A DNA stretch of 64,000 bases from a candidate division Zixibacteria bacterium HGW-Zixibacteria-1 (GTDB lineage Bacteria > Zixibacteria > MSB-5A5 > GN15 > PGXB01), in contig PGXB01000001.1 of the NCBI GenBank assembly GCA_002838945.1, forward strand, positions 1 through 64,000, written 5' to 3'. A model generated the notes under the pieces. The model was not told where the DNA came from. It was given only the letters and a program-made list of their open reading frames with translations, and ran no database searches. The translations under genes were made by a program, and so were the position numbers. This document shows, in pieces, positions 1 to 64,000 of this stretch (the first letter of the stretch is position 1; each line of letters opens with the position of its first letter).

Positions 1-313
1 CAGGGCATGACATTCCTCCTCATCTAAAGAAGGAAAATACCCTATACTGTAACATATGTCCTGATACATTCTGTAATCAATCTCCTGATACAATACACAC
101 GCGGGTCGGCCCCCACGATTACAAATTTGCTACCAAAATGAAGTCGAAACTTTAAAAATGGGAAAACGAACCCAATTCCGTGTAATTAAATGAAAGAAAA
201 TATAGTACAAGGAAATTTTCGCAAAAAACGCTGCAAAAACGATAGTAATTTGATGGTGATTTGTTGCGTAATGCCATTCGTATTTGATGAATAAATTACG
301 GCAGAATAAAGAT

Positions 314-440
314 GTCGAAACCTCCCTCGCTTCGCTCTCTTCGCAAGACTTCCTTCGCCGGGCTCAGGATCTTCGACAGGAGCTTCGCTCGTGACCTTCG
401 ACCCTTTGGGTCTCAGGCATGGGATTTCGACCTGCTCGAC
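314..440. repeat. Degenerate interspersed repeat, copy A
   Basis: The element opens with GTCGAAACCTCCCTCGC and closes with GGGATTTCGACCTGCTC, so its ends form an imperfect inverted repeat. The same opening and closing, with C/T and G/A changes, recur at 25845-25910. The interior has several copies of CTTCGCTC. It is probably an eroded miniature intergenic repeat of this genome; its mobility is unknown. Confidence 0.4.
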
Positions 441-573
441 ACAGTCATTGATACAGAATGCAATGCAAACCATGCGACATCCTTGCAATAAAATGATTTC
501 CCCCTCGGCCGGGGTTGGTCGAGGGGGGCTTTGACAGGCAGGATCCCTCCCATAAGGATCGTGCTTCGGATTA

Positions 574-620
574 CCTGTGGCCTTCAGCTTGCGGCCTTAT
601 CGCAGGCCTCCGGCCACAGG
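574..620. repeat. Long hairpin downstream of the lipoprotein gene
   Basis: CCTGTGGCC at 574-582 pairs perfectly with GGCCACAGG at 612-620. The interior can form a smaller stem, GCTTGCG with CGCAGGC, containing one wobble pair. No T run follows on either strand, so it is not a classical intrinsic terminator. It may still protect or end the minus-strand transcript whose stop codon is at 642. Confidence 0.5.
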
Positions 621-641
621 TTGATGGAGGATACAATGGCA

Positions 642-1883
642 TTACTCACCGGAAAGAGTGAGCGTGGCCGGTTTGCTTTCTACTTCCTTAATTTCTTCAG
701 CTTTCTCCTCAACGGCATCATCCGCTTCAACTACTTCATTAGCTTCGGAATCAGAGATTTCATCCGGCTGATCGATCACGTTTGCCTCTTCGATCTCGGC
801 GGTTTCTTCGATTGCGGGCGTCTCTTCCATGGCCTGGATTTCTTCAGGTGCGGGCGCACCCTGGATCTCTTCGGCCATCACGCCCGATTCGACCAGTGTC
901 CTGAGATAGGCGCCTGATTTCAGCAGAAGACCTTCACTGTCGGTCCCGGCGATGACCTTGCCTTCGAATTTCTGCACTACGTTGACAACCTTGTTTTCGA
1001 GCGAGCGCGCCGGATAGAGATTGTTGTCGAACATCCCGATGACACCGTTGTCGGTGGCGATATAGACAACCCATCCGCTGGCATCGATATCATGGATGAC
1101 ATTCGAGGGCAGACCATTCTCGGTCGTCCAGGTATCCCATGAGCCGCCGTCATAGATATACATGGCATCATCGGTGCCGACATAGACATAACCGCGGTTG
1201 TAATCGAGACAGTTGACATTGTCGAAGATGGTCGTATCGCGAAGCAGGTAGCGCTTTTTGAAATCGTCACCTTCCATCCGAAACAATCCTTCGCCGTCGG
1301 TGCCGACCCAGAGACCGGTTTCATCGGCGGTCATGGCGACCACCGGGATCTCCTCGCGAACCAGCTTGAAATCATTATCCGCTTTGGAGTACAACCCCTG
1401 ACCGGTGCCGATCATCAATTGGCCGTCGTACGACTGCAAAGCATTGATCGGTTTTTCGAAATGATGTCCGACCGTTTCCAGAACGCCTTTTTTGAAGACA
1501 AAGAGATTATTGCCGCCGGCAAATATCTGGTCATTGTGCATGGCGACGGCATTGAGTTTTTCGCCGGCATCGATAGCGCGACAACTCGAGTCGACCAGAT
1601 TGTAAACAATCAGGCCGCGGTCAAAAGCGGCATAGATGACCGAATCGACAATGAGAACATCGGAGATATCCCCGAAACGGCTGCCGGTGTAATCTTTGAG
1701 TTTGATCGGGGCCCCTGCAAACTGCGCCTCGACCGCCTGGTTGATAATCGAGTCGGTGATTTCGCCGACGACCTGTTTGACGACTGAAGCCTGTTTCGGT
1801 TTTTCGTCGGATGAACATCCGGCGATGGCGAGCGACATGATGATGATCGCTCCCGCTGCGGCATAAAGTGACTTTTTGAACAT
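642..1883 (-). CDS. Lipoprotein with propeller-type repeats
   Basis: The 413-residue product starts with a lipoprotein signal ending in Leu-Ala-Ile-Ala-Gly-Cys, so Cys23 is probably acylated. Residues about 60-320 hold repeats such as Gly-Leu-Trp-Val-Gly-Thr-Asp and Val-Val-Tyr-Ile-Ala-Thr-Asp-Asn-Gly, which are like the two-component-regulator propeller (Reg_prop) repeats and should fold as a beta-propeller. The last 80 residues are an acidic Glu/Ala-rich tail, probably disordered. The start has a strong AGGAGGT site 7 bases upstream. It lies divergent to the kinase/regulator unit and has a sigma-54-like promoter of its own at 1941-1959, so I infer that it is a target of that regulator. The substrate or partner is unknown. 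Confidence 0.75.
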   Translation of the reverse strand: MFKKSLYAAAGAIIIMSLAIAGCSSDEKPKQASVVKQVVGEITDSIINQAVEAQFAGAPIKLKDYTGSRFGDISDVLIVDSVIYAAFDRGLIVYNLVDSSCRAIDAGEKLNAVAMHNDQIFAGGNNLFVFKKGVLETVGHHFEKPINALQSYDGQLMIGTGQGLYSKADNDFKLVREEIPVVAMTADETGLWVGTDGEGLFRMEGDDFKKRYLLRDTTIFDNVNCLDYNRGYVYVGTDDAMYIYDGGSWDTWTTENGLPSNVIHDIDASGWVVYIATDNGVIGMFDNNLYPARSLENKVVNVVQKFEGKVIAGTDSEGLLLKSGAYLRTLVESGVMAEEIQGAPAPEEIQAMEETPAIEETAEIEEANVIDQPDEISDSEANEVVEADDAVEEKAEEIKEVESKPATLTLSGE

Positions 1884-1940
1884 GACAACCTCCTTAAGGT
1901 TATGGGTTCTTGCTTTCTTTCAGCGTCACTATTATGCCTA

Positions 1941-1959
1941 TACAATTGTTGTGCCAAAA
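1941..1959 (-). promoter_or_regulatory. Sigma-54-like promoter of the lipoprotein gene
   Basis: On the minus strand the sequence TTGGCAC (-24) is followed at the right distance by TTGTA (-12). The -24 half matches the sigma-54 consensus TGGCAC; the -12 half has GT where GC is usual. The predicted start of transcription is near 1930, about 47 bases before the ATG. The palindromes at 2020-2039 and 2086-2101 would sit about 100 and 163 bases upstream, which is typical for enhancer sites. Confidence 0.5.
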
Positions 1960-2019
1960 TGTTATGTCGTTGATATACAAACAGATAACTGAATATATGA
2001 GGGTTCGATTTAATTATTT

Positions 2020-2039
2020 ATGTGTCAAATCTGACACAT
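2020..2039. promoter_or_regulatory. Palindromic activator site 1
   Basis: ATGTGTCA and TGACACAT form a perfect 8-bp inverted repeat around AATC. The same core recurs at 2086-2101, with the centres 64 bp apart, or about six helical turns. Paired palindromes between divergent sigma-54-like promoters suggest enhancer sites for the Fis-type helix-turn-helix of the response regulator encoded at 5088-6407. Confidence 0.6.
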
Positions 2040-2085
2040 GTGCCGATATAGATTGTATAAGCTATTAGAACTTATTATATTAGCT

Positions 2086-2101
2086 GTGTCAAAAATGACA
2101 C
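2086..2101. promoter_or_regulatory. Palindromic activator site 2
   Basis: GTGTCA and TGACAC form a perfect 6-bp inverted repeat around AAAA. It shares the core of the site at 2020-2039 and lies about 53 bases upstream of the predicted start of the rightward unit. Confidence 0.6.
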
Positions 2102-2121
2102 GCTCTTTTGGCGCGGTTGGA

Positions 2122-2135
2122 GGGATCGGTTTTGC
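2122..2135 (+). promoter_or_regulatory. Possible sigma-54 promoter of the kinase/regulator unit
   Basis: The invariant GG and GC of sigma-54 promoters are present with ten bases between them, and the -12 half reads TTTTGCC. The rest of the -24 half matches poorly. The predicted start is near 2146, about 22 bases before the ATG at 2169. Confidence 0.35.
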
Positions 2136-2168
2136 CGGGAAAGATTAAATTCATTATAAGTTAGCGAT

Positions 2169-3449
2169 ATGTCAAAAAGCAATTGTATCACAGTGATTCT
2201 AATTTTCGCGCTCCTGTTACTATCGATTGGCTCGGCATGGGCGGGGCAGGTCAGGTGCAATATTCTTCAGCACAAACTTGATCGATTATATTTTCCGTTT
2301 GGCGAAGAGGCGAACATTTTCGCGAACAGCCGGTTTGTTCTGTACAATAACACCGACTCGCTTATGACCGGGCGGATTGCATCATCACAGCCGGGCGTAT
2401 CATACAGTTATCAGTTGGACAGTTCGCTTGCCTTGTCCAACATTGATTCTCTCCACGCAATAATCGAGACAGCGGATATTGACAGTGTCAGCACGATTCG
2501 AATCGGTTTCGATTTGCCGGAGGGGCGCAAATCGACCCTGCTTTACAGCGAGAATATTCCGGGCGAGTCGGCACCGCTGTTTCATACGGTAACATCGGCG
2601 GGCAACCCGCTTGAGATAGTCATTTATGATTCATTCCTGGAGATGACGCTGGCGCTGGAGGCGCATCAAATTGACGGCTGTATTTCCTTTAATGAGTACA
2701 AGTCATTCGGCGTGGATATCACAACCACCGCCTATCCGGCGGAATATTTTGCCGTGTTGATTCCCAATATAACGCATCCGGTCAATGAACGGGGGATATT
2801 ATCGACTTCGATGTACTATCGATTCAATTCGGCGCAATCATCGGCCTATTTTGCGGGTGACGGCATCAGGCAATTTAATTCCCTATACTTCAAAGAGTCT
2901 TCTGTTCCGCGATTCTATGACTACGATCCGGAAAAGGGCCGCAGTTTGCTGAAAGCGCTCGGCAAGAAGCCGAAGGAAATATCGATTGCAGTATCCGAAG
3001 CGGCCCTTATCGAGACGGCCAATTATTTTATCGATATCCTCAATCGCGACCGGATAAAGTGCCGGCTGGAAGAGGACCGTGACAAAGATCATGACTTATA
3101 TATGGATTTTGTTCCATTATCCGAAAATGACCGGGCCGCAAGTCTCAAGTACATTGTCAGCGTCATTTCGGCGGATACCGTTTCGGGTGAGCCGGTTAAT
3201 ACGATTCTAAAAATAATCGACAATTATATCAGGCAGGGGGATGCTTTAACCGACGCGGTCAGTGCGAACTATTTTTATGACCGGGCCGAGCGTAGTTTGA
3301 TTGATGATCTGGGTGTGTTTCCGCTGTTTCGCTCGACGATATACATGACCGCGTACGATTATATAAGAAATTTCGATTATGATATGTACATAAACAACCG
3401 TTTTGACATGATCGGACGGATCAGTTTGCCGGGGGGTGCATCGGAATGA
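2169..3449 (+). CDS. Exported solute-binding-like protein
   Basis: The 426-residue product has an N-terminal signal peptide ending near Ala-Trp-Ala-Gly at residue 25. The region from about 220 to 300 contains Tyr-Asp-Pro-Glu-Lys-Gly-Arg-Ser-Leu-Leu, and the C-terminus has Gly-Val-Phe-Pro-Leu-Phe-Arg-Ser. Both resemble the conserved parts of family 5 (oligopeptide-type) solute-binding proteins, but the protein is shorter and divergent. No transporter genes are near. Its stop overlaps the start of the histidine kinase as ATGA, so the two are translationally coupled. I infer that it senses a periplasmic ligand for the kinase rather than feeding a transporter. The Shine-Dalgarno match is weak. 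Confidence 0.65.
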   Translation: MSKSNCITVILIFALLLLSIGSAWAGQVRCNILQHKLDRLYFPFGEEANIFANSRFVLYNNTDSLMTGRIASSQPGVSYSYQLDSSLALSNIDSLHAIIETADIDSVSTIRIGFDLPEGRKSTLLYSENIPGESAPLFHTVTSAGNPLEIVIYDSFLEMTLALEAHQIDGCISFNEYKSFGVDITTTAYPAEYFAVLIPNITHPVNERGILSTSMYYRFNSAQSSAYFAGDGIRQFNSLYFKESSVPRFYDYDPEKGRSLLKALGKKPKEISIAVSEAALIETANYFIDILNRDRIKCRLEEDRDKDHDLYMDFVPLSENDRAASLKYIVSVISADTVSGEPVNTILKIIDNYIRQGDALTDAVSANYFYDRAERSLIDDLGVFPLFRSTIYMTAYDYIRNFDYDMYINNRFDMIGRISLPGGASE

Positions 3450-5113
3450 CATTTACCGGGAAAATACGCATATACCTGATTCTGATAGCGTTGCTGCCGC
3501 CGCTGACAGTGATGGCGGTGATTTATTTCAATTCGATGCAGCAGCTTGAAAATTTCGGTTACCAGAGCGCCTATAATGATCTTAATATTCTTATCAGGTT
3601 GTACGAGACATACAAAGGCGATCTACGCAACAAGGCCGAGCTGTATGCGGCATCAGCATCCATGCAGAAAGCGGTACTGCTTGTCAAAGCTGGCCGAATG
3701 CATGAAGTTAATCTGTCCGAAAAACCGGCGGAGCTGGATTTCGTGGAAATTATCGACAGTGCAGGCAAGGTCCTGGCCAGCGGCCATCGTCCCGGACTGA
3801 TCGGCAGCATGGTTCAGGAGCAATTCACTGATGGCCGCGCCCCGGTTCATGGTTTTATGGAGACGATCGAGTATGATATAAGCGGTCCGCATGCCGCCAT
3901 AGCGTACCTTTATCCGCTCAACGATAACCTGTTTGTGTACTGCGGAAAATATATCGATGAGAATCTTATTAATGTACTGGGGGCGGTCAGAACGGCTGAT
4001 TTCAAGGTGTTGTTTCAACCCGATACTGATTCGAGCCGGATCGATCTGAAAGGCATGAATAAGAATGAACTGTATGAGAAGGACGGGAAAATACATGCAA
4101 TTCTTGCCGGCGGCGGTGAATCCGGTTATTTTTTGATGTCCGAATTTACGGGGGGAAGCGGAGGCGAAATCATCGTATCGATTCTCACAGCCACCGGTAC
4201 GGTGGCACTGTTATCCATACTTATAGCAATCCTGCTGGGCATTTATATTACCGGAAAAGCAAAAAAGGAAATCGATAATCTGGTCACCGCCACCGATCGG
4301 GTGGCGCAGGGGGATTTCTCGACACCGGTCATGGCTTATGAGGAGGGCGAGTTCTCTCAACTGGCCGATTCCTTCAGCGAGATGATGACGAAATTGAAGA
4401 ATCTGCAGAAGCAACTTGCGACTACCGAAAAGATCGCCGCTTGGAAAAGTATCAGTCAGAAGATTGCTCATGAGGTAAAAAATCCGCTGACGCCGATTGC
4501 GCTGTCGGTTGATGATTTGCGTCGCTCCTATACGGAAAAACTTCCCGATTTCGAAAAGACATTACTGGAGTGCACGGCGACGATACGGAATGAGGTCCGC
4601 CGCTTGACCAAACTTCTCGATCAGTTTGTCAGTTTCGCCAGGATGAATGCCCCGGTTATCGGCAATGTGAAAGCCGGGCAATTTATCGACGCGATTGCTG
4701 GCCTGTATCAGCGTAACATCGACAACGGCCAGTTGAAGATCACGAATAAGAGCCGGCGGCAGAATTTCCGAATTGATCCTGAAGCCATAAGGCAGGTCTT
4801 CCTGAACACAATCAAGAACAGTTTCGAGTCGGGACCGGATGTAAAGGTAAATATTGTCGTAAATGATACGTCTGAGGGAATTGAGGTAATTATCGAGGAT
4901 GACGGGCCGGGTTTTGCACCATCCATACTGGACAGGCGGTTTGAACCGTACCTGTCCGGCAAGAAGGATGGTTCCGGGCTGGGTCTGATTATCTGTCAGC
5001 GAATTATCCATGACCACGGCGGAGTCATTGATATATATAATCGTCCCGAAGGGGGCGCCGGAGTTAACATTAAGATACCTTTTGAAAATGGCCAAAATAT
5101 TAGTAATCGATGA
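3446..5113 (+). CDS. NtrY-like sensor histidine kinase
   Basis: The 555-residue protein has a transmembrane segment near residues 6-26, a periplasmic sensor region, a second transmembrane segment near 240-269, a HAMP linker, a HisKA domain with the phosphate-accepting His342 in Ile-Ala-His-Glu-Val-Lys-Asn-Pro, and a HATPase domain with Gly-Ser-Gly-Leu-Gly-Leu. The Asn-Pro-Leu-Thr-Pro motif after the histidine is typical of NtrB/NtrY kinases that pair with sigma-54 activators. It overlaps the upstream gene by 4 bases and the downstream regulator by 26 bases, so it should phosphorylate that regulator. Confidence 0.92.
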   Translation: MTFTGKIRIYLILIALLPPLTVMAVIYFNSMQQLENFGYQSAYNDLNILIRLYETYKGDLRNKAELYAASASMQKAVLLVKAGRMHEVNLSEKPAELDFVEIIDSAGKVLASGHRPGLIGSMVQEQFTDGRAPVHGFMETIEYDISGPHAAIAYLYPLNDNLFVYCGKYIDENLINVLGAVRTADFKVLFQPDTDSSRIDLKGMNKNELYEKDGKIHAILAGGGESGYFLMSEFTGGSGGEIIVSILTATGTVALLSILIAILLGIYITGKAKKEIDNLVTATDRVAQGDFSTPVMAYEEGEFSQLADSFSEMMTKLKNLQKQLATTEKIAAWKSISQKIAHEVKNPLTPIALSVDDLRRSYTEKLPDFEKTLLECTATIRNEVRRLTKLLDQFVSFARMNAPVIGNVKAGQFIDAIAGLYQRNIDNGQLKITNKSRRQNFRIDPEAIRQVFLNTIKNSFESGPDVKVNIVVNDTSEGIEVIIEDDGPGFAPSILDRRFEPYLSGKKDGSGLGLIICQRIIHDHGGVIDIYNRPEGGAGVNIKIPFENGQNISNR

Positions 5114-6407
5114 TGAAGAGAATATTCGAAGCACCTTGAAATCGGCTCTTGATCGGCGCGGTCATGAGACTGTCACCGCGTCCGATTACAGGCAGGGAAA
5201 AGAGTATTCCCGGGCTGACTTCGATATAATTTTTCTCGATGTGCTTCTGCCCGACGGCAACGGGCTGGATCTGTTAAAGGAAATTTTGGCGGCCGACCGG
5301 CGACAGACGGTTGTTATGATTTCCGGGCATGCCGATATCGACATGGCGGTGGAGGCGATTCAAGCCGGAGCCTATGATTTTATCGAGAAACCGCTGTCGC
5401 TCGATCGCGTCCTGATAACCATCGAGAATGCCACCCGAACCAGTCGGCTGTTAAAAGAGAAAAATCGACTTTCTTCGCTTCTCTACGGCGACTTTATCGG
5501 AAAATCTGCGCTGGTTAATAAACTCAGGGAGGACATTGCCCGATCGGCATCGAAGGCATCGCGCTTTCTGATTCTGGGCGAAAACGGAACCGGCAAGGAA
5601 CTGGTGGCGCATATGATTCACCGTCTGGGGCGCAAACCGGACGGGCCCTTTATTGCGGTCAACTGCGCCGCCCTGCCTTCGGAGTTGATAGAGTCGGAGC
5701 TTTTTGGTCATATCAAGGGGGCCTTTACCGGCGCCGGGAAGGACCGCAAGGGACGTTTTCAGGAGGCCAACGGCGGGACAATTTTTCTGGATGAGATCAG
5801 CGAGATGTCATTGACAGCTCAGGCCAAGGTCCTGCGGGCGGTCGAGACGATGGAGATCGGTGCGGTCGGCTCCGACAAAGTGACAAAAGTCGACAGCAAC
5901 ATTATCGCCGCATCCAATAAGGATTTGATTAAGCTTGTTAATGAGGGCAAATTCCGCGAGGATTTGCTTTATCGCCTCAATGTCGTCCAATTTCATATCC
6001 CGCCATTGAGAGTGAGAAAGGATGATATTCGTATTCTGGCAGAATATTTTCTTATGAAATTTGCCAATGAATCGGGGACGGTTGCCCGTCGACTGACAGA
6101 AAGTGCCATCGACTATTTAAGAGAATATGATTTCCCGGGGAATATAAGAGAACTGAAGAATCTGATGGAACGGGTCAATATATATTGCGATCGGGTCGAT
6201 ATCGAGCGTGAGGATTTGGAGCCTTTTCTTCCGAGGCACAGTGAAGTTATTTCGGCTTCATTGAAGGAAGCGGTTGGTCAATTCGAAATTAATTATATAA
6301 ATGCCGCCATCAGGCGTCACAATGGGAATATTACCGAGGCGGCCAGGGAATTGGGAATTGAGCGTTCACATCTGTACAAAAAATTAAAAAAACTCAGCGA
6401 AAACTGA
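5088..6407 (+). CDS. Sigma-54-dependent response regulator (NtrC family)
   Basis: The 439-residue regulator has a receiver domain (residues 1-115) with phosphorylatable Asp51, an AAA+ domain with the Walker A sequence Gly-Glu-Asn-Gly-Thr-Gly-Lys-Glu, and the sigma-54 contact loop Gly-Ala-Phe-Thr-Gly-Ala at 211-216. A C-terminal Fis-type helix-turn-helix ends Ser-His-Leu-Tyr-Lys-Lys-Leu. I chose the ATG at 5088 because Met-Ala-Lys-Ile-Leu-Val-Ile-Asp-Asp is the usual receiver start; the open frame extends further upstream inside the kinase gene. The intact contact loop means it can activate sigma-54 promoters, and candidate binding palindromes lie at 2020-2101. Confidence 0.95.
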   Translation: MAKILVIDDEENIRSTLKSALDRRGHETVTASDYRQGKEYSRADFDIIFLDVLLPDGNGLDLLKEILAADRRQTVVMISGHADIDMAVEAIQAGAYDFIEKPLSLDRVLITIENATRTSRLLKEKNRLSSLLYGDFIGKSALVNKLREDIARSASKASRFLILGENGTGKELVAHMIHRLGRKPDGPFIAVNCAALPSELIESELFGHIKGAFTGAGKDRKGRFQEANGGTIFLDEISEMSLTAQAKVLRAVETMEIGAVGSDKVTKVDSNIIAASNKDLIKLVNEGKFREDLLYRLNVVQFHIPPLRVRKDDIRILAEYFLMKFANESGTVARRLTESAIDYLREYDFPGNIRELKNLMERVNIYCDRVDIEREDLEPFLPRHSEVISASLKEAVGQFEINYINAAIRRHNGNITEAARELGIERSHLYKKLKKLSEN

Positions 6408-6933
6408 ACTGAAGAGAATTTATGGTCCGGCCGGGGAGTGATTATCAAATCAGGCTGAGGCCAGGGTATTGAAGCAAATAAATTATCGCGGTCGGACTAA
6501 ACACGTTTTTTCGGTAAACCAGACCGGGAAATGCAATATTTTAAACATTAAATGTATTTTTTGGTGTCCTGGTTACTCTTAAGGATAGGAATTTTCTATA
6601 GGGATGCTAAGATATGCACCATGGATATTATGTACTTCTATCAGGTATCCTTTTATCCCCGGGTTTGCAAGGAATCCGGCGCCGCCATACTATAACAGGG
6701 ACAGCAGAGGTCACAAGCTTAATCCCAGGTTCAATTCAAATATTGATATTATCAATTTCCGCCCGGCGGCGTTGTTATGCTGTATTTCGATGCCAAGTAA
6801 AGAATCAACCAATGATCGGAAATAAGGCAAAAAGCGGTCAAAGGAGGTAATGGCAAAAAAGATCGGCAGATATTTTTGACACTAAGACACTTAATCCTTG
6901 ATTGAATTTTAGATTACAATAGCTATTAGTTCC
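6408..6933. other. Intergenic region before sigma/CHAT module copy 1
   Basis: No recognisable gene is present. Reading frames of 73 and 78 codons starting at 6604 and 6614 have sequences unlike real proteins. A perfect AAAGGAGGTA ribosome site at 6840-6849 serves only a nine-codon reading frame at 6850-6879. The last 40 bases contain TGATTG, AATTTT and AGATT in the same order as upstream of copy 2 (12829), which suggests a shared promoter block. Confidence 0.5.
6850..6879 (+). other. Possible nine-codon leader ORF
   Basis: A near-perfect ribosome site is followed by ATG and a reading frame coding Met-Ala-Lys-Lys-Ile-Gly-Arg-Tyr-Phe. It ends 54 bases before the GTG start of the sigma factor, which itself has no ribosome site. 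It could be a leader peptide or a relic; there is no direct evidence that it is translated. Confidence 0.25.
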
Positions 6934-7497
6934 GTGAGTAAAGAAAAAAGCAGTGAATTAGCATCTTTGGTCAACCGCTGTCTTGCAGGAGATGCCCGGG
7001 CCTGGAGTGAATTGGTTCGTCGCGTGAATCCAATAATCCATGCGATTTGCTATGAAATGCGGCTCTCTCGTGACGAGCGCTATGATATTTTTGGCCAGGT
7101 TCTTCTTTTATTGTTGAAGAATCTTGAGAATGTAAAGTCCCGTGACAGCCTGGTTAGCTATGTTGCGACCATGACCCGCCGGGAGATTCGTGAGCTTACA
7201 CGTAAGTCTAATTATATCAACCATATGCATAAATCAATCGTGGATGAAATTTATTCCCGAGCGATTCCGACTCCGGATATTGATATGGAAATTGCCCAGG
7301 ACAGCGAGGCGCTTTTAAAGGCCATGGCAAAACTGCCCCGTCTTTGTCATGACTTATTGACGGCCCTGTTTTTTGACACCGACAAGCCAAGCTATAAGGA
7401 ACTCTCCCAACGCCTTGGGATACCGGTGGCCTCAATTGGCCCGACCCGGGAGCGTTGCTTGAAAAGAATGCATAAGCTTTTGGATAAAAAGAAATGA
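6934..7497 (+). CDS. ECF-like RNA polymerase sigma factor, module copy 1
   Basis: The 187-residue product has the two domains of a small sigma-70 family factor. Region 2 covers about residues 10-90 and includes Ala-Gly-Asp-Ala-Arg-Ala-Trp-Ser-Glu-Leu. Region 4 covers about 130-185, with Tyr-Lys-Glu-Leu-Ser-Gln-Arg-Leu-Gly-Ile as the helix-turn-helix start. Translation starts at GTG with no Shine-Dalgarno sequence; the paralogue at 12829 starts the same way with the same first three residues (Met-Ser-Lys). It begins a four-gene unit with a partner protein, a TPR-CHAT protease and a subtilase. I infer that it directs transcription of this unit or of a stress regulon and is held by the next gene product. 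Confidence 0.88.
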   Translation: MSKEKSSELASLVNRCLAGDARAWSELVRRVNPIIHAICYEMRLSRDERYDIFGQVLLLLLKNLENVKSRDSLVSYVATMTRREIRELTRKSNYINHMHKSIVDEIYSRAIPTPDIDMEIAQDSEALLKAMAKLPRLCHDLLTALFFDTDKPSYKELSQRLGIPVASIGPTRERCLKRMHKLLDKKK

Positions 7498-7552
7498 AAT
7501 TTTTGGTATCAAAATCGGGTTTTGTTGCTCTTTAGGTTGATGGGGGAATGGT

Positions 7553-8143
7553 ATGAAAAAGGAAAATGATAAAATTGAGTTAATGCTGGATTTCCTGAGA
7601 GGTAATCTCACCGCCGAGAAGCATCGGGAGACAGAAAGGCTGATCAGTGCCGACCGCGGCCTGATCGGATTATTTTCCGTAGTCAAGGGACTCTTCCTTG
7701 AGGGGCAGAAGGCGGACTGGAACCAGTTACAGGATTCAACTCTGAAGCTGGCCACCCGGCTGTTTGACGATTATCAGAAAAGCAAAAAAATAAGCCGGGT
7801 CCATTATGGTATTACCGTCTTTGATTCCATGATGCTGCCATTGCCGGAGGGGGTCAGACCGGCTACGGTTGACAGCAGGAGGTTAAAATACAAGGTCGGC
7901 GAAATGGATCTTGAGATTTCATTGTATCCGGTATCGACCAGTTCATATGAACTAATCGGGCAGGTTTACAATCTTGAAACTGAGGGCGGCTTAACGGTGC
8001 GACTGCGGTCCGGCAAGCATGAATATCGAGAGGCTGCTGATCAATTCCATCTCTTTCGATTCGTGAGAATTCCGGTGGCCAGGTATGTCCTGGATTTGCT
8101 GGCAAAAAACAGCCGGGTTGGGACGGTGGAACTGCAACTATGA
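7553..8143 (+). CDS. Sigma-factor partner protein, module copy 1 (putative anti-sigma or CHAT substrate)
   Basis: The 196-residue cytoplasmic protein has no signal, membrane segment or zinc-binding cluster. The N-terminal part is helical. The middle holds Pro-Leu-Pro-Glu-Gly-Val-Arg-Pro-Ala, conserved in the paralogue at 13448. The C-terminal part, with Leu-Ile-Gly-Gln-Val and a Phe-Arg-Phe...Pro-Val-Ala...Tyr pattern, looks like a small beta-sandwich of the carboxypeptidase-regulatory type. It lies between the sigma gene and the CHAT protease gene and overlaps the latter as ATGA. By position it could be an anti-sigma factor or a regulated protease substrate; the sequence alone does not prove either. 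Confidence 0.7.
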   Translation: MKKENDKIELMLDFLRGNLTAEKHRETERLISADRGLIGLFSVVKGLFLEGQKADWNQLQDSTLKLATRLFDDYQKSKKISRVHYGITVFDSMMLPLPEGVRPATVDSRRLKYKVGEMDLEISLYPVSTSSYELIGQVYNLETEGGLTVRLRSGKHEYREAADQFHLFRFVRIPVARYVLDLLAKNSRVGTVELQL

Positions 8144-10915
8144 TTGAACTGCCGCAAATAATCAAACTTTCCGATCGCGCCGCGCTGGAAAAATTTATTG
8201 CGACCAGGTATGCCGGCGATACTTATAAGTTTATTCAGGATATTGACATAAGCATCAATAGTCTGCTTAAGACTGATTTCAATGAGGCCTGGCGATATAT
8301 TCAAAGTGTCGATAGAGTTTTCCATCATCTGGCGGCAGAATTCGAACCGCGCCGACTGGCTATGATAGGTCGATATTATGTATATGTCGGAGAGAACAAA
8401 AAAGCCCTGAAGTATTATTTGAAGGCGATCGGCCTGTTCAAGAAAGCGGGCAGCGCCTATGGAGTCGCCCGGCTCGGCAAATCGCTTATAGAAATCTACA
8501 GCAAGCTGGGGAATCATAAGGAAGCGCTGGAAATAGGCAAGTCTTCGCTGCGGTATTATCAAAAAAAGGGAATGGAATTCGACACTGCTCATCTGCTTAA
8601 TAACATTGGTATTGTGCTTTATCGCATGGATAAGCATGGATAAGCATCGATTGGCGCTGAGATATCTCGATAAAGCCAAAAAGATCATGCAGCAGTATAA
8701 AAGTTTTCAGCTTGCCTATGTGGAGCTGAATCGGGCCAACGTTTTGTTCGAAATGAACATGATCAGGAAGGCCCGCGGTTTTTATGAAAAGGCGGCGGCG
8801 ATTTATCATAATAATGGCATGCATGTAGGTGAAAACAAGGCCAACTATGCCCTGGCCTTTATTTTGTTTTTTGAGGACAGGTTCACCGAATCAATCAGGC
8901 TCTTCGAAAAAGTATATGAGAAATCAAAGGAGCTCGCCGATCCGGTGGGTGCGGCCAATGCCCTGCTTGATATGGCCGAAATTAATATACAGCTAACCCA
9001 GTACAGTACGACGATAATGCTTGCCGATCAAATAATCCCTGAATTTCACAGGCTTGGCCTGATAAATGAGGAAGCCCGATCTTACTATTTTGCCTCCGTT
9101 GCCCGGATTAAGTTAAAGGATTTTGATTTGGCCGCCACACAATTAAGAAGGGCGGAGCATCTTTTCAAAAAGGAAAATAATCAGTTTTGGCTGGGGATGG
9201 TCAATGCGGCAAAAAGCCGGCTATACCGGGCGCGAGGACGCTACAAGCAGGCTCTTCAATATGCGGCCGACTCGGGAATATCCTATGCCAGAAGCGGTCA
9301 TGAACGGCATCGGCTGGATGCCGAGATTATGACTTTTGAGACGGTGCTTGCATCGGGAGATTACGAACGAGCAATTAAATTGACGGTCCCACTGTTAAAG
9401 CGCAGACTGACGAGTCATCAAAAGCATAACCTTCGTTTTCTGATTGGTAAATGTTATTACCAAAAGGGGGATTACTCCTCGGCTCTGAAGGAATTCAAGG
9501 CGGCCGTCAAAATAATCGAGAAGATGTTAAAAGGACTGTACCCTGATGAAATCAGATTTTTCTTTGTCATGGACAGGTATGAAAGCTATCAAATGATGAT
9601 TGACTGCCTTCTCAAACTTGGGCGTGTGGAGGATTCATTCCTGAGTAATCTGAGAGCTCTGGAGGTAATTAATCATCGTACGACCCATGAAACCGAAACC
9701 GGACGGGAAATATCGCCGGAGTTGATCGAAAAAAGGAACAATTTGCGGGCGGCATTGAAGAAACTGAACCAGTCAACCAAGGGTGGTCAGCGTGGTGTTG
9801 AAAGTGTGACCACTTATAATTCACTGGAACATAAATTATGGTCGAACGAGAGAAAGATCAGGACAATTGTATATCCGGAGAGGGAGTATCTCGGCCCGGA
9901 CGACTTTTATCAGGGCCGGGATATATATCAATACATTGAAAGTGAAGAAACTATTGTCAGCTTCTTTTCATCGAATGAAATGACCGGGGCTTTTTGTGCT
10001 TCAGGGCAAAAGGTTCAATTTATAAAGTTTGCTATACTGCCGAAGGAACTGGATATTTTACTGAGGAAGCTGCATTTCATATTTGAGAACGCTGTATTTG
10101 GGCAAAGGGATGTTGACCGTTCATACAAGATATCCGAGCATTATCTCAATATTATTTATCAGAAAATAATCGAACCGCTGCTTTCATCCATACCGGGACA
10201 ACATGTCATTTTTGTCGCTGATGGCATCTTTGGCCAGATACCATTTATGGCTCTGAAAGATGGTCAGGGGCGATATATAAAAGACCGATTTAGAATAAAC
10301 ACCATTATCAATCCACAGGATTTGAAAAACAGATCCGGAATTTTAAAGAATCTTAAGAGCAAACGCAACGCTGTTTTTGCCGTATCATCCGACTTGTTGC
10401 CGCTGATTGAGATAGAGGCCCGCCAGATTAAGAGTATTTTTCGAAAATCGCGCCTGTTTATCGATGACAGGGCCAATTGTATGAATTTAACAAATGAATT
10501 AAAGGAGGCTGATGGGTTTTTGCATATTGCGGCTCACGCATCAAGATCATCCGAAAATCCTTTATTTTCCCGAATATTGATGAATGATGGGCCGTTTTTC
10601 CCGTTCGATCTTTTTCAATCGGGTGTCAAGGCCGAATTAGTCACGCTTTCTGGTTGTCAGACCGCGGCACCGGGTCTGTACTACGGCAACTCGTTCAGTT
10701 TGGCCAAAGCTTTCTACCAAGCCGGGAGTCATCATGTTTTGGCAACTTTGTGGCCGGTCTCTGATAAGCTGAGTATGCTCTTTATGATAAACTTTTACGA
10801 GACTCTGGCTGATGTGGGGAATGTTTATCAGGCGTATCAAAGTGCAGTCGATCAAATTATCGACATCACTGATAATCCTGCATTTTGGAGTTCATTTGTT
10901 TTATTGGGAACATAG
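8140..10915 (+). pseudogene. TPR-CHAT caspase-like protease, module copy 1, frameshifted
   Basis: The gene is read in two frames: 8140-8643 (167 codons) and then a frame open from 8606 to 10915. The break is a perfect 10-bp tandem duplication, ATGGATAAGC at 8626-8635 and 8636-8645. Removing one copy restores a single 921-residue protein, matching the intact 918-residue paralogue at 14035-16791. The N-terminal half is TPR-like. The C-terminal CHAT domain keeps its putative dyad: a His in Ile-Ala-Ala-His-Ala-Ser (codon at 10535) and a Cys in Leu-Ser-Gly-Cys-Gln-Thr (codon at 10655). The downstream part could restart at the ATG at 8636, giving a CHAT protein without its first TPRs. It may be a mutation, a phase switch or an assembly error. 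Confidence 0.85.
8626..8645 (+). repeat. 10-bp tandem duplication that breaks the CHAT gene
   Basis: Two adjacent copies of ATGGATAAGC lie inside the coding region. In the paralogue the matching position has a single copy of the corresponding Met-Asp-Asn-Asn codons. The extra ten bases shift the frame and create a TAA at 8641-8643. Slipped-strand replication can both make and remove such a repeat. Confidence 0.9.
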
Positions 10916-10930
10916 TAAGGAGAGTATATC

Positions 10931-12379
10931 ATGCGAAAAGTCAGATATTTGGTAAGAGGCGCCTTTGTCTTTCTTTTTATCCTTTTGATATTTTTGACGA
11001 TTCAGAATTCATTCGCCGTTAATGAAAATAAAAACCTATCACATAAGGCATCCGTTCCTAATCAGGTTATTTTATGCCTGGAAAAAGGACGTTCGGCCCA
11101 CGAATTTTTGTCGGACATCAGGGGAAAAGTCATCAAAGATTTGCCTCGACAAAATATCCTGCTGATTGATTTCCCCGGCAATACGCCGGTGGAAAAAGTG
11201 TCAGAAGCGTTTGGGCGAAGAGGTGGCGTCGTCTTCGCACAACCGAACTATCTATGCGGTTTGCCTGAAATAAATACTCAGGATGATTATCTCCCTGACG
11301 CGAACAACCCGGTCTTTATAGCCGGTATCAGTCCGGGGCCGTATTATAATCAACAGGCGACCAATAGCAGCGGTGCCGACTCGGCCAATTTATTGTCGAC
11401 TGGAACCGGTGTTATTGTGGCGGTTATTGATAACGGCATTGATTTCAATCACCCTCTGTTCTCTGGTTTGGCCGACAGCACGGGATATGATTTTGTCGAT
11501 AATGATGGAGATCCCTCGGAGGAAACGGGCGACATGCTGGGGCACGGAACCTTTGTTTCGGGATTGATTAAATTAGTGGCGCCGGATTGCAGCCTTATGC
11601 CGTATCGGGCCTTTGATGAAAGCGGTATTGGTGATTCATACGCGATTGCCCAGGCTATTTACCGGGCAATTGATGACAGCGTGGATATTATCAATATGTC
11701 ATTCAATATGTATATATCCAACTCCGCGGTGGAGACAGCCGTTGCAGCGGCCCGTCAGGCAGGCATAACCATGGTGGCTTCCGCCGGAAACGACAGTTGC
11801 TCGGTCACATCTTATCCAGCCGCCTATGCCGGAGTAATTACGGTCGGGGCCATTGACTCTTTGGATTATCTGGCCGGATATTCCAATTATGGCGCCAATC
11901 TGGATGTTGTCGCGCCGGGTGTTATGGTATACAGCGCGTTACACACTCAATATGAATCCGACTGGGGTTACTGGAGCGGAACTTCATTTGCGGCACCCCA
12001 GGTAAGCGGCGGTTGTGCCTTAATACTGGGGCTAAAGCCGTCAATGGAGGGGGATAGCATGGAAGTTTTCATCAGAGAGACCGCCGAAAATGATCTATTA
12101 TGGGGAACGGTCGTGCCCCATGATTCTTTATATGGTTATGGTCGTGATGATGTTTTTCGTTCCGCAATCTGCCTTTGCCGGGGCGATGTGGATCATTCCG
12201 GACTAATCGACTCGCTCGATTATAATTATCTTATAAATTATTTGAATTACGGAGGCCCGGCGCCGATTCCCATCAATGAAATCGGTGACGTTAATTGCTC
12301 GGGAATCATAAATAATCTGGATGTTTCGTATTTGATCAATTATTTGAACCATAGCGGACCGCCGCCCTGCTGCCAATAA
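10931..12379 (+). CDS. Exported subtilisin-like protease with dockerin-like tail, module copy 1
   Basis: The 482-residue product has a signal peptide (about residues 1-30) and a propeptide-like domain to about 110 ending in Ala-Gln-Pro-Asn-Tyr. It then has an S8 catalytic domain with Asp167 (Val-Ile-Asp-Asn-Gly), His205 (Gly-His-Gly-Thr) and Ser352 (Gly-Thr-Ser-Phe-Ala-Ala-Pro), so the triad is complete. The last 70 residues are two dockerin-type repeats, each Gly-Asp-Val-Asp/Asn followed by a Leu-Ile-Asn-Tyr-Leu helix. It follows the CHAT gene by 15 bases with an AAGGAGAG ribosome site and is followed by a strong terminator. It acts outside the cytoplasm, possibly docked to a cohesin-type partner. 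Confidence 0.93.
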   Translation: MRKVRYLVRGAFVFLFILLIFLTIQNSFAVNENKNLSHKASVPNQVILCLEKGRSAHEFLSDIRGKVIKDLPRQNILLIDFPGNTPVEKVSEAFGRRGGVVFAQPNYLCGLPEINTQDDYLPDANNPVFIAGISPGPYYNQQATNSSGADSANLLSTGTGVIVAVIDNGIDFNHPLFSGLADSTGYDFVDNDGDPSEETGDMLGHGTFVSGLIKLVAPDCSLMPYRAFDESGIGDSYAIAQAIYRAIDDSVDIINMSFNMYISNSAVETAVAAARQAGITMVASAGNDSCSVTSYPAAYAGVITVGAIDSLDYLAGYSNYGANLDVVAPGVMVYSALHTQYESDWGYWSGTSFAAPQVSGGCALILGLKPSMEGDSMEVFIRETAENDLLWGTVVPHDSLYGYGRDDVFRSAICLCRGDVDHSGLIDSLDYNYLINYLNYGGPAPIPINEIGDVNCSGIINNLDVSYLINYLNHSGPPPCCQ

Positions 12380-12420
12380 AAGCAGCTACTTTCGTTTTGC
12401 GTTCTTTACTCATGGGACAA

Positions 12421-12446
12421 GCCCGGCCTGACGGCCGGGCTTTTAT
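12421..12446 (+). terminator. Intrinsic terminator of module copy 1
   Basis: GCCCGGCC and GGCCGGGC form a perfect 8-bp GC-rich stem around TGAC, followed by TTTTATT. It lies about 40 bases after the subtilase stop codon. Confidence 0.9.
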
Positions 12447-12608
12447 TGCGTTTTTTGGGAGAAAAATGCATAAAAAACCGCAATTATGAAAATATTTGTA
12501 TTTTTATTGAGCTTGCCCCGCTCTAATAAAATATGAAAGGCCATATCGGGCTCATTCCAGAACCATAGGTATGGTCTTCGAATAGTCTCTCTTTTATGTG
12601 GTTAGTTA

Positions 12609-12645
12609 CAGGAGATGAGTCTTTTGATTCATCTCCTGATTTTAT
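12609..12645 (+). terminator. Terminator-like hairpin without an upstream gene
   Basis: CAGGAGATGAGTC and GATTCATCTCCTG pair over 13 positions with one wobble around a TTTT loop, followed by ATTTTAT. No protein gene lies between this hairpin and the terminator at 12421, so it may end a small RNA or stop read-through into module copy 2. Confidence 0.6.
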
Positions 12646-12828
12646 ATCAACAGGGGTGCCGCCGGAATAAAAACAATATTTGCATTTCGTTCTTGGAATT
12701 TTCCATTCCGTTTATTTCATTATATAATTGGAGACTATCGGCAATATGCCGCACGCGCACAACAACATGAGATAACTCGTGACTGATTGCCGCAATTTTT
12801 TAGATTTGGCTAATTCGAAAGTAAATCA

Positions 12829-13413
12829 GTGAGTAAACCGGAAGATAACTATATATCGAATCTGGTAACAGGTTGTCTTGAGGGTGAAAAGCAATCATGG
12901 TCGGAATTGATCAGGAGAATAACGCCCCTTGTTTTTTCAATCTGCGGCCGGATGAAGCTTTCCAGGGAAGACAGTTACGATATTCATGGGCAGGTATCCT
13001 ATCTTCTGTGGAAAAACCTCGGAAATCTCAGATCGTCCGACAAGCTGTTGTCCTATGTCACGACTATAACGCGGCGGGTGATTTATGCCCTGATGCATAA
13101 ATCGAAGATACTGCAGAAAGTCGAGGATGCTCTGGCGGATGATTTGTTTTTATCATCACCGAAACAACCCGATGATATTTATGAAGAATCAGAGAGGCAT
13201 GAAGCATTGATGCACGCGATTGCACAACTTCCGCCAAAGGAATATCGGTTGATCCGGGCACTCTTCTTCAGTTCCGAGAATCTATCCTATGAGGAAATCG
13301 CGCAACAACTTGGAATCCCGGCTTCATCGATCGGCCCGAGCCGAATGCGGTGTTTTAAAAAACTTTATCGGATATTGAAACGTAATGAATTGTTTTTAAA
13401 GTATTTTTTGTAA
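12829..13413 (+). CDS. ECF-like RNA polymerase sigma factor, module copy 2
   Basis: The 194-residue protein is a clear paralogue of the factor at 6934: region 2 with Leu-Ser-Arg-Glu-Asp-Ser-Tyr-Asp-Ile-His-Gly-Gln-Val and region 4 with Tyr-Glu-Glu-Ile-Ala-Gln-Gln-Leu-Gly-Ile followed by Ser-Ser-Ile-Gly-Pro-Ser. It also starts at GTG without a Shine-Dalgarno sequence, so the unusual start is conserved. The last ten residues are extra compared with copy 1. It heads the second, intact module. The promoter specificity cannot be read from sequence, but the shared upstream block suggests that the two factors may control their own operons. Confidence 0.88.
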   Translation: MSKPEDNYISNLVTGCLEGEKQSWSELIRRITPLVFSICGRMKLSREDSYDIHGQVSYLLWKNLGNLRSSDKLLSYVTTITRRVIYALMHKSKILQKVEDALADDLFLSSPKQPDDIYEESERHEALMHAIAQLPPKEYRLIRALFFSSENLSYEEIAQQLGIPASSIGPSRMRCFKKLYRILKRNELFLKYFL

Positions 13414-13447
13414 ATTTTTGGCGCTCTATATATAATGAGGAGGCAAA

Positions 13448-14038
13448 ATGCAGAATGATGTCGACAAGATTGAACTTCTTTTGAAATTCAATCGAGGCGA
13501 ACTCACTGGTGATGCCGAAAAAGCGGTAAGGGAAGCTCTGAAAAATGATCCTGAATTAAGGATCATAAATCAACTTCTTCAGGATATTCAGATTGACACC
13601 GGGAAAGGGGACTGGAGTCAGATACTGAATTTCGCATCGGAGTCGGCATCCCGAATGTTTGACGATTTCATGAGAAATCGCCGCGAAGGGGCCGAGGTTT
13701 ACGCGGTCCGGACATATGATTCCAAACTGACACCGCTCCCGGAAGGGGTTCGGCCGGCGGCGGTCGATTGCCGGCGCCTTAAGTTCAAGATCGGCGATTA
13801 TGATCTTGAATTGTCGCTTTACCCTGTGTCCACCGACTCCCGTGAGATTATCGGGCAGGTACACAAGGCCAAATTTGATAAACCGCTCGAAGTCAGGCTA
13901 AAATCCGGCAAAAGATCCTATTCGGTGACAGCTGATCGTTTTAATCTTTTCCGATTCGAGCGGGTTCCGGTCGCCGAGTATAAAATGACATTATTATCAG
14001 ACGGGCAGATAATTGGCATCGTTGATTTATCCTTATGA
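13448..14038 (+). CDS. Sigma-factor partner protein, module copy 2
   Basis: This 196-residue protein has the same length as its paralogue at 7553 and shares Asp-Lys-Ile-Glu-Leu near the start, Pro-Leu-Pro-Glu-Gly-Val-Arg-Pro-Ala in the middle and Leu-Phe-Arg-Phe near the end. It is soluble, with a helical N-terminal part and a beta-rich C-terminal part. A GAGGAGG ribosome site lies just upstream, and the stop overlaps the CHAT gene start as ATGA. The tight coupling to both a sigma gene and a protease gene supports a role as anti-sigma factor or protease substrate, which remains an inference. Confidence 0.7.
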   Translation: MQNDVDKIELLLKFNRGELTGDAEKAVREALKNDPELRIINQLLQDIQIDTGKGDWSQILNFASESASRMFDDFMRNRREGAEVYAVRTYDSKLTPLPEGVRPAAVDCRRLKFKIGDYDLELSLYPVSTDSREIIGQVHKAKFDKPLEVRLKSGKRSYSVTADRFNLFRFERVPVAEYKMTLLSDGQIIGIVDLSL

Positions 14039-16791
14039 TTGTCTTATCTCAGATACTGAAGCTCTCCGGTAAGGAAGCCTTCGAGAAATATCTTGAATCC
14101 GATTATGGCGGCGATAACGTCGCTTTTCTTGATGATTTGGATAAGAGCATCAATCGGCTTATTCGAACCGATTTGAAGGAGGCCGGTGACTTCATTGATG
14201 CCGTCAAGGGCATTTTTAAATATCTTCCCCGCCGGTATCAGGCGCGATTGAAGGCCATCCAGGGCCGGCATTGTCATTGGACCGGTGAATATGCTCCGGC
14301 TCTTCGCCATTATCTGGCCGCCCGCCGATTGCTTGAAGAGCAGAAGCAACCGGAGGGGATTGCGAGGCTCGGTAAAGGACTGATGGATGTTTATATGTAT
14401 CTGGGCCGGTACGAAGAAGCGTTGCAGGTCGGCCGAAGATCTCTGTCATATTTCCGCAGGAAGCAATTGAGCAATGATGCGGGCCAGGTTCTGAATAATA
14501 TCGGCAATGTATATCATCGCATGGACAACAACCGCATGGCCCTGAAATATTATAATATGGCGAGGGAAATTTTCGCCCGGGCCGGGGGCGTGCCTCTGGC
14601 TATTGTCGAGTATAATCGGGCCAATATTTATACCAACATGGACAGGCTGGACCAGGCGGAAAAGCTGTACCGCGCCTCGGCCGAACTTTATCACGAAAAC
14701 GGACTGGAAATAGCCCGGAATCAAGCGCTTTATTCGATTGCCTATCTGCATTTTCTGCGGGACAAATATACCGATGCCATCAAGGCTTTCGAGGCGGTGC
14801 ATGATGATCTCATCCGCCTCGGCGACCGGAAGTCGGCGGCCGCCGCCATGCTGGATATGGCCGAGATCGACATTCAACTGAATCAATACGGGTCGGCGTC
14901 GATGATAGCGGATCAGATTATTCCTGAGTTTAGAAAACTGGGCATGAGATACGAGCAGGCCAAGGCCAGCTATTTTTCCGCCGATGTCAGGATCAGACTG
15001 GGGGACTACACCCAGGCCTCGAGTCGATTGAAGAAAGCAGAGACACTTTTCTCCAGGGAAAAAAATCTGCTCTGGCTGGGCATGATTAACATGTCCCGGA
15101 GCAAACTAAATATAGCGCGGAAGCATTATTCCACGGCGGTTACGGCCGCGGATGAGGCGGCCCGACTTTTTGCCCGGACCGGGAATGAGAGAAAAAAGCT
15201 GGATGCCGAGATTGCCCGGCTGGAAGGATTCACGATGGCGGGCGAATCGCCGATGGCTTTGAAACTTGCCGGAAAACTATCCATCGAAAAACTGGCCGGG
15301 TATCAATCCTATAATTTGAATTACCTGATCGGCCAATGCCATTTCCGTTTGAGCCAATATGAAACAGCCTTAAAGTATTTTCGCAAGGCTGTCGGCGCCA
15401 TTGAAAAGATGCTCAAAGGGCTGTATCCGGATGAGGTCAGATATTTCTTCATTTCTGACAAGTATGATTGCTATCGTATGGTCGTTGACTGCCTTTTGAA
15501 ACTTGGCCGGACCGATGAATCGCTTCAATCCAATTTCTCGGCTCTGGAACTGATAAACGGAAAAATCGATAGGGATAGAGCAATCTCATCGCAAATTCCC
15601 TCCCCGTTAATCGACCGGAGAGAACAACTGCGGGCGGCCTTGAAAAAAATCAGCCAATCTCCCAAAAGCGGCCAGCGCGGGACCCCGACCTCCTATTATT
15701 CGCTGGAGCAACAACTCTGGTCGAACGAGAGAAAGATCAGATCGATTCTTTACCCCAATGAAATCGTGGCCAAAAAATTGATCCGCACGGAATATAATAT
15801 TCGGGATTTTCTTCAGGATGATGAAACCGTCATCAATTACCTTGAGAACGATTCCGGTATCGGCGCCTTTTGCGTAACATCCGGGAGAACCGAATTTGTG
15901 GAACTGCCGGTTTCGCGGTCGGACATGGCGCTGATACTCCGGAAATTGCATTTTATTTTTGAATCGGTCGTTTCCGGAATAACCGATGCGGATGAAACCG
16001 GACAGATTTCCGAATCATATCTAAGAGAACTTTATGACATCCTTATTGCGCCTTTAAAAGCAAGAATCGCGGGCAAAAAACTGATTATTGTGGCGGACGG
16101 ATATTTCGGGCAGATTCCATTTAATGCCTTGAAAGACGGCAGCGGTAATTATCTCATAAACGAATATCAGGTTTGTCTGGCGGTCAATCCCGGGGATATT
16201 TGTCATCGACGCCGGACGCCGCCCGACATCACGAATAAACAGCATGCGATTTTTGCGGTTTCATCGGACCTGCTGCCGGCGATATCGATCGAAGCCAGGC
16301 AGATAAAAAATATTTTTGAAGGTTCGCATTTGTATTTGGACAGGGAAGCCAATCGGGCCAATCTTCTCCGGGAGGCGGCGAAGGCGACCGGTTTTATTCA
16401 TATTGCGGCGCATGCCTCGCGGGCATCGGAAAATCCGCTTTTTTCAAGAATTCTGATGGGCGACGGGCCTTTTTTCCCGTTTGACCTGTTTCAATCCGGT
16501 TTAAAAGCAGGGTTGGTAACGCTTTCCGGTTGCCAAACGGCCGCTCCCGGATTATATTATGGTAATTCATTCAGTCTGGCCAAAGCTTTCTACCAGGCGG
16601 GAAGCAGATATGTTCTGGCGACCTTGTGGCCCGTGGCCGATAAGGTAAGTACATTGTTTATGATCAAATTCTATAAATCACTGTCAGAGAAAAAAGAAAT
16701 TTTTAATGCCTACAACAGCGCCGTTTCGGAACTGGCCGAAGTCACCGGCAACCCGGCCTTCTGGAGTTCTTTCGTGCTGCTGGGCATTTAG
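14035..16791 (+). CDS. TPR-CHAT caspase-like protease, module copy 2 (intact)
   Basis: The 918-residue protein has about 450 residues of tetratricopeptide-like helical repeats, a linker, and a C-terminal CHAT domain. The putative catalytic dyad is His793 (Ile-Ala-Ala-His-Ala-Ser) and Cys833 (Leu-Ser-Gly-Cys-Gln-Thr), 40 residues apart as usual in CHAT proteases. It ends in Phe-Trp-Ser-Ser-Phe-Val-Leu-Leu-Gly, a typical CHAT end. It has no signal peptide, so it acts in the cytoplasm. In known CHAT proteins such as separase relatives and the type III-E TPR-CHAT, the TPR part holds the protease inactive or presents substrate. The adjacent 196-residue protein is the obvious substrate candidate. 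Confidence 0.92.
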   Translation: MIVLSQILKLSGKEAFEKYLESDYGGDNVAFLDDLDKSINRLIRTDLKEAGDFIDAVKGIFKYLPRRYQARLKAIQGRHCHWTGEYAPALRHYLAARRLLEEQKQPEGIARLGKGLMDVYMYLGRYEEALQVGRRSLSYFRRKQLSNDAGQVLNNIGNVYHRMDNNRMALKYYNMAREIFARAGGVPLAIVEYNRANIYTNMDRLDQAEKLYRASAELYHENGLEIARNQALYSIAYLHFLRDKYTDAIKAFEAVHDDLIRLGDRKSAAAAMLDMAEIDIQLNQYGSASMIADQIIPEFRKLGMRYEQAKASYFSADVRIRLGDYTQASSRLKKAETLFSREKNLLWLGMINMSRSKLNIARKHYSTAVTAADEAARLFARTGNERKKLDAEIARLEGFTMAGESPMALKLAGKLSIEKLAGYQSYNLNYLIGQCHFRLSQYETALKYFRKAVGAIEKMLKGLYPDEVRYFFISDKYDCYRMVVDCLLKLGRTDESLQSNFSALELINGKIDRDRAISSQIPSPLIDRREQLRAALKKISQSPKSGQRGTPTSYYSLEQQLWSNERKIRSILYPNEIVAKKLIRTEYNIRDFLQDDETVINYLENDSGIGAFCVTSGRTEFVELPVSRSDMALILRKLHFIFESVVSGITDADETGQISESYLRELYDILIAPLKARIAGKKLIIVADGYFGQIPFNALKDGSGNYLINEYQVCLAVNPGDICHRRRTPPDITNKQHAIFAVSSDLLPAISIEARQIKNIFEGSHLYLDREANRANLLREAAKATGFIHIAAHASRASENPLFSRILMGDGPFFPFDLFQSGLKAGLVTLSGCQTAAPGLYYGNSFSLAKAFYQAGSRYVLATLWPVADKVSTLFMIKFYKSLSEKKEIFNAYNSAVSELAEVTGNPAFWSSFVLLGI

Positions 16792-16805
16792 GAAGGATGA
16801 TTGAA

Positions 16806-18221
16806 ATGCACCGCCAAAGAAACCTCCCTTATTTGCTTGTAATAGCGTTCCTTGTAATTATCGCCCTGGCGCCATTGCAGCAGACATTTTCTCAGGACAA
16901 GATTCAGAATCATGTGGTCTTGAAGATTCAGAAGGGCGCTCTGCTCGCTCCGATTCTGAGCGATCTTGATGCTGTCGCAATCGACACGATTGCCGGCAAA
17001 AGCACTTTTCTTGTCTATTACAGCGACCCGCTGCCGGTTGACAGTGTGATCGACAGACTTGAAGCAAATCCCAGTGTAATATTTGCCCAGCCCGATTATT
17101 TATGTGCGATTCCGGAAATAGGCCAGATCAGTCAATCCTTCCCGGATGAAAACCGGCCTATTTTCATTAACGGAGTCAGTCCCGAACTTTATTATGATCA
17201 GCAGGGAGCTATCCTGGTCAGTGCCGATTCGGCGAATTTGATTTCGACCGGAGTCGCGGTGACGGTGGCGGTTATTGACAATGGCCTGAAATTCAATCAT
17301 CCTCTTTTCGAAAACTCAATATCTGCAAACGGTTATGATTTTGTTGACAAAGACGATTACCCGGCGGAAGAGATTGGCGGGCTGCTGGGTCATGGGACAT
17401 TTGTCAGCGGGATTATCAAGCGTATTGCTCCCGGCTGCATGATTATGCCGTTGCGGGCTTTTGATGCCGAAGGACTCGGCAGCAGTTTCCAGGTCGCCGA
17501 AGCCATCTACTGGGCGATAAGCAACGGCGCCGATGTCATCAACATGAGTTTCAGCACCAGCGAGCCGGATCCGGTCATTTTTGATGCCATCAACAGCGCG
17601 CTTGAAGCCAATCCGGCGCTGGCGGCATCCCCGGGCAATGACGGCCAGGAAATGGCCACCTATCCTTCGGCCTATGCCGGTGTAATTGCGGTTTCCGCTA
17701 TTGACAGTCTGGACTACCTGGCTTGGTTTTCCAACTATGGTAATTATATCGATGTTTGCGCGCCGGGCGTCAATATATACAGTTCTCTGGCCGGCGAGTA
17801 TGAATGGGGCACATGGAGCGGCACCTCATTTTCGGCGCCGATTGTAAGCGGTGTTTGTGCCCTGGTAATGAGCATCGACCCCAATCTGAACAGCTATTCG
17901 GTCAGGAATCTGATTAAATCGACTGCCGAGACCGAACTTTATTGGGGGACGGTTACGATCAACGATCCGATGTACGGCTGGGGGCGGGTTAATGCCTTTG
18001 CGGCGGTCTGGGATCTTGTTGTCGGTGATGTCGATATGCTTGGCGGGACAAATGTCCTGGATGTCAGCTATTTATCGCGCTTTGTGTATCGCAACGGACC
18101 GCCTCCGAAACCGCAAACGATGCGAGGGGATGTTGATCTTTCCGGCTCGATTGATACTGTCGATATTAACTCTCTGATAGATCAAATATATCGAAACGGA
18201 AACGGCGCACCACAGAATTAA
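16806..18221 (+). CDS. Exported subtilisin-like protease with dockerin-like tail, module copy 2
   Basis: I chose the ATG at 16806 because the GGAAGG ribosome site is nine bases upstream of it; the ATG at 16797 touches that site. The 471-residue product has a signal peptide, a propeptide-like region ending in Ala-Gln-Pro-Asp-Tyr, and a full S8 triad: Asp158, His196 and Ser341 (Gly-Thr-Ser-Phe-Ser-Ala-Pro). The C-terminal 65 residues are two dockerin-type repeats beginning Gly-Asp-Val-Asp. It parallels the subtilase at 10931 in position and architecture. It would be secreted, so its link to the cytoplasmic CHAT protease is probably regulatory, through the sigma factor. Confidence 0.92.
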   Translation: MHRQRNLPYLLVIAFLVIIALAPLQQTFSQDKIQNHVVLKIQKGALLAPILSDLDAVAIDTIAGKSTFLVYYSDPLPVDSVIDRLEANPSVIFAQPDYLCAIPEIGQISQSFPDENRPIFINGVSPELYYDQQGAILVSADSANLISTGVAVTVAVIDNGLKFNHPLFENSISANGYDFVDKDDYPAEEIGGLLGHGTFVSGIIKRIAPGCMIMPLRAFDAEGLGSSFQVAEAIYWAISNGADVINMSFSTSEPDPVIFDAINSALEANPALAASPGNDGQEMATYPSAYAGVIAVSAIDSLDYLAWFSNYGNYIDVCAPGVNIYSSLAGEYEWGTWSGTSFSAPIVSGVCALVMSIDPNLNSYSVRNLIKSTAETELYWGTVTINDPMYGWGRVNAFAAVWDLVVGDVDMLGGTNVLDVSYLSRFVYRNGPPPKPQTMRGDVDLSGSIDTVDINSLIDQIYRNGNGAPQN

Positions 18222-18574
18222 GTTTATTTTAGATTAAATATTTGGAACGGCCCGGGCAATTATTCCCGGGCCGTTCTTGTTGCATATATAGCCCACCCGG
18301 TATTCTCTCAATTAAAATCACCGTTCTTTTTCTTGGTGACAGTCTGTCGGGCCGGAAATTGATGTATTTTTTTCCACTGCCGGCTGCTCTAATTATATGT
18401 AGGGAAACTAATGCATGAACGACCTCTTTTTTGGCGTCACATAACCTGCAGGCAGACATCCCGTTGATTTCTCCGCTATGCAGAATAATAAGGTAAGGAG
18501 GTGATAAGTATATTATTCTATTTAATTTAACCGGGATCAATTGACTTTTTCTTCAATCATTCATCGGAGGAAAA
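18222..18574. other. Intergenic region after module copy 2
   Basis: The terminator at 18246-18280 comes first. An orphan ribosome-site sequence, TAAGGAGGTGATA, lies near 18493-18505 with no good start codon behind it. The real ribosome site of the next gene is CGGAGGAAAA just before 18575. I see no gene or known riboswitch here. Confidence 0.5.
18246..18280 (+). terminator. Terminator of module copy 2
   Basis: AACGGCCCGGG pairs perfectly over 11 bp with CCCGGGCCGTT around an eight-base loop, followed by CTTGTTG. The T run is short, but the stem is very strong. Confidence 0.8.
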
Positions 18575-21208
18575 ATGAAAAGAGTAACACTTCTGTTTCT
18601 ATTTACCGCATTTATAATCACCGGTACAGCTTTTGCGGCCGATATCATCAAAGTCGACCGTGACTTTGGTCCGTCATTTTATGGCTATGCCCAGAATAAA
18701 TGCCTTGTTGTCGTCAAGGACGGGACTCCTTCCATGTATGCTCAGTCCCGTGCCGGTCTGGCAATTACCGGAAATGCAGCCATTGATGAAATCGCCAACA
18801 ATTTTAAGGTCCACGGTTTTGCCAAGCAGTTTCCGGCGGCCGATCAGGCCAGCCTGACGCATCCGTCGGACAAGCCCCTGACCCGTCATTATATCGCCGA
18901 ATTCCCTCACGGTAATCTTGACGCCGTCATGGAAGCCTACAGCCGTCTGCCCTTTGTCGAGAAGGTCGAACCGATCGGTCTGTACTACATGAGTGCCAGC
19001 CCGGTTGACCGTTATTATGACGATCCCCCGGAAACATTCCCCTATGACCAGTGGCATTACTGGGATACCTACGGTATCAGCGCCGATCTGGCCTGGGATA
19101 AAGAAACCGGCGATCCCAATGTTGTGGTGGCCGTAATCGACGGCGGTGTGCGGTATTATCACTACGATCTGGGCGGCACCAATCCTCCCGGACCGACTGA
19201 TAACAGCACCAACGGTAATATCTGGGTTAATAACGGAGAAATTCCCGGAAACGGTATCGACGATGACAACAACGGTTACATCGACGATGTCGTGGGCTGG
19301 GACTTCGTAACGACTTCATCGCAGTGCAACGATGTTGACTGTACCACGGCCGACAACGATCCGGCCGACTGCGCCGGTCATGGAACGCATGTTGCAGGAA
19401 CAATTGCGGCCATTACCAATAATGACCCCACCTTCGGCGTGGCCGGCATTGCCGGCGGCTGGAACGACGGCACCACCAACTTTACTTCCAACGGCGTAAA
19501 AATCATGTGCCTTCGTGCCGGTTGGAAAAGCCCGCTGGGCGGCTTGATGAGTATGGATTACTGCGCCCAGGCGATGTATTATGTGGCGACCATGGTCGAT
19601 AAGGGTGTCAATGTCGCCGCCATTAACTGTTCCTGGGGCTCCTCAAGTTATATCGGACCCGCAGTCAACGCCGTTCTGGCCCGCGACGTCATGGTTATTG
19701 TTGCCGCCGGTAACGACAACACCAGCAACTATGACTATCTTGGCGGACGCGCTGATTGCATGGATGTCGGCGCCACCGATCAGAGCGGGAACCCGGCCAG
19801 TTTTTCGACCTATGGTTCATGGGTTGATATTGCCGCTCCTGGTGTCGAGATCCTGAGCACCTATCACAATTCGGATGATCCGACCGGCGATTATATCGCC
19901 CTGATGGATGGAACCTCGATGGCCTGCCCGCATGTGGTCGGCGTGGCGGCTCTCCTGGAATCATACAATCCCGCCCTGACCGGTCCCGAGAAATTCGCCA
20001 TTATCACCGATCCGAATAATGTCAAGTGGTACAACCCGACCAAGTATGTCGGTGTCGGCATTATTGATGCCCGCAAGTGCATCGATGCGGCCGGGCCGGC
20101 CTGCGATGTGACCGCCGATTTCAGCGGCACACCCACCTCCGGCTGTGCGCCGATGACGGTTAATTTCACCGACCTGTCCACCGGACCGGTGACATCGTGG
20201 AGCTGGACTTTCGGCGACGGCGGAACTTCGGCCGCCGCGAATCCGTCCCATCAGTACACCACCGCCGGAACATATACGGTCAGCCTGACGGTTACCTCAG
20301 CCGCCTGCAATGATACCGAAACCAAGACCGGTTATATAACCGTATCCAGTGCCGTGACGGCTAACTTCTCAGGAACTCCGACCTCCGGCAATGCCCCGTT
20401 GACGGTTAATTTCACCGATCTTTCGACCGGCAACCCGACCGCCTGGAGCTGGACATTCGGTGACGGCGGAACCGCAGCGGTCAAGAATCCTTCGCATCAG
20501 TACACCACCGCCGGAACCTATACCGTAACACTGACGGCCTCCAACGCTTGCGGTTCGGATATTGAAACCAAGACCAACTATATCACTGTTACCGAACCCG
20601 TTGGTTGTGTGATGCATGTGCAGGACATTCAAGTAATCAGAATCCCCTCCGGCCGCAATTGCACCGGCCGCGCCACCATCTATATTTATGATGCATATAA
20701 TCAGCCGGTTTCAAATGCCACTGTTTATGTAAGTGTCACGGGAAATACGACCGAATCGAAGACGGGCACGACCGCTTCGGACGGATCGGTTGTTATAACC
20801 ACGCTCAAGACCAAGAGTTGCAGCGGCGAGTGGTGCTTTGAAGTCACCAACGTGACTCATGCCACCTGCACTTACAATTCATCGGCCAACCTTGTGACCA
20901 AGTCATGCGAGAGCGGCGATGTTTATAAACTGCAGAACGGCATTATTCCATACGAATTCAGTCTCAGCAACTACCCCAACCCGTTCAATCCGACCACGAC
21001 TATCGAGATGAGTCTGCCGGTTGCTTCCGAATGGAATATCAATATTTACAACATCGCCGGCCAGAAGGTCGCCGGATTCAACGGCTTCAGCAATGCCGGT
21101 GTTGTTTCGATCAACTGGGATGCCTCGCAGCAGGCTTCCGGTATTTACTTCATGAAAGCCACGGCTGGTGAATACACCGCCGACAAGAAAATGGTTTTGA
21201 TGAAATAG
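18575..21208 (+). CDS. Secreted subtilisin-like protease with two PKD domains and C-terminal sorting module
   Basis: The 877-residue protein has a signal peptide (residues 1-22), a propeptide-like region, and an S8 domain with Asp189, His269 (Gly-His-Gly-Thr-His-Val) and Ser448 (Gly-Thr-Ser-Met-Ala-Cys-Pro). Two tandem PKD domains (about 510-685), each with Trp-Ser-Trp-Thr-Phe-Gly-Asp-Gly-Gly, come next, then a cysteine-containing beta domain. The C-terminal module of about 80 residues has Tyr-Pro-Asn-Pro-Phe-Asn-Pro and ends Lys-Met-Val-Leu-Met-Lys, as in type IX-like or FlgD-like sorting domains of FCB bacteria. It stands alone between terminators. It is not a third copy of the sigma/CHAT module: it lacks the dockerin and is much longer. 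Confidence 0.93.
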   Translation: MKRVTLLFLFTAFIITGTAFAADIIKVDRDFGPSFYGYAQNKCLVVVKDGTPSMYAQSRAGLAITGNAAIDEIANNFKVHGFAKQFPAADQASLTHPSDKPLTRHYIAEFPHGNLDAVMEAYSRLPFVEKVEPIGLYYMSASPVDRYYDDPPETFPYDQWHYWDTYGISADLAWDKETGDPNVVVAVIDGGVRYYHYDLGGTNPPGPTDNSTNGNIWVNNGEIPGNGIDDDNNGYIDDVVGWDFVTTSSQCNDVDCTTADNDPADCAGHGTHVAGTIAAITNNDPTFGVAGIAGGWNDGTTNFTSNGVKIMCLRAGWKSPLGGLMSMDYCAQAMYYVATMVDKGVNVAAINCSWGSSSYIGPAVNAVLARDVMVIVAAGNDNTSNYDYLGGRADCMDVGATDQSGNPASFSTYGSWVDIAAPGVEILSTYHNSDDPTGDYIALMDGTSMACPHVVGVAALLESYNPALTGPEKFAIITDPNNVKWYNPTKYVGVGIIDARKCIDAAGPACDVTADFSGTPTSGCAPMTVNFTDLSTGPVTSWSWTFGDGGTSAAANPSHQYTTAGTYTVSLTVTSAACNDTETKTGYITVSSAVTANFSGTPTSGNAPLTVNFTDLSTGNPTAWSWTFGDGGTAAVKNPSHQYTTAGTYTVTLTASNACGSDIETKTNYITVTEPVGCVMHVQDIQVIRIPSGRNCTGRATIYIYDAYNQPVSNATVYVSVTGNTTESKTGTTASDGSVVITTLKTKSCSGEWCFEVTNVTHATCTYNSSANLVTKSCESGDVYKLQNGIIPYEFSLSNYPNPFNPTTTIEMSLPVASEWNINIYNIAGQKVAGFNGFSNAGVVSINWDASQQASGIYFMKATAGEYTADKKMVLMK

Positions 21209-21258
21209 ACAATTTTTTCGAGGCCGGGTGCTCCGGCTTCCGAAAATGTATCGATCCC

Positions 21259-21291
21259 AAAAAATGCCGCTCATTTCGAGCGGCATTTTTT
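21259..21291 (+). terminator. Terminator of the PKD subtilase gene
   Basis: TGCCGCTC and GAGCGGCA form a perfect stem around ATTTC, flanked by A and T runs so that it can work in both directions. Confidence 0.92.
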
Positions 21292-21309
21292 ATTCGGAAT
21301 AATATACCT

Positions 21310-22290
21310 ATGGTTTGTTTCATTTATTATATTATGTATATGAAGCAGAATAAAATCATTGCCGTTATCGGCTATGGTTCGCAGGGGCGGGCCTGGGCGC
21401 TCAATCTCAAAGATTCCGGACGCGAGGTCGTTGTTGGTGTGCCGCCCCGGGATCGATCACGCAAGACGGCCAAACGAGATCGGATGCGAAATATATTTGC
21501 CGTTCCCGAAGCGGTCGGCATGGCCGATATTATTGTCTTCGCCTTTCCCGATCACCTTCACGCCAAAGTTTACTATAAGGAAATAGCGCCCCATCTCAAA
21601 CCGGGGAGCACCCTGGTCTTCCTTCACGGATTGTCGGTTCATTTCGGACAGGTAATACCGCCGGCAATTTGTGATGTCTTGCTGCTAGCGCCGCTTGGAC
21701 CGGGAACAGCAGTACGCGAAAAGTTTTTAAATAAAGAACCGGTCGGATATTTTTACTGCATTCATCAAAACGCAACCGGCAAAGCCGGGCGGATACTTAA
21801 GGAACTTATCCATGACATGAAAATAGATAAGTCCGCCATGATAGAAACGACCTTTGCCGATGAGGCGGTCGGCGATCTGTTCGGCGAGCAGGCTGTTTTA
21901 TGCGGCGGTCTGACGGAGCTTATCAAGGCGGGTCATGAGACCCTGGTCGAATCCGGGCTGTCATCGGATAAGGCATATCTTGAGGTGGCTTATCAGCTTG
22001 ATCTGATTATCGACCTTATCAAGCGATTTGGTATCGAAGGGATGTATAAACGCATATCGATGGCCGCCAAATACGGTTCATTTCTGAACGGGCGAAGGAT
22101 TATCGACGAAGCCGCGAAAAAGCACATGAAAATGATTTTTAAGGAAATCAAAAATGGTTCTTTTGCCGAAAAGCTGCATAAGCTGACACCTGATAAAATA
22201 AAGAAGCTGGAAGCCGATTTGAAGAAAATGACCACACCCGCGCTGGATAAATCGGCTCTTAAATTCGCTCCAAAAAAACGCCGAAAATAA
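21310..22290 (+). CDS. Divergent ketol-acid reductoisomerase homologue
   Basis: The protein (326 residues from 21310, or 316 from the ATG at 21340, which better fits the family start) has the Rossmann motif Gly-Tyr-Gly-Ser-Gln-Gly-Arg-Ala-Trp-Ala and the metal-binding Asp-Leu-Phe-Gly-Glu-Gln of ketol-acid reductoisomerase (IlvC). Known enzymes have Ala-Pro-Lys-Gly-Pro-Gly-His; here it is Ala-Pro-Leu-Gly-Pro-Gly-Thr, so the active-site lysine is missing. A second metal-binding glutamate is replaced by Gln in Tyr-Leu-Glu-Val-Ala-Tyr-Gln. The cofactor loop after the Rossmann helix is also atypical. No other branched-chain amino acid genes are near. It may have a changed reaction or only a binding role. 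Confidence 0.8.
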   Translation: MVCFIYYIMYMKQNKIIAVIGYGSQGRAWALNLKDSGREVVVGVPPRDRSRKTAKRDRMRNIFAVPEAVGMADIIVFAFPDHLHAKVYYKEIAPHLKPGSTLVFLHGLSVHFGQVIPPAICDVLLLAPLGPGTAVREKFLNKEPVGYFYCIHQNATGKAGRILKELIHDMKIDKSAMIETTFADEAVGDLFGEQAVLCGGLTELIKAGHETLVESGLSSDKAYLEVAYQLDLIIDLIKRFGIEGMYKRISMAAKYGSFLNGRRIIDEAAKKHMKMIFKEIKNGSFAEKLHKLTPDKIKKLEADLKKMTTPALDKSALKFAPKKRRK

Positions 22291-22406
22291 CCTCCCGACA
22301 TTATTATATATACTGAATTTTTGTTGACCGCCGCCGATTTGGGGCTAATTTTCAGTTATATATAAATAATCGCGCTGAACCGTAATTTATTAGAAGGTAA
22401 TTCGAT

Positions 22407-24401
22407 ATGAAAAAGATGTCCCTTTCATTTCTGCTATTAATCTTAATTCTTGGCGCCATAGCAGTTTTTTACTTTGACCTGCTGAACCTCAGATTCAGCA
22501 AGGAAGCTGTTCTGGCTTCGATTATTTCGGCAGAGGATACGCGCCGGGTGACAGGGAACTTCGAGGATTACCTCAAAAGCCTGGACCCGGAAATTCGCGC
22601 CAAAGCGGCCCTGGCGATCGGGCGGATCGGCGATGTTAAAGCGGCCGGGAGCCTTTTTGCAATGCTGGAGGACTCGATCGCCGAAGTTTCCCGAACAGCG
22701 GCTTTTGCAATCGGGCTGACCGGTGAGAAAAGCTTTGCGGCGCGGCTTCTGGATGTTTGTCCCGATTTCGAACCGGAGCTGCTGGCCACCTGTATTCAGT
22801 CGGTCGGCCGTCTGTCGGACTCGACCATGACCGATGTCAATGTGCTGCTGGCCTCATTTATGACCCACCTCGATCATCGTGTCCGTGAGCAGGCCGCCTA
22901 TGCGGTCTGGCGGGCCGGCTACAAAGATGCATCGGAGCAGCTTGTCGATCTCGGCACCGATGATCCGGTTCGTCCGGTGAAAATAGCGGCGCTATATGCG
23001 CTGGTGCGGATGCGTATCGGCGATGCCGCCGATCTCTATGCCGAATGGCTTCCCGACTCCGATCCCTTCTTCCGAACGCTGGCTCTTCGCGGTCTGGCGC
23101 TGCCGGAGGATGACAGCCGGACATCATCGATCGCATCCGGCCTGAATGACCGCAACAACAATGTTATTGCCCAGGCGGTGCTTTCGTTGACATCAATCGG
23201 ATCGGAAAAGGCCGTCGAGCAATTGAGATCGCACTATGCCGATGAAAGCGACGAGAAGCTGAAGGTGCTGATGCTTGAATCACTCACTGAACTGGAAAGC
23301 GATGCGGCTTTGGATTATGCCCACGATGATATAAACATGTCGTCGAGCATCAATATCAAGGCGGCGGCGATAAATTACCTGGCACAGATCACGGGGGAAG
23401 AATCAATTCCGCTTATCGACAGCCTGAGTGATCTCAATGATATTTATTTAAAGGCGCGGCTTGCCGACGCGCTGGGAAAAATAGGCGGTGAAGTTGCCGA
23501 GCCCAGGCTAGTCTCACTGTTCAATGACAGCGCCGCAACTGTTCGGGCGGCAGCGTTTGGAGTTCTTTGCACGGTCGATTCGGGAAATGTAGATTACTAT
23601 ATTAAAACGGCGCTGGGGGATGAGGATCCGATAATTCGGGCCATTGCCATCGATAAAATCGGGCAATTAAAGATAAGGAAATATTTGCCGCAGCTCGGTT
23701 CGATTATGAATGAGCGGGAGAAATCAGATGTCGATATCAAGCGAAGTATTGTCGATGCGGTCTCGAATTTTCTGGACAACGAAACTGATTCTCTGGCGGA
23801 GGATATTTTGTATCATGCCCTGCTCGACAAGAATTATGTTGTCAGCCGTCAGGCGGCACAGGTGTACAAAGAAAAACTCGGACAGGATAAATCGGCTTAC
23901 GCGGCCTTTCCGAACGGTTTAATAAGCGGACGTAAGATTAAATCACTGATCGAAAATAATCGCACTAATCCAAAGGCGAAAATTGTTACGGAGCGGGGCG
24001 AGATAGTGATGGAGCTTTACTTCGATGTCGCTCCGCTGACTGTCTATAATTTTATCAACCTGGCACAGCAGAGTTTTTATGACGGATTGATGTTCCACCG
24101 GGTGGTCCCGGGATTTGTCATCCAAGGGGGTGATCCGCACGGTGACGGCTGGGGCGGGCCCGGTTATACTATTCGGGATGAGTACAGCGATATGGCCTTC
24201 AAACGCGGTATGGTCGGGATAGCACATTCGGGTAAAGATACGGGCGGATCGCAATTTTTTATCACGCTGATGCCGCAGCCGCATCTCGACGCTCGTTATA
24301 CCATATTCGGGCAGGTGACAACCGGTATGGAGGTGGTCGATCAAATTGTCCGCGGGGACAAAATCAAACGAATAGAAATTATTGTGGGGACCGACAAATG
24401 A
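22407..24401 (+). CDS. Membrane-anchored HEAT-repeat protein with C-terminal cyclophilin
   Basis: The 664-residue protein has an uncleaved-looking hydrophobic anchor (residues 5-25), then about 450 residues of HEAT/PBS-type helical repeats such as Arg-Ala-Lys-Ala-Ala-Leu-Ala-Ile-Gly. The last 165 residues are a cyclophilin-type peptidyl-prolyl isomerase with Phe-His-Arg-Val-Val-Pro-Gly-Phe-Val-Ile-Gln-Gly-Gly-Asp and Gly-Ser-Gln-Phe-Phe-Ile-Thr. The catalytic arginine is present. It probably faces the periplasm, using the HEAT part to hold client proteins. The stop overlaps the next gene as ATGA. Confidence 0.9.
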   Translation: MKKMSLSFLLLILILGAIAVFYFDLLNLRFSKEAVLASIISAEDTRRVTGNFEDYLKSLDPEIRAKAALAIGRIGDVKAAGSLFAMLEDSIAEVSRTAAFAIGLTGEKSFAARLLDVCPDFEPELLATCIQSVGRLSDSTMTDVNVLLASFMTHLDHRVREQAAYAVWRAGYKDASEQLVDLGTDDPVRPVKIAALYALVRMRIGDAADLYAEWLPDSDPFFRTLALRGLALPEDDSRTSSIASGLNDRNNNVIAQAVLSLTSIGSEKAVEQLRSHYADESDEKLKVLMLESLTELESDAALDYAHDDINMSSSINIKAAAINYLAQITGEESIPLIDSLSDLNDIYLKARLADALGKIGGEVAEPRLVSLFNDSAATVRAAAFGVLCTVDSGNVDYYIKTALGDEDPIIRAIAIDKIGQLKIRKYLPQLGSIMNEREKSDVDIKRSIVDAVSNFLDNETDSLAEDILYHALLDKNYVVSRQAAQVYKEKLGQDKSAYAAFPNGLISGRKIKSLIENNRTNPKAKIVTERGEIVMELYFDVAPLTVYNFINLAQQSFYDGLMFHRVVPGFVIQGGDPHGDGWGGPGYTIRDEYSDMAFKRGMVGIAHSGKDTGGSQFFITLMPQPHLDARYTIFGQVTTGMEVVDQIVRGDKIKRIEIIVGTDK

Positions 24402-25207
24402 AAATAATGCTTTTATCTGTCATTTTGTTTCTGGGAGTTTCGGGCAGCGTGTTTCCAGTGGAAAAGATTGCGGTTGTTCCTCTGATCGACTCGGTGCTGG
24501 CGGCGCACCAGAGGCAGTTTGATGCTGTCAGCGACATGACTTTCGATGCCATCTTCTATGAACGCCGCACCGACAAGGAAGGTGAGGTTACCGAGGAAAA
24601 GAGATACGAAAAGAAAATATACTTGAAAAAAATAGATGACACGTTTCATATCCATCAGAAGTATGTCGCCCTTTATCTCGACGGGGTCCTGCAGGATCGC
24701 GAGGCCCTGGTGACCGAAGTTGACAAAAAGCAGGAAGAACGGGTCAAGCGGGGAAACCGCGATTTTACTTATGACCTGACGATTCCGCTTCAGATGCTTT
24801 ACACCGGGATGTATGATGTCAGCTACAAGGGAATCGCCAAAGAAAAGATCAATGGTTTCACGTGCTATATGCTTCGTGCCGACGCCCGCGAGAAAAATGA
24901 TACTTTGCTGAACTGCTTGTATTATGTCGATACGGCTGATTATAACCTGGTCCGGGTCGATTTCAGCCCGGCCAAACTGGTCAGCAAACTGATGTTCAAG
25001 CTCAAAGAACTGGACATGACGATAAATTACAAGCCATACGACTCAGTAATCTGGATCCCGGATCGGTTTGAACTGCTCGGCAAGGGCAAGGCGGCTTTCT
25101 TTATCGGAGTATATTTCCAGTCCGAGGAGACATACACCAACCCGGTGGTCAATTCCGGCCTGGATGATTCATTGTTCGACGAAAGAATTTCAGTGGAGGA
25201 GATATGA
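24398..25207 (+). CDS. Exported LolA-like protein of unknown function
   Basis: The 269-residue product has a signal peptide (residues 1-18). The mature part is rich in beta strands with Lys/Glu patches, and motifs such as Lys-Ile-Asn-Gly-Phe-Thr-Cys-Tyr-Met-Leu and Asp-Ser-Val-Ile-Trp-Ile-Pro recall outer-membrane lipoprotein-sorting (LolA/LolB-like) proteins that report on chaperoned lipid or protein. Similarity is weak, so the assignment is by general fold. It overlaps both neighbours by 4 bases, so it is co-translated with the HEAT-cyclophilin and with the adenosine-specific kinase family gene. Confidence 0.55.
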   Translation: MKIMLLSVILFLGVSGSVFPVEKIAVVPLIDSVLAAHQRQFDAVSDMTFDAIFYERRTDKEGEVTEEKRYEKKIYLKKIDDTFHIHQKYVALYLDGVLQDREALVTEVDKKQEERVKRGNRDFTYDLTIPLQMLYTGMYDVSYKGIAKEKINGFTCYMLRADAREKNDTLLNCLYYVDTADYNLVRVDFSPAKLVSKLMFKLKELDMTINYKPYDSVIWIPDRFELLGKGKAAFFIGVYFQSEETYTNPVVNSGLDDSLFDERISVEEI

Positions 25208-25686
25208 AAACCAAGGTAATCGATATCAAAATGACGCCCGATCTTAACATGATTTTCGGGATGACGCATTTCATCAAGTCGGTCGAGGATTTGTATGAAG
25301 CGATGGTGACCTCATCGGCCTCGGTCGAATTCGGGATCGCTTTTTGCGAAGCATCGCAGGATTGCCTGATCCGCTCCGACGGCAACAGCGAGGATTTGAT
25401 CAAGCTGGCCGAGAAAACCGCTTTCGATATCGCCTGCGGGCACACTTTTATAATATTCATGCGCAACGGCTACCCGATTAATTTCCTGCCGAGGATCAAA
25501 TCTGTCCCGGAAGTCTGCCGGATATTTTGCGCCACGGCCAACCCGGTGCAGGTTATTGTCGCCGAGACCGAGCTTGGGCGCGGCGTGATGGGCGTTATCG
25601 ACGGGCAAATGCCGGCCGGTATCGAGACCGCCGAGCACAAGCAAATCCGCCATAAATTTCTGCGCGATATTGGGTATAAGAGGTAG
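25204..25686 (+). CDS. Adenosine-specific kinase family protein
   Basis: The 160-residue protein closely fits the small adenosine-specific kinase family (Pfam Adenosine_kin) found in archaea and many deep bacterial lineages. Conserved stretches are Glu-Phe-Gly-Ile-Ala-Phe-Cys-Glu-Ala-Ser near residue 45, Ala-Cys-Gly-His-Thr-Phe near 85, and Glu-Leu-Gly-Arg-Gly-Val-Met-Gly-Val-Ile-Asp-Gly near 125. The length is normal for the family. A GGAGG ribosome site lies inside the end of the upstream gene. It is the last gene of a three-gene overlapping unit; why it travels with a periplasmic isomerase is unclear. Confidence 0.82.
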   Translation: MKTKVIDIKMTPDLNMIFGMTHFIKSVEDLYEAMVTSSASVEFGIAFCEASQDCLIRSDGNSEDLIKLAEKTAFDIACGHTFIIFMRNGYPINFLPRIKSVPEVCRIFCATANPVQVIVAETELGRGVMGVIDGQMPAGIETAEHKQIRHKFLRDIGYKR

Positions 25687-25761
25687 CCTGTTTTCGTTGT
25701 GCTCCACCCCAAACAAGTTTGGCACGGCCACCCTGGAAGTGAACCCAGACACAATATGTTC

Positions 25762-25817
25762 TGTGATCGGTCGGTCCTCAGACCGACCGCGGCGGGTTTG
25801 AGAACCCGCCGATCACA
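25762..25817. repeat. Palindromic element able to fold as a three-way junction
   Basis: TGTGATC (25762-25768) pairs with GATCACA (25811-25817). Inside are two perfect 8-bp hairpins: GGTCGGTC / GACCGACC with loop CTCA, and GGCGGGTT / AACCCGCC with loop TGAG, joined by GC. The two loops are complementary to each other. The perfection of all three stems suggests recent insertion or selection. It lies downstream of the adenosine-kinase-family gene and may act in RNA or as a REP-like DNA element. Confidence 0.85.
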
Positions 25818-25844
25818 TTTTAATGATGGCAAAAAGAAGAAATT

Positions 25845-25910
25845 GTTGAAACCCCCTCGCCCCAGATTACAATCAGGGAAGGCGGGGATTTTAACCTACT
25901 GCTGCAATAA
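25845..25910. repeat. Degenerate interspersed repeat, copy B
   Basis: It opens with GTTGAAACCCCCTCGC and closes with GGGGATTTTAACCTACTG, an imperfect inverted repeat with the same ends as the element at 314-440. The two differ mainly in interior length. Confidence 0.45.
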
Positions 25911-26049
25911 ATCCATAAAAAAATAGATATAATTCGGGTCTTGAATTACGTCCACTACCCCTTTTTGGCGAAAAAGGTCGTGTTTAAAACAAGAAACAAG
26001 TGTATAAATAATTAAGAAACTCAAATACTTCGACTTACAATAGTTTTTC

Positions 26050-26078
26050 TTGCAGTGAATATTACAAATTTGTATATT
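26050..26078 (+). promoter_or_regulatory. Sigma-70-type promoter of the Ser/Thr kinase operon
   Basis: TTGCAG (26050-26055) and TATATT (26073-26078) are separated by 17 bp. The expected start is near 26085, only about two bases before the ATG at 26087, and no ribosome site precedes that ATG. The kinase mRNA may therefore be leaderless. Confidence 0.6.
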
Positions 26079-26086
26079 TTTACACT

Positions 26087-27631
26087 ATGGAAGAACAGCA
26101 ATTTATCGGCAGTTACAGGATACTGAAACGGATCGGCACGGGCGGCATGGCGCGGGTCTATCTTGCAGTGCACCAGGATGTTCCGAACCTTAAGGTGGTC
26201 CTGAAAGTGCTCACGAATCCAAGGATGGCGGAGCGTTTCCGGCAGGAAGCCGACAAGCTGGCCCTTCTGGATGCCAACCCCAATATCGGCCGCATCAAGC
26301 ATTTTTTCAATCATGGTGATGATTTTGTGATCGCCATGGATTATATCGACGGGGAGTCGCTCGAGGAGATTCTTGAAAGAGAGGGCAAGGTTCCGGTGGC
26401 CCGGGCCTGCTGGATAATGACGCGGGTGCTCGAGGTGCTCAAGGCCGCGCACGAAAAAGATATTTCGCACCGCGATATCAAGCCGAGCAATGTCATGATC
26501 GACAAAGACGGCCATGTGAAAGTCATCGATTTCGGCATCGCCAAAGGCAAAACCGATCCGAATCTAACCATTGCCGGGACGGCGGCGGGAACGCCGGCGT
26601 ATATGTCGCCGGAGCAGTTCAGCGGGGCGGAAAATGTCAATTATTCCCTGGTCGATATTTATGCGACCGGGACGACTTTATATCATATGCTGACCGGCGA
26701 ACTGCCGTTCAAGAGCGACAACCAGTTTATTTTACGCGACGCCAAATTGGCGGGCGAGCCGGTTAATCCGGCCAAGCTGAATTCCGACATTCCCAAAGAG
26801 CTGGCCGGTATCATCATGAAATCGCTGCGCATCCAGCCCGAAGAGCGGTTTCAATCGGCGGGCGAGATGATTGCGGCACTGGCGCCGTTATGCGGCCGAG
26901 GTATAAGTCTGGAATTGGCGGCGGCAAAAGAAACGGCGACGCCTTCACCCAAACCTCCCCGTGAGCCGCGCAAAAAGTCAAAGATGATGCCATTGATAAT
27001 CGGCGCCGCTGCCGTAGTTATATTAGTCGCCGCGGCATTATATTTATTCTTTCCATCCGGCGAAGAGACAAAGAAGGAAACAACTCCGGTGACAGGTACC
27101 ACCGGCGCTGATACGACCGTATCGACCGGAGGAGTATCGGTTGCGGCCACAGGTATTCTGGCACTGACTATTGCACCATCGGGAGATTTTTATTTTGACG
27201 GCAGCCTGATCGGCGCCGCCATAGCGGAAACATCGCTCACGAGCGACACCGGGATGCATTATATCCGGGTCGAGAACAATCGGGCAGTTAATAAGATTAT
27301 GCATGATACAATATATTTGTCACCGGGCGAGATCCTTCCGCGCCGCTACACTTTCGAACTGGCCCAGGTGAAGGAGCCCGAACCGGAACCGGAACGGAAA
27401 CCGGTCACGGGCAACGGAAAAGTTCTTGTCGGCTCGCGGCCGCGCGGCGGAGATATATACATTGACGGGAAGCTTCAAGAACAGCAGACACCATTCACGT
27501 TCAATCTCAGCAACGGACAGCATATTATCAAGATCAATGTCGAACAGGGCGGCAAGATGCTGGCTTATGTGGATACGGTGAAGGTCGAAATCAACGGATC
27601 GCACCGCGTCTTTTTCAATGCCGAAGAATAA
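26087..27631 (+). CDS. Transmembrane Ser/Thr protein kinase with PEGA domains
   Basis: The 514-residue protein has a Hanks-type kinase domain (about 8-270) with Gly-Thr-Gly-Gly-Met-Ala in the glycine loop, Lys40, Asp130 in His-Arg-Asp-Ile-Lys-Pro-Ser-Asn and Asp148 in Asp-Phe-Gly, so it should be active. A proline/lysine-rich linker leads to a single membrane segment near 300-322. The extracytoplasmic part has PEGA-type beta domains, with Phe-Tyr-Phe-Asp-Gly-Ser and Asp-Ile-Tyr-Ile-Asp-Gly-Lys. It heads an operon of envelope proteins. It could sense the envelope and phosphorylate cytoplasmic targets, perhaps including the type VI system nearby. Confidence 0.93.
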   Translation: MEEQQFIGSYRILKRIGTGGMARVYLAVHQDVPNLKVVLKVLTNPRMAERFRQEADKLALLDANPNIGRIKHFFNHGDDFVIAMDYIDGESLEEILEREGKVPVARACWIMTRVLEVLKAAHEKDISHRDIKPSNVMIDKDGHVKVIDFGIAKGKTDPNLTIAGTAAGTPAYMSPEQFSGAENVNYSLVDIYATGTTLYHMLTGELPFKSDNQFILRDAKLAGEPVNPAKLNSDIPKELAGIIMKSLRIQPEERFQSAGEMIAALAPLCGRGISLELAAAKETATPSPKPPREPRKKSKMMPLIIGAAAVVILVAAALYLFFPSGEETKKETTPVTGTTGADTTVSTGGVSVAATGILALTIAPSGDFYFDGSLIGAAIAETSLTSDTGMHYIRVENNRAVNKIMHDTIYLSPGEILPRRYTFELAQVKEPEPEPERKPVTGNGKVLVGSRPRGGDIYIDGKLQEQQTPFTFNLSNGQHIIKINVEQGGKMLAYVDTVKVEINGSHRVFFNAEE

Positions 27632-27697
27632 GCTGTTATATTTTTGGGATAGATAGACACGAAATATCGTCATTAATATTTAACCTGGAGAGCAGCC

Positions 27698-28747
27698 ATG
27701 AATATGTATGTAAGGACCGCGGGGGCGCTGTGTCTTGCTTTGCTGGTTGTCCTGATGTCGGGGCCCGTGAATAGGGTATCGGCGCAGGAGAGCGGCGATG
27801 TCGCGACCAGACTGGCCGAAGCAATCGACTTATACAGCAACCTTGAATTCGACAAGGGGATGGCTATCACGAACGAACTTATCAGCCAGGACAACCTGAC
27901 GGGCAAGGATTCGATAGCCATCTACGAAGTGATGAGTATTATCACCTATGCCAAAGGTCTGGAATACCAGCGTAAAGCTTATGAATTCCTGACCAAAATA
28001 GCAACCATCGATCCCTGCCTGATATTGTTTCCGCGCGAGATCTGGCCGTCGGAACTGCGCGATCAATGGTACAAACTGACACAAGCCAAGGACAAGCTGG
28101 TTTGTGATGAGGCTACCGATCCGGGGATCAAAACGATCGCCATATTGGAGTTCGACAATTATTCGGTCGGCAAATTCCAGGAGGAACTGGGATTTCTGGC
28201 CAAAGGGCTGGCCGACTTTTTCCAGCATGATTTCTCGCAGATAAGTTCCCTGAAGGTGGTCGAACGGGACAAAATCGATTATGTCCTGAAGGAGCTGGAA
28301 CTGACCGAGTCGGGCAAGATAGACAAGGCCACGGCGGCGCGGGTCGGCAAGATGCTCGGGGCGCAATTGATGGTTTTCGGCAGCATCACGCAGTTGAGCG
28401 CCAAGAGCACGAGAATGATCGTGAGGGTGGTGAAGACCGAAACATCGGAGATAATCGCGTCGGTCGATAAAGAAGGCAAACCGGATTATGTGCTGCTTGA
28501 AAAGGAACTGGTCAATGAACTGGCCGAAAAGCTGAATATCATGCTGACCGACGAGACCAAGCTGATTCTTAAGGAGAGCAATACCGAGTCGATGGATGCG
28601 GCGAAGCTTTATGCGCATGGCCTGGAATATATGGATCAGTATGATTACAAGAAAGCCTATGAGTATTTCAAGCTGGCCTATGATGCCGACAACACCTTCA
28701 CCGAAGCCAAACGCAAAATGGAAATTTACCGTCCGCTTATCGGCTAA
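27698..28747 (+). CDS. Exported CsgG/FlgO-like protein with TPR ends
   Basis: The 349-residue protein has a signal peptide ending near Val-Ser-Ala-Gln (residue 30). The middle, from about 145 to 270, has Thr-Ile-Ala-Ile-Leu-Glu-Phe-Asp-Asn-Tyr and Val-Val-Glu-Arg-Asp-Lys-Ile, a pattern of the CsgG/FlgO/curli-assembly-like nucleotide-free fold that often forms outer-membrane-associated rings. Both ends have TPR-like helices; the C-terminus has Ala-Lys-Leu-Tyr-Ala-His-Gly-Leu-Glu-Tyr. There is no lipobox. It is in an operon with the kinase and a related lipoprotein. Confidence 0.72.
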   Translation: MNMYVRTAGALCLALLVVLMSGPVNRVSAQESGDVATRLAEAIDLYSNLEFDKGMAITNELISQDNLTGKDSIAIYEVMSIITYAKGLEYQRKAYEFLTKIATIDPCLILFPREIWPSELRDQWYKLTQAKDKLVCDEATDPGIKTIAILEFDNYSVGKFQEELGFLAKGLADFFQHDFSQISSLKVVERDKIDYVLKELELTESGKIDKATAARVGKMLGAQLMVFGSITQLSAKSTRMIVRVVKTETSEIIASVDKEGKPDYVLLEKELVNELAEKLNIMLTDETKLILKESNTESMDAAKLYAHGLEYMDQYDYKKAYEYFKLAYDADNTFTEAKRKMEIYRPLIG

Positions 28748-28774
28748 GGCTACAATTATCCGAGGGGAGACGAC

Positions 28775-30070
28775 ATGATAAAGAAACTGATGGTACTGCT
28801 TCTATTGCTGGCTGCGGGATGCTCCCAGTCGCTGTATATGCAGGGACGGCAGCAGGCGGATGAGGGCCGGTATGACGAGGCGGTCGATATATTATACAGG
28901 GACATACAGAAGAATCCCGGCAGTTATGAAGGCTGGCGGGAACTTGGTGTGGCGTACTATAAGAAGGGGGATTTGCTCAAGGCCGAGGATGCGCTCAAAC
29001 AGGCCAATAATATTCAACCGGATGCACGGACCAATCTGTATATGGGACTGATTTTCGAGCAGCGCAAGCAGTATGACCAGGCTATTGCGGCATATTCGTC
29101 ATCCTTGAATATGGAATCCGAAAAAAAGACGGAGGCTATGATCCGGGCTCACCTGGACCGGTTGATTGCCCTTAAGATCAAGGAAGAGGCGCAGCAAACG
29201 ATTGCCGACGAGAACGCCATCGATGTCGCGTCCATTCCGGACAACAGCATTGCGGTGGTCGATTTCGACGGCTCGCAGCTTCCGGCCGACCTGGCGCCGA
29301 TCACGAAGGGGCTGGCCGAGTTTACGGCCGGCGATCTTTCCAAAGTATCATCGCTGACGGTCGTGGATCGCATGAAGATCAATGCTATCTTGAGCGAATT
29401 GAAACTGGGCTCATCGGAGTATGCCGATCGGGCGACTTCGCCAAGAGTCGGGCGCCTTATTGGAAGCAGGAAGGTGGTCACGGGAACGGTCCTGAGTACG
29501 GGCGAAGGCGGCATCAGGCTTGACGGGGCCATAGTCAACACGGTTGACAGTTCGGCCGAGATGACGACACCGGTCGAAGGCAAGGTGCAGAGTTTCTTTG
29601 CACTGCAGAAGGATTTCGTGTTCAAGATCATCGACAGCCTGGGCATCAGTCTGACCAAAGCGGAACGCGATGCCATCGAAGAGGTGCCGACCGAATCATT
29701 CCTGGCTTTCATGGCCTATTGCCGCGGACTGGATTACCAGAGCCGCGGAATGCCGGACGCCGCACGGCAGGAATTCCAGACCGCCGCCGGTCAGGACAAG
29801 AATTTCATGCAGGCGGCGGGAAAACTTCAGGCGCTCGCTCCCGGCGGAGCGACCTCGTTCGAAGGTTTCGAGGCATCGGTTACAGAGGCAAGTGAGAAGG
29901 AGCTTGAGGTTCTCGGCCTGGACGGGGTGCAAATCTCGACCATCATCAACAGCGGTTTTATTCAAAACTACATAGATTTTGACCGCTTCGGTTTCTCCGC
30001 CTTCAGGCCGCCGGTAATATTCGACGGGGGCGTCCTGGTCATAATAAGGGGGGACCTCGATGCGCAATAA
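28775..30070 (+). CDS. Lipoprotein with TPR and CsgG/FlgO-like domain
   Basis: The 431-residue product has a lipoprotein signal with Leu-Ala-Ala-Gly-Cys, so Cys16 is the likely acylated residue. TPR repeats cover about 22-130, and a domain from about 150 to 290 has Ser-Ile-Ala-Val-Val-Asp-Phe-Asp and Val-Val-Asp-Arg-Met-Lys-Ile, matching the central domain of the preceding protein. The two are therefore distant paralogues, one soluble and one lipid-anchored. A GGGGAG ribosome site precedes the start. The end overlaps the next gene by 11 bases. Confidence 0.75.
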   Translation: MIKKLMVLLLLLAAGCSQSLYMQGRQQADEGRYDEAVDILYRDIQKNPGSYEGWRELGVAYYKKGDLLKAEDALKQANNIQPDARTNLYMGLIFEQRKQYDQAIAAYSSSLNMESEKKTEAMIRAHLDRLIALKIKEEAQQTIADENAIDVASIPDNSIAVVDFDGSQLPADLAPITKGLAEFTAGDLSKVSSLTVVDRMKINAILSELKLGSSEYADRATSPRVGRLIGSRKVVTGTVLSTGEGGIRLDGAIVNTVDSSAEMTTPVEGKVQSFFALQKDFVFKIIDSLGISLTKAERDAIEEVPTESFLAFMAYCRGLDYQSRGMPDAARQEFQTAAGQDKNFMQAAGKLQALAPGGATSFEGFEASVTEASEKELEVLGLDGVQISTIINSGFIQNYIDFDRFGFSAFRPPVIFDGGVLVIIRGDLDAQ

Positions 30071-31178
30071 AATATACCTCTGCATATTGCCGCTCATGCT
30101 GGCAATTGTTGCCGCCCCCCAGCTTTACGGGCAGATCATTTATGATCAGCCGGGCTCCGGTCAAGCCAGGATGATTTACAGCCATTGGAAAATTAAGGGC
30201 GACAGTGCCGAAATAAAAGTTAATCAATTGGCAATGCCGGTAACCGGTTTTGTTCCGCTGCAGGACAATCTGGAGGCGCAATTCTATATGGCCAACGCCT
30301 CGAATAAATTGTCGGTGATAGACTCCGATACGACATTAGCCGGCTTCAGCGATTTTCGGGTGCAGGTTAACAAGTCGCTGTACGAAGATCAGCTTCTTTT
30401 AAGCGGCGGTATCAACCTGCCGATCGGCAAAAAGAAACTTGATCCGGACGCCGATCGCGCGATAATTGATGTCTTGTCCACAAACTATTTATCTTTTCCG
30501 ATACGCCGGTACGGCGAGGGGTTCGGGTTCAATGCCCTGATCGGCGGGGCGACCATTAAGGGGAATACCCGCTATGGTGTCGGCATCATGTACCAGTACA
30601 ACGGTTCATATGATCCGTATGAAGGCGAGGGCAGCTATGACCCGGGTGATCTTGTCAGTTTCAATATCAGCGCCTCGCAATCGTTCGAGAAGACGGCAGT
30701 CAGCGGCGACTTCATCTTCAGTTCATTCGGCAGCGACAAGCTTGATGATGTCGAAGTATATGACGCGGGCGGACAGCTTGATATGCGCCTGAGAGGCGTC
30801 ATGACCGAAAAGACGTACAGTCTTGGCGGATATGTCCGCTACCTGCATCGTTTCAAACCGCTTGAGTTCGACATTTTCAGCGGTATTTCGGAAGAGGCCC
30901 GTTTCTATGGAAATGAGTTTTCCATTAACGGCAATTTCAATTATCATCCAGACAAGAAGTGGTACGTCTCGCCGTCTATTGATATGCGGCTTATCGGCAA
31001 AAACGATCAGGGATTCGATAAATCCACCATATTCGGCATCGGCGGCATGTACGGTCGCAAGCTCGGTGAGCGAATGGATCTGGATGTCGGCCTGAAATAT
31101 TTCACCGGCTCGGCCGATGACGGCGCGCTTGACCTGACCGGGCTTCAATTAACCTTCGGCCTTGCGGCGATATTTTAA
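30060..31178 (+). CDS. Outer-membrane beta-barrel-like protein
   Basis: The 372-residue product has a clear signal peptide ending Leu-Tyr-Gly-Gln (residue 25). The mature part is a succession of alternating polar/hydrophobic strands with aromatic girdle residues, such as Tyr-Gly-Val-Gly-Ile-Met-Tyr-Gln-Tyr and Met-Asp-Leu-Asp-Val-Gly-Leu-Lys-Tyr-Phe, and it ends in a hydrophobic strand closing in Phe, as outer-membrane barrels do. A strong AGGGGGG ribosome site lies in the end of the preceding gene. I infer that it forms an outer-membrane complex with the CsgG/FlgO-like proteins; the substrate is unknown. Confidence 0.72.
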   Translation: MRNKIYLCILPLMLAIVAAPQLYGQIIYDQPGSGQARMIYSHWKIKGDSAEIKVNQLAMPVTGFVPLQDNLEAQFYMANASNKLSVIDSDTTLAGFSDFRVQVNKSLYEDQLLLSGGINLPIGKKKLDPDADRAIIDVLSTNYLSFPIRRYGEGFGFNALIGGATIKGNTRYGVGIMYQYNGSYDPYEGEGSYDPGDLVSFNISASQSFEKTAVSGDFIFSSFGSDKLDDVEVYDAGGQLDMRLRGVMTEKTYSLGGYVRYLHRFKPLEFDIFSGISEEARFYGNEFSINGNFNYHPDKKWYVSPSIDMRLIGKNDQGFDKSTIFGIGGMYGRKLGERMDLDVGLKYFTGSADDGALDLTGLQLTFGLAAIF

Positions 31179-31192
31179 GGAGGGCCCGGAAA

Positions 31193-32704
31193 ATGATAAA
31201 GCACAATAAACTCAGTATTATCAGCGGCCTAATTCTTCTGATATCAGCCATGCTTCTGGTTGGAAGCTGCTCCGAAAGGCCGACCGAAGGCACGTCGGGC
31301 CACTCGCTCCAGATAAAGATCAATGCCGCCCAGATGGGGCTCGGCGAAGCCGAGCAACTGGATTTATTCATTTTGACCGTGACGGCGCCGGATATAGAAA
31401 CTCCCATAATCGGAGTATTATTTTTGGTCGACGGGTTTCTAGTTGGAGAAGTGATCGTCCCTCCGGGAAAGAACCGGCATTTTGTTATCGAGGCGTACGA
31501 CGCCGGAAGGCTGATTTACCGAGGAGAGACAACAACCGACATCGCCGCCATAACGGGCGTGATTATCGAGATTAACCTATATCCGCAGGTTCCGATGGTT
31601 AAATTGTCGCCGCGGCGTATGGTGATACCGCAGGGATCATCTTTCGGATTGGATCTGAAGGTATATAATATTATGGAATTGAATACGATTACGGTTAGTA
31701 TTATTTACAATAATGACCTTCTGGTCGTCCAAGGAGCCGAACTGAATCCATCACTGGCCGATTCCCTTGCGCTCCAATACATCGGTGATGTTGCCGGCTT
31801 TGGGTTTCAGATATTTCCTCGAAACGAAGTCCGAGTCGGACTCCTGGTGGATGACTCAGGATATGCCACATTGGCAACCGTCAATTTCCAGACTTATGCG
31901 TACAGTGAAGATGTCGTAATAGATAATATCTATATCGATTACCTGGAGTTATCCAAATACCTGGATTCGATTCCAACCGCGCCTGTGGTCAGAGAGGGGA
32001 GCAGCGTTGAGATGTACCGCCCGACCTTTTCGACGGTGGCTTACTGGAGAATGAATGATGATTCCACCAATAACATAGTTTATGATGCATCCGGCAATAA
32101 TCTCAACGGCGTGGCCACCGGCACCTATCTCGAACCCGGTATTCACGGCATGGCCCGCGTATTCAACGGCGATGGTGATTTTGTGGAAGTGCCGGACGAC
32201 AATTTGCTCGATATTACCAAGGAGATTACCATTTCGATGTACGCGCGGTTCGCCGGAGGAGTCACACAACAGACATTGATGAGCAAACGTGCTCCGGATG
32301 GAAATATTAATTACCAAATCAGCATGACACCAACTTTTAATTCAGCCAATACCATAATAACATTCGAATACGGGACGCCGCCGGGGCATGCGTATCAGGT
32401 GGCGACGCCTCTGATGGACAACGAATATCACCAACTGGCAATCTCATTTGTCTTTGGTGATCCGACATCGGCGCTCTGGATGATCGACGGCCGGGTGATA
32501 AAGGAGGGATCCTGGGTTTCCGGTGACGGAACCGCTGTTCCTGTGGCCAACTCAAGTCCACTGGAATTGGGGCGCCAGCTATCCGGCAATAGTAGCAATT
32601 ATTTCTGGGGCGGCTTGGATGAGGTCAGTATTTCCGATTCGGCGCTGGACTCGATAATGATCGGGATATGGAGGCAGTCGATTATAACGGCCTTGAAGAA
32701 ATAG
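31193..32704 (+). CDS. Lipoprotein with cohesin-like and LamG-like domains
   Basis: The 503-residue product has a lipoprotein signal ending Leu-Val-Gly-Ser-Cys (Cys26). A beta-rich N-terminal domain is followed by a cohesin-like region (about 138-260) with Val-Ile-Pro-Gln-Gly-Ser-Ser-Phe-Gly-Leu-Asp-Leu and Ser-Gly-Tyr-Ala-Thr-Leu-Ala-Thr-Val. The C-terminal 220 residues are a concanavalin/LamG-type sandwich with Val-Ala-Tyr-Trp-Arg-Met-Asn and Phe-Asn-Gly-Asp-Gly-Asp-Phe-Val-Glu-Val. It is the last gene of the kinase operon, before a bidirectional terminator. The cohesin-like part could bind the dockerin tails of the subtilases encoded at 10931 and 16806. Confidence 0.72.
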   Translation: MIKHNKLSIISGLILLISAMLLVGSCSERPTEGTSGHSLQIKINAAQMGLGEAEQLDLFILTVTAPDIETPIIGVLFLVDGFLVGEVIVPPGKNRHFVIEAYDAGRLIYRGETTTDIAAITGVIIEINLYPQVPMVKLSPRRMVIPQGSSFGLDLKVYNIMELNTITVSIIYNNDLLVVQGAELNPSLADSLALQYIGDVAGFGFQIFPRNEVRVGLLVDDSGYATLATVNFQTYAYSEDVVIDNIYIDYLELSKYLDSIPTAPVVREGSSVEMYRPTFSTVAYWRMNDDSTNNIVYDASGNNLNGVATGTYLEPGIHGMARVFNGDGDFVEVPDDNLLDITKEITISMYARFAGGVTQQTLMSKRAPDGNINYQISMTPTFNSANTIITFEYGTPPGHAYQVATPLMDNEYHQLAISFVFGDPTSALWMIDGRVIKEGSWVSGDGTAVPVANSSPLELGRQLSGNSSNYFWGGLDEVSISDSALDSIMIGIWRQSIITALKK

Positions 32705-32735
32705 CAAAGATTCGGATATTTCGCCTTTCAAAAAA

Positions 32736-32772
32736 AAGCCGGGCACTGCCAACAGTGTCCGGCTTAAGTTTT
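32736..32772. terminator. Bidirectional terminator between convergent units
   Basis: AAGCCGGGCACTG and CAGTGTCCGGCTT pair over 13 positions with one wobble around CCAA. A T run follows on the plus strand and an A run precedes it, so it can end both the kinase operon and the type VI operon. Confidence 0.9.
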
Positions 32773-32788
32773 TTTCGGGATATCAGGA

Positions 32789-33316
32789 TTATTCGCTCTG
32801 CATGACAACCGTCTCGGCGATTTTGGCATTATAGACAACATCGGCCGGAATCTCGGCCTGACTGCCCTTGATGAATAATCCAAAAATAAACATATAGGAG
32901 AGCAGCTTTTTGCCTTTGCCTTTCTTTTCCACTTCGCCGGTCAGCTTGATAGTGGGCACATCGACCCGCGTAAATTCGCCTTTCGGTTCCAGTTCCACAA
33001 ATCCGATTTTAAGATAACCCGGCTTGCCCGCCTTTGAGGATGCTTTCACGTCGAGCACTTCGGCTTTCCCGGCGGTGCCTTTTTCGATAATCACGCGGCC
33101 CCCGATGATGACCGGCTCGTCAAGCGTAATGGCAAGGGGGACGCCCTTGGTCAATTTCCCCGAGTTGATTCGCATCGACTTGTCAAAGCGCACCTTTATT
33201 TCGGTTCCTTCCGGAAGCTGCACTTTGCCCGCATATAAATCAGGAATCAAAAACAAACAAAAAAGCAAAACAGCCGCGAAAACTTTTGTTACTGCTCCAA
33301 TATCTATTCTTTTCAT
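32789..33316 (-). CDS. Exported beta-rich protein at the end of the type VI operon
   Basis: The 175-residue product has a signal peptide (residues 1-29) and a mature domain starting Leu-Pro-Glu-Gly-Thr-Glu-Ile-Lys-Val-Arg-Phe, followed by a basic Lys/Gly stretch near 130-137 and a hydrophobic stretch near 140-150. The opening resembles periplasmic barrel-like domains in which Pro-Glu-Gly-Thr precedes a strand and a later Ile-Pro-Lys-Gly-like turn. It has a good AGGAG ribosome site. It lies 29 bases after the TssM-like gene on the same strand, so it may be a periplasmic part of the membrane complex, possibly in the role of TssJ, although it has no lipobox. Confidence 0.6.
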   Translation of the reverse strand: MKRIDIGAVTKVFAAVLLFCLFLIPDLYAGKVQLPEGTEIKVRFDKSMRINSGKLTKGVPLAITLDEPVIIGGRVIIEKGTAGKAEVLDVKASSKAGKPGYLKIGFVELEPKGEFTRVDVPTIKLTGEVEKKGKGKKLLSYMFIFGLFIKGSQAEIPADVVYNAKIAETVVMQSE

Positions 33317-33345
33317 GCTGTACTCCTGTTTAAGGTCCTTGTTTT

Positions 33346-35556
33346 CTACTCAAGCTTCGGGAGCTGATCCTTCAGGCTCGGAGTGAAGCTTATAATAATT
33401 GTCTTACCTATATTATTAAATAAAATTGAACCGTCCATGTCAAATAAAGAATATTTTCCTTTCAGGACCGTTTTGTCGCTGGGGATTTTGCCCCACTGGC
33501 AATTATGTTTGAGTTCATCGAATGCGATATGAATATCGTCGTCGATTTTCCACTCCAGCGCAAATTCCTCGCCTTCAAGAAACTGCGTTTCCAATGACCA
33601 GGTCGGATTATCGCCTTTGGGGGTCACTTCCACATGAACATGGCCCATCTCAGGAATGGATGAAATTTTATAGACATAGCGGCGCTTTTTCGACCATTTG
33701 TCGACCTCTTTCATAAATGAATCGATGGCCGAAATCTGGGCCTGATCGGAGGCCGGATCGAGTTTTCCGCGAATTTTTTTGAGGTCATTGACCGCCTTCC
33801 CGAGCACAAAAGCGGCTTCGGTGGAATTATTGATTCGGTCTTTGATGTCCTCGAATTCTTCGAGGGCAATTTTGGAATCAACCTTCTGCGCCACCACCTG
33901 CTTTTTGAATTTGGCAATTCCGTTAAGAGCATCGCCGAGTTGATTTTCGGCGCCGCTCATATCGCGGCTGTTGGCGCGATCGAATTTGATTTGATCCTGG
34001 ATGGCGACCGCGGCGGTGGTATCGTTGCGGAGAGCAATATATTGCGTGAATAAATTCCAGTAGGTAAGGGTTCGGTCGCTGCGAACATACAGGGTGGAGC
34101 TTTCATCGCCGGCATGAAGTTCATTGAGCCCGGCCAGCAATTTTTCATGATCGGGTTGAAGAATAAGACTGTCATTGCTCGGATTGATACGCGGCCAGCG
34201 AGTCGAGTCCTTAACAATCATCGAGAAATCAAGGATCAGGTTATCCAGGCGGGTAATGGCTTTGCCGACATTGAAGTCGGAATAAATCTCGCGAATCTTT
34301 TTGGCCGGAAGCTGGTAATCGGGGAAAATCTGTCTGACCAGCCAGCGGCTTTCATAATTGCGATATTCGCGAATGATGGATTGGCGTTCCGATTCGGTGG
34401 TATTGAAGTAATTACCATCATAGGCTTTGAGAATATTTTGTTCCACCCGCTGCGGTTTCGGATAAAGAATTTTAAAATGATACAGGAAAGGCAGCGAATA
34501 GAAAAGCATCCAGATAACGCTGATCAAGGCGACAAATTTAGCCGCTTTGTGGAAAAAAGCAATCTTTTTGCCCCTGTCAATAGCTGACAGCAGCCAGTAG
34601 AACGGCTCACGGACGCCGATCGGACGAATTTTTGGCGGCGGGACATAGATGGAATGGCCGACATCAGTACCAATTTTTTCAGGATTTGAACCGGTGTTGG
34701 AGACAAAGAAAATCTGGAAATCGAGCGTGCGTCCGACAACTATTCGGAGGAACTCCCGCAGTTTTACCAGAACGTTTCTGACCGAACCGGCCCACTCGGA
34801 GCTGGAAGCGATGCGGTTGCTGGTAAGAACTTTTTCCACGAATAATTCAAAATCTTCGGCGATAAAATGCTCTTCTTCACCGCTGACCAATATGGTTTGA
34901 TTCTCGGAAAAGCCGGGGAGAACATCAGATTTATTTACCACCAGAGCGACCGGAATGGGCAGCCGCTTGTTAAGAGGCGCCAGCCGTTCAAGCATATTGA
35001 CGAAAGAAGCAACATGGGCCTGCGTCTGCAATTCGGCTCCAAGAATCTTGGGATCGAAAAAGAACAAAATTCCATCGCAGCCATCCATAAAATCGAAAAT
35101 TTTATCGGAAATTTCGCCGCGGTCGGTAATTGAGACACCCTTGCCGTTGTAGTCATAAGCGACGACCGGAAGTTTCTTGCGGCGGTTAAGAACAGCCGTG
35201 AATTGAAGCACCTTGTCGGACTTGGTGGAATCGGGGAACTTCTGTTCGCCCTTGAAATCAACCACGGTGCCGGCCTCGCCGGTGCTTCCCAATCCCCAGA
35301 TGGAGCGGTAGTTGGAAAGAAACTCACCGGCGGTGGAATTATCGGTCACCGAAATCTGCAGATCCTTGGAAATTTTACATTCCTCGTTGAGAACGGTATA
35401 ATAAACCGTCTTTCCCGAATTGTCATGGCCGAAAATACCGATACGTGTTCCGGCCGGCCAGGTCAGGCCGCCGCCGCCTTCGCCCTTTTTCCCTTTTTGT
35501 TTGGACGCCATCTTGGCGCCCTTTTTTCCGAATTTAAATATTTTTGCAAATCCCAT
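33346..35556 (-). CDS. TssM-like transmembrane GTPase of the type VI membrane complex
   Basis: The 736-residue protein has a GTPase-type domain at about 35-300, with Walker A Gly-His-Asp-Asn-Ser-Gly-Lys-Thr (43-50) and an Asn-Lys-Ser-Asp specificity motif near 208-211. One membrane segment follows near 338-358, then about 375 residues that should be periplasmic, ending in a beta-rich domain. Standard TssM (IcmF) has about 1100-1200 residues with N-terminal membrane segments before its NTPase region. This protein keeps the NTPase/membrane/periplasm order in a much shorter form. Its place next to tssK and a C-terminally anchored protein supports a TssM role, but I could not match it by sequence. 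Confidence 0.62.
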   Translation of the reverse strand: MGFAKIFKFGKKGAKMASKQKGKKGEGGGGLTWPAGTRIGIFGHDNSGKTVYYTVLNEECKISKDLQISVTDNSTAGEFLSNYRSIWGLGSTGEAGTVVDFKGEQKFPDSTKSDKVLQFTAVLNRRKKLPVVAYDYNGKGVSITDRGEISDKIFDFMDGCDGILFFFDPKILGAELQTQAHVASFVNMLERLAPLNKRLPIPVALVVNKSDVLPGFSENQTILVSGEEEHFIAEDFELFVEKVLTSNRIASSSEWAGSVRNVLVKLREFLRIVVGRTLDFQIFFVSNTGSNPEKIGTDVGHSIYVPPPKIRPIGVREPFYWLLSAIDRGKKIAFFHKAAKFVALISVIWMLFYSLPFLYHFKILYPKPQRVEQNILKAYDGNYFNTTESERQSIIREYRNYESRWLVRQIFPDYQLPAKKIREIYSDFNVGKAITRLDNLILDFSMIVKDSTRWPRINPSNDSLILQPDHEKLLAGLNELHAGDESSTLYVRSDRTLTYWNLFTQYIALRNDTTAAVAIQDQIKFDRANSRDMSGAENQLGDALNGIAKFKKQVVAQKVDSKIALEEFEDIKDRINNSTEAAFVLGKAVNDLKKIRGKLDPASDQAQISAIDSFMKEVDKWSKKRRYVYKISSIPEMGHVHVEVTPKGDNPTWSLETQFLEGEEFALEWKIDDDIHIAFDELKHNCQWGKIPSDKTVLKGKYSLFDMDGSILFNNIGKTIIISFTPSLKDQLPKLE

Positions 35557-35577
35557 ATCTTATTCTATACCTGTTGC

Positions 35578-36507
35578 TTACTTGCTGATAGCCTGCTGTG
35601 TTTCTGCCGCCTGTTTTTCGAAGTGCTGATATTTCTCCAATGAGTAGCTGTTCCATTTCATGGGCACATAAATGGCCAGCAGGATGAAGATGATAATTAT
35701 CAGCCCATAAAACAGGTAGGCCGGTTTGCGCTGCACGAGAGACAGACGAAAATAATTAAAGCTTTTGAACAATCCCTTGAATTTGCCCCACAACTCGGAC
35801 AGGCTGGATTTTAGCCTGGCCCAGAAGCTGGTCGTGATTAAATAGTGCCATTCACGCAGATAATGATCGAAGGTCTTGTTTTTTTCGCTGAGTTTATTAA
35901 AGACGCCGATGCGCTGCAGCTGAAATTCGAGAGAATTGCGGTCCTTGACAAGTTGATCGCCCAGATCGAGCCGTCTCCGGCTCAATTCCAGAAGCTTATG
36001 ATGCCCGGGAAGGGCGTCGAACTGCTCCGGGCTGATATCGGCCTTGGTGGCGCGGGCAAATTTGTTGATATAGCGCGAAATCTCTTTAAGGAAAAAGTCA
36101 TTCAATTTCAGGTTATTATTCAGGCTGCCCTCGCGAAGGAGGATCGGCACCAGATGCTCCTCGAAAAAGGCGGCATCACGCTTGACGGGACGCAGGTCGC
36201 GGCAATAGAGATATGCCTGATTCGACGTACCATCGGTATCGGCCTCCGATTCGAAGAAAGTGATCATGACCTGGATGGTAAACTGCCTCAGGTCGGAGGA
36301 GCTGAGCGGCGACTGCTTAATCTTCTCGAGAAAAACGCGGTCAACATCGACCGCCTTGTCGCGCTGCTGGCGAAGCGCCTGAAAAACGGCAAAGATGCCG
36401 TTGTAAGTCTGGAAAAAAGCCTCGGTCTCGAACGCGGCGTAATTGGTTTCATAGATTTCGAGATACCTGAAGAGGTCCTGAATATATATTTTTATACTTT
36501 CCGACAT
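35578..36507 (-). CDS. TssL-like C-terminally anchored cytoplasmic protein
   Basis: The 309-residue protein is almost entirely helical and cytoplasmic, with one membrane segment near 262-283 and a short external tail. That topology and size match TssL (DotU/IcmH), which links the baseplate to the membrane complex. I do not see a clear TssL sequence motif. It lies between tssK and the TssM-like gene, the usual neighbourhood of TssL. The ribosome site is weak. Confidence 0.55.
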   Translation of the reverse strand: MSESIKIYIQDLFRYLEIYETNYAAFETEAFFQTYNGIFAVFQALRQQRDKAVDVDRVFLEKIKQSPLSSSDLRQFTIQVMITFFESEADTDGTSNQAYLYCRDLRPVKRDAAFFEEHLVPILLREGSLNNNLKLNDFFLKEISRYINKFARATKADISPEQFDALPGHHKLLELSRRRLDLGDQLVKDRNSLEFQLQRIGVFNKLSEKNKTFDHYLREWHYLITTSFWARLKSSLSELWGKFKGLFKSFNYFRLSLVQRKPAYLFYGLIIIIFILLAIYVPMKWNSYSLEKYQHFEKQAAETQQAISK

Positions 36508-36523
36508 AATTTATTTTCCAAAA

Positions 36524-37972
36524 CTAAATCTTGTACACAATCAAATCCATTTTTCCCAATCCGGCAAGTTTTTTCGGGTTGCCGGTTCCACGAAATATGA
36601 GAGTACATTTCCGAACCGACGATGATTTAAGCATATCACGCGGGTGCAGCGCCACCTTGTTTCCAAAGGTGACAATATCGATATCGATCGGGTCGGTTTC
36701 GCCCAGACCGCGGGCCTCATTCATGCCCAGCCTGACCTGCATCGAGCGCCACTCAGCATCGGAATAAAGGTCCTTGTTGATCAGTATTACGGAATCATTG
36801 ACAGGGCATGGTTCGGCAATCTGAATCTGGAGATAACTCAATTCGCCGACCTGTTCCATGCGACAGGCGGTATAGGCGAGATTGCGATAGGTTTTGCCGG
36901 CATAGGTCAATGTTTCGGTGGCAACGGCCTGCTCGCCAAGCTGCTCCGGTTTGGTCTGGGCCAGGAAGGCCATCATGCCGCGCAGGACGTTGAGAATGTT
37001 CTCGATCATACTAATCTGAGAACCGAGATCGCGATGATTATATTCCATCAGCAGGAAAGCATCGACCGAGGACATGAAGCGCCCCACTTCGGAATTAAGT
37101 TCCCTGGTGAAGAAACGCTCATTCAAGTAATCCTTGAGGCCGGGTCTAAGATTAAGAAGACTGGAAACGACCCGGAAAAGCCGTTTGAAATATATAACCA
37201 TCATAATCGGATGCATGGCGTTGCGACCGACCATAAAATTATCGAGATTCGAGGCGAGATAGCTGACCATGTGATAGACGGTTTCCTTGAAGGCCTTCTG
37301 CAGAGTAGTCGAGGCGCCTTCAAGAGCCCCGGCGGCGGCCACCGCCATATAGGCGCGGGTGGAAAGCTTGAGAAGATTTTCCAGCCGGTTGCGGAAATCG
37401 ACCGTCTTTTGAGCCAGCCGGTCATCGGCATTGATGGTAATGCAGGGCGGGAAATAATCGGGCGACGGCATAACCTCGCTGCCATTAATTGTCAATTCGG
37501 CCACCTGAATATACTGAATTTCGGGAAAAGGCGGATTTTTCCCAAGATGAACCGAATAATTTTGCATCTGGAACGGGACTCGCGGGATATCTTCGGACGA
37601 ATCCGGGTCACCGGTCAGTTTCCTGGAGTCGGCATCGGCAGCAACAAAAACCGGGACCTGAGTTTCGGTAATATCGGTTTCGCCGGTGATTATCTCGGCG
37701 AGATTATCATTGACTTCAATAAAGTATCCGCCCGGCGTCAGCGCCTGGCAGCGTTTTATTTCGACACGCAGCCGGCTGCCGCTGACCGTTGCGATCAATG
37801 ACAGAGCGGCTTCACCCGAAGGGGACTTTCTGACCAGCCCGTAATTATCCCCGGCATGCAGCGCATGCCAGCGGGCCAAAGATTCAAAATAGCTTTCCTG
37901 GTCCTTAAGATGCTGCTGCGTAATGAGCATCCCATCCTGCCAGTTAACCGAATATAAGTTCAATTTACCCAT
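36524..37972 (-). CDS. tssK: Type VI baseplate protein TssK
   Basis: The 482-residue product opens with Asn-Trp-Gln-Asp-Gly-Met-Leu-Ile-Thr-Gln-Gln-His-Leu, the TssK signature (Trp...Gly-Met...Gln-His-Phe/Leu). I used the ATG at 37972, which has a GAGG ribosome site seven bases upstream, instead of the TTG nine codons earlier. TssK joins the baseplate wedge to the membrane complex. The length is slightly above the usual 440-450 residues. It sits between tssG and the TssL-like gene. Confidence 0.88.
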   Translation of the reverse strand: MGKLNLYSVNWQDGMLITQQHLKDQESYFESLARWHALHAGDNYGLVRKSPSGEAALSLIATVSGSRLRVEIKRCQALTPGGYFIEVNDNLAEIITGETDITETQVPVFVAADADSRKLTGDPDSSEDIPRVPFQMQNYSVHLGKNPPFPEIQYIQVAELTINGSEVMPSPDYFPPCITINADDRLAQKTVDFRNRLENLLKLSTRAYMAVAAAGALEGASTTLQKAFKETVYHMVSYLASNLDNFMVGRNAMHPIMMVIYFKRLFRVVSSLLNLRPGLKDYLNERFFTRELNSEVGRFMSSVDAFLLMEYNHRDLGSQISMIENILNVLRGMMAFLAQTKPEQLGEQAVATETLTYAGKTYRNLAYTACRMEQVGELSYLQIQIAEPCPVNDSVILINKDLYSDAEWRSMQVRLGMNEARGLGETDPIDIDIVTFGNKVALHPRDMLKSSSVRKCTLIFRGTGNPKKLAGLGKMDLIVYKI

Positions 37973-38060
37973 TGTCTTGCCTCGGATATAATAGGCCAAT
38001 TATATATTTTACAATTTTCAAAGTCAAGGTTAATGGAATATATCTTTTCTCTCCAATCAA

Positions 38061-38987
38061 TTATCTCTTGCCCGAAACAAAGGATGAATAGCCGAGATAG
38101 CAGTTTTTAGACTCTTTTCCGACATTTACTTTGCTTCGAAGGACATGGACTTTTATATGACTTTCCAGGTTCCCCGGCATACAGAAACCAAGAATCCATT
38201 CTATTTTTTTGCGCAAGGGCTTGCCCGGCAATAAATCGACGGCCTTCTCAGAAGGAACATCGCTGATTTCCAGTCGATACCCGGAATCCTGCTCCGAAAA
38301 TCTTCGCCCGAGAATGGTTTCATGCGCCAGCCGGCCCGCTTTGGTGCCAAGGCGGTATCGAATGGTCTCGGGGATGTCAAATTCGGAAGTCACATTTTCA
38401 ATTATTTTAAATTTATATCCAATTAGATAGGTCAATATTTTTTCGACAAAAACGGGATTTCCGGCCCAGAAATTAAACGGTGGAAGGGCGGAGAGCCAGA
38501 ACAGCATTTCATTGATATCGGCCACATAATCGCCGGCCTCGAAACCAAACAGCAACAGCACTCTTTTAATATATTCGGGATCGACAATGCCGAAATCATA
38601 TTTCAACTGATGCATGACGGCATTGGCCTTGCTCTTGACATAGGCCGATTCGAACGGGGCCATGAACCGGCGGGCGTTGTCATCCCAGCTTTGATCGGAG
38701 GCCCTGATTCCCTCGAGCCCGTAGAAGAACTGGTAGGGCATGTAATCCACGGCGCTGGACATCCCGATATGCAGGGCGACGCGGGTGTCTTTTTTGAGGG
38801 GGCTTCCGGATGCCGGTTCCTGGGAGAGGACTTCACCCTTATAATTTTCGTACTCGCCTTCGGCCAGCAGTTCGATATTGCCCAACTGGACGCCGAGCCT
38901 CATTAGCAGGACGATCGCCGTGACGTAATGGTACGGTGTGCGCCGGCTGCAAAATTCCGGCATTTTATTTATTCCGGATACTATCAT
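38061..38987 (-). CDS. tssG: Type VI baseplate protein TssG
   Basis: The 308-residue protein fits TssG in length and position directly after tssF, with an ATGA overlap. The C-terminal part contains Leu-Gly-Phe-Cys-Met-Pro-Gly-Asn-Leu-Glu, and a region near 190-220 has the Leu-Gly-Thr-Lys-Ala-Gly style found in divergent TssG. The overall similarity is low, so the assignment rests largely on gene order. TssG and TssF form the baseplate wedge. Confidence 0.7.
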   Translation of the reverse strand: MIVSGINKMPEFCSRRTPYHYVTAIVLLMRLGVQLGNIELLAEGEYENYKGEVLSQEPASGSPLKKDTRVALHIGMSSAVDYMPYQFFYGLEGIRASDQSWDDNARRFMAPFESAYVKSKANAVMHQLKYDFGIVDPEYIKRVLLLFGFEAGDYVADINEMLFWLSALPPFNFWAGNPVFVEKILTYLIGYKFKIIENVTSEFDIPETIRYRLGTKAGRLAHETILGRRFSEQDSGYRLEISDVPSEKAVDLLPGKPLRKKIEWILGFCMPGNLESHIKVHVLRSKVNVGKESKNCYLGYSSFVSGKR

Positions 38988-40654
38988 TTCTTTTCAATCT
39001 TAATGGCAAACTGGGTATTGACCGGCGAACGTGATTTAAGGAAATTATTCAGCCTGATGCGAAGCAATTCGACCTCGTCATTCGAATAGAAATCATCGGC
39101 CTTAATTCCGATGGTAACGACGATACATCGCCTGACACCGTGATCGGTGCGCTCGACGCCGTTTTGGCACTCGGCCCTGAGAATGCGGGGATCAAAGGTC
39201 ATGGCCCATCGGGAAATTTCCTGAAAGCTCAGGGCGCGGTCGCGGCTGCGCAGCCGGGCCGACACCTCGGTTAAAATCTGCTTGTCGGTCTTGGCCGGAA
39301 TGGCCCCTTTGACCGGAAGAATGCTGGCCACCGAAACGATCCCGGGGTGGTTTTCATACAGCTCGGCTATTTTCCCGGCTTCAATACCATTGGCCTCGGT
39401 TCCGGCCGTCACCGAATAATTGATGGTGATGGAATCGGGCGGGAGGTCGATGCTGCCGGTAAAATCGAACCATAGAACCAAATGGTTGTTTTTCTCTTCC
39501 AGAGAATAAAATTTCTGCGACTGATCGGTGCTGATCCGGTGGCTGGGAATATATTCCCGGCCGTTGGAATCCACGACTTTCAGGATATCGAGAATGTTCG
39601 AGATATCTTCGGGCAGTTCGATTTCGACCAGTCGATTACCGCCGGTATGTTTAAAAAGAGTCAGTTCATTTTTGTTAATCGCCACCAGGCAATTGAAATA
39701 TATTTCAAACGGCGACTGCATGGAATGTTTGTTGCCGCCTTCGGGAAGATCGATCCGTATCCAGTAAAAGCGGTCATCACCCTCTTCAATGGTGATACCG
39801 TAGTCCAGCATTCTGTCGTAAAGTTCTTTCTGAGGCGGGCCGACTTCCCAGGTCGAGACAAAAATTTCGGGCAGAAAAATAAAATGATTCTCGAGCGGTT
39901 TGAAAAGGTCGGCGCTGCTGCGCAGACCGCCCCAGTTGACCGGCCCGTTTTCGCGGTTGAAGAGCATCTCGATGCTGGTTGTCAGACCGGGGCAGAAGCC
40001 GGAGTCCTCATGGAAACGGCCCTCTTTACTTCCCGGATACCACTGTCCCCAGCGAAGCTGTTTGAGGGCGTCGGGAATGCCATTTATAAAAATATTTGCA
40101 TTTTCGAAATTTTTCGCCGATCCGGCGTGATCGACGGCAAGATAAATTTGAGCCGTTTTCCCCCGGGGCAGCGAAACCTGCATGGTCGTATGGGTCGAGG
40201 TGCTTTCGACCGATGAGGGGGAGAGATCGACAATGGCGCCGTCTATTTTGAGATAAATATGTTTGACCTCAGCCGCGACCAGTTTTTCCTTGCGGTGCGG
40301 AGAGAAGAAAAATGTCTGTCCGCCATCGCGTTCCTCTTTATAGAAAAATCTGGTGTGCTGGTCGACATCGACCACCGGGTCGGTGGGGACACAGCGGACA
40401 ACGGTGAAGGCGGGCACCGGCCATCGTTTGCTTTCCGGGCAGAGCGACCTGATGAGTGAGGTCGAGGCCTTCTCGTAAACCATATCGATTTTTTTATCGA
40501 CGCGTGAAATCTGGGTTGAGTAGAGTTGCAGCAGAATCTTCAGGATGGGGTCCAGGCGCTCGGGTGATTCCGGGACCTCGGGATTCCACCGGCGTAATTC
40601 TCGATGCATTTCATTGAAGACCTGCTCCTGGGTACGAAATTTATTGTCTGCCAT
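38984..40654 (-). CDS. tssF: Type VI baseplate protein TssF
   Basis: The 556-residue protein has the TssF layout: an N-terminal region with Pro-Glu-Ser-Pro-Glu-Arg-Leu and Leu-Leu-Gln-Leu-Tyr-Ser-Thr-Gln-Ile, and a C-terminal domain (from about 430) with Val-Glu-Arg-Thr-Asp-His-Gly-Val-Arg-Arg-Cys. The length is slightly below the usual 580-620. It overlaps tssG and follows tssE by about 20 bases. Confidence 0.82.
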   Translation of the reverse strand: MADNKFRTQEQVFNEMHRELRRWNPEVPESPERLDPILKILLQLYSTQISRVDKKIDMVYEKASTSLIRSLCPESKRWPVPAFTVVRCVPTDPVVDVDQHTRFFYKEERDGGQTFFFSPHRKEKLVAAEVKHIYLKIDGAIVDLSPSSVESTSTHTTMQVSLPRGKTAQIYLAVDHAGSAKNFENANIFINGIPDALKQLRWGQWYPGSKEGRFHEDSGFCPGLTTSIEMLFNRENGPVNWGGLRSSADLFKPLENHFIFLPEIFVSTWEVGPPQKELYDRMLDYGITIEEGDDRFYWIRIDLPEGGNKHSMQSPFEIYFNCLVAINKNELTLFKHTGGNRLVEIELPEDISNILDILKVVDSNGREYIPSHRISTDQSQKFYSLEEKNNHLVLWFDFTGSIDLPPDSITINYSVTAGTEANGIEAGKIAELYENHPGIVSVASILPVKGAIPAKTDKQILTEVSARLRSRDRALSFQEISRWAMTFDPRILRAECQNGVERTDHGVRRCIVVTIGIKADDFYSNDEVELLRIRLNNFLKSRSPVNTQFAIKIEKK

Positions 40655-40675
40655 TGTACTCTTTCGCTGGGGCGG

Positions 40676-41050
40676 TTAGCCGATCGTAAAGGTTTCCTCA
40701 AATTTTTTCTCTTCACCGTCTTCCTGGAAAAGTCCGATCACCTTAACCGCTATGCCAAGGGCATGCAAATGGCTGGTATCGACGTTGACCAGCGTCACCG
40801 ACACATTATACAGCCGTTTCTCGAACTTATCGATGGCATTGCGGATGCTGGCTCTGATATCGGCCTTGTTGGCGGTATATAGATCGGAGAATTCTTTTTC
40901 CCAGATATCACATCCATAGGAAGCATTGAACGGAAGGGTTCCCAGGCGGCTGCTCAATAACAGGCCGATTGACACGGAAATCGATTCATACAGGCCGGCT
41001 TTGTTCAGGTAGCCCTTTTTTAGCTGCAGCGGTAGTGCAAGATAATCCAT
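40676..41050 (-). CDS. tssE: Type VI baseplate gp25-like protein TssE
   Basis: The 124-residue protein is the gp25/TssE lysozyme-like fold without lysozyme activity. It has Ser-Ile-Gly-Leu-Leu-Leu-Ser-Ser-Arg-Leu-Gly-Thr-Leu-Pro-Phe, typical of the conserved Arg-Gly-Glu...Gly region, and Tyr-Gly-Cys-Asp-Ile-Trp. It lies between vgrG and tssF. Confidence 0.85.
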   Translation of the reverse strand: MDYLALPLQLKKGYLNKAGLYESISVSIGLLLSSRLGTLPFNASYGCDIWEKEFSDLYTANKADIRASIRNAIDKFEKRLYNVSVTLVNVDTSHLHALGIAVKVIGLFQEDGEEKKFEETFTIG

Positions 41051-41058
41051 TTATATCA

Positions 41059-42837
41059 CTAATTAAGCTGAATCGGGTTACCCTTGACGGCAACCGTCGT
41101 TCCTTCAACATTAAGCATGGCACCGGCTTTAAGTTTCAAATTAGCGCTTCCTTCCACTTCGGCATTGGCGCCGGCTTTTGCTTTCAAATCCGACCCCGCT
41201 TTAAGGTTGAGCGCCTCCTGGCTCTCCAGGGTAAGATTTTTTCCTTTAATATTAATATCGCCCTTACTCTCGATAGTTATACTCGGCCCCGACATATCCA
41301 TGACGATGGTATTGGAGCCGTCCTTGTTGACGATACTTATTTGCTCCTTGCCGTCTTCATCGTTAAAAACGATCTGGTTGCCGCTGCGGGTCATAAACAT
41401 TTTGACATTATTCTTGTCGCCGCCGATATTCTTGGGCGGCATCGCCTGTCCATTATAGAGCGAACCGATGGCCACCGGGAAATCGGTGTCGCCATACTCA
41501 TAGCCTATTAAAACCTCATCATCTATTTCCGGCAGACTTACCCATCCCCGTTTATCGCCGGCGTGGGGCACGGCCAGACGAACCCAGCGGACGATCGCAT
41601 CATCGGTCCAGGGGAACTTGACTTTGATACGGCCCATTGCTTCGGGGTCGTTGTTGTCAACGACGACGGCGGTATGCAGGCCGGTAAAGAGCGGCTGTTT
41701 GAATGTTTTTCTTTCGGAAACTTCGACCGCTCCGGTATCGACGCCATCGCCGATTCTCATCATCGGCTGCTGTTCCGGATAGGCGGCGTCAATAGGAGAG
41801 CAGATAAAAGTATTATGATATTTGCCGCTCTCATCGAAGATATGATTGACGGCCTTGACCCAGTACATGCCGTCGAGCTTATCCATGCCCTTGATTTTGA
41901 CACATTTCCCGACCATGACGCGGGGGACATTGGACTGACCGTGACACTTAACGATGCCGCCGAGGGCCCGGGATTTTTCGGTCTTCAGATAATTTTCGAG
42001 GGTTTGCCGATCGGCCACTCCCCTGGGGGAATCGGAATACCCGGCCTTCTTATAAATTTTCAGCGATGAATCAAATGATTTTTTCACCAGATCCGACGGG
42101 GCGACTTCGGGTTTCAAGCTGGTGGTATCCTGAGAATAAGATTTGGCATCTTCATAATTATAAACTTTGGACTCAAAGTCATAATGACCGGTACCGAGCC
42201 CCAGTCTGAAAACTCCCAGTGTCTCGCGCCAGATAAGCTCCTCGGCGTCGCCGCTTCCGGCCTTGGTCACTTTGAATTCCTTGCCGTTGTAATATGCGAA
42301 CAAACCGTTCGTGACGGCCAGGCGGCAAATATATTCATAATCGGTTTCCATATACTGGGAATCGAATTTAAAGACGCCTTTGGTGGAGGCGACTTCTCCC
42401 TTGGTGATGGGGTAATTTTGAAGGATGGCCCCGATAATATCGGAAGCGCTTTGCTCGCTGAAGTACATATTGTGGCGCGCACCATCCATAGCAATGGTGG
42501 GGCTCTCGGCCCTGATAAGGACGGTATTGATACCGTCGATACTGTGATCGAGGCTGACCTCGGTCACCACACCGATAAATTCAAGCTGGCGACCCTTATC
42601 GACCAGTTCTCCGGTGGGAGTAATAACCACCGAGATCGATTTACCGAGAAAGGATGTGAAGGTCGAGGGATCATCGAATTCCTTGCCGCCCTCGCCCTTG
42701 CTCACCTGCTTGACCCGGACGGCCAGCCCGTGGTGGTTGTCGATGTACTGTTCCAGTCGGACGCTGGAGACATTGTGTTTAATCTCCTCGTTCTCGACCT
42801 TGACGGAACAATTTGCGGATGTCTGTAAAACTGTCAT
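41059..42837 (-). CDS. vgrG: Type VI spike protein VgrG (TssI)
   Basis: The 592-residue protein has a gp27-like part (1-370), a gp5-like OB-fold with Met-Gly-Arg-Ile-Lys-Val-Lys-Phe-Pro-Trp (about 395-460), and a C-terminal beta-helical needle with Ile-Thr-Ile-Glu-Ser-Lys-Gly-Asp-Ile-Asn-Ile repeats. It ends without any extra domain, so it is a structural VgrG and not an evolved effector. The PAAR tip is encoded separately at 56853-57920. It lies between hcp and tssE. Confidence 0.94.
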   Translation of the reverse strand: MTVLQTSANCSVKVENEEIKHNVSSVRLEQYIDNHHGLAVRVKQVSKGEGGKEFDDPSTFTSFLGKSISVVITPTGELVDKGRQLEFIGVVTEVSLDHSIDGINTVLIRAESPTIAMDGARHNMYFSEQSASDIIGAILQNYPITKGEVASTKGVFKFDSQYMETDYEYICRLAVTNGLFAYYNGKEFKVTKAGSGDAEELIWRETLGVFRLGLGTGHYDFESKVYNYEDAKSYSQDTTSLKPEVAPSDLVKKSFDSSLKIYKKAGYSDSPRGVADRQTLENYLKTEKSRALGGIVKCHGQSNVPRVMVGKCVKIKGMDKLDGMYWVKAVNHIFDESGKYHNTFICSPIDAAYPEQQPMMRIGDGVDTGAVEVSERKTFKQPLFTGLHTAVVVDNNDPEAMGRIKVKFPWTDDAIVRWVRLAVPHAGDKRGWVSLPEIDDEVLIGYEYGDTDFPVAIGSLYNGQAMPPKNIGGDKNNVKMFMTRSGNQIVFNDEDGKEQISIVNKDGSNTIVMDMSGPSITIESKGDINIKGKNLTLESQEALNLKAGSDLKAKAGANAEVEGSANLKLKAGAMLNVEGTTVAVKGNPIQLN

Positions 42838-42913
42838 ACTTATCCAATCCGCCGGTTAGTTATGAACATTTTCAGACCGGGCGGATTGCTCCGCCCGGCA
42901 TTCGGTTTATATT

Positions 42914-43318
42914 CTATTCCTGCCAGCGGTTGTCGATATTGGCATCGCTTATTTTCACAACCTGGCATGAAATTTCGAAGCACTCCCAGATCTGCTCATC
43001 CGGTTTGTCCTTGATATGAGGACAATGCTCTTCATAAGCAGTGATAAAGCCGTCTTCCCAGGTCAGCTCTTTCATAGCAGCATCATCCGGGTTCTTGAAA
43101 GTCACCTTGCCGGCTTTCCAGTTGGGTTTGCTGGAGTCCATCGCCCAGCGGGCAATGTCGACGGTTTCGTCGGATTCTCTGACGATTCTTATGACACCGG
43201 CATGCGCGCGGTCGGAAGGACGACCGGTTTCGTCCTTGGCCGTATAGAGCGCATACGATACTTCATACACATTCCTGTAAACAACGCCGTCAATCTCAAG
43301 AGTTGGTCTTCTCGCCAT
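42914..43318 (-). CDS. hcp: Type VI tube protein Hcp (TssD), Bacteroidota-like
   Basis: The 134-residue protein has the small beta-barrel pattern of the TssD family of Bacteroidota-type systems, with Tyr-Glu-Val-Ser-Tyr-Ala-Leu-Tyr near residue 20, Thr-Gly-Arg-Pro-Ser and Cys-Phe-Glu-Ile-Ser-Cys-Gln near 120. It is shorter than the proteobacterial Hcp of about 160-170 residues. It has a strong AAGGAGA ribosome site, as expected for an abundant tube subunit, and sits between tssC and vgrG. Confidence 0.75.
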   Translation of the reverse strand: MARRPTLEIDGVVYRNVYEVSYALYTAKDETGRPSDRAHAGVIRIVRESDETVDIARWAMDSSKPNWKAGKVTFKNPDDAAMKELTWEDGFITAYEEHCPHIKDKPDEQIWECFEISCQVVKISDANIDNRWQE

Positions 43319-43348
43319 GACTAATCTCCTTCCTATAGTTTATAGTGG

Positions 43349-44776
43349 CTACTTATCTTTGACATTGGTCTGATTGCCTTCATTCCAGGCCGTGAATTCG
43401 ATGTTGAAAGTGCGCGCCGGATATTTCGGATTGAGCGACACTTTCAGATCGATTTCCTGGCGCTTGCGCATCTCTTCATCGGCGAAAATTTCGACCTTGT
43501 AATCCTGAAGGATATTATCGCCGCCGGAAATGGCCTTCATGAATTTGTCGATATCGCGTCGGAGGGTATCGACAAATTTCTGATCGATGACCGAGAAAGT
43601 CTGTTTATTAAGGTAATTCCGCAGCGTTTTGTAAACATAGTCATACGTTCTGCGGATTGAATACACATTGAAAGTTTCTTTGGTGAAGAGCGTCGAGGCG
43701 CCCATCGCCACCGCAGTGCCCTCGAAACTGACCATCGGATTGACGCCTTTTTCATTGATTTTCGAGGCATCGGGCTGATTGGCCTTGAAACGAAGATACT
43801 TGGCTTCGTTGATTTTGCCGTGTTTGAATCCGGCCATCGGCTGCTGCATACCGACAGTAACATCGCCCTGGTACATCTTGCCGGCGACGACGGCCGACGG
43901 CGGTATCCACATGTCGTCATCTTCATACTGGTTGGCCTCGCGGGCCATAACGTAGTTGGCGAACACGGAGACATACTGCTTGTACGCATCGATGCCGGGC
44001 AGGTTGGCATAGGCCGGATCTTCGAGCATTTCCATGACATCTTCGAACTTCTCGAAATTGGGAAGATCGGTCAGGACATGCAGTTTATTGGGCAGACCGA
44101 GCTGGCGGGCGATGCTGTCGATATTTTCGACACTTCCGGCCCAGCCGGGAATGACAGCCATGGCGAAGCATTCCTTGACGCTCCACTCGCGATACAGATC
44201 GGCCACCGCCTTGGAGACCTCTTCGAATTTCGCCTTGTCATCAGGGTCGGTCAACTGCTCCATACTGATGTTCGAAAAATATGAATTGACCTTCTCATCC
44301 GGTTCCGCCTGGGCGTTGGCGAAAAACTTGTCGATAGCGCGATAGGTGGTTTCAAGTTCGCGGCTGGCTTTGTGGACCTTTTTCATATTTTTGGCCAGGT
44401 TTTCTTCGAGCTTGGCCGACTTATCATTGATGGTTTTGCGGATATCGTCGACATTGTCGCTCTGCCCGAGGGCATTGACCCACAGTTTCAATCTTTCGGC
44501 CAGCAATTTGCGCTGAGTGGCGAAATCCTTTTTGGTCAGGAATTCTTTGCGCTGGAAATCCTTCTTCGGGTCGAGCCACTCGACGCCGCGGACCAGGTCG
44601 CCATCGGCGGTTTTAAACGACGGCAACAGAGCCGCCAGCTTGCCGAAATCGCCGAATGAATCCTTCAGTATGGATGCGAATTCATCATCGGAGACTTTCT
44701 CCATGACGACTTCTTCGGCGGCCGGCTTGGGTTGCGCTTCCTGCGGCTGCAATTTTTCTTTTTCTTCTTCTGCCAT
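43349..44776 (-). CDS. tssC: Type VI sheath protein TssC (VipB)
   Basis: The 475-residue product is a good match to TssC: Lys-Glu-Cys-Phe-Ala-Met-Ala-Val-Ile-Pro-Gly-Trp near 210, the central helical region, and a C-terminal domain with Thr-Phe-Asn-Ile-Glu-Phe. The first 25 residues are a Glu/Pro-rich extension. An AGAGGTGA ribosome site is present. TssB and TssC together form the contractile sheath that ClpV disassembles. Confidence 0.93.
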   Translation of the reverse strand: MAEEEKEKLQPQEAQPKPAAEEVVMEKVSDDEFASILKDSFGDFGKLAALLPSFKTADGDLVRGVEWLDPKKDFQRKEFLTKKDFATQRKLLAERLKLWVNALGQSDNVDDIRKTINDKSAKLEENLAKNMKKVHKASRELETTYRAIDKFFANAQAEPDEKVNSYFSNISMEQLTDPDDKAKFEEVSKAVADLYREWSVKECFAMAVIPGWAGSVENIDSIARQLGLPNKLHVLTDLPNFEKFEDVMEMLEDPAYANLPGIDAYKQYVSVFANYVMAREANQYEDDDMWIPPSAVVAGKMYQGDVTVGMQQPMAGFKHGKINEAKYLRFKANQPDASKINEKGVNPMVSFEGTAVAMGASTLFTKETFNVYSIRRTYDYVYKTLRNYLNKQTFSVIDQKFVDTLRRDIDKFMKAISGGDNILQDYKVEIFADEEMRKRQEIDLKVSLNPKYPARTFNIEFTAWNEGNQTNVKDK

Positions 44777-44793
44777 TACAAATCACCTCTTTT

Positions 44794-45234
44794 CTATTCG
44801 GTAAGAAGGTCAATATAGTACTTCGCCGCTTTCAGCAGCGCTTCCTTCTTTTCTTTGTCGGTCAGGGTTTTCTTGAGAGCGTTGTTTTTCTTCAACTGTT
44901 TGTCCAGATCGGCCAGCATTTCCTTGCTGTAGTATGTTTTCTGGAGATGGTCGTTGTTTTCGATCATCTGCTTGGGCGTGAAATCCTTCATTGCCTTGAT
45001 TTCAAACTCGGCATTGATCGGTTCACCTTCGGTTGATTCCAACTCGGCTGAAAACGACGGCCGGAACTTTTCGAAGACATCCTTTAGGTTGTTGCACCGC
45101 ACGGGTGCAACATCGGCCTCTTCGTTGTTGTTAAGTTTGGCCAGGTAAAGCAGCTTGTTGGACGGCAGAAGCTCAACCGGAATGGAATCGTCTTTCTTGA
45201 TCCTTTCGGTTGCACCAAGAATAAATTTTGCCAT
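44794..45234 (-). CDS. tssB: Type VI sheath protein TssB (VipA)
   Basis: The 146-residue product has Leu-Pro-Ser-Asn-Lys-Leu-Leu-Tyr-Leu-Ala-Lys, Phe-Glu-Ile-Lys-Ala-Met-Lys-Asp-Phe-Thr-Pro and a lysine-rich C-terminal helix as in TssB. An extended Lys-rich end could interact with the split ClpV. It has a perfect GGAGG ribosome site and precedes tssC by 17 bases. Confidence 0.9.
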   Translation of the reverse strand: MAKFILGATERIKKDDSIPVELLPSNKLLYLAKLNNNEEADVAPVRCNNLKDVFEKFRPSFSAELESTEGEPINAEFEIKAMKDFTPKQMIENNDHLQKTYYSKEMLADLDKQLKKNNALKKTLTDKEKKEALLKAAKYYIDLLTE

Positions 45235-45256
45235 TTATTCCTCCGTTTATTTTAGT

Positions 45257-46354
45257 TTAAGACTTTTCTTTCACTGTAAAGACATAAGCGTCGTCTTTGG
45301 CATCTATCATAATCTCATCGCCGGGGGAAACATTCCCGGTGATAATATCGACAGACAGTTTATTAATAATATCCCTTTCAATAGTACGCTGGATGGGTCG
45401 CGCCCCCAGTTCGATAGTGTAGCCGTCGTGGGACAATTTCTTCAGGGCATCATCGCTCAGCTGGGCTTTAATGTTCTGATCTTTAAGTAATACGCATAAT
45501 TGCTTGAACTCCAGAGCGGCGATTTTCTCGATCTGTTCCTGAGTAAAGGTGTGGTAGATAATAATATCATTGAGCCGGTTGAGGAATTCGGGGCGGAATT
45601 TGCTGAACAGGAACCCGCGGACCTCCTCCATGTTGACCTCGCGTCCCTCGCGGTCGGCATCGAGAATCTTGTCGGCGGCGTAATTCGAGGTCAGGACGAC
45701 GATGGTGTTGGAGAAATCGACCGTCCGTCCCTGCCCGTCGGTCAGGCGGCCGTCATCGAGCAATTGCAGGAGGACGTTGAATACATCGGGATGGGCCTTC
45801 TCGACTTCATCAAACAGCACTATCGAAAACGGTTTGCGGCGAACCGCTTCGGTCAGAATACCGCCGGCTTCATAGCCGACATATCCGGGCGGGGCGCCGA
45901 TCATCTTGGCCACGGAGTGAGCCTCCATGAACTCCGACATATCCATCCGCACCATGGCATTCTTGTCATCGAACAGAAATTCGGCCAGCAGTTTGGGAAG
46001 ATATGTTTTGCCGGTTCCGGTGGGGCCGAGGAAGAGAAACGATCCGACCGGGCGATTGGGCATTTTCAGGCCGGCGCGGGATTTCCTGATGGCGTTGGCA
46101 ACGGCCTTAATGGCATTGGCCTGGCCGATAATTTTGCCCGAGAGAAATGATTCCATATGAATCAGGCGGTCCTTTTCGGCCGTCATCATTTTCGTGACCG
46201 GGATGCCGGTGCGGCGGGCGACGACGGCGGCAATATCGGCGCTCTCGATTTTGGATTCCAGCTTTTCGACGACTGTTTTCAAGGAGCCGAAGAGAGCCTT
46301 TTTCTCCTCGAGGGCCTTTTTCATTTCATCCGGTTTAAGTCTGTCTTTTCTCAT
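45257..46354 (-). CDS. tssH: C-terminal half of a split ClpV (second AAA+ domain)
   Basis: The 365-residue protein begins with the end of the coiled-coil M-domain, then has the D2 AAA+ domain with Walker A Gly-Pro-Thr-Gly-Thr-Gly-Lys-Thr (about 110-117), Walker B Ile-Val-Leu-Phe-Asp-Glu near 175-180, pore loop Gly-Ala-Pro-Pro-Gly-Tyr-Val-Gly, and the C-terminal ClpB_D2-small domain. ClpV is normally one protein of about 850-900 residues. The start overlaps the N-terminal half as ATGA, so both are made together. The parts must pair to form the hexamer that recycles the sheath. Confidence 0.9.
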   Translation of the reverse strand: MRKDRLKPDEMKKALEEKKALFGSLKTVVEKLESKIESADIAAVVARRTGIPVTKMMTAEKDRLIHMESFLSGKIIGQANAIKAVANAIRKSRAGLKMPNRPVGSFLFLGPTGTGKTYLPKLLAEFLFDDKNAMVRMDMSEFMEAHSVAKMIGAPPGYVGYEAGGILTEAVRRKPFSIVLFDEVEKAHPDVFNVLLQLLDDGRLTDGQGRTVDFSNTIVVLTSNYAADKILDADREGREVNMEEVRGFLFSKFRPEFLNRLNDIIIYHTFTQEQIEKIAALEFKQLCVLLKDQNIKAQLSDDALKKLSHDGYTIELGARPIQRTIERDIINKLSVDIITGNVSPGDEIMIDAKDDAYVFTVKEKS

Positions 46355-47805
46355 TGGCTCGCTCCCGTCATAACTTCCACGCGATGACCCCAGTGTTCAT
46401 GCAGGGTGTTGAACTGGCGCTCAAATCTATCATAAGCCTCATACAGTTTATCGAATTCGTCTTTGTCCTTCTCGGGATTCTTGCCCTCACAGGCGGCCAG
46501 CAGTTTTTCGACTTCCTCGAACTGCTTGGCAATGAGCGGAATCGATTCTTCCGCCATTTCTTTCTTGACGCCGAACTCCGAGGCGGCTTCATCGATAACA
46601 TCGAGCGCCACATCGGGCAGGTTGCGTTCGCTCAGATAGCGCTGAACCAGTTTTACGGCACTGGTGACGGCGTCATCATCGAATTTGACTTTATGATGGT
46701 CCTCATATTTTTCGACAACACCCTTGAGGATAAGCACGGCATCATCAAAGTCGGGTTGTTCGACTTTGATTCTTTCGAAACGGCGATCAAGCGCCTTATC
46801 TTTCTCGAGGTACTTGGTGTATTCTTCCTCGGTCGTGGCGCCGATCAGGCGTATCTGGCCGCGCGCGAGGGCCGGTTTGATCAGGTTGGCAGCATCCATT
46901 CCACCGCCGCCGCCGGCTCCGGCGATGGTGTGGATTTCATCTATGAAAAGAATGGTCTTGCCGGCCGATTTGACGACATCACCGACGAGCGCCTTGAAGC
47001 GCTCTTCGAATTCGCCCTTGTACTTGGCGCCGGCGACCATCGCCCCCATATCGACCTCCATGACGCGGACGTCCTGAAGCACCCTGGGGACCTTTTTGGC
47101 CACGACTGCCTGGGCGAAACCCTCGACGATGGCCGATTTGCCGACTCCGGCTCCGCCGACCAGCACCGGGCTGTTCTTTCGGCGGCGCAACAGGATCTGA
47201 ATGGTCTGCTGCAGCTCTTTTTCACGCCCGATCATCGGATCGTATTCACCGGCCGCGGCCAGGTTGGTCATATCGACACAGTAGCGCAGCGTCTTGGAGA
47301 CTTCCTTCTTACCCTCGGCGGGCGCTTCGCCCTCTTTGGCCGGTGTGCCGGACGCGATTTCCTCGACTGCCTTGCTTTCGGCAATGGCCCGATAGATGGC
47401 TTCTTTCTGTATGTCGAGCTTGTCGCGGACATACGCAGACAGCGCCGAGTTGGGGTCGAAGACGGCGATCAAAAGATGCTCCGGTTCGACCACAGGATCA
47501 TACAGTTTGTTTTTCTCTTCAATGGCCCGTGAAAGAACCGTCTGCACCGCCGGTGAGATAGTCAGATTTTCTCGTGATACGGAGCGGCTCGACTGGTCCT
47601 TGAGATAGATCTCAACAATCGATTCGACGAATGATGGACTTTTTCCGAGCTGATTGAGAATTGACTCGACTTCGCTGGCTTCATGACGCACAATCGCCAT
47701 AAGAAGATGTTCGACCTCGATTTCGGGATGTTTGAAAGCGGCCGCCACTTCCTTGGCGTTTTTGACAATGGCTCGCGAATCCGAGGAATAGCTGGCAATA
47801 TCCAT
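46351..47805 (-). CDS. tssH: N-terminal half of a split ClpV (N-domain and first AAA+ domain)
   Basis: The 484-residue protein has two Clp_N repeats (about 1-150), a linker, and the D1 AAA+ domain with Walker A Gly-Gly-Ala-Gly-Val-Gly-Lys-Ser (about 215-223) and Walker B Ile-Leu-Phe-Ile-Asp-Glu near 284-289. It ends inside the coiled-coil M-domain. Its stop overlaps the start of the C-terminal half. Both halves keep all ATPase motifs, so the split seems functional and not a decayed gene. It is the first gene after the strong promoter at 47881-47909. Confidence 0.92.
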
Positions 47806-47880
47806 AAGCTACCCTTGATCTTAAAGATTAAGAGGGGTCAGATTATCTATAATTATTTTCCTGCAAAATTCCTGACTTGA

Positions 47881-47909
47881 ATGATACGTGCCCGCTCATT
47901 AAAAGTCAA
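47881..47909 (-). promoter_or_regulatory. Strong sigma-70-type promoter of the type VI apparatus operon
   Basis: On the minus strand TTGACT (47904-47909) and TATCAT (47881-47886) are 17 bp apart. The predicted start near 47874 gives a leader of about 70 bases before the ClpV start. The upstream effector genes end at 48061, so this promoter separates apparatus from effectors. Confidence 0.75.
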
Positions 47910-48060
47910 GATAATTTACATCAACTAACCTCTTGTCCCACAATAAAATATTTATCGGCAAACGATGCGGTTTATTTAGCCATAAAACCTGTCAAATCAG
48001 TTTCTTCATAGAGGAACCGGCTCGATTCGCTGTTTAAATCAAGTCCGCACCTTTTTATGT

Positions 48061-50457
48061 CTATGTCCATGAGGGCATTCGGCCCCATTCATCGCTTTCG
48101 AAATCATAGTCGCGCCAGCGATTAATAATCACCGCCGTACCGGTATGCTCGACCAGCCGCTCCAGATGGAAGGCTCTATCTCCATGGGGGACGGTAAATT
48201 CACGGTGCCCGAAGGGCAGGCAGCGAATCCAGGCCTCGCCGGTGGTGGCGCTGCTGGTTACCCCAAGATTTAATTTAATAGTGTGTTTGCCGCCTTCGGT
48301 GACGACCTGCACATTGGCTCCCGTTATGATACTGGCGCCGGTCTGCCTGACAGTGAGGCGGGTATAATGTCGGCGCTGTCGTGAAGGAAATCGAAGGTTG
48401 AAAGATACCCGGCTCTGCTGCCCGGCGCTGTTGCCGAACTGCCCTCGAAATTGAAAGATCGCCGCATCAGGCAGGAATTTGGTATCAATTTCGATTGCGA
48501 CAACATGAACAATTGTATCATGGGTATGTTTAACATCAAATTTATGCAGCAGATTAAGAAGCGACCCCAGCATGCGGTCGACCCCGGCATCATCATCGGT
48601 CCAGCGATTGAATGCTGTCACGGCCCAATCGGGCTGACCGGTCGATCCGCGGGGATCGGTACCCCAGATACTGTATTCCACAAACAGCTCAAGATCGCTG
48701 TCGGTAGCCAGAAGCACGATAATGGCGCCGACAGACCCGACAATAGCGACGGCGGCTCCGACCGGGCCGCCCAGGGTGGTGCCGGTGGCGACAAGATAGC
48801 CAATTTCGGTCAATCCGGCAGCTATGGCCAAACCGTGACCGAGGGCGGCATCATAATCATCGACATTGATGCGCGCGGCAAAATCCCGCGAATTGCTGAT
48901 GACATCAATCATATTCTTTATCGCGCTGGCTTTGACGGCGATAGCGGCCGCCCCACGGCTGTCGGCCAGATCGGTCAGGGAATCAAGAGCCGCAGTGAAA
49001 GTTGAGGTGGTAACTTCGCCGGAAAAAACCGCCTTAAGGCGGCCAAGCCGACCGGCCCAGCTGAAAGTCTTGTTGATGCTGCGCATCGTCCGCACGGCGG
49101 TTCCGGTTCGCCGGACACTGGCCGGCAGCTGATTCAAGGCACGACGGTCGCCGTCAAGAGCCTGATTGAATGCTTCCCAGGTCATATTGCCGGCAGTATG
49201 CTCGGTGACAAGATGATAGGCTCTTGATTCGGCTACGCCGATGGCCAGTTTAAGGTAATCCTGAGTTCCCATGACCTGGTTCCAGGCGTTGGCCGTGGCG
49301 CTCTCCGACGCATTTCCCTGCCGCCGGGAGGTTTTGAAAAAGGTGGCCCAGGCGCTTTCATTGGTCGAATTCCCCGCCGAATCATTGAAATAATATGACA
49401 GCAAAATATGATCGCCGGCGATGGAGGCCAAAGGCGCGACTATTTGCAGCCAGACAGCGCCATCGGGACGGACATTTCCGGCCCGGTGCTCCATCAGGCC
49501 CCGTTCGAGATTTGTCAAAATATTGTGATTGAGAAAATTATAAAGATTGTCGATAAATTTCGCCTTGCGGTGGCCGTAATTGGCAAAACGATCGAAGGCC
49601 GAATTAAGCCGGGAGCGGTTGGCGTCATTCTGCAAACTGCTTTCGCTGTCAACCAATTGCTTGACCATGCAGGCCAGAATGCCGCGCTTGCGCAGCCTTG
49701 ATTCGAAGCTGCTTAATCGGGGATGGGTTTCGCGGGCATCAACCACGCTCATGAGATGGGTATGATAGGAGATGACATCGACCGAATGAGCGATAATATG
49801 CGCCGGATCGAAAACATATATATCAAGATCATATGCGGAAACGCCGCCGGACGGCTGCGTCATTTCCAGACGGCAGAATGTCTGCGCGCTTGTATAAAAA
49901 CTTCCCGTGAAAATATTTTCAATCGATTCGGTCGAGAGACGGCCGGGCAGGGCAATGGCAATAGTATGGGACAGATCGCCGCGATCCATGGTGAAATAAG
50001 CTTCCGTGGAAGAATCGGTCCTGACCGCCCGCAGCGCTCCCGCATCCGGCCATTCGTACGTATTTGTCGTCCAGTCATTGGCTCCGCGATATTCCAATTC
50101 AGTGACCTTGTCGCGGTTCCGGGTTCCGGAAGTAAAAAGATATATAAACCGGCCATAGGCCGAGGATTCAAATGAGCGGTACTGGGACGGAATGCCTGAC
50201 GGGTTGGAGACATTGAACAGGATGTTAAGGTTGTCGGGGGTGGTCGGGTCGATATAATAAAAATCCCCGTTACGGCCGTTGAACAAACCGCTCAGGAACG
50301 AGAGGAAACCGTCTTCCAGATTGGCGCCGATATTCTGATATATGACATAATTATAGCGACGGAAATGCAGCCGGGCATGGTTCCTCATGACGGCTGTCCG
50401 AGAACCGCCCGATCCCATCGCGGCACTTCCATCAGGTCTCACATCATGACGGCACAT
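48061..50457 (-). CDS. Putative pore-forming type VI effector (VasX-like end region)
   Basis: The 798-residue protein has a soluble N-terminal 530 residues, then a glycine/alanine-rich membrane-active stretch near 540-585. That stretch is followed by Leu-Glu-Leu-Phe-Val-Glu-Tyr-Ser-Ile-Trp-Gly, which resembles the end of colicin-like VasX / BTH_I2691-family effectors (membrane hairpin followed by Leu-Glu-x-Trp...Gly). A C-terminal beta domain follows. It has no signal peptide, as expected for a type VI cargo. The effector operon also encodes an Eag-type chaperone that usually shields such membrane segments. The N-terminal part is not recognised. It has a GAGGGG ribosome site. Confidence 0.55.
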   Translation of the reverse strand: MCRHDVRPDGSAAMGSGGSRTAVMRNHARLHFRRYNYVIYQNIGANLEDGFLSFLSGLFNGRNGDFYYIDPTTPDNLNILFNVSNPSGIPSQYRSFESSAYGRFIYLFTSGTRNRDKVTELEYRGANDWTTNTYEWPDAGALRAVRTDSSTEAYFTMDRGDLSHTIAIALPGRLSTESIENIFTGSFYTSAQTFCRLEMTQPSGGVSAYDLDIYVFDPAHIIAHSVDVISYHTHLMSVVDARETHPRLSSFESRLRKRGILACMVKQLVDSESSLQNDANRSRLNSAFDRFANYGHRKAKFIDNLYNFLNHNILTNLERGLMEHRAGNVRPDGAVWLQIVAPLASIAGDHILLSYYFNDSAGNSTNESAWATFFKTSRRQGNASESATANAWNQVMGTQDYLKLAIGVAESRAYHLVTEHTAGNMTWEAFNQALDGDRRALNQLPASVRRTGTAVRTMRSINKTFSWAGRLGRLKAVFSGEVTTSTFTAALDSLTDLADSRGAAAIAVKASAIKNMIDVISNSRDFAARINVDDYDAALGHGLAIAAGLTEIGYLVATGTTLGGPVGAAVAIVGSVGAIIVLLATDSDLELFVEYSIWGTDPRGSTGQPDWAVTAFNRWTDDDAGVDRMLGSLLNLLHKFDVKHTHDTIVHVVAIEIDTKFLPDAAIFQFRGQFGNSAGQQSRVSFNLRFPSRQRRHYTRLTVRQTGASIITGANVQVVTEGGKHTIKLNLGVTSSATTGEAWIRCLPFGHREFTVPHGDRAFHLERLVEHTGTAVIINRWRDYDFESDEWGRMPSWT

Positions 50458-50479
50458 TTTCCCCTCGTTTCATTAATTC

Positions 50480-51586
50480 CTATCCCTGCAATGGCTCTTC
50501 CTCTTCGAGACCGCCGCCACCTCCGCCGAAATCGGACGAGCTCCGGCTTTCGGATCTGCCCTCAAAACTGTCCGGCGCCTCGTCGCCCTCGGACTGTGAT
50601 CCCTCGGCCTCATCGTCTTCATCTTTTTCCCGGGTAACCTGACCATCATCGGGACTGCGGCGGGCCGCGGCTTTATCCTCCGGCGGAGGAGCATCCTTCA
50701 CATCAAGCTGAGGATAGATATCCTTATAAGTTATGACAAACTGACCCGGCGGGACATTTTCGACCTTGACTTTGCCCTCGCTGTTTAGTTTACCGGTTTG
50801 CGTGGCGCCATCCGGCATTTTAATTTCGAAGTCAACATTGGGTACCGGCCGGCCATTGACATCCAGCAGTTCGATCTCGATCCAGTCTTTGAATTCGAGC
50901 AGTTTTGATTCCTGGTCTTTGCCGAATTTGAGACCATCTATTTCGATGACAAAGAAATACTCGGGCGGGTTGTAGTTGTTGCCGTATCTCTGCAGTTCTT
51001 CTTCAGAAGCGATTTCATCGGTATCTTCGTGATACTCATATTCCCATTTGACTTCGATTTTGTCATCGGCGACGGTTGCCGGAAACTCGGTGATTTTGTC
51101 ATGTATTTTATCGCGGTCGAATTCATAGATGGTGATTTTGACTTCGATCCCGCTGACGACACCCTTGATATCGGCCGAAAGGGTCAAAATATCGCCCCGG
51201 CGCGCTTCGGCGGCACTCCATTTCATATTGATAACCTCGATCGGGGGCAGAATCGGGACCGTATTGGATTCGCCATTGATACCGGCCTTCGATATATCGA
51301 CCTCGAAATAAGCATCGTCGCCGATTTTGGCGTCTTCATCGATGTCAATCTCGCCGATAAATTTATTATTTTTGATTTTGCCGTCGAGCTTGCCGATTTT
51401 TTTGCCGCTGCCGCTTCGACCGGTAATCTTTACCGCCGTGCCATTGCCGACAAATGAGGTCAGAACTTCAACCTGCGCCTTCTGCCCGGCATGCACCGCC
51501 CCGTATCGCCAGGAGGCCGAAATCAGGTAAGAGGTGAGCTTTATTTCATGCTCGGTGTCGGTGGCTTTGTTGTACTTCAGATCCAT
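50480..51586 (-). CDS. Type VI accessory protein with Ig-like and regulatory-type beta domains
   Basis: The 368-residue protein has beta-sandwich domains, the third (about 235-290) with Asp-Val-Asn-Gly-Arg-Pro-Val-Pro and Val-Pro-Pro-Gly-Gln-Phe, like a carboxypeptidase-regulatory domain. The last 80 residues are acidic, low-complexity and end in a Gly-rich run. The region from about 120 to 290 resembles the C-terminal part of the PAAR protein at 56853. No signal peptide is seen. It may be a loading or tip-extension protein for the neighbouring effector. Confidence 0.55.
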   Translation of the reverse strand: MDLKYNKATDTEHEIKLTSYLISASWRYGAVHAGQKAQVEVLTSFVGNGTAVKITGRSGSGKKIGKLDGKIKNNKFIGEIDIDEDAKIGDDAYFEVDISKAGINGESNTVPILPPIEVINMKWSAAEARRGDILTLSADIKGVVSGIEVKITIYEFDRDKIHDKITEFPATVADDKIEVKWEYEYHEDTDEIASEEELQRYGNNYNPPEYFFVIEIDGLKFGKDQESKLLEFKDWIEIELLDVNGRPVPNVDFEIKMPDGATQTGKLNSEGKVKVENVPPGQFVITYKDIYPQLDVKDAPPPEDKAAARRSPDDGQVTREKDEDDEAEGSQSEGDEAPDSFEGRSESRSSSDFGGGGGGLEEEEPLQG

Positions 51587-51591
51587 AACTT

Positions 51592-52032
51592 TTATTCTTC
51601 ATCCGGCAGGTCAAGCGGCCGGAAGGAGTTAATCATCTGTTCCACCTGCATGGCGATGGTCTTCAAGGTTTTCTTCGTGAAGTCAGACGAAAAAGTGTAG
51701 CCGATGCCGTCGATGATCATAAATACTTGTTTCTTGAAAATGACTTTATTATCGGTCGGAATCCATCGATAGACGAATTCATGCACCAAAATACCGTTCG
51801 CCAGTTCTTTCTGTTCATCCTTGAGCACCTCGATGCTCTGCATGGTATCGACCACGTTATCGATTCGCTCGCGGGCGAATTCCTCGAGACCGTAGCTCCC
51901 GGCATCCTTATCGACGATAATGGTCACCATATGCTGCAGGCCGCTGTCATCGGGGCCCATGAAGGTATGCACGGTCTGATCCTGCCATTCATCGGGCAGG
52001 TTGATCTTAAACAGGATTCTTTTCTTACTCAT
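51592..52032 (-). CDS. DcrB/DUF1795-like Eag-type effector chaperone
   Basis: The 146-residue protein (ATG at 52032; a TTG five codons earlier is possible) has Ile-Asn-Leu-Pro-Asp-Glu-Trp near the start and Phe-Ser-Ser-Asp-Phe in the second half, the pattern of the DcrB/DUF1795 family. In type VI clusters such proteins (Eag) are cytoplasmic chaperones for effectors with membrane segments. The pore-former-like gene at 48061 in the same operon is the natural client. The short stop-start distances on both sides support one operon. Confidence 0.7.
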   Translation of the reverse strand: MSKKRILFKINLPDEWQDQTVHTFMGPDDSGLQHMVTIIVDKDAGSYGLEEFARERIDNVVDTMQSIEVLKDEQKELANGILVHEFVYRWIPTDNKVIFKKQVFMIIDGIGYTFSSDFTKKTLKTIAMQVEQMINSFRPLDLPDEE

Positions 52033-52043
52033 GGCTCCCCCGA

Positions 52044-53264
52044 TCAATCGATCCTTAACAATTCGAAGGCGGTCGCTATATAGACATGCCCCTGCGCATC
52101 GACAACGGGCGGGGTGACAATATCATGATCGAACAGCAAACCGTAAATTTTCTTTCCCGAAGCATCGGCCCGGTAAAGCGTGTTCTTTGCCGTTATCAGC
52201 ACGGAACCATCGGCCAGCGCGGTGCAATGGTCAATGGTGCGCTCTTCGATGGTGAATTCACGAATGAGCCGGCCGTCTTTGACGGTTTTCAGCGTTCGCC
52301 CCGCCGGAACATGAATCAGGCCGTCGAGGCCGACCACCGGGGGCTGTTTGGATAACACTTCGGCTATGCCGCCGTCGATTTTGAACCGCCACTTTTCGGT
52401 TCCATCCGGAGCCAGGGCAACCAGGATTGCCTGTCCGTCATCATTGCCGATGAGATAAAGGGTGCCGTCGATGTCGGCACTTCCGGAATAAATTAAAGGA
52501 AGTGGCAATACGAGGCGTGATTTCTCGCCCCCTGTTCCGGCATCGATAAAAATGATTTCATTGGTGAAAACGACAACCAATCCAATGTCCGCCATATACA
52601 AAGGAGCGGCTGACTGTATGCCGTCAAATCTGTTTTGCCATTTGGGGAGGATGTCACCGTAATTGGCAAGCTCGACAAAAATTTCGGGTTTGAGATTTTC
52701 AGGGCCACCGTTAAACTGTATGACGGCGATAAAATCACTCTTGCCGGCGATCAGCATCGAAACGTTATAATCCTTGTTATTGGCATTGGGAAAGTCGGCT
52801 TCTTCCAGTGTGATTTCTCCTTTGATATTAAAGGCGGTCAGCCAGAATTTCGGATCCTGTGTGAAAAGGAATTCACCGGCGACCCCCAAGGGAGCTCCAT
52901 AATTTTTTTTCTGCTTAAAAACGAATTTCCCCTGTCGGGAATAAACCTGAATCCCATCCATGGTCTCCAGGACTATATTGTCATTCCAGATAAGCGCGGC
53001 GTGCGGGATGACACCTCCCGGCAAATCCAATGGTGTTTGCCATTCGATAACGCCGCCGGTGTTTGAGACCACCGGTATAAATGAACTTCGTCTGGGATTT
53101 CCGAAATAAGTCGGGCATATTTCTGCACTCATTATTTCTCCTTTTTGTGCGGACGTTTGCGCCTGACGACCGGGCGACTCCGCCCTGCAGCCATTGGATA
53201 ACAGGCCGAATAAAATGGTCATCAGGATAAGACCGCACTGGCTGAAATAAGTTTTCAAGCTCAT
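52044..53264 (-). CDS. Beta-propeller lipoprotein, candidate immunity protein
   Basis: The 406-residue product overlaps the end of the metallopeptidase gene as ATGA. The first 26 residues form a lipoprotein-type signal ending Ser-Asn-Gly-Cys, which is an imperfect lipobox. The rest is a PQQ-like beta-propeller with repeats such as Gly-Thr-Leu-Tyr-Leu-Ile-Gly and Gly-His-Val-Tyr-Ile-Ala-Thr. A second ATG at 53132 has a perfect AAGGAG ribosome site five bases upstream and would give a 362-residue cytoplasmic form; the long start has no ribosome site and depends on coupling. Its place directly after a toxin-like gene suggests immunity, but this is unproven. Confidence 0.6.
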   Translation of the reverse strand: MSLKTYFSQCGLILMTILFGLLSNGCRAESPGRQAQTSAQKGEIMSAEICPTYFGNPRRSSFIPVVSNTGGVIEWQTPLDLPGGVIPHAALIWNDNIVLETMDGIQVYSRQGKFVFKQKKNYGAPLGVAGEFLFTQDPKFWLTAFNIKGEITLEEADFPNANNKDYNVSMLIAGKSDFIAVIQFNGGPENLKPEIFVELANYGDILPKWQNRFDGIQSAAPLYMADIGLVVVFTNEIIFIDAGTGGEKSRLVLPLPLIYSGSADIDGTLYLIGNDDGQAILVALAPDGTEKWRFKIDGGIAEVLSKQPPVVGLDGLIHVPAGRTLKTVKDGRLIREFTIEERTIDHCTALADGSVLITAKNTLYRADASGKKIYGLLFDHDIVTPPVVDAQGHVYIATAFELLRID

Positions 53265-56200
53265 GTTATATCTATAATATCAAAATTATTAGCAGCACCT
53301 GTTTTACTCTTGATCCAGGTCTTAAGTTTATTAAAATCTTCTTTTTTCAGATCCTTGGCTCTCTCGTGAACGCTGACAAGAAATTTTCTTTGCTCGATGG
53401 CGGTTTCTTTGTTTCCAAAAATGCGGCGGATAATTCTTTTCTGATCGACATTATTCCCGACTTCAAGCGCGAGGCTGTTAACATCAAAGGGAGCCGCCAG
53501 GGCGCCGGTGGCTTCGAATTTCCGAGTGCCGTCTCTGGTGACGGTAATTTTTACATGCGTATGGCCGTTAACATAATTCGTTGTCGTGACCTTAGGAGGA
53601 TTGGTGTTGTGCCTGAAGGTACTCAGATACTTCCAGCCGCCAAGATCCAGCTCGACTTCATAGAATGGAGCGAAGCGGATAAAAGTATTTCTGAAATCTT
53701 TCTCCTTCTGCGCAGTGGCGCCGGAGCATTCCAATCTGAATTTTTTGTTCAACATCGTATCCAGACGGCGGTTGAAAGCGGTCAGCCAGGTCGCAAAATG
53801 ATGTGTTTCCTTACCGGTGACGTCGGTGGTGATCCATTTCTTATCATCGGTATTGCCGCCGTCGACGAATTTAAACAGCAAGAACGGCCTGACAATCAGC
53901 ATACCACCGTATTTTTGACCGTTGGTGATGATATTGGCAAGTTCATCATCGCCCAGCTTATATAAGAGCAGGTCGGATACGGCATTGTTGCCGAAGGAAA
54001 ACCTGGTTTCATCATAAGCCGCCTTATAAATATTTCGGTATTTGTCGTCAGTCAGTTCGAATTCAAGAGTGTTGAAGGAATCACCCTTCAGGATGATTTG
54101 AAATTTTGTCCCTTTTAAGAACGCATTTAATTCGCCGCCCAATTTCGAGGCATCATTAAGCCAGTTTAAATGGCCCCAGAAATGACGCATTCTGAGGGCG
54201 TGATTCGAGAGCATCAGCGAAAACTCGTCGATTACGTAGGGCATTCCTTCATAGTACTGTTCGTATCTCATGCATGGATCGCACAACATCAGGCTGTATG
54301 CGTAATCATCGTCAAGGCCGGAGGCGTGGGTAAACTCATGGGCGACCGTCAAGCGCTTGGTTTTAGTACTGTCGTAATCATCCTTGGTATTGAGCGGATC
54401 ATCGGGATCTCCCGGGGCCGAGTTATAATGTTTATTCTCCTCCTTATAGGCGGAATGGCGCAATTGCCCTGAAGTATTTCCCATATTACTGCCTTCGCTG
54501 TCTTTAACGAGAGATACCAGGCACTTATGGGAGCCGCCTCTTTTTACGACAGTAGCGCCGTCCTTATAATCCTGCTTGGCCACAAAAAGCGAAAGCGGCT
54601 TTATAATAATATCTTCGGATCCGTCAAACTTTTCATATTGATAATCCTTGACCCCGGCTCGATTGGTGGCGTTTATCAATCCTTCCTTGATATAATTATC
54701 CTTGTCGTCGGGGTCTATCCCTCCGGTTCCGAAAGCAAACCGACATGACCAGTACAAAATCAAGGCCGCATAAATTTTGCTGTTGTCATAGTCATAGTCG
54801 CAGTTATGAAGATAGAGCAATTCGAAATTACCGGCGCCATTGCAGCAGTAAGCTTTGTCATAGTCTTTCCTGGCACCATCGAAGCCGCTGACGGGCCGGG
54901 TGCAACTGTAATCGGAGCCTTTTATGATTGATGCCGGAGACGGCTTCTTATGTATTATCGTGGCCGCGCGAGCGCCAAGAATATGACCCTTATTGAAATC
55001 GAAGCCGGCGGCCTTCGTCGTGCGTCGGTCGCAAACGTCATAGAAATCATTACAAAATATGACAATACGGCAGGGGGGATGAAACTTTCCATCGGCGTTG
55101 CACAGATTATCGTATATCAGGTTCTTCTTATAACCATCCTTCACATCGCTGAAAAACGGTTCATCATCCTTCGGTTTATGCACCTTCACCTTGAATTTGT
55201 CCTTGTTATCCAGATAAAGAAGCGTCACCCGCGAATCTTTGGATAAATCCTCGGCATTATCGGTATCATTTTTATCTTTTATATTTTGCAGGCTGTTTTT
55301 ATCCACCAGGACGAGATCATCGAGAGAAAAGACCAGCGGCTTGTCGAGGGCGGTGTTTTTGCTTCCAAACGGCTTATAATTGGCAATAATGGTATCGTAT
55401 TTATCGCCGGCATCTTCCTTGCCCTCATGGCGGGTGAAATAGTTGCGCGACGACCAATCGGCGGGAAGGTCATAGTATTTCATCCGCTCCTTGAAATCCA
55501 TGGCGGCGATTTCGGCATCTGTCTTTTCGACCATTTCAGGCGAATCATTCTTGCTTTTGGTGTAAATCCACTGCCGTTTCTTTCCATCGGGACTCTTGAC
55601 CGTGTTGAACGTAATAAAAGCTTTGTCCCCTTTCTTCAGGCCCAGGACGCCGATGGTATATATGCCTTCACTATAACCCGTTATCGATTTGAGGGGCTCT
55701 GTCTCGTTTTTTTTGAAGACTTTGATCACCAGGCCGTCAGGAACTCCCTTGACTTCATTCAGGATTCTGTCGTAATAGGAAAACTTAAGATGAAAGATAT
55801 CGGAATTGATATAATCAGGGTCGACATATTTGACATCCATGTGCTTGTCGTACCAGAGCGGACATTCGGCGGCGGTATGCTTCTTGTCTATGTGCAGGGG
55901 ACAGTTGATTTTGTCGGGGGTTTCTTTCTCGTTAAAGAAAAGAATTTCGACCCGGCGATTGCGTTGTGAGCGGTAATTGCTCTTGTCCGGTTTCTGGAGC
56001 GGGAAAGATTCACCGCAGGCGACATAAGGCTTATTCCTGTCAACAAACCGTTCCCGGATGCGTTTGGGGCGCATCAAATCCAGGCTTTTGTAGTCTGTTC
56101 CCAAAATCTTGCACATTTCGTCGATATACAGGTCATAGACCGCTTTCCAGGCTATTTCCGGCCACTTATGCGTGGAATCATCATTTATCTTCCGGGCGAG

Positions 56201-56806
56201 ATCAAGCGGCAGATTTTCCGGAAAGGCATCGGTTGTTTTCGGATCGGCGTGTAAGTTGCGATAGGCAATAAAAAACTTTTCATCGGCGGCGTTGGTTTTT
56301 TTGCCGAATTTATTATCAATGCTGCCCGGGTCGCAATCCCAGCCGGGACGAAGGGCAAAAAATTTCATAATCTGCTGATAATCTTCCACCTTATGCTGGC
56401 CGTAGCAGTTTTTGGCCCAGTTGTCCCGGTCACCATTTAGCAGGTAGAGAGCGCTTTTGGCGCGCTTGTCGGACAACTTAAAATTGGGCTCGACATCGCC
56501 CGAGGTATCGGTATGAGCGGCTATCAGGATTTTTTTGCGGGGATCGAATTCATATTGCCGGAACACAACGGCCAGGGCGCGGATTCCGGAAAGTTTTTCC
56601 TGTTTGGCCTTAAGTTGCTTGTCGGATGCTCCCTGCGAAGAACTTTTCCCGGCCGGTGCGGAAGGAAGCATAACGGCGCTGTTGAGATGATAGAGGACAT
56701 CTTCCATCTCCAGAATTTCCACTTTGACCCGCTGGGCCTGAAAAGATACCAGACTGTGGGAATAAGCGATATTCTTGCCGAAAAGTCTGCTGAGAAAATT
56801 TTTCAT
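53261..56806 (-). CDS. Large type VI effector with OmpA-like region and zinc metallopeptidase motif
   Basis: The 1181-residue protein has an OmpA-C-like region split over about 90-300, with Ile-Ala-Ala-His-Thr-Asp-Thr and Arg-Asn-Arg-Arg-Val-Glu-Ile. A middle region rich in Lys, Asp and Tyr follows, and then a metallopeptidase motif His823-Glu824-Phe-Thr-His827 in a helix preceded by Leu-Thr-Val-Ala. The next conserved acidic stretch is Gly-Leu-Asp-Asp-Asp-Tyr. No signal peptide or membrane segment is seen, so it is probably delivered by the injection system. The OmpA-like part could bind peptidoglycan in the target periplasm. Codon usage and Lys/Asp content differ from its neighbours, which may mean transfer. 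No ribosome site precedes the ATG. Confidence 0.6.
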   Translation of the reverse strand: MKNFLSRLFGKNIAYSHSLVSFQAQRVKVEILEMEDVLYHLNSAVMLPSAPAGKSSSQGASDKQLKAKQEKLSGIRALAVVFRQYEFDPRKKILIAAHTDTSGDVEPNFKLSDKRAKSALYLLNGDRDNWAKNCYGQHKVEDYQQIMKFFALRPGWDCDPGSIDNKFGKKTNAADEKFFIAYRNLHADPKTTDAFPENLPLDLARKINDDSTHKWPEIAWKAVYDLYIDEMCKILGTDYKSLDLMRPKRIRERFVDRNKPYVACGESFPLQKPDKSNYRSQRNRRVEILFFNEKETPDKINCPLHIDKKHTAAECPLWYDKHMDVKYVDPDYINSDIFHLKFSYYDRILNEVKGVPDGLVIKVFKKNETEPLKSITGYSEGIYTIGVLGLKKGDKAFITFNTVKSPDGKKRQWIYTKSKNDSPEMVEKTDAEIAAMDFKERMKYYDLPADWSSRNYFTRHEGKEDAGDKYDTIIANYKPFGSKNTALDKPLVFSLDDLVLVDKNSLQNIKDKNDTDNAEDLSKDSRVTLLYLDNKDKFKVKVHKPKDDEPFFSDVKDGYKKNLIYDNLCNADGKFHPPCRIVIFCNDFYDVCDRRTTKAAGFDFNKGHILGARAATIIHKKPSPASIIKGSDYSCTRPVSGFDGARKDYDKAYCCNGAGNFELLYLHNCDYDYDNSKIYAALILYWSCRFAFGTGGIDPDDKDNYIKEGLINATNRAGVKDYQYEKFDGSEDIIIKPLSLFVAKQDYKDGATVVKRGGSHKCLVSLVKDSEGSNMGNTSGQLRHSAYKEENKHYNSAPGDPDDPLNTKDDYDSTKTKRLTVAHEFTHASGLDDDYAYSLMLCDPCMRYEQYYEGMPYVIDEFSLMLSNHALRMRHFWGHLNWLNDASKLGGELNAFLKGTKFQIILKGDSFNTLEFELTDDKYRNIYKAAYDETRFSFGNNAVSDLLLYKLGDDELANIITNGQKYGGMLIVRPFLLFKFVDGGNTDDKKWITTDVTGKETHHFATWLTAFNRRLDTMLNKKFRLECSGATAQKEKDFRNTFIRFAPFYEVELDLGGWKYLSTFRHNTNPPKVTTTNYVNGHTHVKITVTRDGTRKFEATGALAAPFDVNSLALEVGNNVDQKRIIRRIFGNKETAIEQRKFLVSVHERAKDLKKEDFNKLKTWIKSKTGAANNFDIIDIT

Positions 56807-56852
56807 CTAATGAAGTTGTTGTGCGGCGGCCAATAATCCCGATACTGAAGGA

Positions 56853-57920
56853 TTATCCGCTGCTTTTTTTAATATCAAATGAGACTTTTACCTGTCCCGG
56901 GGGCACTTTTTCCACTTTGGCATAACCTTTATTATCAAGGGTGCCTTCCTTGATAGCGCCATTGGGCAAAAAGACCTTATAGCCCGCTCCTTTAATGGGA
57001 TTGCCGTCCTCATCCTTAAGTTCCAGTTCGATATAATCTTTGATTTCGAGGATTCCGGAACGGGTCGAAATGCCGTCGGCCGTCACCCGAAAGTAGAAAG
57101 AGGGGCCGGAATAGCCGCCTTTTCCTTCCTTTGCGGCCTGCAAATCTATAAATTTTTTATCGATCTTGAGCGCCCATTCTTCTTCAATTTTGTCGCCGTC
57201 AACCTTGGATTCAACAGTTCTCAAAAGGCGGTCAGCAAAAGGGCCGGAATCTTTGACAAATATTTCCAGAGTAGCTTTGGTTCCGGACTTAATACCGGCC
57301 ACCTGGGCCTTCATTTTGACGGTATCTTCAACCTCGGCCGTCTTTTTCGACCACTCCGCCTTGACGATTGCTTTCAGCTCGATTTCGTAATTACCTTCTT
57401 TAATGCCGCTTTTCTTGATGCGGCCGGCCAGCGGGGCCTTGGATTCCTCACCGTCCGGCGACTTGACGGTATATTGAACGCCGGTAATCGGATTGCCGCC
57501 CTTGTCGGCGAATTTGACATCCAGCTTGTGGCCCTCTTCGGCTTCACTTCCCTTGGATTCGGCTTTGGCGGCTTTTTCACCGCCGGTTCCGCCGCCGCCA
57601 CCGCCGCCACCGCCGGAACCGACCAGAACGGTGGGACATCCGGCAATAATGGTGGCCGGGGGGCCGCCGGAACAGATAGCGGTATCGCCGACAACCGCAA
57701 TCGGCTGGCCGCCGACCAGGACCGAAACACCGGTGGCAATAATCTGGCCGCCGACATGGGGGATGGGTGGAACGGCCGGTGTCTGCATCGGGCAGACATG
57801 CATAGCATTCATCTGGGCGGCCGGCTGACCGCCGATTAACACCATCGGGACACCGGGCGGCATAATAACTCCGCCATGTGCGGTCTGGTCGCCGACTCTT
57901 GCGGCCGGTTTTCCGGGCAT
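56853..57920 (-). CDS. PAAR tip protein with C-terminal beta domains
   Basis: The 355-residue product starts with a PAAR domain (about 1-100): Pro-Ala-Ala-Arg-Val-Gly-Asp, then repeated Val-Leu-Ile/Val-Gly-Gly-Gln-Pro-Ala and Pro-Thr-Val-Leu-Val-Gly-Ser. A glycine linker (about 102-115) leads to two beta domains, the last with Val-Pro-Pro-Gly-Gln-Val, similar to the end of the protein at 50480. It sits on the VgrG spike and probably carries effectors through the C-terminal part. It is the first gene after a strong promoter, with an AAGGAG ribosome site. Confidence 0.9.
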   Translation of the reverse strand: MPGKPAARVGDQTAHGGVIMPPGVPMVLIGGQPAAQMNAMHVCPMQTPAVPPIPHVGGQIIATGVSVLVGGQPIAVVGDTAICSGGPPATIIAGCPTVLVGSGGGGGGGGGTGGEKAAKAESKGSEAEEGHKLDVKFADKGGNPITGVQYTVKSPDGEESKAPLAGRIKKSGIKEGNYEIELKAIVKAEWSKKTAEVEDTVKMKAQVAGIKSGTKATLEIFVKDSGPFADRLLRTVESKVDGDKIEEEWALKIDKKFIDLQAAKEGKGGYSGPSFYFRVTADGISTRSGILEIKDYIELELKDEDGNPIKGAGYKVFLPNGAIKEGTLDNKGYAKVEKVPPGQVKVSFDIKKSSG

Positions 57921-58302
57921 AGTAACTCCTTGGTAATGTCAGCGGCAATAGCGCTGCTTGCTAAAATATAAACATATACTAAAGGCCAAGTCAATAAATA
58001 GTTGCGGCGATATCGATATTATTGTGCTTCTTCGAGAAATAATATGTTTACCGTCAAAAAAATGTCTTCCAATAATATATTATGATAATTCGACCAATCT
58101 TCCATCAGGTTAACCGCCGGCATCGCGATTAAGAGTTAAAATAATTTACAAAAAGTGCTTGCGACACGACTAAATATGGTTATACATTGAAGGCAATCGA
58201 TTTGTGGAAAAAATAATATTACCGAATAGACTGTACTGTACACGACAAAAGTATATAATTTTTTGTTTTCCTGATCGAAGAAAGGTTTATGCGGGGCAAA
58301 TC
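57921..58302. other. Divergent promoter region between effector operon and kinase gene
   Basis: A strong minus-strand promoter lies at 57965-57994. On the plus strand TTGCGA at about 58161 and TATACA 16 bp later may start the kinase transcript. The kinase frame is open from a GTG at 58204, but the ATG at 58303 is more likely. No other gene is seen. Confidence 0.5.
57965..57994 (-). promoter_or_regulatory. Sigma-70-type promoter of the type VI effector operon
   Basis: On the minus strand TTGACT (57989-57994) and TATATT (57965-57970) are 18 bp apart. The same TTGACT box is used by the apparatus promoter at 47881. It drives the PAAR gene and probably the five genes behind it. Confidence 0.7.
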
Positions 58303-60150
58303 ATGTCGGATGATAAAGATATAGACGGATCGGCCACCAACCCACAGGGCGGCCCTGATCCGCTGGGAATTATCGGCTGGGATGTCGCCGGCAAATATAA
58401 GATTAAGGCCTATATCGGCGGCGGCGGTTTTGGCGAGGTGTATGAAGGTTACAATATGCACCTGCCGGAGCAAAAGCTGGTATTGAAGTTTTTCAAGAGG
58501 GTCCAGTCGCGGGACAAGTTTGCCAAAGAGGCCAAGATCCTGTGCATGCTGGATCATCCGAATATTTCCCGGGTCATTGATTTTCTTCCGGAAGAAGGCG
58601 CGGTGGTGGTTGCCTTTATCGATGGTGAGGACGGCTCAGTCCGGTTGAAAAAGTCGGGCGCCCTCGATGAAGAAACCTTTCTAAAAGTGGCCCGGGCCAT
58701 GACCGATGCCATTGCTTTCGCCCATGAAAAGCGAATCGCTCATCGCGATCTCAAGCCGGGCAATATCATGTTTGATAAGAGCGGTCATGTTTACCTGATA
58801 GATTTCGGAATTGCCAAGGAAATGGGCGGCGACGCCACCAAGACCGCTTATGTGGCGCTGACGCCGCTCTTTGCGGCGCCCGAACGGCAGTCCGGCGAAC
58901 ACGATTACAATCCTTTCCTGAGCGATGTTTACGAAATGGGTGTGACCCTGTTTAACTTCGCCACCAATGATTTGCCATATCGTAATCCAGCCAACCCCAA
59001 TATCCAGGAATGGGGCGGCATGGCCAGTGAAAATATCTCACCGGAGCTCCGGCGCATCCTGATGAAAGCGACCCATCCCGATCCCAAACAGCGCTACCAG
59101 ACCGCCCGAGAGATGTCGGAGGATCTGAAGACCTTAAAACAGGTTTATGGCGGGCGAAAGAAAAAATCCGCGGCTCCTTATTATGTGGCTGCGGTAGTTA
59201 TACTTCTCGCCCTGGCCGGCTATTACGGCCGCGACCGGATCACGGGCCTGTATCATCAGATGACCGCCAAACAGGAGCAGGTCAGCGAGTCGGCCAAAGT
59301 GAAGTCGGAAATTGATGATGCCCTGAAGAATGCGGCCGATGAGGCTCCTCCTGAAACAACTGCAGCCAAGGACACTGTCATCACTGCTGAAGTCAAAAAA
59401 GAGGAACCGGTGAAGGAGACTAAACCGGAACCGGAAAAGACAGTGGTGGTTAAGCCCAAAGAAGAAATCAAACCGCCTGTAACCAAACCTTCGGACACCG
59501 CCAAAGCCGTGGTCGAACAGAAACCCAAAGAGGCGGACAAGAAACCGGTCGTCGCGGCGCCCGAGGAAAAACCGAAGGAAGAGCCCAAAAAAGAACCCCC
59601 GCCGCCTTCGGAGTATGCGCTTACCTTTGCCATCGAGCCTGACGGGGCGGCATCGGTTTTAATAAACGGCAGCGAGGGCGCGGTTGACAGCACCTACAAG
59701 GTCAAGCCCGGGTCGTATAATATAGCGGTAATACATCCGGATTATCCCATATACAGGAACCAGGTAAGGATAACCGACAGCAATATGAAGCTGTCGTTTG
59801 ACCTGGGCAAAGAAATTTCGCTCTCGGATTCGGTCAGTATGCAAATATCGCTGAATCCGCCGTCGGATCAGCATATAATAGAGCTTTCTTTCAACGGACG
59901 GAGACATACGCTTCTGGAATTCCCGGTCTGGAGCATGATGAAACCGAGAGGCGAGTGGCAGGTCGAGGCCGGAATTTTCGGAATATCTCAGGATAAGCAA
60001 AAGAAACCCAGAATAGATTCAGTGGTTGTATTTCCGTATGGCGGCGGGACACATGCCGCCATTAAGGGGGCCAGAGGTAAATTGGTCCTTGGATCGGCGG
60101 GGGGAGGCAAGGTTGAATCGGTTCCCCTGCTGATATTCTGGTCGGAATAA
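58303..60150 (+). CDS. Transmembrane Ser/Thr protein kinase next to the type VI cluster
   Basis: The 615-residue kinase (from the ATG at 58303) has a glycine loop Gly-Gly-Gly-Gly-Phe-Gly-Glu-Val, Asp149 in His-Arg-Asp-Leu-Lys-Pro-Gly-Asn and Asp167 in Asp-Phe-Gly. The membrane segment is near 291-309. A long Pro/Lys/Glu-rich linker follows, then a PEGA-like domain with Ala-Ser-Val-Leu-Ile-Asn-Gly and a C-terminal beta domain. It is distinct from the kinase at 26087 but has the same plan. Kinases of this sort (PpkA-like) trigger type VI assembly in other bacteria, and its divergent position to the effector operon supports a similar role here. Confidence 0.9.
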   Translation: MSDDKDIDGSATNPQGGPDPLGIIGWDVAGKYKIKAYIGGGGFGEVYEGYNMHLPEQKLVLKFFKRVQSRDKFAKEAKILCMLDHPNISRVIDFLPEEGAVVVAFIDGEDGSVRLKKSGALDEETFLKVARAMTDAIAFAHEKRIAHRDLKPGNIMFDKSGHVYLIDFGIAKEMGGDATKTAYVALTPLFAAPERQSGEHDYNPFLSDVYEMGVTLFNFATNDLPYRNPANPNIQEWGGMASENISPELRRILMKATHPDPKQRYQTAREMSEDLKTLKQVYGGRKKKSAAPYYVAAVVILLALAGYYGRDRITGLYHQMTAKQEQVSESAKVKSEIDDALKNAADEAPPETTAAKDTVITAEVKKEEPVKETKPEPEKTVVVKPKEEIKPPVTKPSDTAKAVVEQKPKEADKKPVVAAPEEKPKEEPKKEPPPPSEYALTFAIEPDGAASVLINGSEGAVDSTYKVKPGSYNIAVIHPDYPIYRNQVRITDSNMKLSFDLGKEISLSDSVSMQISLNPPSDQHIIELSFNGRRHTLLEFPVWSMMKPRGEWQVEAGIFGISQDKQKKPRIDSVVVFPYGGGTHAAIKGARGKLVLGSAGGGKVESVPLLIFWSE

Positions 60151-60184
60151 AGATAAAACAGACATAAATTCATCAGGAGGTGTC

Positions 60185-60862
60185 ATGATCAAAAAACATC
60201 ATGTTTTTCGGACCACCTCAGTGTTAATGTTGCTGGTGTACTTGCAGACGTTTGTACTGTCCGGAGCGGTCTTCGGACAGGATTCGGAATGCAGTTACGA
60301 GCCGGGCAACCCGACACTCGACAGTGCCCGAAAAAGTTTCCTGGCGCTCAATTATAAATGCGCCGAGGAAGAACTGAATGCGCTCTTGGCGCTGGATACG
60401 ATGAGCATCGAGGAAAAGGCCAATGCGCATGTTTTGCTGGCTGAGGTTTATTATGCCAAGGTCCGCAACGACAGTGAAAAACGCGACAAGGTAATGGAGC
60501 AGTTTGTCGCAGCTTTCAACTCATACCGTGAATGGCGCGGCGAACTGAATATCAAGTCGCCCGAATTCATGGCCATGATGAAGGAAGCACAGGCCCAGGT
60601 CGACCAGGAAAAAGCCGACGTGAAGGCGGCCGATGAGAAGGCGGCCCATGAGGCTGCAGTCGTGGCGGAGCCGCCCAAGAAAGAAGAAGGCAAAAAGAAG
60701 GCGTGGTACACCCAGTGGTGGGCCATCGCGCTGGGAGTCGGCGTGGTTGCCGGAGCCGTGGTTCTGGCCGGAGGCGGCGGCGATGACGGGGGAACCCCTC
60801 CCGCCACCGAACTGCCTGATTTTCCACCACCGCCGGCGAAAGACGCCCCTGCGGGCAAATAA
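60185..60862 (+). CDS. Exported helical (TPR-like) protein with C-terminal membrane segment
   Basis: The 225-residue product has a signal peptide ending near Val-Phe-Gly-Gln (residue 31), then a helical region with Cys35 and Cys58, and an Ala/Lys/Glu-rich stretch. A membrane segment near 178-199 (Trp-Trp-Ala-Ile-Ala-Leu-Gly-Val) ends in a glycine/aspartate run and a Pro-rich tail. It has an AGGAGGT ribosome site and follows the kinase gene by about 34 bases. It may be part of a signalling complex with that kinase; the function is unknown. Confidence 0.65.
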   Translation: MIKKHHVFRTTSVLMLLVYLQTFVLSGAVFGQDSECSYEPGNPTLDSARKSFLALNYKCAEEELNALLALDTMSIEEKANAHVLLAEVYYAKVRNDSEKRDKVMEQFVAAFNSYREWRGELNIKSPEFMAMMKEAQAQVDQEKADVKAADEKAAHEAAVVAEPPKKEEGKKKAWYTQWWAIALGVGVVAGAVVLAGGGGDDGGTPPATELPDFPPPPAKDAPAGK

Positions 60863-60913
60863 CATAAGGACTAAAAATATACTCTATATAATGTAACAGG
60901 AGGTATGAAAGAG

Positions 60914-61890
60914 ATGAAGAAAGCAATAATGAGTCTGATATTGGCGGCCCTTGTGATATGCGCGACGGCTCTGAACGTCTCCGCACAGGCGCCGAATTCG
61001 ATTATGTATCAGGGGCGTTTGACCAACGCCGCCGGCGACCCGATTACGACCGCCACAAGTGTTACTTTTTATATTTATGCCGCCGCTTCGGGCGGAGCGC
61101 CGTTATTCACATCAGCGCAGAGTGTTACCCCCGATGCCAACGGCGTGTTTACCGTGGAACTGTCGCCGGTCAGTGCGGCCATTCTGGATGGCTCCAAGAG
61201 ATACCTGGCCATTAAGGTCGGCGCCGATGCCGAAATGACGCCGCGGCAGCTGCTGACTTCGGCGCCGTATGCATACTCGAGCATCGTTGCCGACAACTCG
61301 ATCACATCCGCCAAAATACTGAACGGCACTATTATCGGGACCGATATTGCGGCCAGCACCATAACCGGAGCCAATATTGAAAACAGCAGCTTGACAAATG
61401 CAGATATTTCAAATGAAGCCGGCATGCCGCAGGGCATGACGCTAGCAGTTTTATTACTCTTACACCAACAGACGTCAATCTTGATTCAGCCGTAATAACG
61501 ACGCCCTCCGCCGGTTATGTCGTTGTGGTTGCATCTGCATACTATCAGCCGAACCACGTCCTTAACACAAAAGACCTTGGACGATTCTGTATTTCAACTA
61601 CATCAGCGACTATTGTCTATGACAATATGGCCAACATTTCGACACCTGCCAATGCCCCAACAGACTCGGATATGCCTATGCCTGTTAGTTTGCATGGTGT
61701 TTTTTCAGTCTCGGCCGGTGTTCAGAAATATTATTTTGTGGCGGATGCATTTACCGGGGCTCCCAGAGTATCCAAAGCACGCATTGTGGCCATGTTCTTC
61801 CCTACCAGTTATGGTACGGTGGATGTCAAATCAGGACCGGCATCGACCGCACCGGCAGACGGCAGCGATAGCGGCGGCATGAGCAAATAG
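60914..61890 (+). pseudogene. Exported repeat protein broken by a one-base frameshift
   Basis: The gene begins at the ATG at 60914, nine bases after an AGGAGG site; the ATG at 60905 touches the site. It encodes a signal peptide, then Ile-Met-Tyr-Gln-Gly-Arg-Leu-Thr, a domain found in many FCB surface proteins, and a helical repeat region with Ser-Ile-Thr-Ser-Ala-Lys-Ile. At about 61440 the reading frame must slip by one: the continuation Ala-Ser-Ser-Phe-Ile-Thr-Leu-Thr is in another frame and runs to 61890. Adding one base near Met-Thr restores a 325-residue protein. It is a real frameshift or a sequencing error. Confidence 0.8.
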
Positions 61891-61938
61891 GCGGATAATG
61901 CAATATGAATCATATATCCAAAAGAAAAGAGGTTGCTC

Positions 61939-63807
61939 ATGAATAAAAGATTGGAAATGACTGTCCTGATGCTGGTGTTGCTATTATTATCCGTCGCACC
62001 GGCGTTCGGACAGAGTTATGTTCTCACCAACGGCGAGCCGGTCGGAGGCGGAGGACGGTCAACCAGCACCGGGTACATTCTGTACGGGTCGGTGCCATTG
62101 ACCGGATGCACGCCGTCAACCAGCACCGGGTATGCTGTGGTCGGCGGGGCGATCGGGATATCATACGCCCTTAAACCGACGGCGGTGCTGGAAATCAGCC
62201 ATACGCTGACATCGCCAAGGACGGTGAATTTCGGGACCGAACAGTCGATCTCGATAACCATCGTCGCCGGTGATGGCGCCGATACGAGCGGTACACTGTA
62301 CTCACGGCCGTTCGGGCAAAACTCGTTTACCACCCGGGACATGGCCAAGACTGCGAATGTTATGTCATTTACAATACTGGGTACCGAACTGGGAATACGC
62401 GGTATGGAATACTATGTCAGGATCGTGGTCGGAACCGATACCGCCTGGGTCGGGCGACTTACCGCGCCCTATGTCTTTGTTACCAATATGACTAACGCCC
62501 AGGCGCAGCGACCGGTCGCGATGCCCGAGGCCAGCTATCGCATAATCGGCGTCCCGATCGCGGTATCCAACCACTCTGTCGCCACCGTCTTCGATGACGA
62601 CCTGGGCACATACGACACCAAACAGTGGCGGCTGGCTGGTTATGACGCTGCTGCTGATCCGGTTTACGAGGAACATACCGCCGCCGAACAGGTCTATCCC
62701 GGTGCGGGGTACTGGCTGATCGCGCGCGGCGGCAAAACCTACGGTTCGGCCGGAACCTGTGTCCGTCCCAATTTTGAATACGGCGGCCAGCAATATTATC
62801 GGGTGCCGCTGGATCAGGGGTGGAACCTGCTGGCCAACCCGTTTGCCTTCAATATCGCCTGGGGCGATGTCTTGTTTGACGATAACGGCACGATCAAGGG
62901 ACATGCTGTTGATGTCCTTGATGATGTAATATATTCATACACCGGGCGCGCTTATGATACCGTGAGCGGGATACGGGCCTGGGAAGGTGTCTTCGTCAAT
63001 ATAAAGAAAACGGGCGTGGAAGCGCTCATTCGGTGCAGCGAGGGTGCCGTTGGCAAAGTTGTTCCCGGGCGCGAAGCGCCGGTGGCAATGAACAACTGGA
63101 CCGTGAACATGATGCTTGAGGTGAGCGGCCTGGCGGATGAACTGAATGCCATCGGTGTCCGGCCGGATGCTTCGGTCGGTCAGGATATCCATGACTACCT
63201 GGAACCGCCGCCCGCCCCAGATGGCCCAAGACTGGCTTTTAAGCTGAATAATGCGGATGTTCTTCCAAGACGCACCGATTTTCGTCCGCCATTCGATGAC
63301 GGCGCAGTCTGGAATATCACCCTGGAACGGGCCGCGGGCGGGATTATCACATTTTCGGGAATCGAGAATATCCCGGAAGGAATGAGCGCCATGCTCAGGA
63401 TCGGCTCGCGGATGACGGCCCTTATCGACGGTCAGACGGCGATAACGGTGCCCGACGGGGTATCGACGGCGCAGTTGGTTATCGGCACCGAGAAATATAT
63501 CAGCGGTATAGACGGAACGGTTCTGCCGGAGCGGTTTACGCTGGAGCAGAATGTCCCCAACCCATTCAACCCGATCACGAATATACACTTCACCCTGCCC
63601 AAGCCGGGGCACGTGAAGCTGGAAGTATTCAATATTCTTGGTCAGTCGGTTACCGTTCTGAATAATGAAGAATTGCCTGCCGGCTATCATACGGCGGTCT
63701 GGGACGGCTCCGATCATTCGGGAACAACGGTTGCAAGCGGTATATATTTCTACCGCATCGAGTATGACAACAAAGATCTGACGCGTAAGATGCTTCTGCT
63801 GAAGTAA
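61939..63807 (+). CDS. Exported surface protein with C-terminal sorting module
   Basis: The 622-residue protein (ATG at 61939 with a GAGG site six bases upstream; a TTG two codons earlier is less likely) has a signal peptide ending Ala-Phe-Gly-Gln. Two copies of Ser-Thr-Ser-Thr-Gly-Tyr follow, then several beta domains and, from about 545, a sorting domain with Val-Pro-Asn-Pro-Phe-Asn-Pro ending Arg-Lys-Met-Leu-Leu-Leu-Lys. The C-terminal module is the same type as in the subtilase at 18575. Its function is unknown; it follows the broken gene by about 48 bases. Confidence 0.82.
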   Translation: MNKRLEMTVLMLVLLLLSVAPAFGQSYVLTNGEPVGGGGRSTSTGYILYGSVPLTGCTPSTSTGYAVVGGAIGISYALKPTAVLEISHTLTSPRTVNFGTEQSISITIVAGDGADTSGTLYSRPFGQNSFTTRDMAKTANVMSFTILGTELGIRGMEYYVRIVVGTDTAWVGRLTAPYVFVTNMTNAQAQRPVAMPEASYRIIGVPIAVSNHSVATVFDDDLGTYDTKQWRLAGYDAAADPVYEEHTAAEQVYPGAGYWLIARGGKTYGSAGTCVRPNFEYGGQQYYRVPLDQGWNLLANPFAFNIAWGDVLFDDNGTIKGHAVDVLDDVIYSYTGRAYDTVSGIRAWEGVFVNIKKTGVEALIRCSEGAVGKVVPGREAPVAMNNWTVNMMLEVSGLADELNAIGVRPDASVGQDIHDYLEPPPAPDGPRLAFKLNNADVLPRRTDFRPPFDDGAVWNITLERAAGGIITFSGIENIPEGMSAMLRIGSRMTALIDGQTAITVPDGVSTAQLVIGTEKYISGIDGTVLPERFTLEQNVPNPFNPITNIHFTLPKPGHVKLEVFNILGQSVTVLNNEELPAGYHTAVWDGSDHSGTTVASGIYFYRIEYDNKDLTRKMLLLK

Positions 63808-63820
63808 CACCCACAAAAAA

Positions 63821-63845
63821 GCCCGCCGACCGGCGGGCTTTTTTT
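63821..63845. terminator. Bidirectional terminator between convergent genes
   Basis: GCCCGCCG and CGGCGGGC form a perfect 8-bp stem around AC, with an A run before and a T run after, so it works for both the surface-protein gene and the oxidase gene. Confidence 0.95.
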
Positions 63846-63858
63846 ATCGATATACTTA

Positions 63859-64000
63859 TTATGATTTCTTCTCAACTTGAAGATTAAATTGTCCGGCTAT
63901 CGCCCCGACGACTTCATCGGAGCGGACGATACAATCATTCAGGCTGACCCCCTTGTAGGAATTGCCGGCGAACTGCAAACCGGGATATTTGTCCAGAATT
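63859..64000 (-). CDS. hemY: Protoporphyrinogen oxidase, C-terminal end (partial)
   Basis: The last 46 residues of a minus-strand gene are visible; the rest lies beyond the window. Gln-Phe-Ala-Gly-Asn-Ser-Tyr-Lys-Gly-Val-Ser-Leu-Asn-Asp-Cys-Ile is the FAD-binding end of oxygen-dependent protoporphyrinogen (or coproporphyrinogen) oxidases, which make haem precursors. The stop is TAA at 63859-63861. The subtype cannot be decided from this fragment. Confidence 0.85.
   Translation of the reverse strand, partial: ILDKYPGLQFAGNSYKGVSLNDCIVRSDEVVGAIAGQFNLQVEKKS

Follow-up and report, generated by a model that had tools for sequence, protein, structure and literature searches.

Several described systems place an ECF sigma factor in the company of a TPR-CHAT protease, an anti-sigma factor or a subtilase. 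For example, in type III-E CRISPR systems (Cas7-11, Csx29, Csx30, CASP-sigma), the protease Csx29 cuts the anti-sigma factor Csx30, which binds CASP-sigma, and Csx30 itself binds sigma through its N-terminal part and is recognised by the protease through its C-terminal part (PMC10028731). In the DdvS/DdvA pair of Myxococcus xanthus (8rot, 8rw5), the anti-sigma domain of an ECF sigma factor is linked to a TPR-CHAT within one transmembrane polypeptide. ECF54 of Actinobacteria is an ECF sigma group with carboxypeptidase, subtilase and CHAT neighbours, and is described as lacking an anti-sigma factor, according to the passages on this group in PMC8999054, which cite Huang 2015 and Casas-Pastor 2021. 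In addition, the zinc anti-sigma factors ChrR, RsrA and RshA are soluble proteins with an N-terminal anti-sigma domain, encoded beside their sigma factors.

The tandem cassettes and their distribution

The window analysed here, a stretch of 64,000 nucleotides from a metagenome-assembled genome of Candidatus Zixiibacteriota, carries two cassettes arranged head-to-tail on the plus strand (6934-12379 and 12829-18221), each of which opens with an ECF sigma gene, followed in order by the genes of a partner of 196 residues, a protease of the TPR-CHAT type and, in last place, an exported S8 subtilase. A sequence-only reading had proposed a tandemly duplicated four-gene module with ATGA coupling between the partner and CHAT genes, and both proposals are borne out, the stop of the partner overlapping the start of CHAT in each copy (8140-8143; 14035-14038). 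The features are as follows.

6934-7497, plus strand: ECF sigma factor of cassette 1 (187 aa, starting with GTG); sigma70-ECF 60.6 bits
7553-8143, plus strand: partner of cassette 1, predicted to be a soluble anti-sigma factor with helical anti-sigma domain and FN3-like sandwich (from the family profile); ATGA overlap with the CHAT start
8140-8643, plus strand: first part of the cassette 1 TPR-CHAT, a 167-aa piece with the N-terminal TPRs; reading frame broken
8606-10915, plus strand: rest of the cassette 1 TPR-CHAT (769 aa), comprising the other TPRs and the protease domain; CHAT 1.3e-41
8626-8645, plus strand: 10-bp tandem duplication ATGGATAAGC that breaks the cassette 1 TPR-CHAT frame
10931-12379, plus strand: S8 subtilase of cassette 1, exported; has a dockerin and a propeptide of the fervidolysin type
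12609-12638, plus strand: intercassette 13-bp stem-loop followed by a T-rich tail, terminator-like
12829-13413, plus strand: ECF sigma factor of cassette 2 (194 aa); sigma70-ECF 65.9 bits
13448-14038, plus strand: partner of cassette 2, predicted to be a soluble anti-sigma factor; helices at 2-80 and sandwich at 87-195, with Asp91 and Arg102 invariant
14035-16791, plus strand: TPR-CHAT protease of cassette 2, unbroken, 918 aa, with His793/Cys833
16797-18221, plus strand: S8 subtilase of cassette 2, exported, with a weak dockerin
18575-21208, plus strand: a second subtilase, of larger size, bearing PKD domains and a T9SS-type sorting tail; probable extra output gene

Both sigma proteins exceed the NCBIfam sigma70-ECF cut-off of 42.9. 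Identity between the two cassettes is 43% for the sigma factor, 43% for the partner, 50% for TPR-CHAT and 45% for the subtilase. The module nearest to copy 1 lies in a genome of the same genus (L042) and that nearest to copy 2 in another genus (L037); because each is closest to a module in a different genome, the copies are old paralogues. The intercassette stem-loop, if it acts as the terminator it resembles, would split the cassettes into separate transcription units; it has the longest stem of a scan in which the number of terminator-like sites was not above that in shuffles.

The source genome holds two further cassettes beyond the tandem pair, four in total, and the same gene order is found across the phylum; the recurrence of the four-gene set is thus far beyond chance. 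Conservation elsewhere had been named as one of the points on which the proposal would stand or fall, and the set does recur in other genomes. Among Zixibacteria partners, the sigma gene lies just upstream in 72 of 73, CHAT just downstream in 70 of 71, and an S8 subtilase takes the fourth position in 34 of 35. The cassette is also found in Planctomycetota and Acidobacteriota, and is therefore known from at least three bacterial phyla; in these two the S8 gene may be absent or relocated. The description of the subtilase as the fixed fourth gene holds for Zixibacteria but not for Acidobacteriota. The distance matrices of the four proteins correlate strongly (Mantel r 0.87-0.91 over 49 cassettes, with 0 of 999 permutations as high), and these computations show that the cassette is conserved and co-inherited as a unit. 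Part of the gene set may nevertheless function apart from the sigma factor, because some Acidobacteriota carry CHAT, partner and S8 genes with no adjacent sigma gene (L273, L274, L242, L243). The CHAT loci examined on Streptomyces plasmids lacked sigma and subtilase genes, and those on plasmids of Azospirillum, Caballeronia and Nostoc contained no cassette. In Aureibacter, a sigma factor, a 237-aa hypothetical protein and CHAT occur together without a subtilase.

A candidate anti-sigma factor beside a TPR-CHAT protease

We regard the partner as a candidate for a soluble anti-sigma factor, with a predicted architecture of an N-terminal helical anti-sigma domain, a loop bearing the invariant Asp91 and Arg102, and an FN3-like sandwich. 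Searched against the PDB, the partner profile (A7) matched known anti-sigma factors over positions 5-78, namely DdvA (2.5e-4), RslA (3hug_B, 2.9e-4) and RsiW (9.5e-4), with weaker matches to ChrR (0.022) and RsrA (0.078). In addition, zf-HC2 was matched by 8 of 41 members (best 5.2e-7) and NCBIfam anti-sigma models by up to 10 of 41, and the structure model opens with four helices. Both partners of the window lack the zinc ligands and, searched singly, matched no Pfam family; their assignment comes from the family profile. The zinc ligands, HxxxCxxC, are present in 51 of 112 partners, including that of L009, and absent from 61, including those of the window and L008. The window partners thus seem to be of the anti-sigma domain type but not strict zinc anti-sigma factors (ZAS). 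The earlier suggestion that the partner holds the sigma factor is well founded in so far as the family has an anti-sigma domain; sigma binding itself we infer.

The C-terminal part sets the partner apart from ChrR, RsrA and RshA, which it otherwise resembles in solubility, domain position and gene placement: it is a sandwich preceded by an invariant Asp/Arg loop, in a family of which about half lacks zinc ligands. The nearest folds to the sandwich (98-196) were FN3/Ig-like, at Z scores of up to 7.9 that are within the range of common arrangements, and 12 of 41 members gave a weak CarboxypepD_reg match below the Pfam cut-off. That search effectively covered the sandwich alone, and the lack of a listed match for the anti-sigma part does not count against it.

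The CHAT domain (PF12770) scores far above its cut-off, with a His/Cys pair, in both cassettes. The catalytic pair proposed from the sequence, His793 and Cys833 of cassette 2, is in place and conserved, with His in 56 of 56 and Cys in 54 of 54 module CHATs with a readable site. The expectation of one CHAT gene per copy held for cassette 2 alone, since the 10-bp duplication divides the cassette 1 gene into two reading frames; the gene is unbroken in relatives, and the cassettes of L037 and L039 are intact. Two of the four TPR-CHAT genes of the source genome are frame-broken, which counts against the explanation that we prefer.

The likeness to type III-E systems that had been seen in the gene arrangement is supported at the level of fold, the TPR-CHAT model resembling Csx29 (Z 26.9) as well as separase (Z 24-26). 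The NCBIfam Csx29 model, which has a cut-off of 300 bits, scores the window proteins at 19.7-21.1, so that they would share a superfamily with Csx29 but not be Csx29 proper. The two systems share an ECF sigma factor, a two-domain anti-sigma partner and a TPR-CHAT of the same fold. They differ in that Cas7-11, crRNA and a CRISPR array are absent here; indeed, as the sequence-only reading held, there was no CRISPR-like repeat in positions 1-26000, and neither the cassette nor its fixed neighbours included a Cas gene. Furthermore, the partner is only about one third as large as Csx30, and no relationship between the two was detected (the profile matched no Csx30 chain in the PDB, a missing sequence match being weak evidence), and a secreted subtilase is added.

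A second comparison is offered by DdvA (8rot), which matches the partner profile at its N-terminus and the TPR-CHAT model as well. This fusion of an anti-sigma domain to a TPR-CHAT gives independent support to the pairing of partner and CHAT, although DdvA is a single transmembrane chain and the module has separate soluble proteins, an FN3-like sandwich and a subtilase. In Gemmatimonadota and Lysobacterales, too, an anti-sigma gene lies immediately 5' of TPR-CHAT, in triads with the order sigma, anti-sigma, TPR-CHAT (L090, L118, L103); there, however, the anti-sigma factor appears membrane-anchored, CHAT has a hydrophobic N-terminus and the fourth position holds no subtilase.

Exported subtilases and the promoter question

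The S8 domains of both cassettes are far above cut-off and retain the Asp/His/Ser triad and an export signal. A membrane-spanning N-terminus was found in 40 of 48 S8 proteins, in 0 of 72 CHATs and, as a membrane helix, in 0 of 76 partners; sigma, partner and CHAT are predicted to be cytosolic and S8 exported, the compartments that the circuit envisaged from the sequence demands. An exported subtilase as the sigma-releasing protease was rejected, as it would lie on the opposite side of the membrane. The term dockerin-subtilase fits S8 in both copies, but the dockerin is strong in copy 1 (1.1e-11) and weak in copy 2 (0.014). A cellulosome reading of this domain was also rejected: with more than 100 dockerin matches in the source genome and only two cohesins above cut-off, dockerin is a common tag genome-wide and no mark of the module.

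An additional subtilase follows 14 of 59 cassettes, against about 0.2 expected, and the larger subtilase at 18575-21208, beyond the range originally noted, probably belongs with the set. A search for dyad promoters in up to 95 sigma-upstream sequences, pooled and split by partner type, yielded no pair above shuffles. As no common motif was found 5' of the sigma genes, self-activation of sigma and its control of S8 are unsupported.

A proposed circuit and its alternatives

We infer for each cassette a cytosolic signalling circuit in which the helical domain of the partner would keep the ECF sigma factor inactive until the TPR array senses a signal or ligand and renders the CHAT cysteine protease active. 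CHAT would then cut the partner, most likely near the conserved loop between anti-sigma domain and sandwich, and the freed sigma factor would turn on secreted protease genes, namely the S8 gene in position four and often a second, T9SS-tailed subtilase nearby. We lean, if only a little, towards this circuit being correct as a whole.

It is unlikely, if quite conceivable, that the partner is instead both anti-sigma factor and sensor (of redox or metal in its zinc forms, of a ligand of the sandwich in others), is not cut by CHAT, and has CHAT inside the cell and S8 outside as joint outputs of sigma. Release of sigma through a change of conformation is well established for soluble zinc anti-sigma factors (PMC8999054), nearly half the partners carry the zinc motif, and in the operon the CHAT and S8 genes come after those of sigma and partner. 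Yet the majority of partners lack that motif, the translational overlap and the DdvA fusion link the anti-sigma factor to CHAT and not to S8, and a partner relative without the anti-sigma part still adjoins CHAT (L239). More doubtful is the idea that TPR-CHAT is a scaffold or receptor for the partner, that sigma is freed by conformational change and that proteolysis is aimed at another target; TPR superhelices are binding platforms and DdvA does hold both domains in one chain, but a pure scaffold would not need the His and Cys that every readable module CHAT has kept.

Direct degradation of sigma by CHAT or the subtilase, with no anti-sigma factor, was proposed for ECF54 from the same neighbour types, as set out in the ECF54 passages of PMC8999054. 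For the present cassette we consider it very improbable: its premise fails in a partner family with an anti-sigma domain, and an exported subtilase cannot reach a cytosolic sigma factor. The least probable account casts the cassette as a device for defence or cell death, with a CHAT that, when triggered, cuts a toxic or pore-forming target, as might be suggested by the service of CHAT proteases in type III-E CRISPR (PMC10028731) and by a TIR-NB-ARC-TPR gene adjoining one cassette (L009 12200-14398). In PADLOC, however, the matches were limited to weak CHAT/TPR ones and a generic model for subtilases, and no nuclease or gasdermin-like gene is a fixed member of the cassettes, whose fixed members are a regulator and a secreted protease.

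The earlier statement that no described system has exactly this set was too strong, given the ECF54 neighbours reported in those same passages. Compared by gene neighbours, ECF54 shares CHAT and S8 with the module, and the weakly CarboxypepD_reg-like sandwich recalls its carboxypeptidase; the phyla differ, however, and the carboxypeptidase-like partner here carries an anti-sigma domain. The gene set has been noticed once before, in the ECF54 neighbourhood, which was described without an anti-sigma factor.

It is tempting to speculate, as a possibility that we consider doubtful, that TPR-CHATs are, in general and independently of CRISPR, a class of cytosolic proteases that are activated by a signal and free ECF sigma factors by cutting soluble anti-sigma factors in the inter-domain loop (with the invariant Arg102 as candidate site), a circuit perhaps taken over by type III-E CRISPR and commanding secreted subtilases in Zixibacteria, Acidobacteriota and Planctomycetota.

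If the proposed cleavage circuit is correct, an ECF sigma factor would be freed when a caspase/separase-like protease cleaves the soluble anti-sigma factor, and a common, CRISPR-free type of circuit would stand behind Craspase and DdvA. It would also correct the view of the ECF54-type neighbourhood as one without an anti-sigma factor, give a name to a family of about 100 hitherto unnamed partner proteins, and provide small two-domain substrates for studying target choice and cleavage by CHAT proteases. For the uncultured Zixibacteria, it would be a first hint of how they regulate their large set of secreted proteases.

Two cassettes and their conservation

The assembly that holds the window comprises 3.8 Mb in 82 contigs, and its nearest named relatives are Candidatus Zixiibacteriota MAGs. 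A sequence-only reading had proposed that the same four genes occur twice in one order, with ATGA coupling between partner and protease; the gene calls bear this out, with the overlap of partner stop and CHAT start present in both copies.

6934-12379, + strand: cassette 1 (sigma, partner, TPR-CHAT, subtilase; gene calls)
8626-8645: 10-bp tandem duplication ATGGATAAGC in the cassette 1 TPR-CHAT gene
12609-12638: 13-bp terminator-like stem-loop between the cassettes
12829-18221, + strand: cassette 2 (sigma, partner, TPR-CHAT, subtilase; gene calls)
18575-21208: further subtilase beside the cassettes

Identity between the copies is 43% for sigma, 43% for the partner, 50% for TPR-CHAT and 45% for the subtilase. 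Because the stem-loop separates them, the cassettes may be separate transcription units.

The set recurs across the phylum, as the neighbourhood search proposed in that reading found. A scan with the partner profile (threshold 1e-5) was positive in 58 of 132 Zixibacterial genomes, and in these and in the relatives' neighbourhoods the order is the same with almost no exceptions. Counted only where the contig permits a verdict, a sigma gene lies immediately upstream of 72/73 partners, CHAT immediately downstream of 70/71, and an S8 subtilase in fourth place in 34/35; the commonest partner-CHAT junction is an ATGA-type overlap (33 cases). Distance matrices of the four proteins are correlated (r 0.87-0.91 over 49 cassettes; 0.70-0.83 among closer cassettes), species history not being factored out of either range. 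At one locus (L177, G058:C2:520500-532000) sigma, partner and subtilase are adjacent and TPR-CHAT is divergent on the opposite strand, a natural rearrangement. Another (L210, G042:C1:2190500-2201700) is the only Zixibacterial cassette with room for a subtilase yet without one; a protein-L-isoaspartate methyltransferase-like gene and a run of alike small exported proteins stand in its stead.

The window genome has seven CHAT genes, of which four lie in cassettes (two in the window, one each on contigs 11 and 26) and three outside any cassette. The contig 11 copy has all four genes, and the contig 26 partner carries HxxxCxxC; directly downstream of this zinc-type cassette is a 732-aa TIR-NB-ARC-TPR protein (L009:12200-14398). 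In cassette 1 the duplication causes a frameshift within the TPR array, and the second ORF contains an in-frame ATG (8636) overlapping the first ORF's stop, in a gene that in relatives is a single frame of about 920 codons. The break may represent an assembly error, gene decay or a split protein. The contig 11 TPR-CHAT gene (L008:7578-10333) is also frame-broken, close to seven consecutive A that follow ...ALKK, so that two of this genome's four cassette copies are broken; relatives' copies are intact.

Beyond Zixibacteria, the cassette is found in Phycisphaerales (L105, L241) and in Acidobacteriota, where 23 of 297 genomes match the partner profile. Gene order varies in Acidobacteriota: it is complete at six loci (L266-L269, L271, L283), S8 is absent behind CHAT at three (L270, L277, L280), and four (L242, L243, L273, L274) have CHAT-partner-S8 with no sigma adjoining the partner. 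At L280 (3946-5949), a protein with caspase (Peptidase_C14) and FGE-sulfatase domains follows TPR-CHAT.

The partner and its link to TPR-CHAT

The window partner alone matched no Pfam or NCBIfam family. Its profile of 41 relatives, searched against the PDB, matched the anti-sigma factors DdvA (2.5e-4), RslA (3hug_B; 2.9e-4), RsiW (9.5e-4), ChrR (0.022) and RsrA (0.078), always within the first 80 profile positions. Eight of the 41 members match zf-HC2 (best 5.2e-7; one checked singly was above the curated cut-off), and NCBIfam anti-sigma models match up to 10. In other phyla, genome scans with the partner profile also picked up conventional anti-sigma factors encoded next to ECF sigma genes. 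The predicted structure comprises four helices (2-80) and an FN3/Ig-like beta sandwich (87-195), with weak CarboxypepD_reg likeness in 12/41. A zinc motif is present in 51/112 partners and absent from both in the window. In the inter-domain loop, Asp91 (104/104) and Arg102 (105/105) are invariant, and Arg109 is kept in 101/105; these residues could pair in a structural role or serve in recognition by a protease. Sandwich-only relatives without the anti-sigma helices occur in Acidobacteriota and Planctomycetota (L239/L245, L236/L244, L252), a few (L239, L252) adjoining CHAT or S8.

In the TPR-CHAT model (mean pLDDT 85), about 500 residues form a TPR superhelix that leads into the CHAT domain, in which His793 (56/56 readable module proteins) and Cys833 (54/54) are invariant. 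Among solved structures the model is closest to Csx29 (Z 26.9 over 601 aligned residues, rmsd 13.0) and to separases (Z 24-26); with the separases, the CHAT part by itself aligns over 305 residues at rmsd 2.9. The Foldseek matches also include 8rot, the Myxococcus transmembrane anti-sigma factor DdvA, whose inactivation renders DdvS active (PMC4374960). Because DdvA matches both this model and, at its N-terminus, the partner profile, it represents a fusion of anti-sigma domain and TPR-CHAT in one characterised regulator, whereas the cassette encodes them separately. In Gemmatimonadota and Lysobacterales, genes for sigma, a membrane-type anti-sigma factor and TPR-CHAT are adjacent. Independently of the window, the fusion and these triads tie anti-sigma function to TPR-CHAT. 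In these two groups, the CHAT proteins of the ECF sigma/anti-sigma/TPR-CHAT triads L103, L090 and L118 have a hydrophobic N-terminus, suggesting that they are exported.

Secreted proteases as the probable output

The cassette subtilase carries the S8 triad. Its N-terminus is hydrophobic in 40/48 Zixibacterial cassettes, a feature found in the first 80 residues of 0/76 partners and 0/72 CHAT proteins. An exported subtilase thus cannot free sigma in the cytosol, and is most readily interpreted as the output of the circuit. A further subtilase, mostly with a T9SS-type tail, begins within 1.5 kb of 14/59 cassettes, the window included, against an expectation of about 0.2 for genomes with 18 S8 genes each. 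L180, counted among the 14, probably represents a piece of a disrupted slot-four gene. The window genome has more than 100 dockerin matches and only two cohesins above cut-off; dockerin is here a common tag, not specific to the cassette, and no cellulosome is evident.

The sequence-only reading knew of no described system with this set. That holds only in part, since the published ECF54 neighbourhood (PMC8999054) means that the gene set as such is not wholly unknown. Genes for carboxypeptidase-domain, subtilase and CHAT proteins are described there around the sigma factors of group ECF54, to which no anti-sigma factor was ascribed. New are the partner's anti-sigma domain, the spread over Zixibacteria, Acidobacteriota and Planctomycetota, the loop with its invariant residues, the additional subtilase and the DdvA link.

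No shared promoter motif was found upstream of the sigma genes, which may reflect differing specificities of paralogous sigma factors, or the regulon idea may be wrong. A precedent for the proposed CHAT step is Csx29, which cuts Csx30, the anti-sigma factor of CASP-sigma (PMC10028731). The leading account, and our best reading, is that a signal would reach the TPR array and activate CHAT, which would cut the partner, freeing sigma for the production of secreted proteases.
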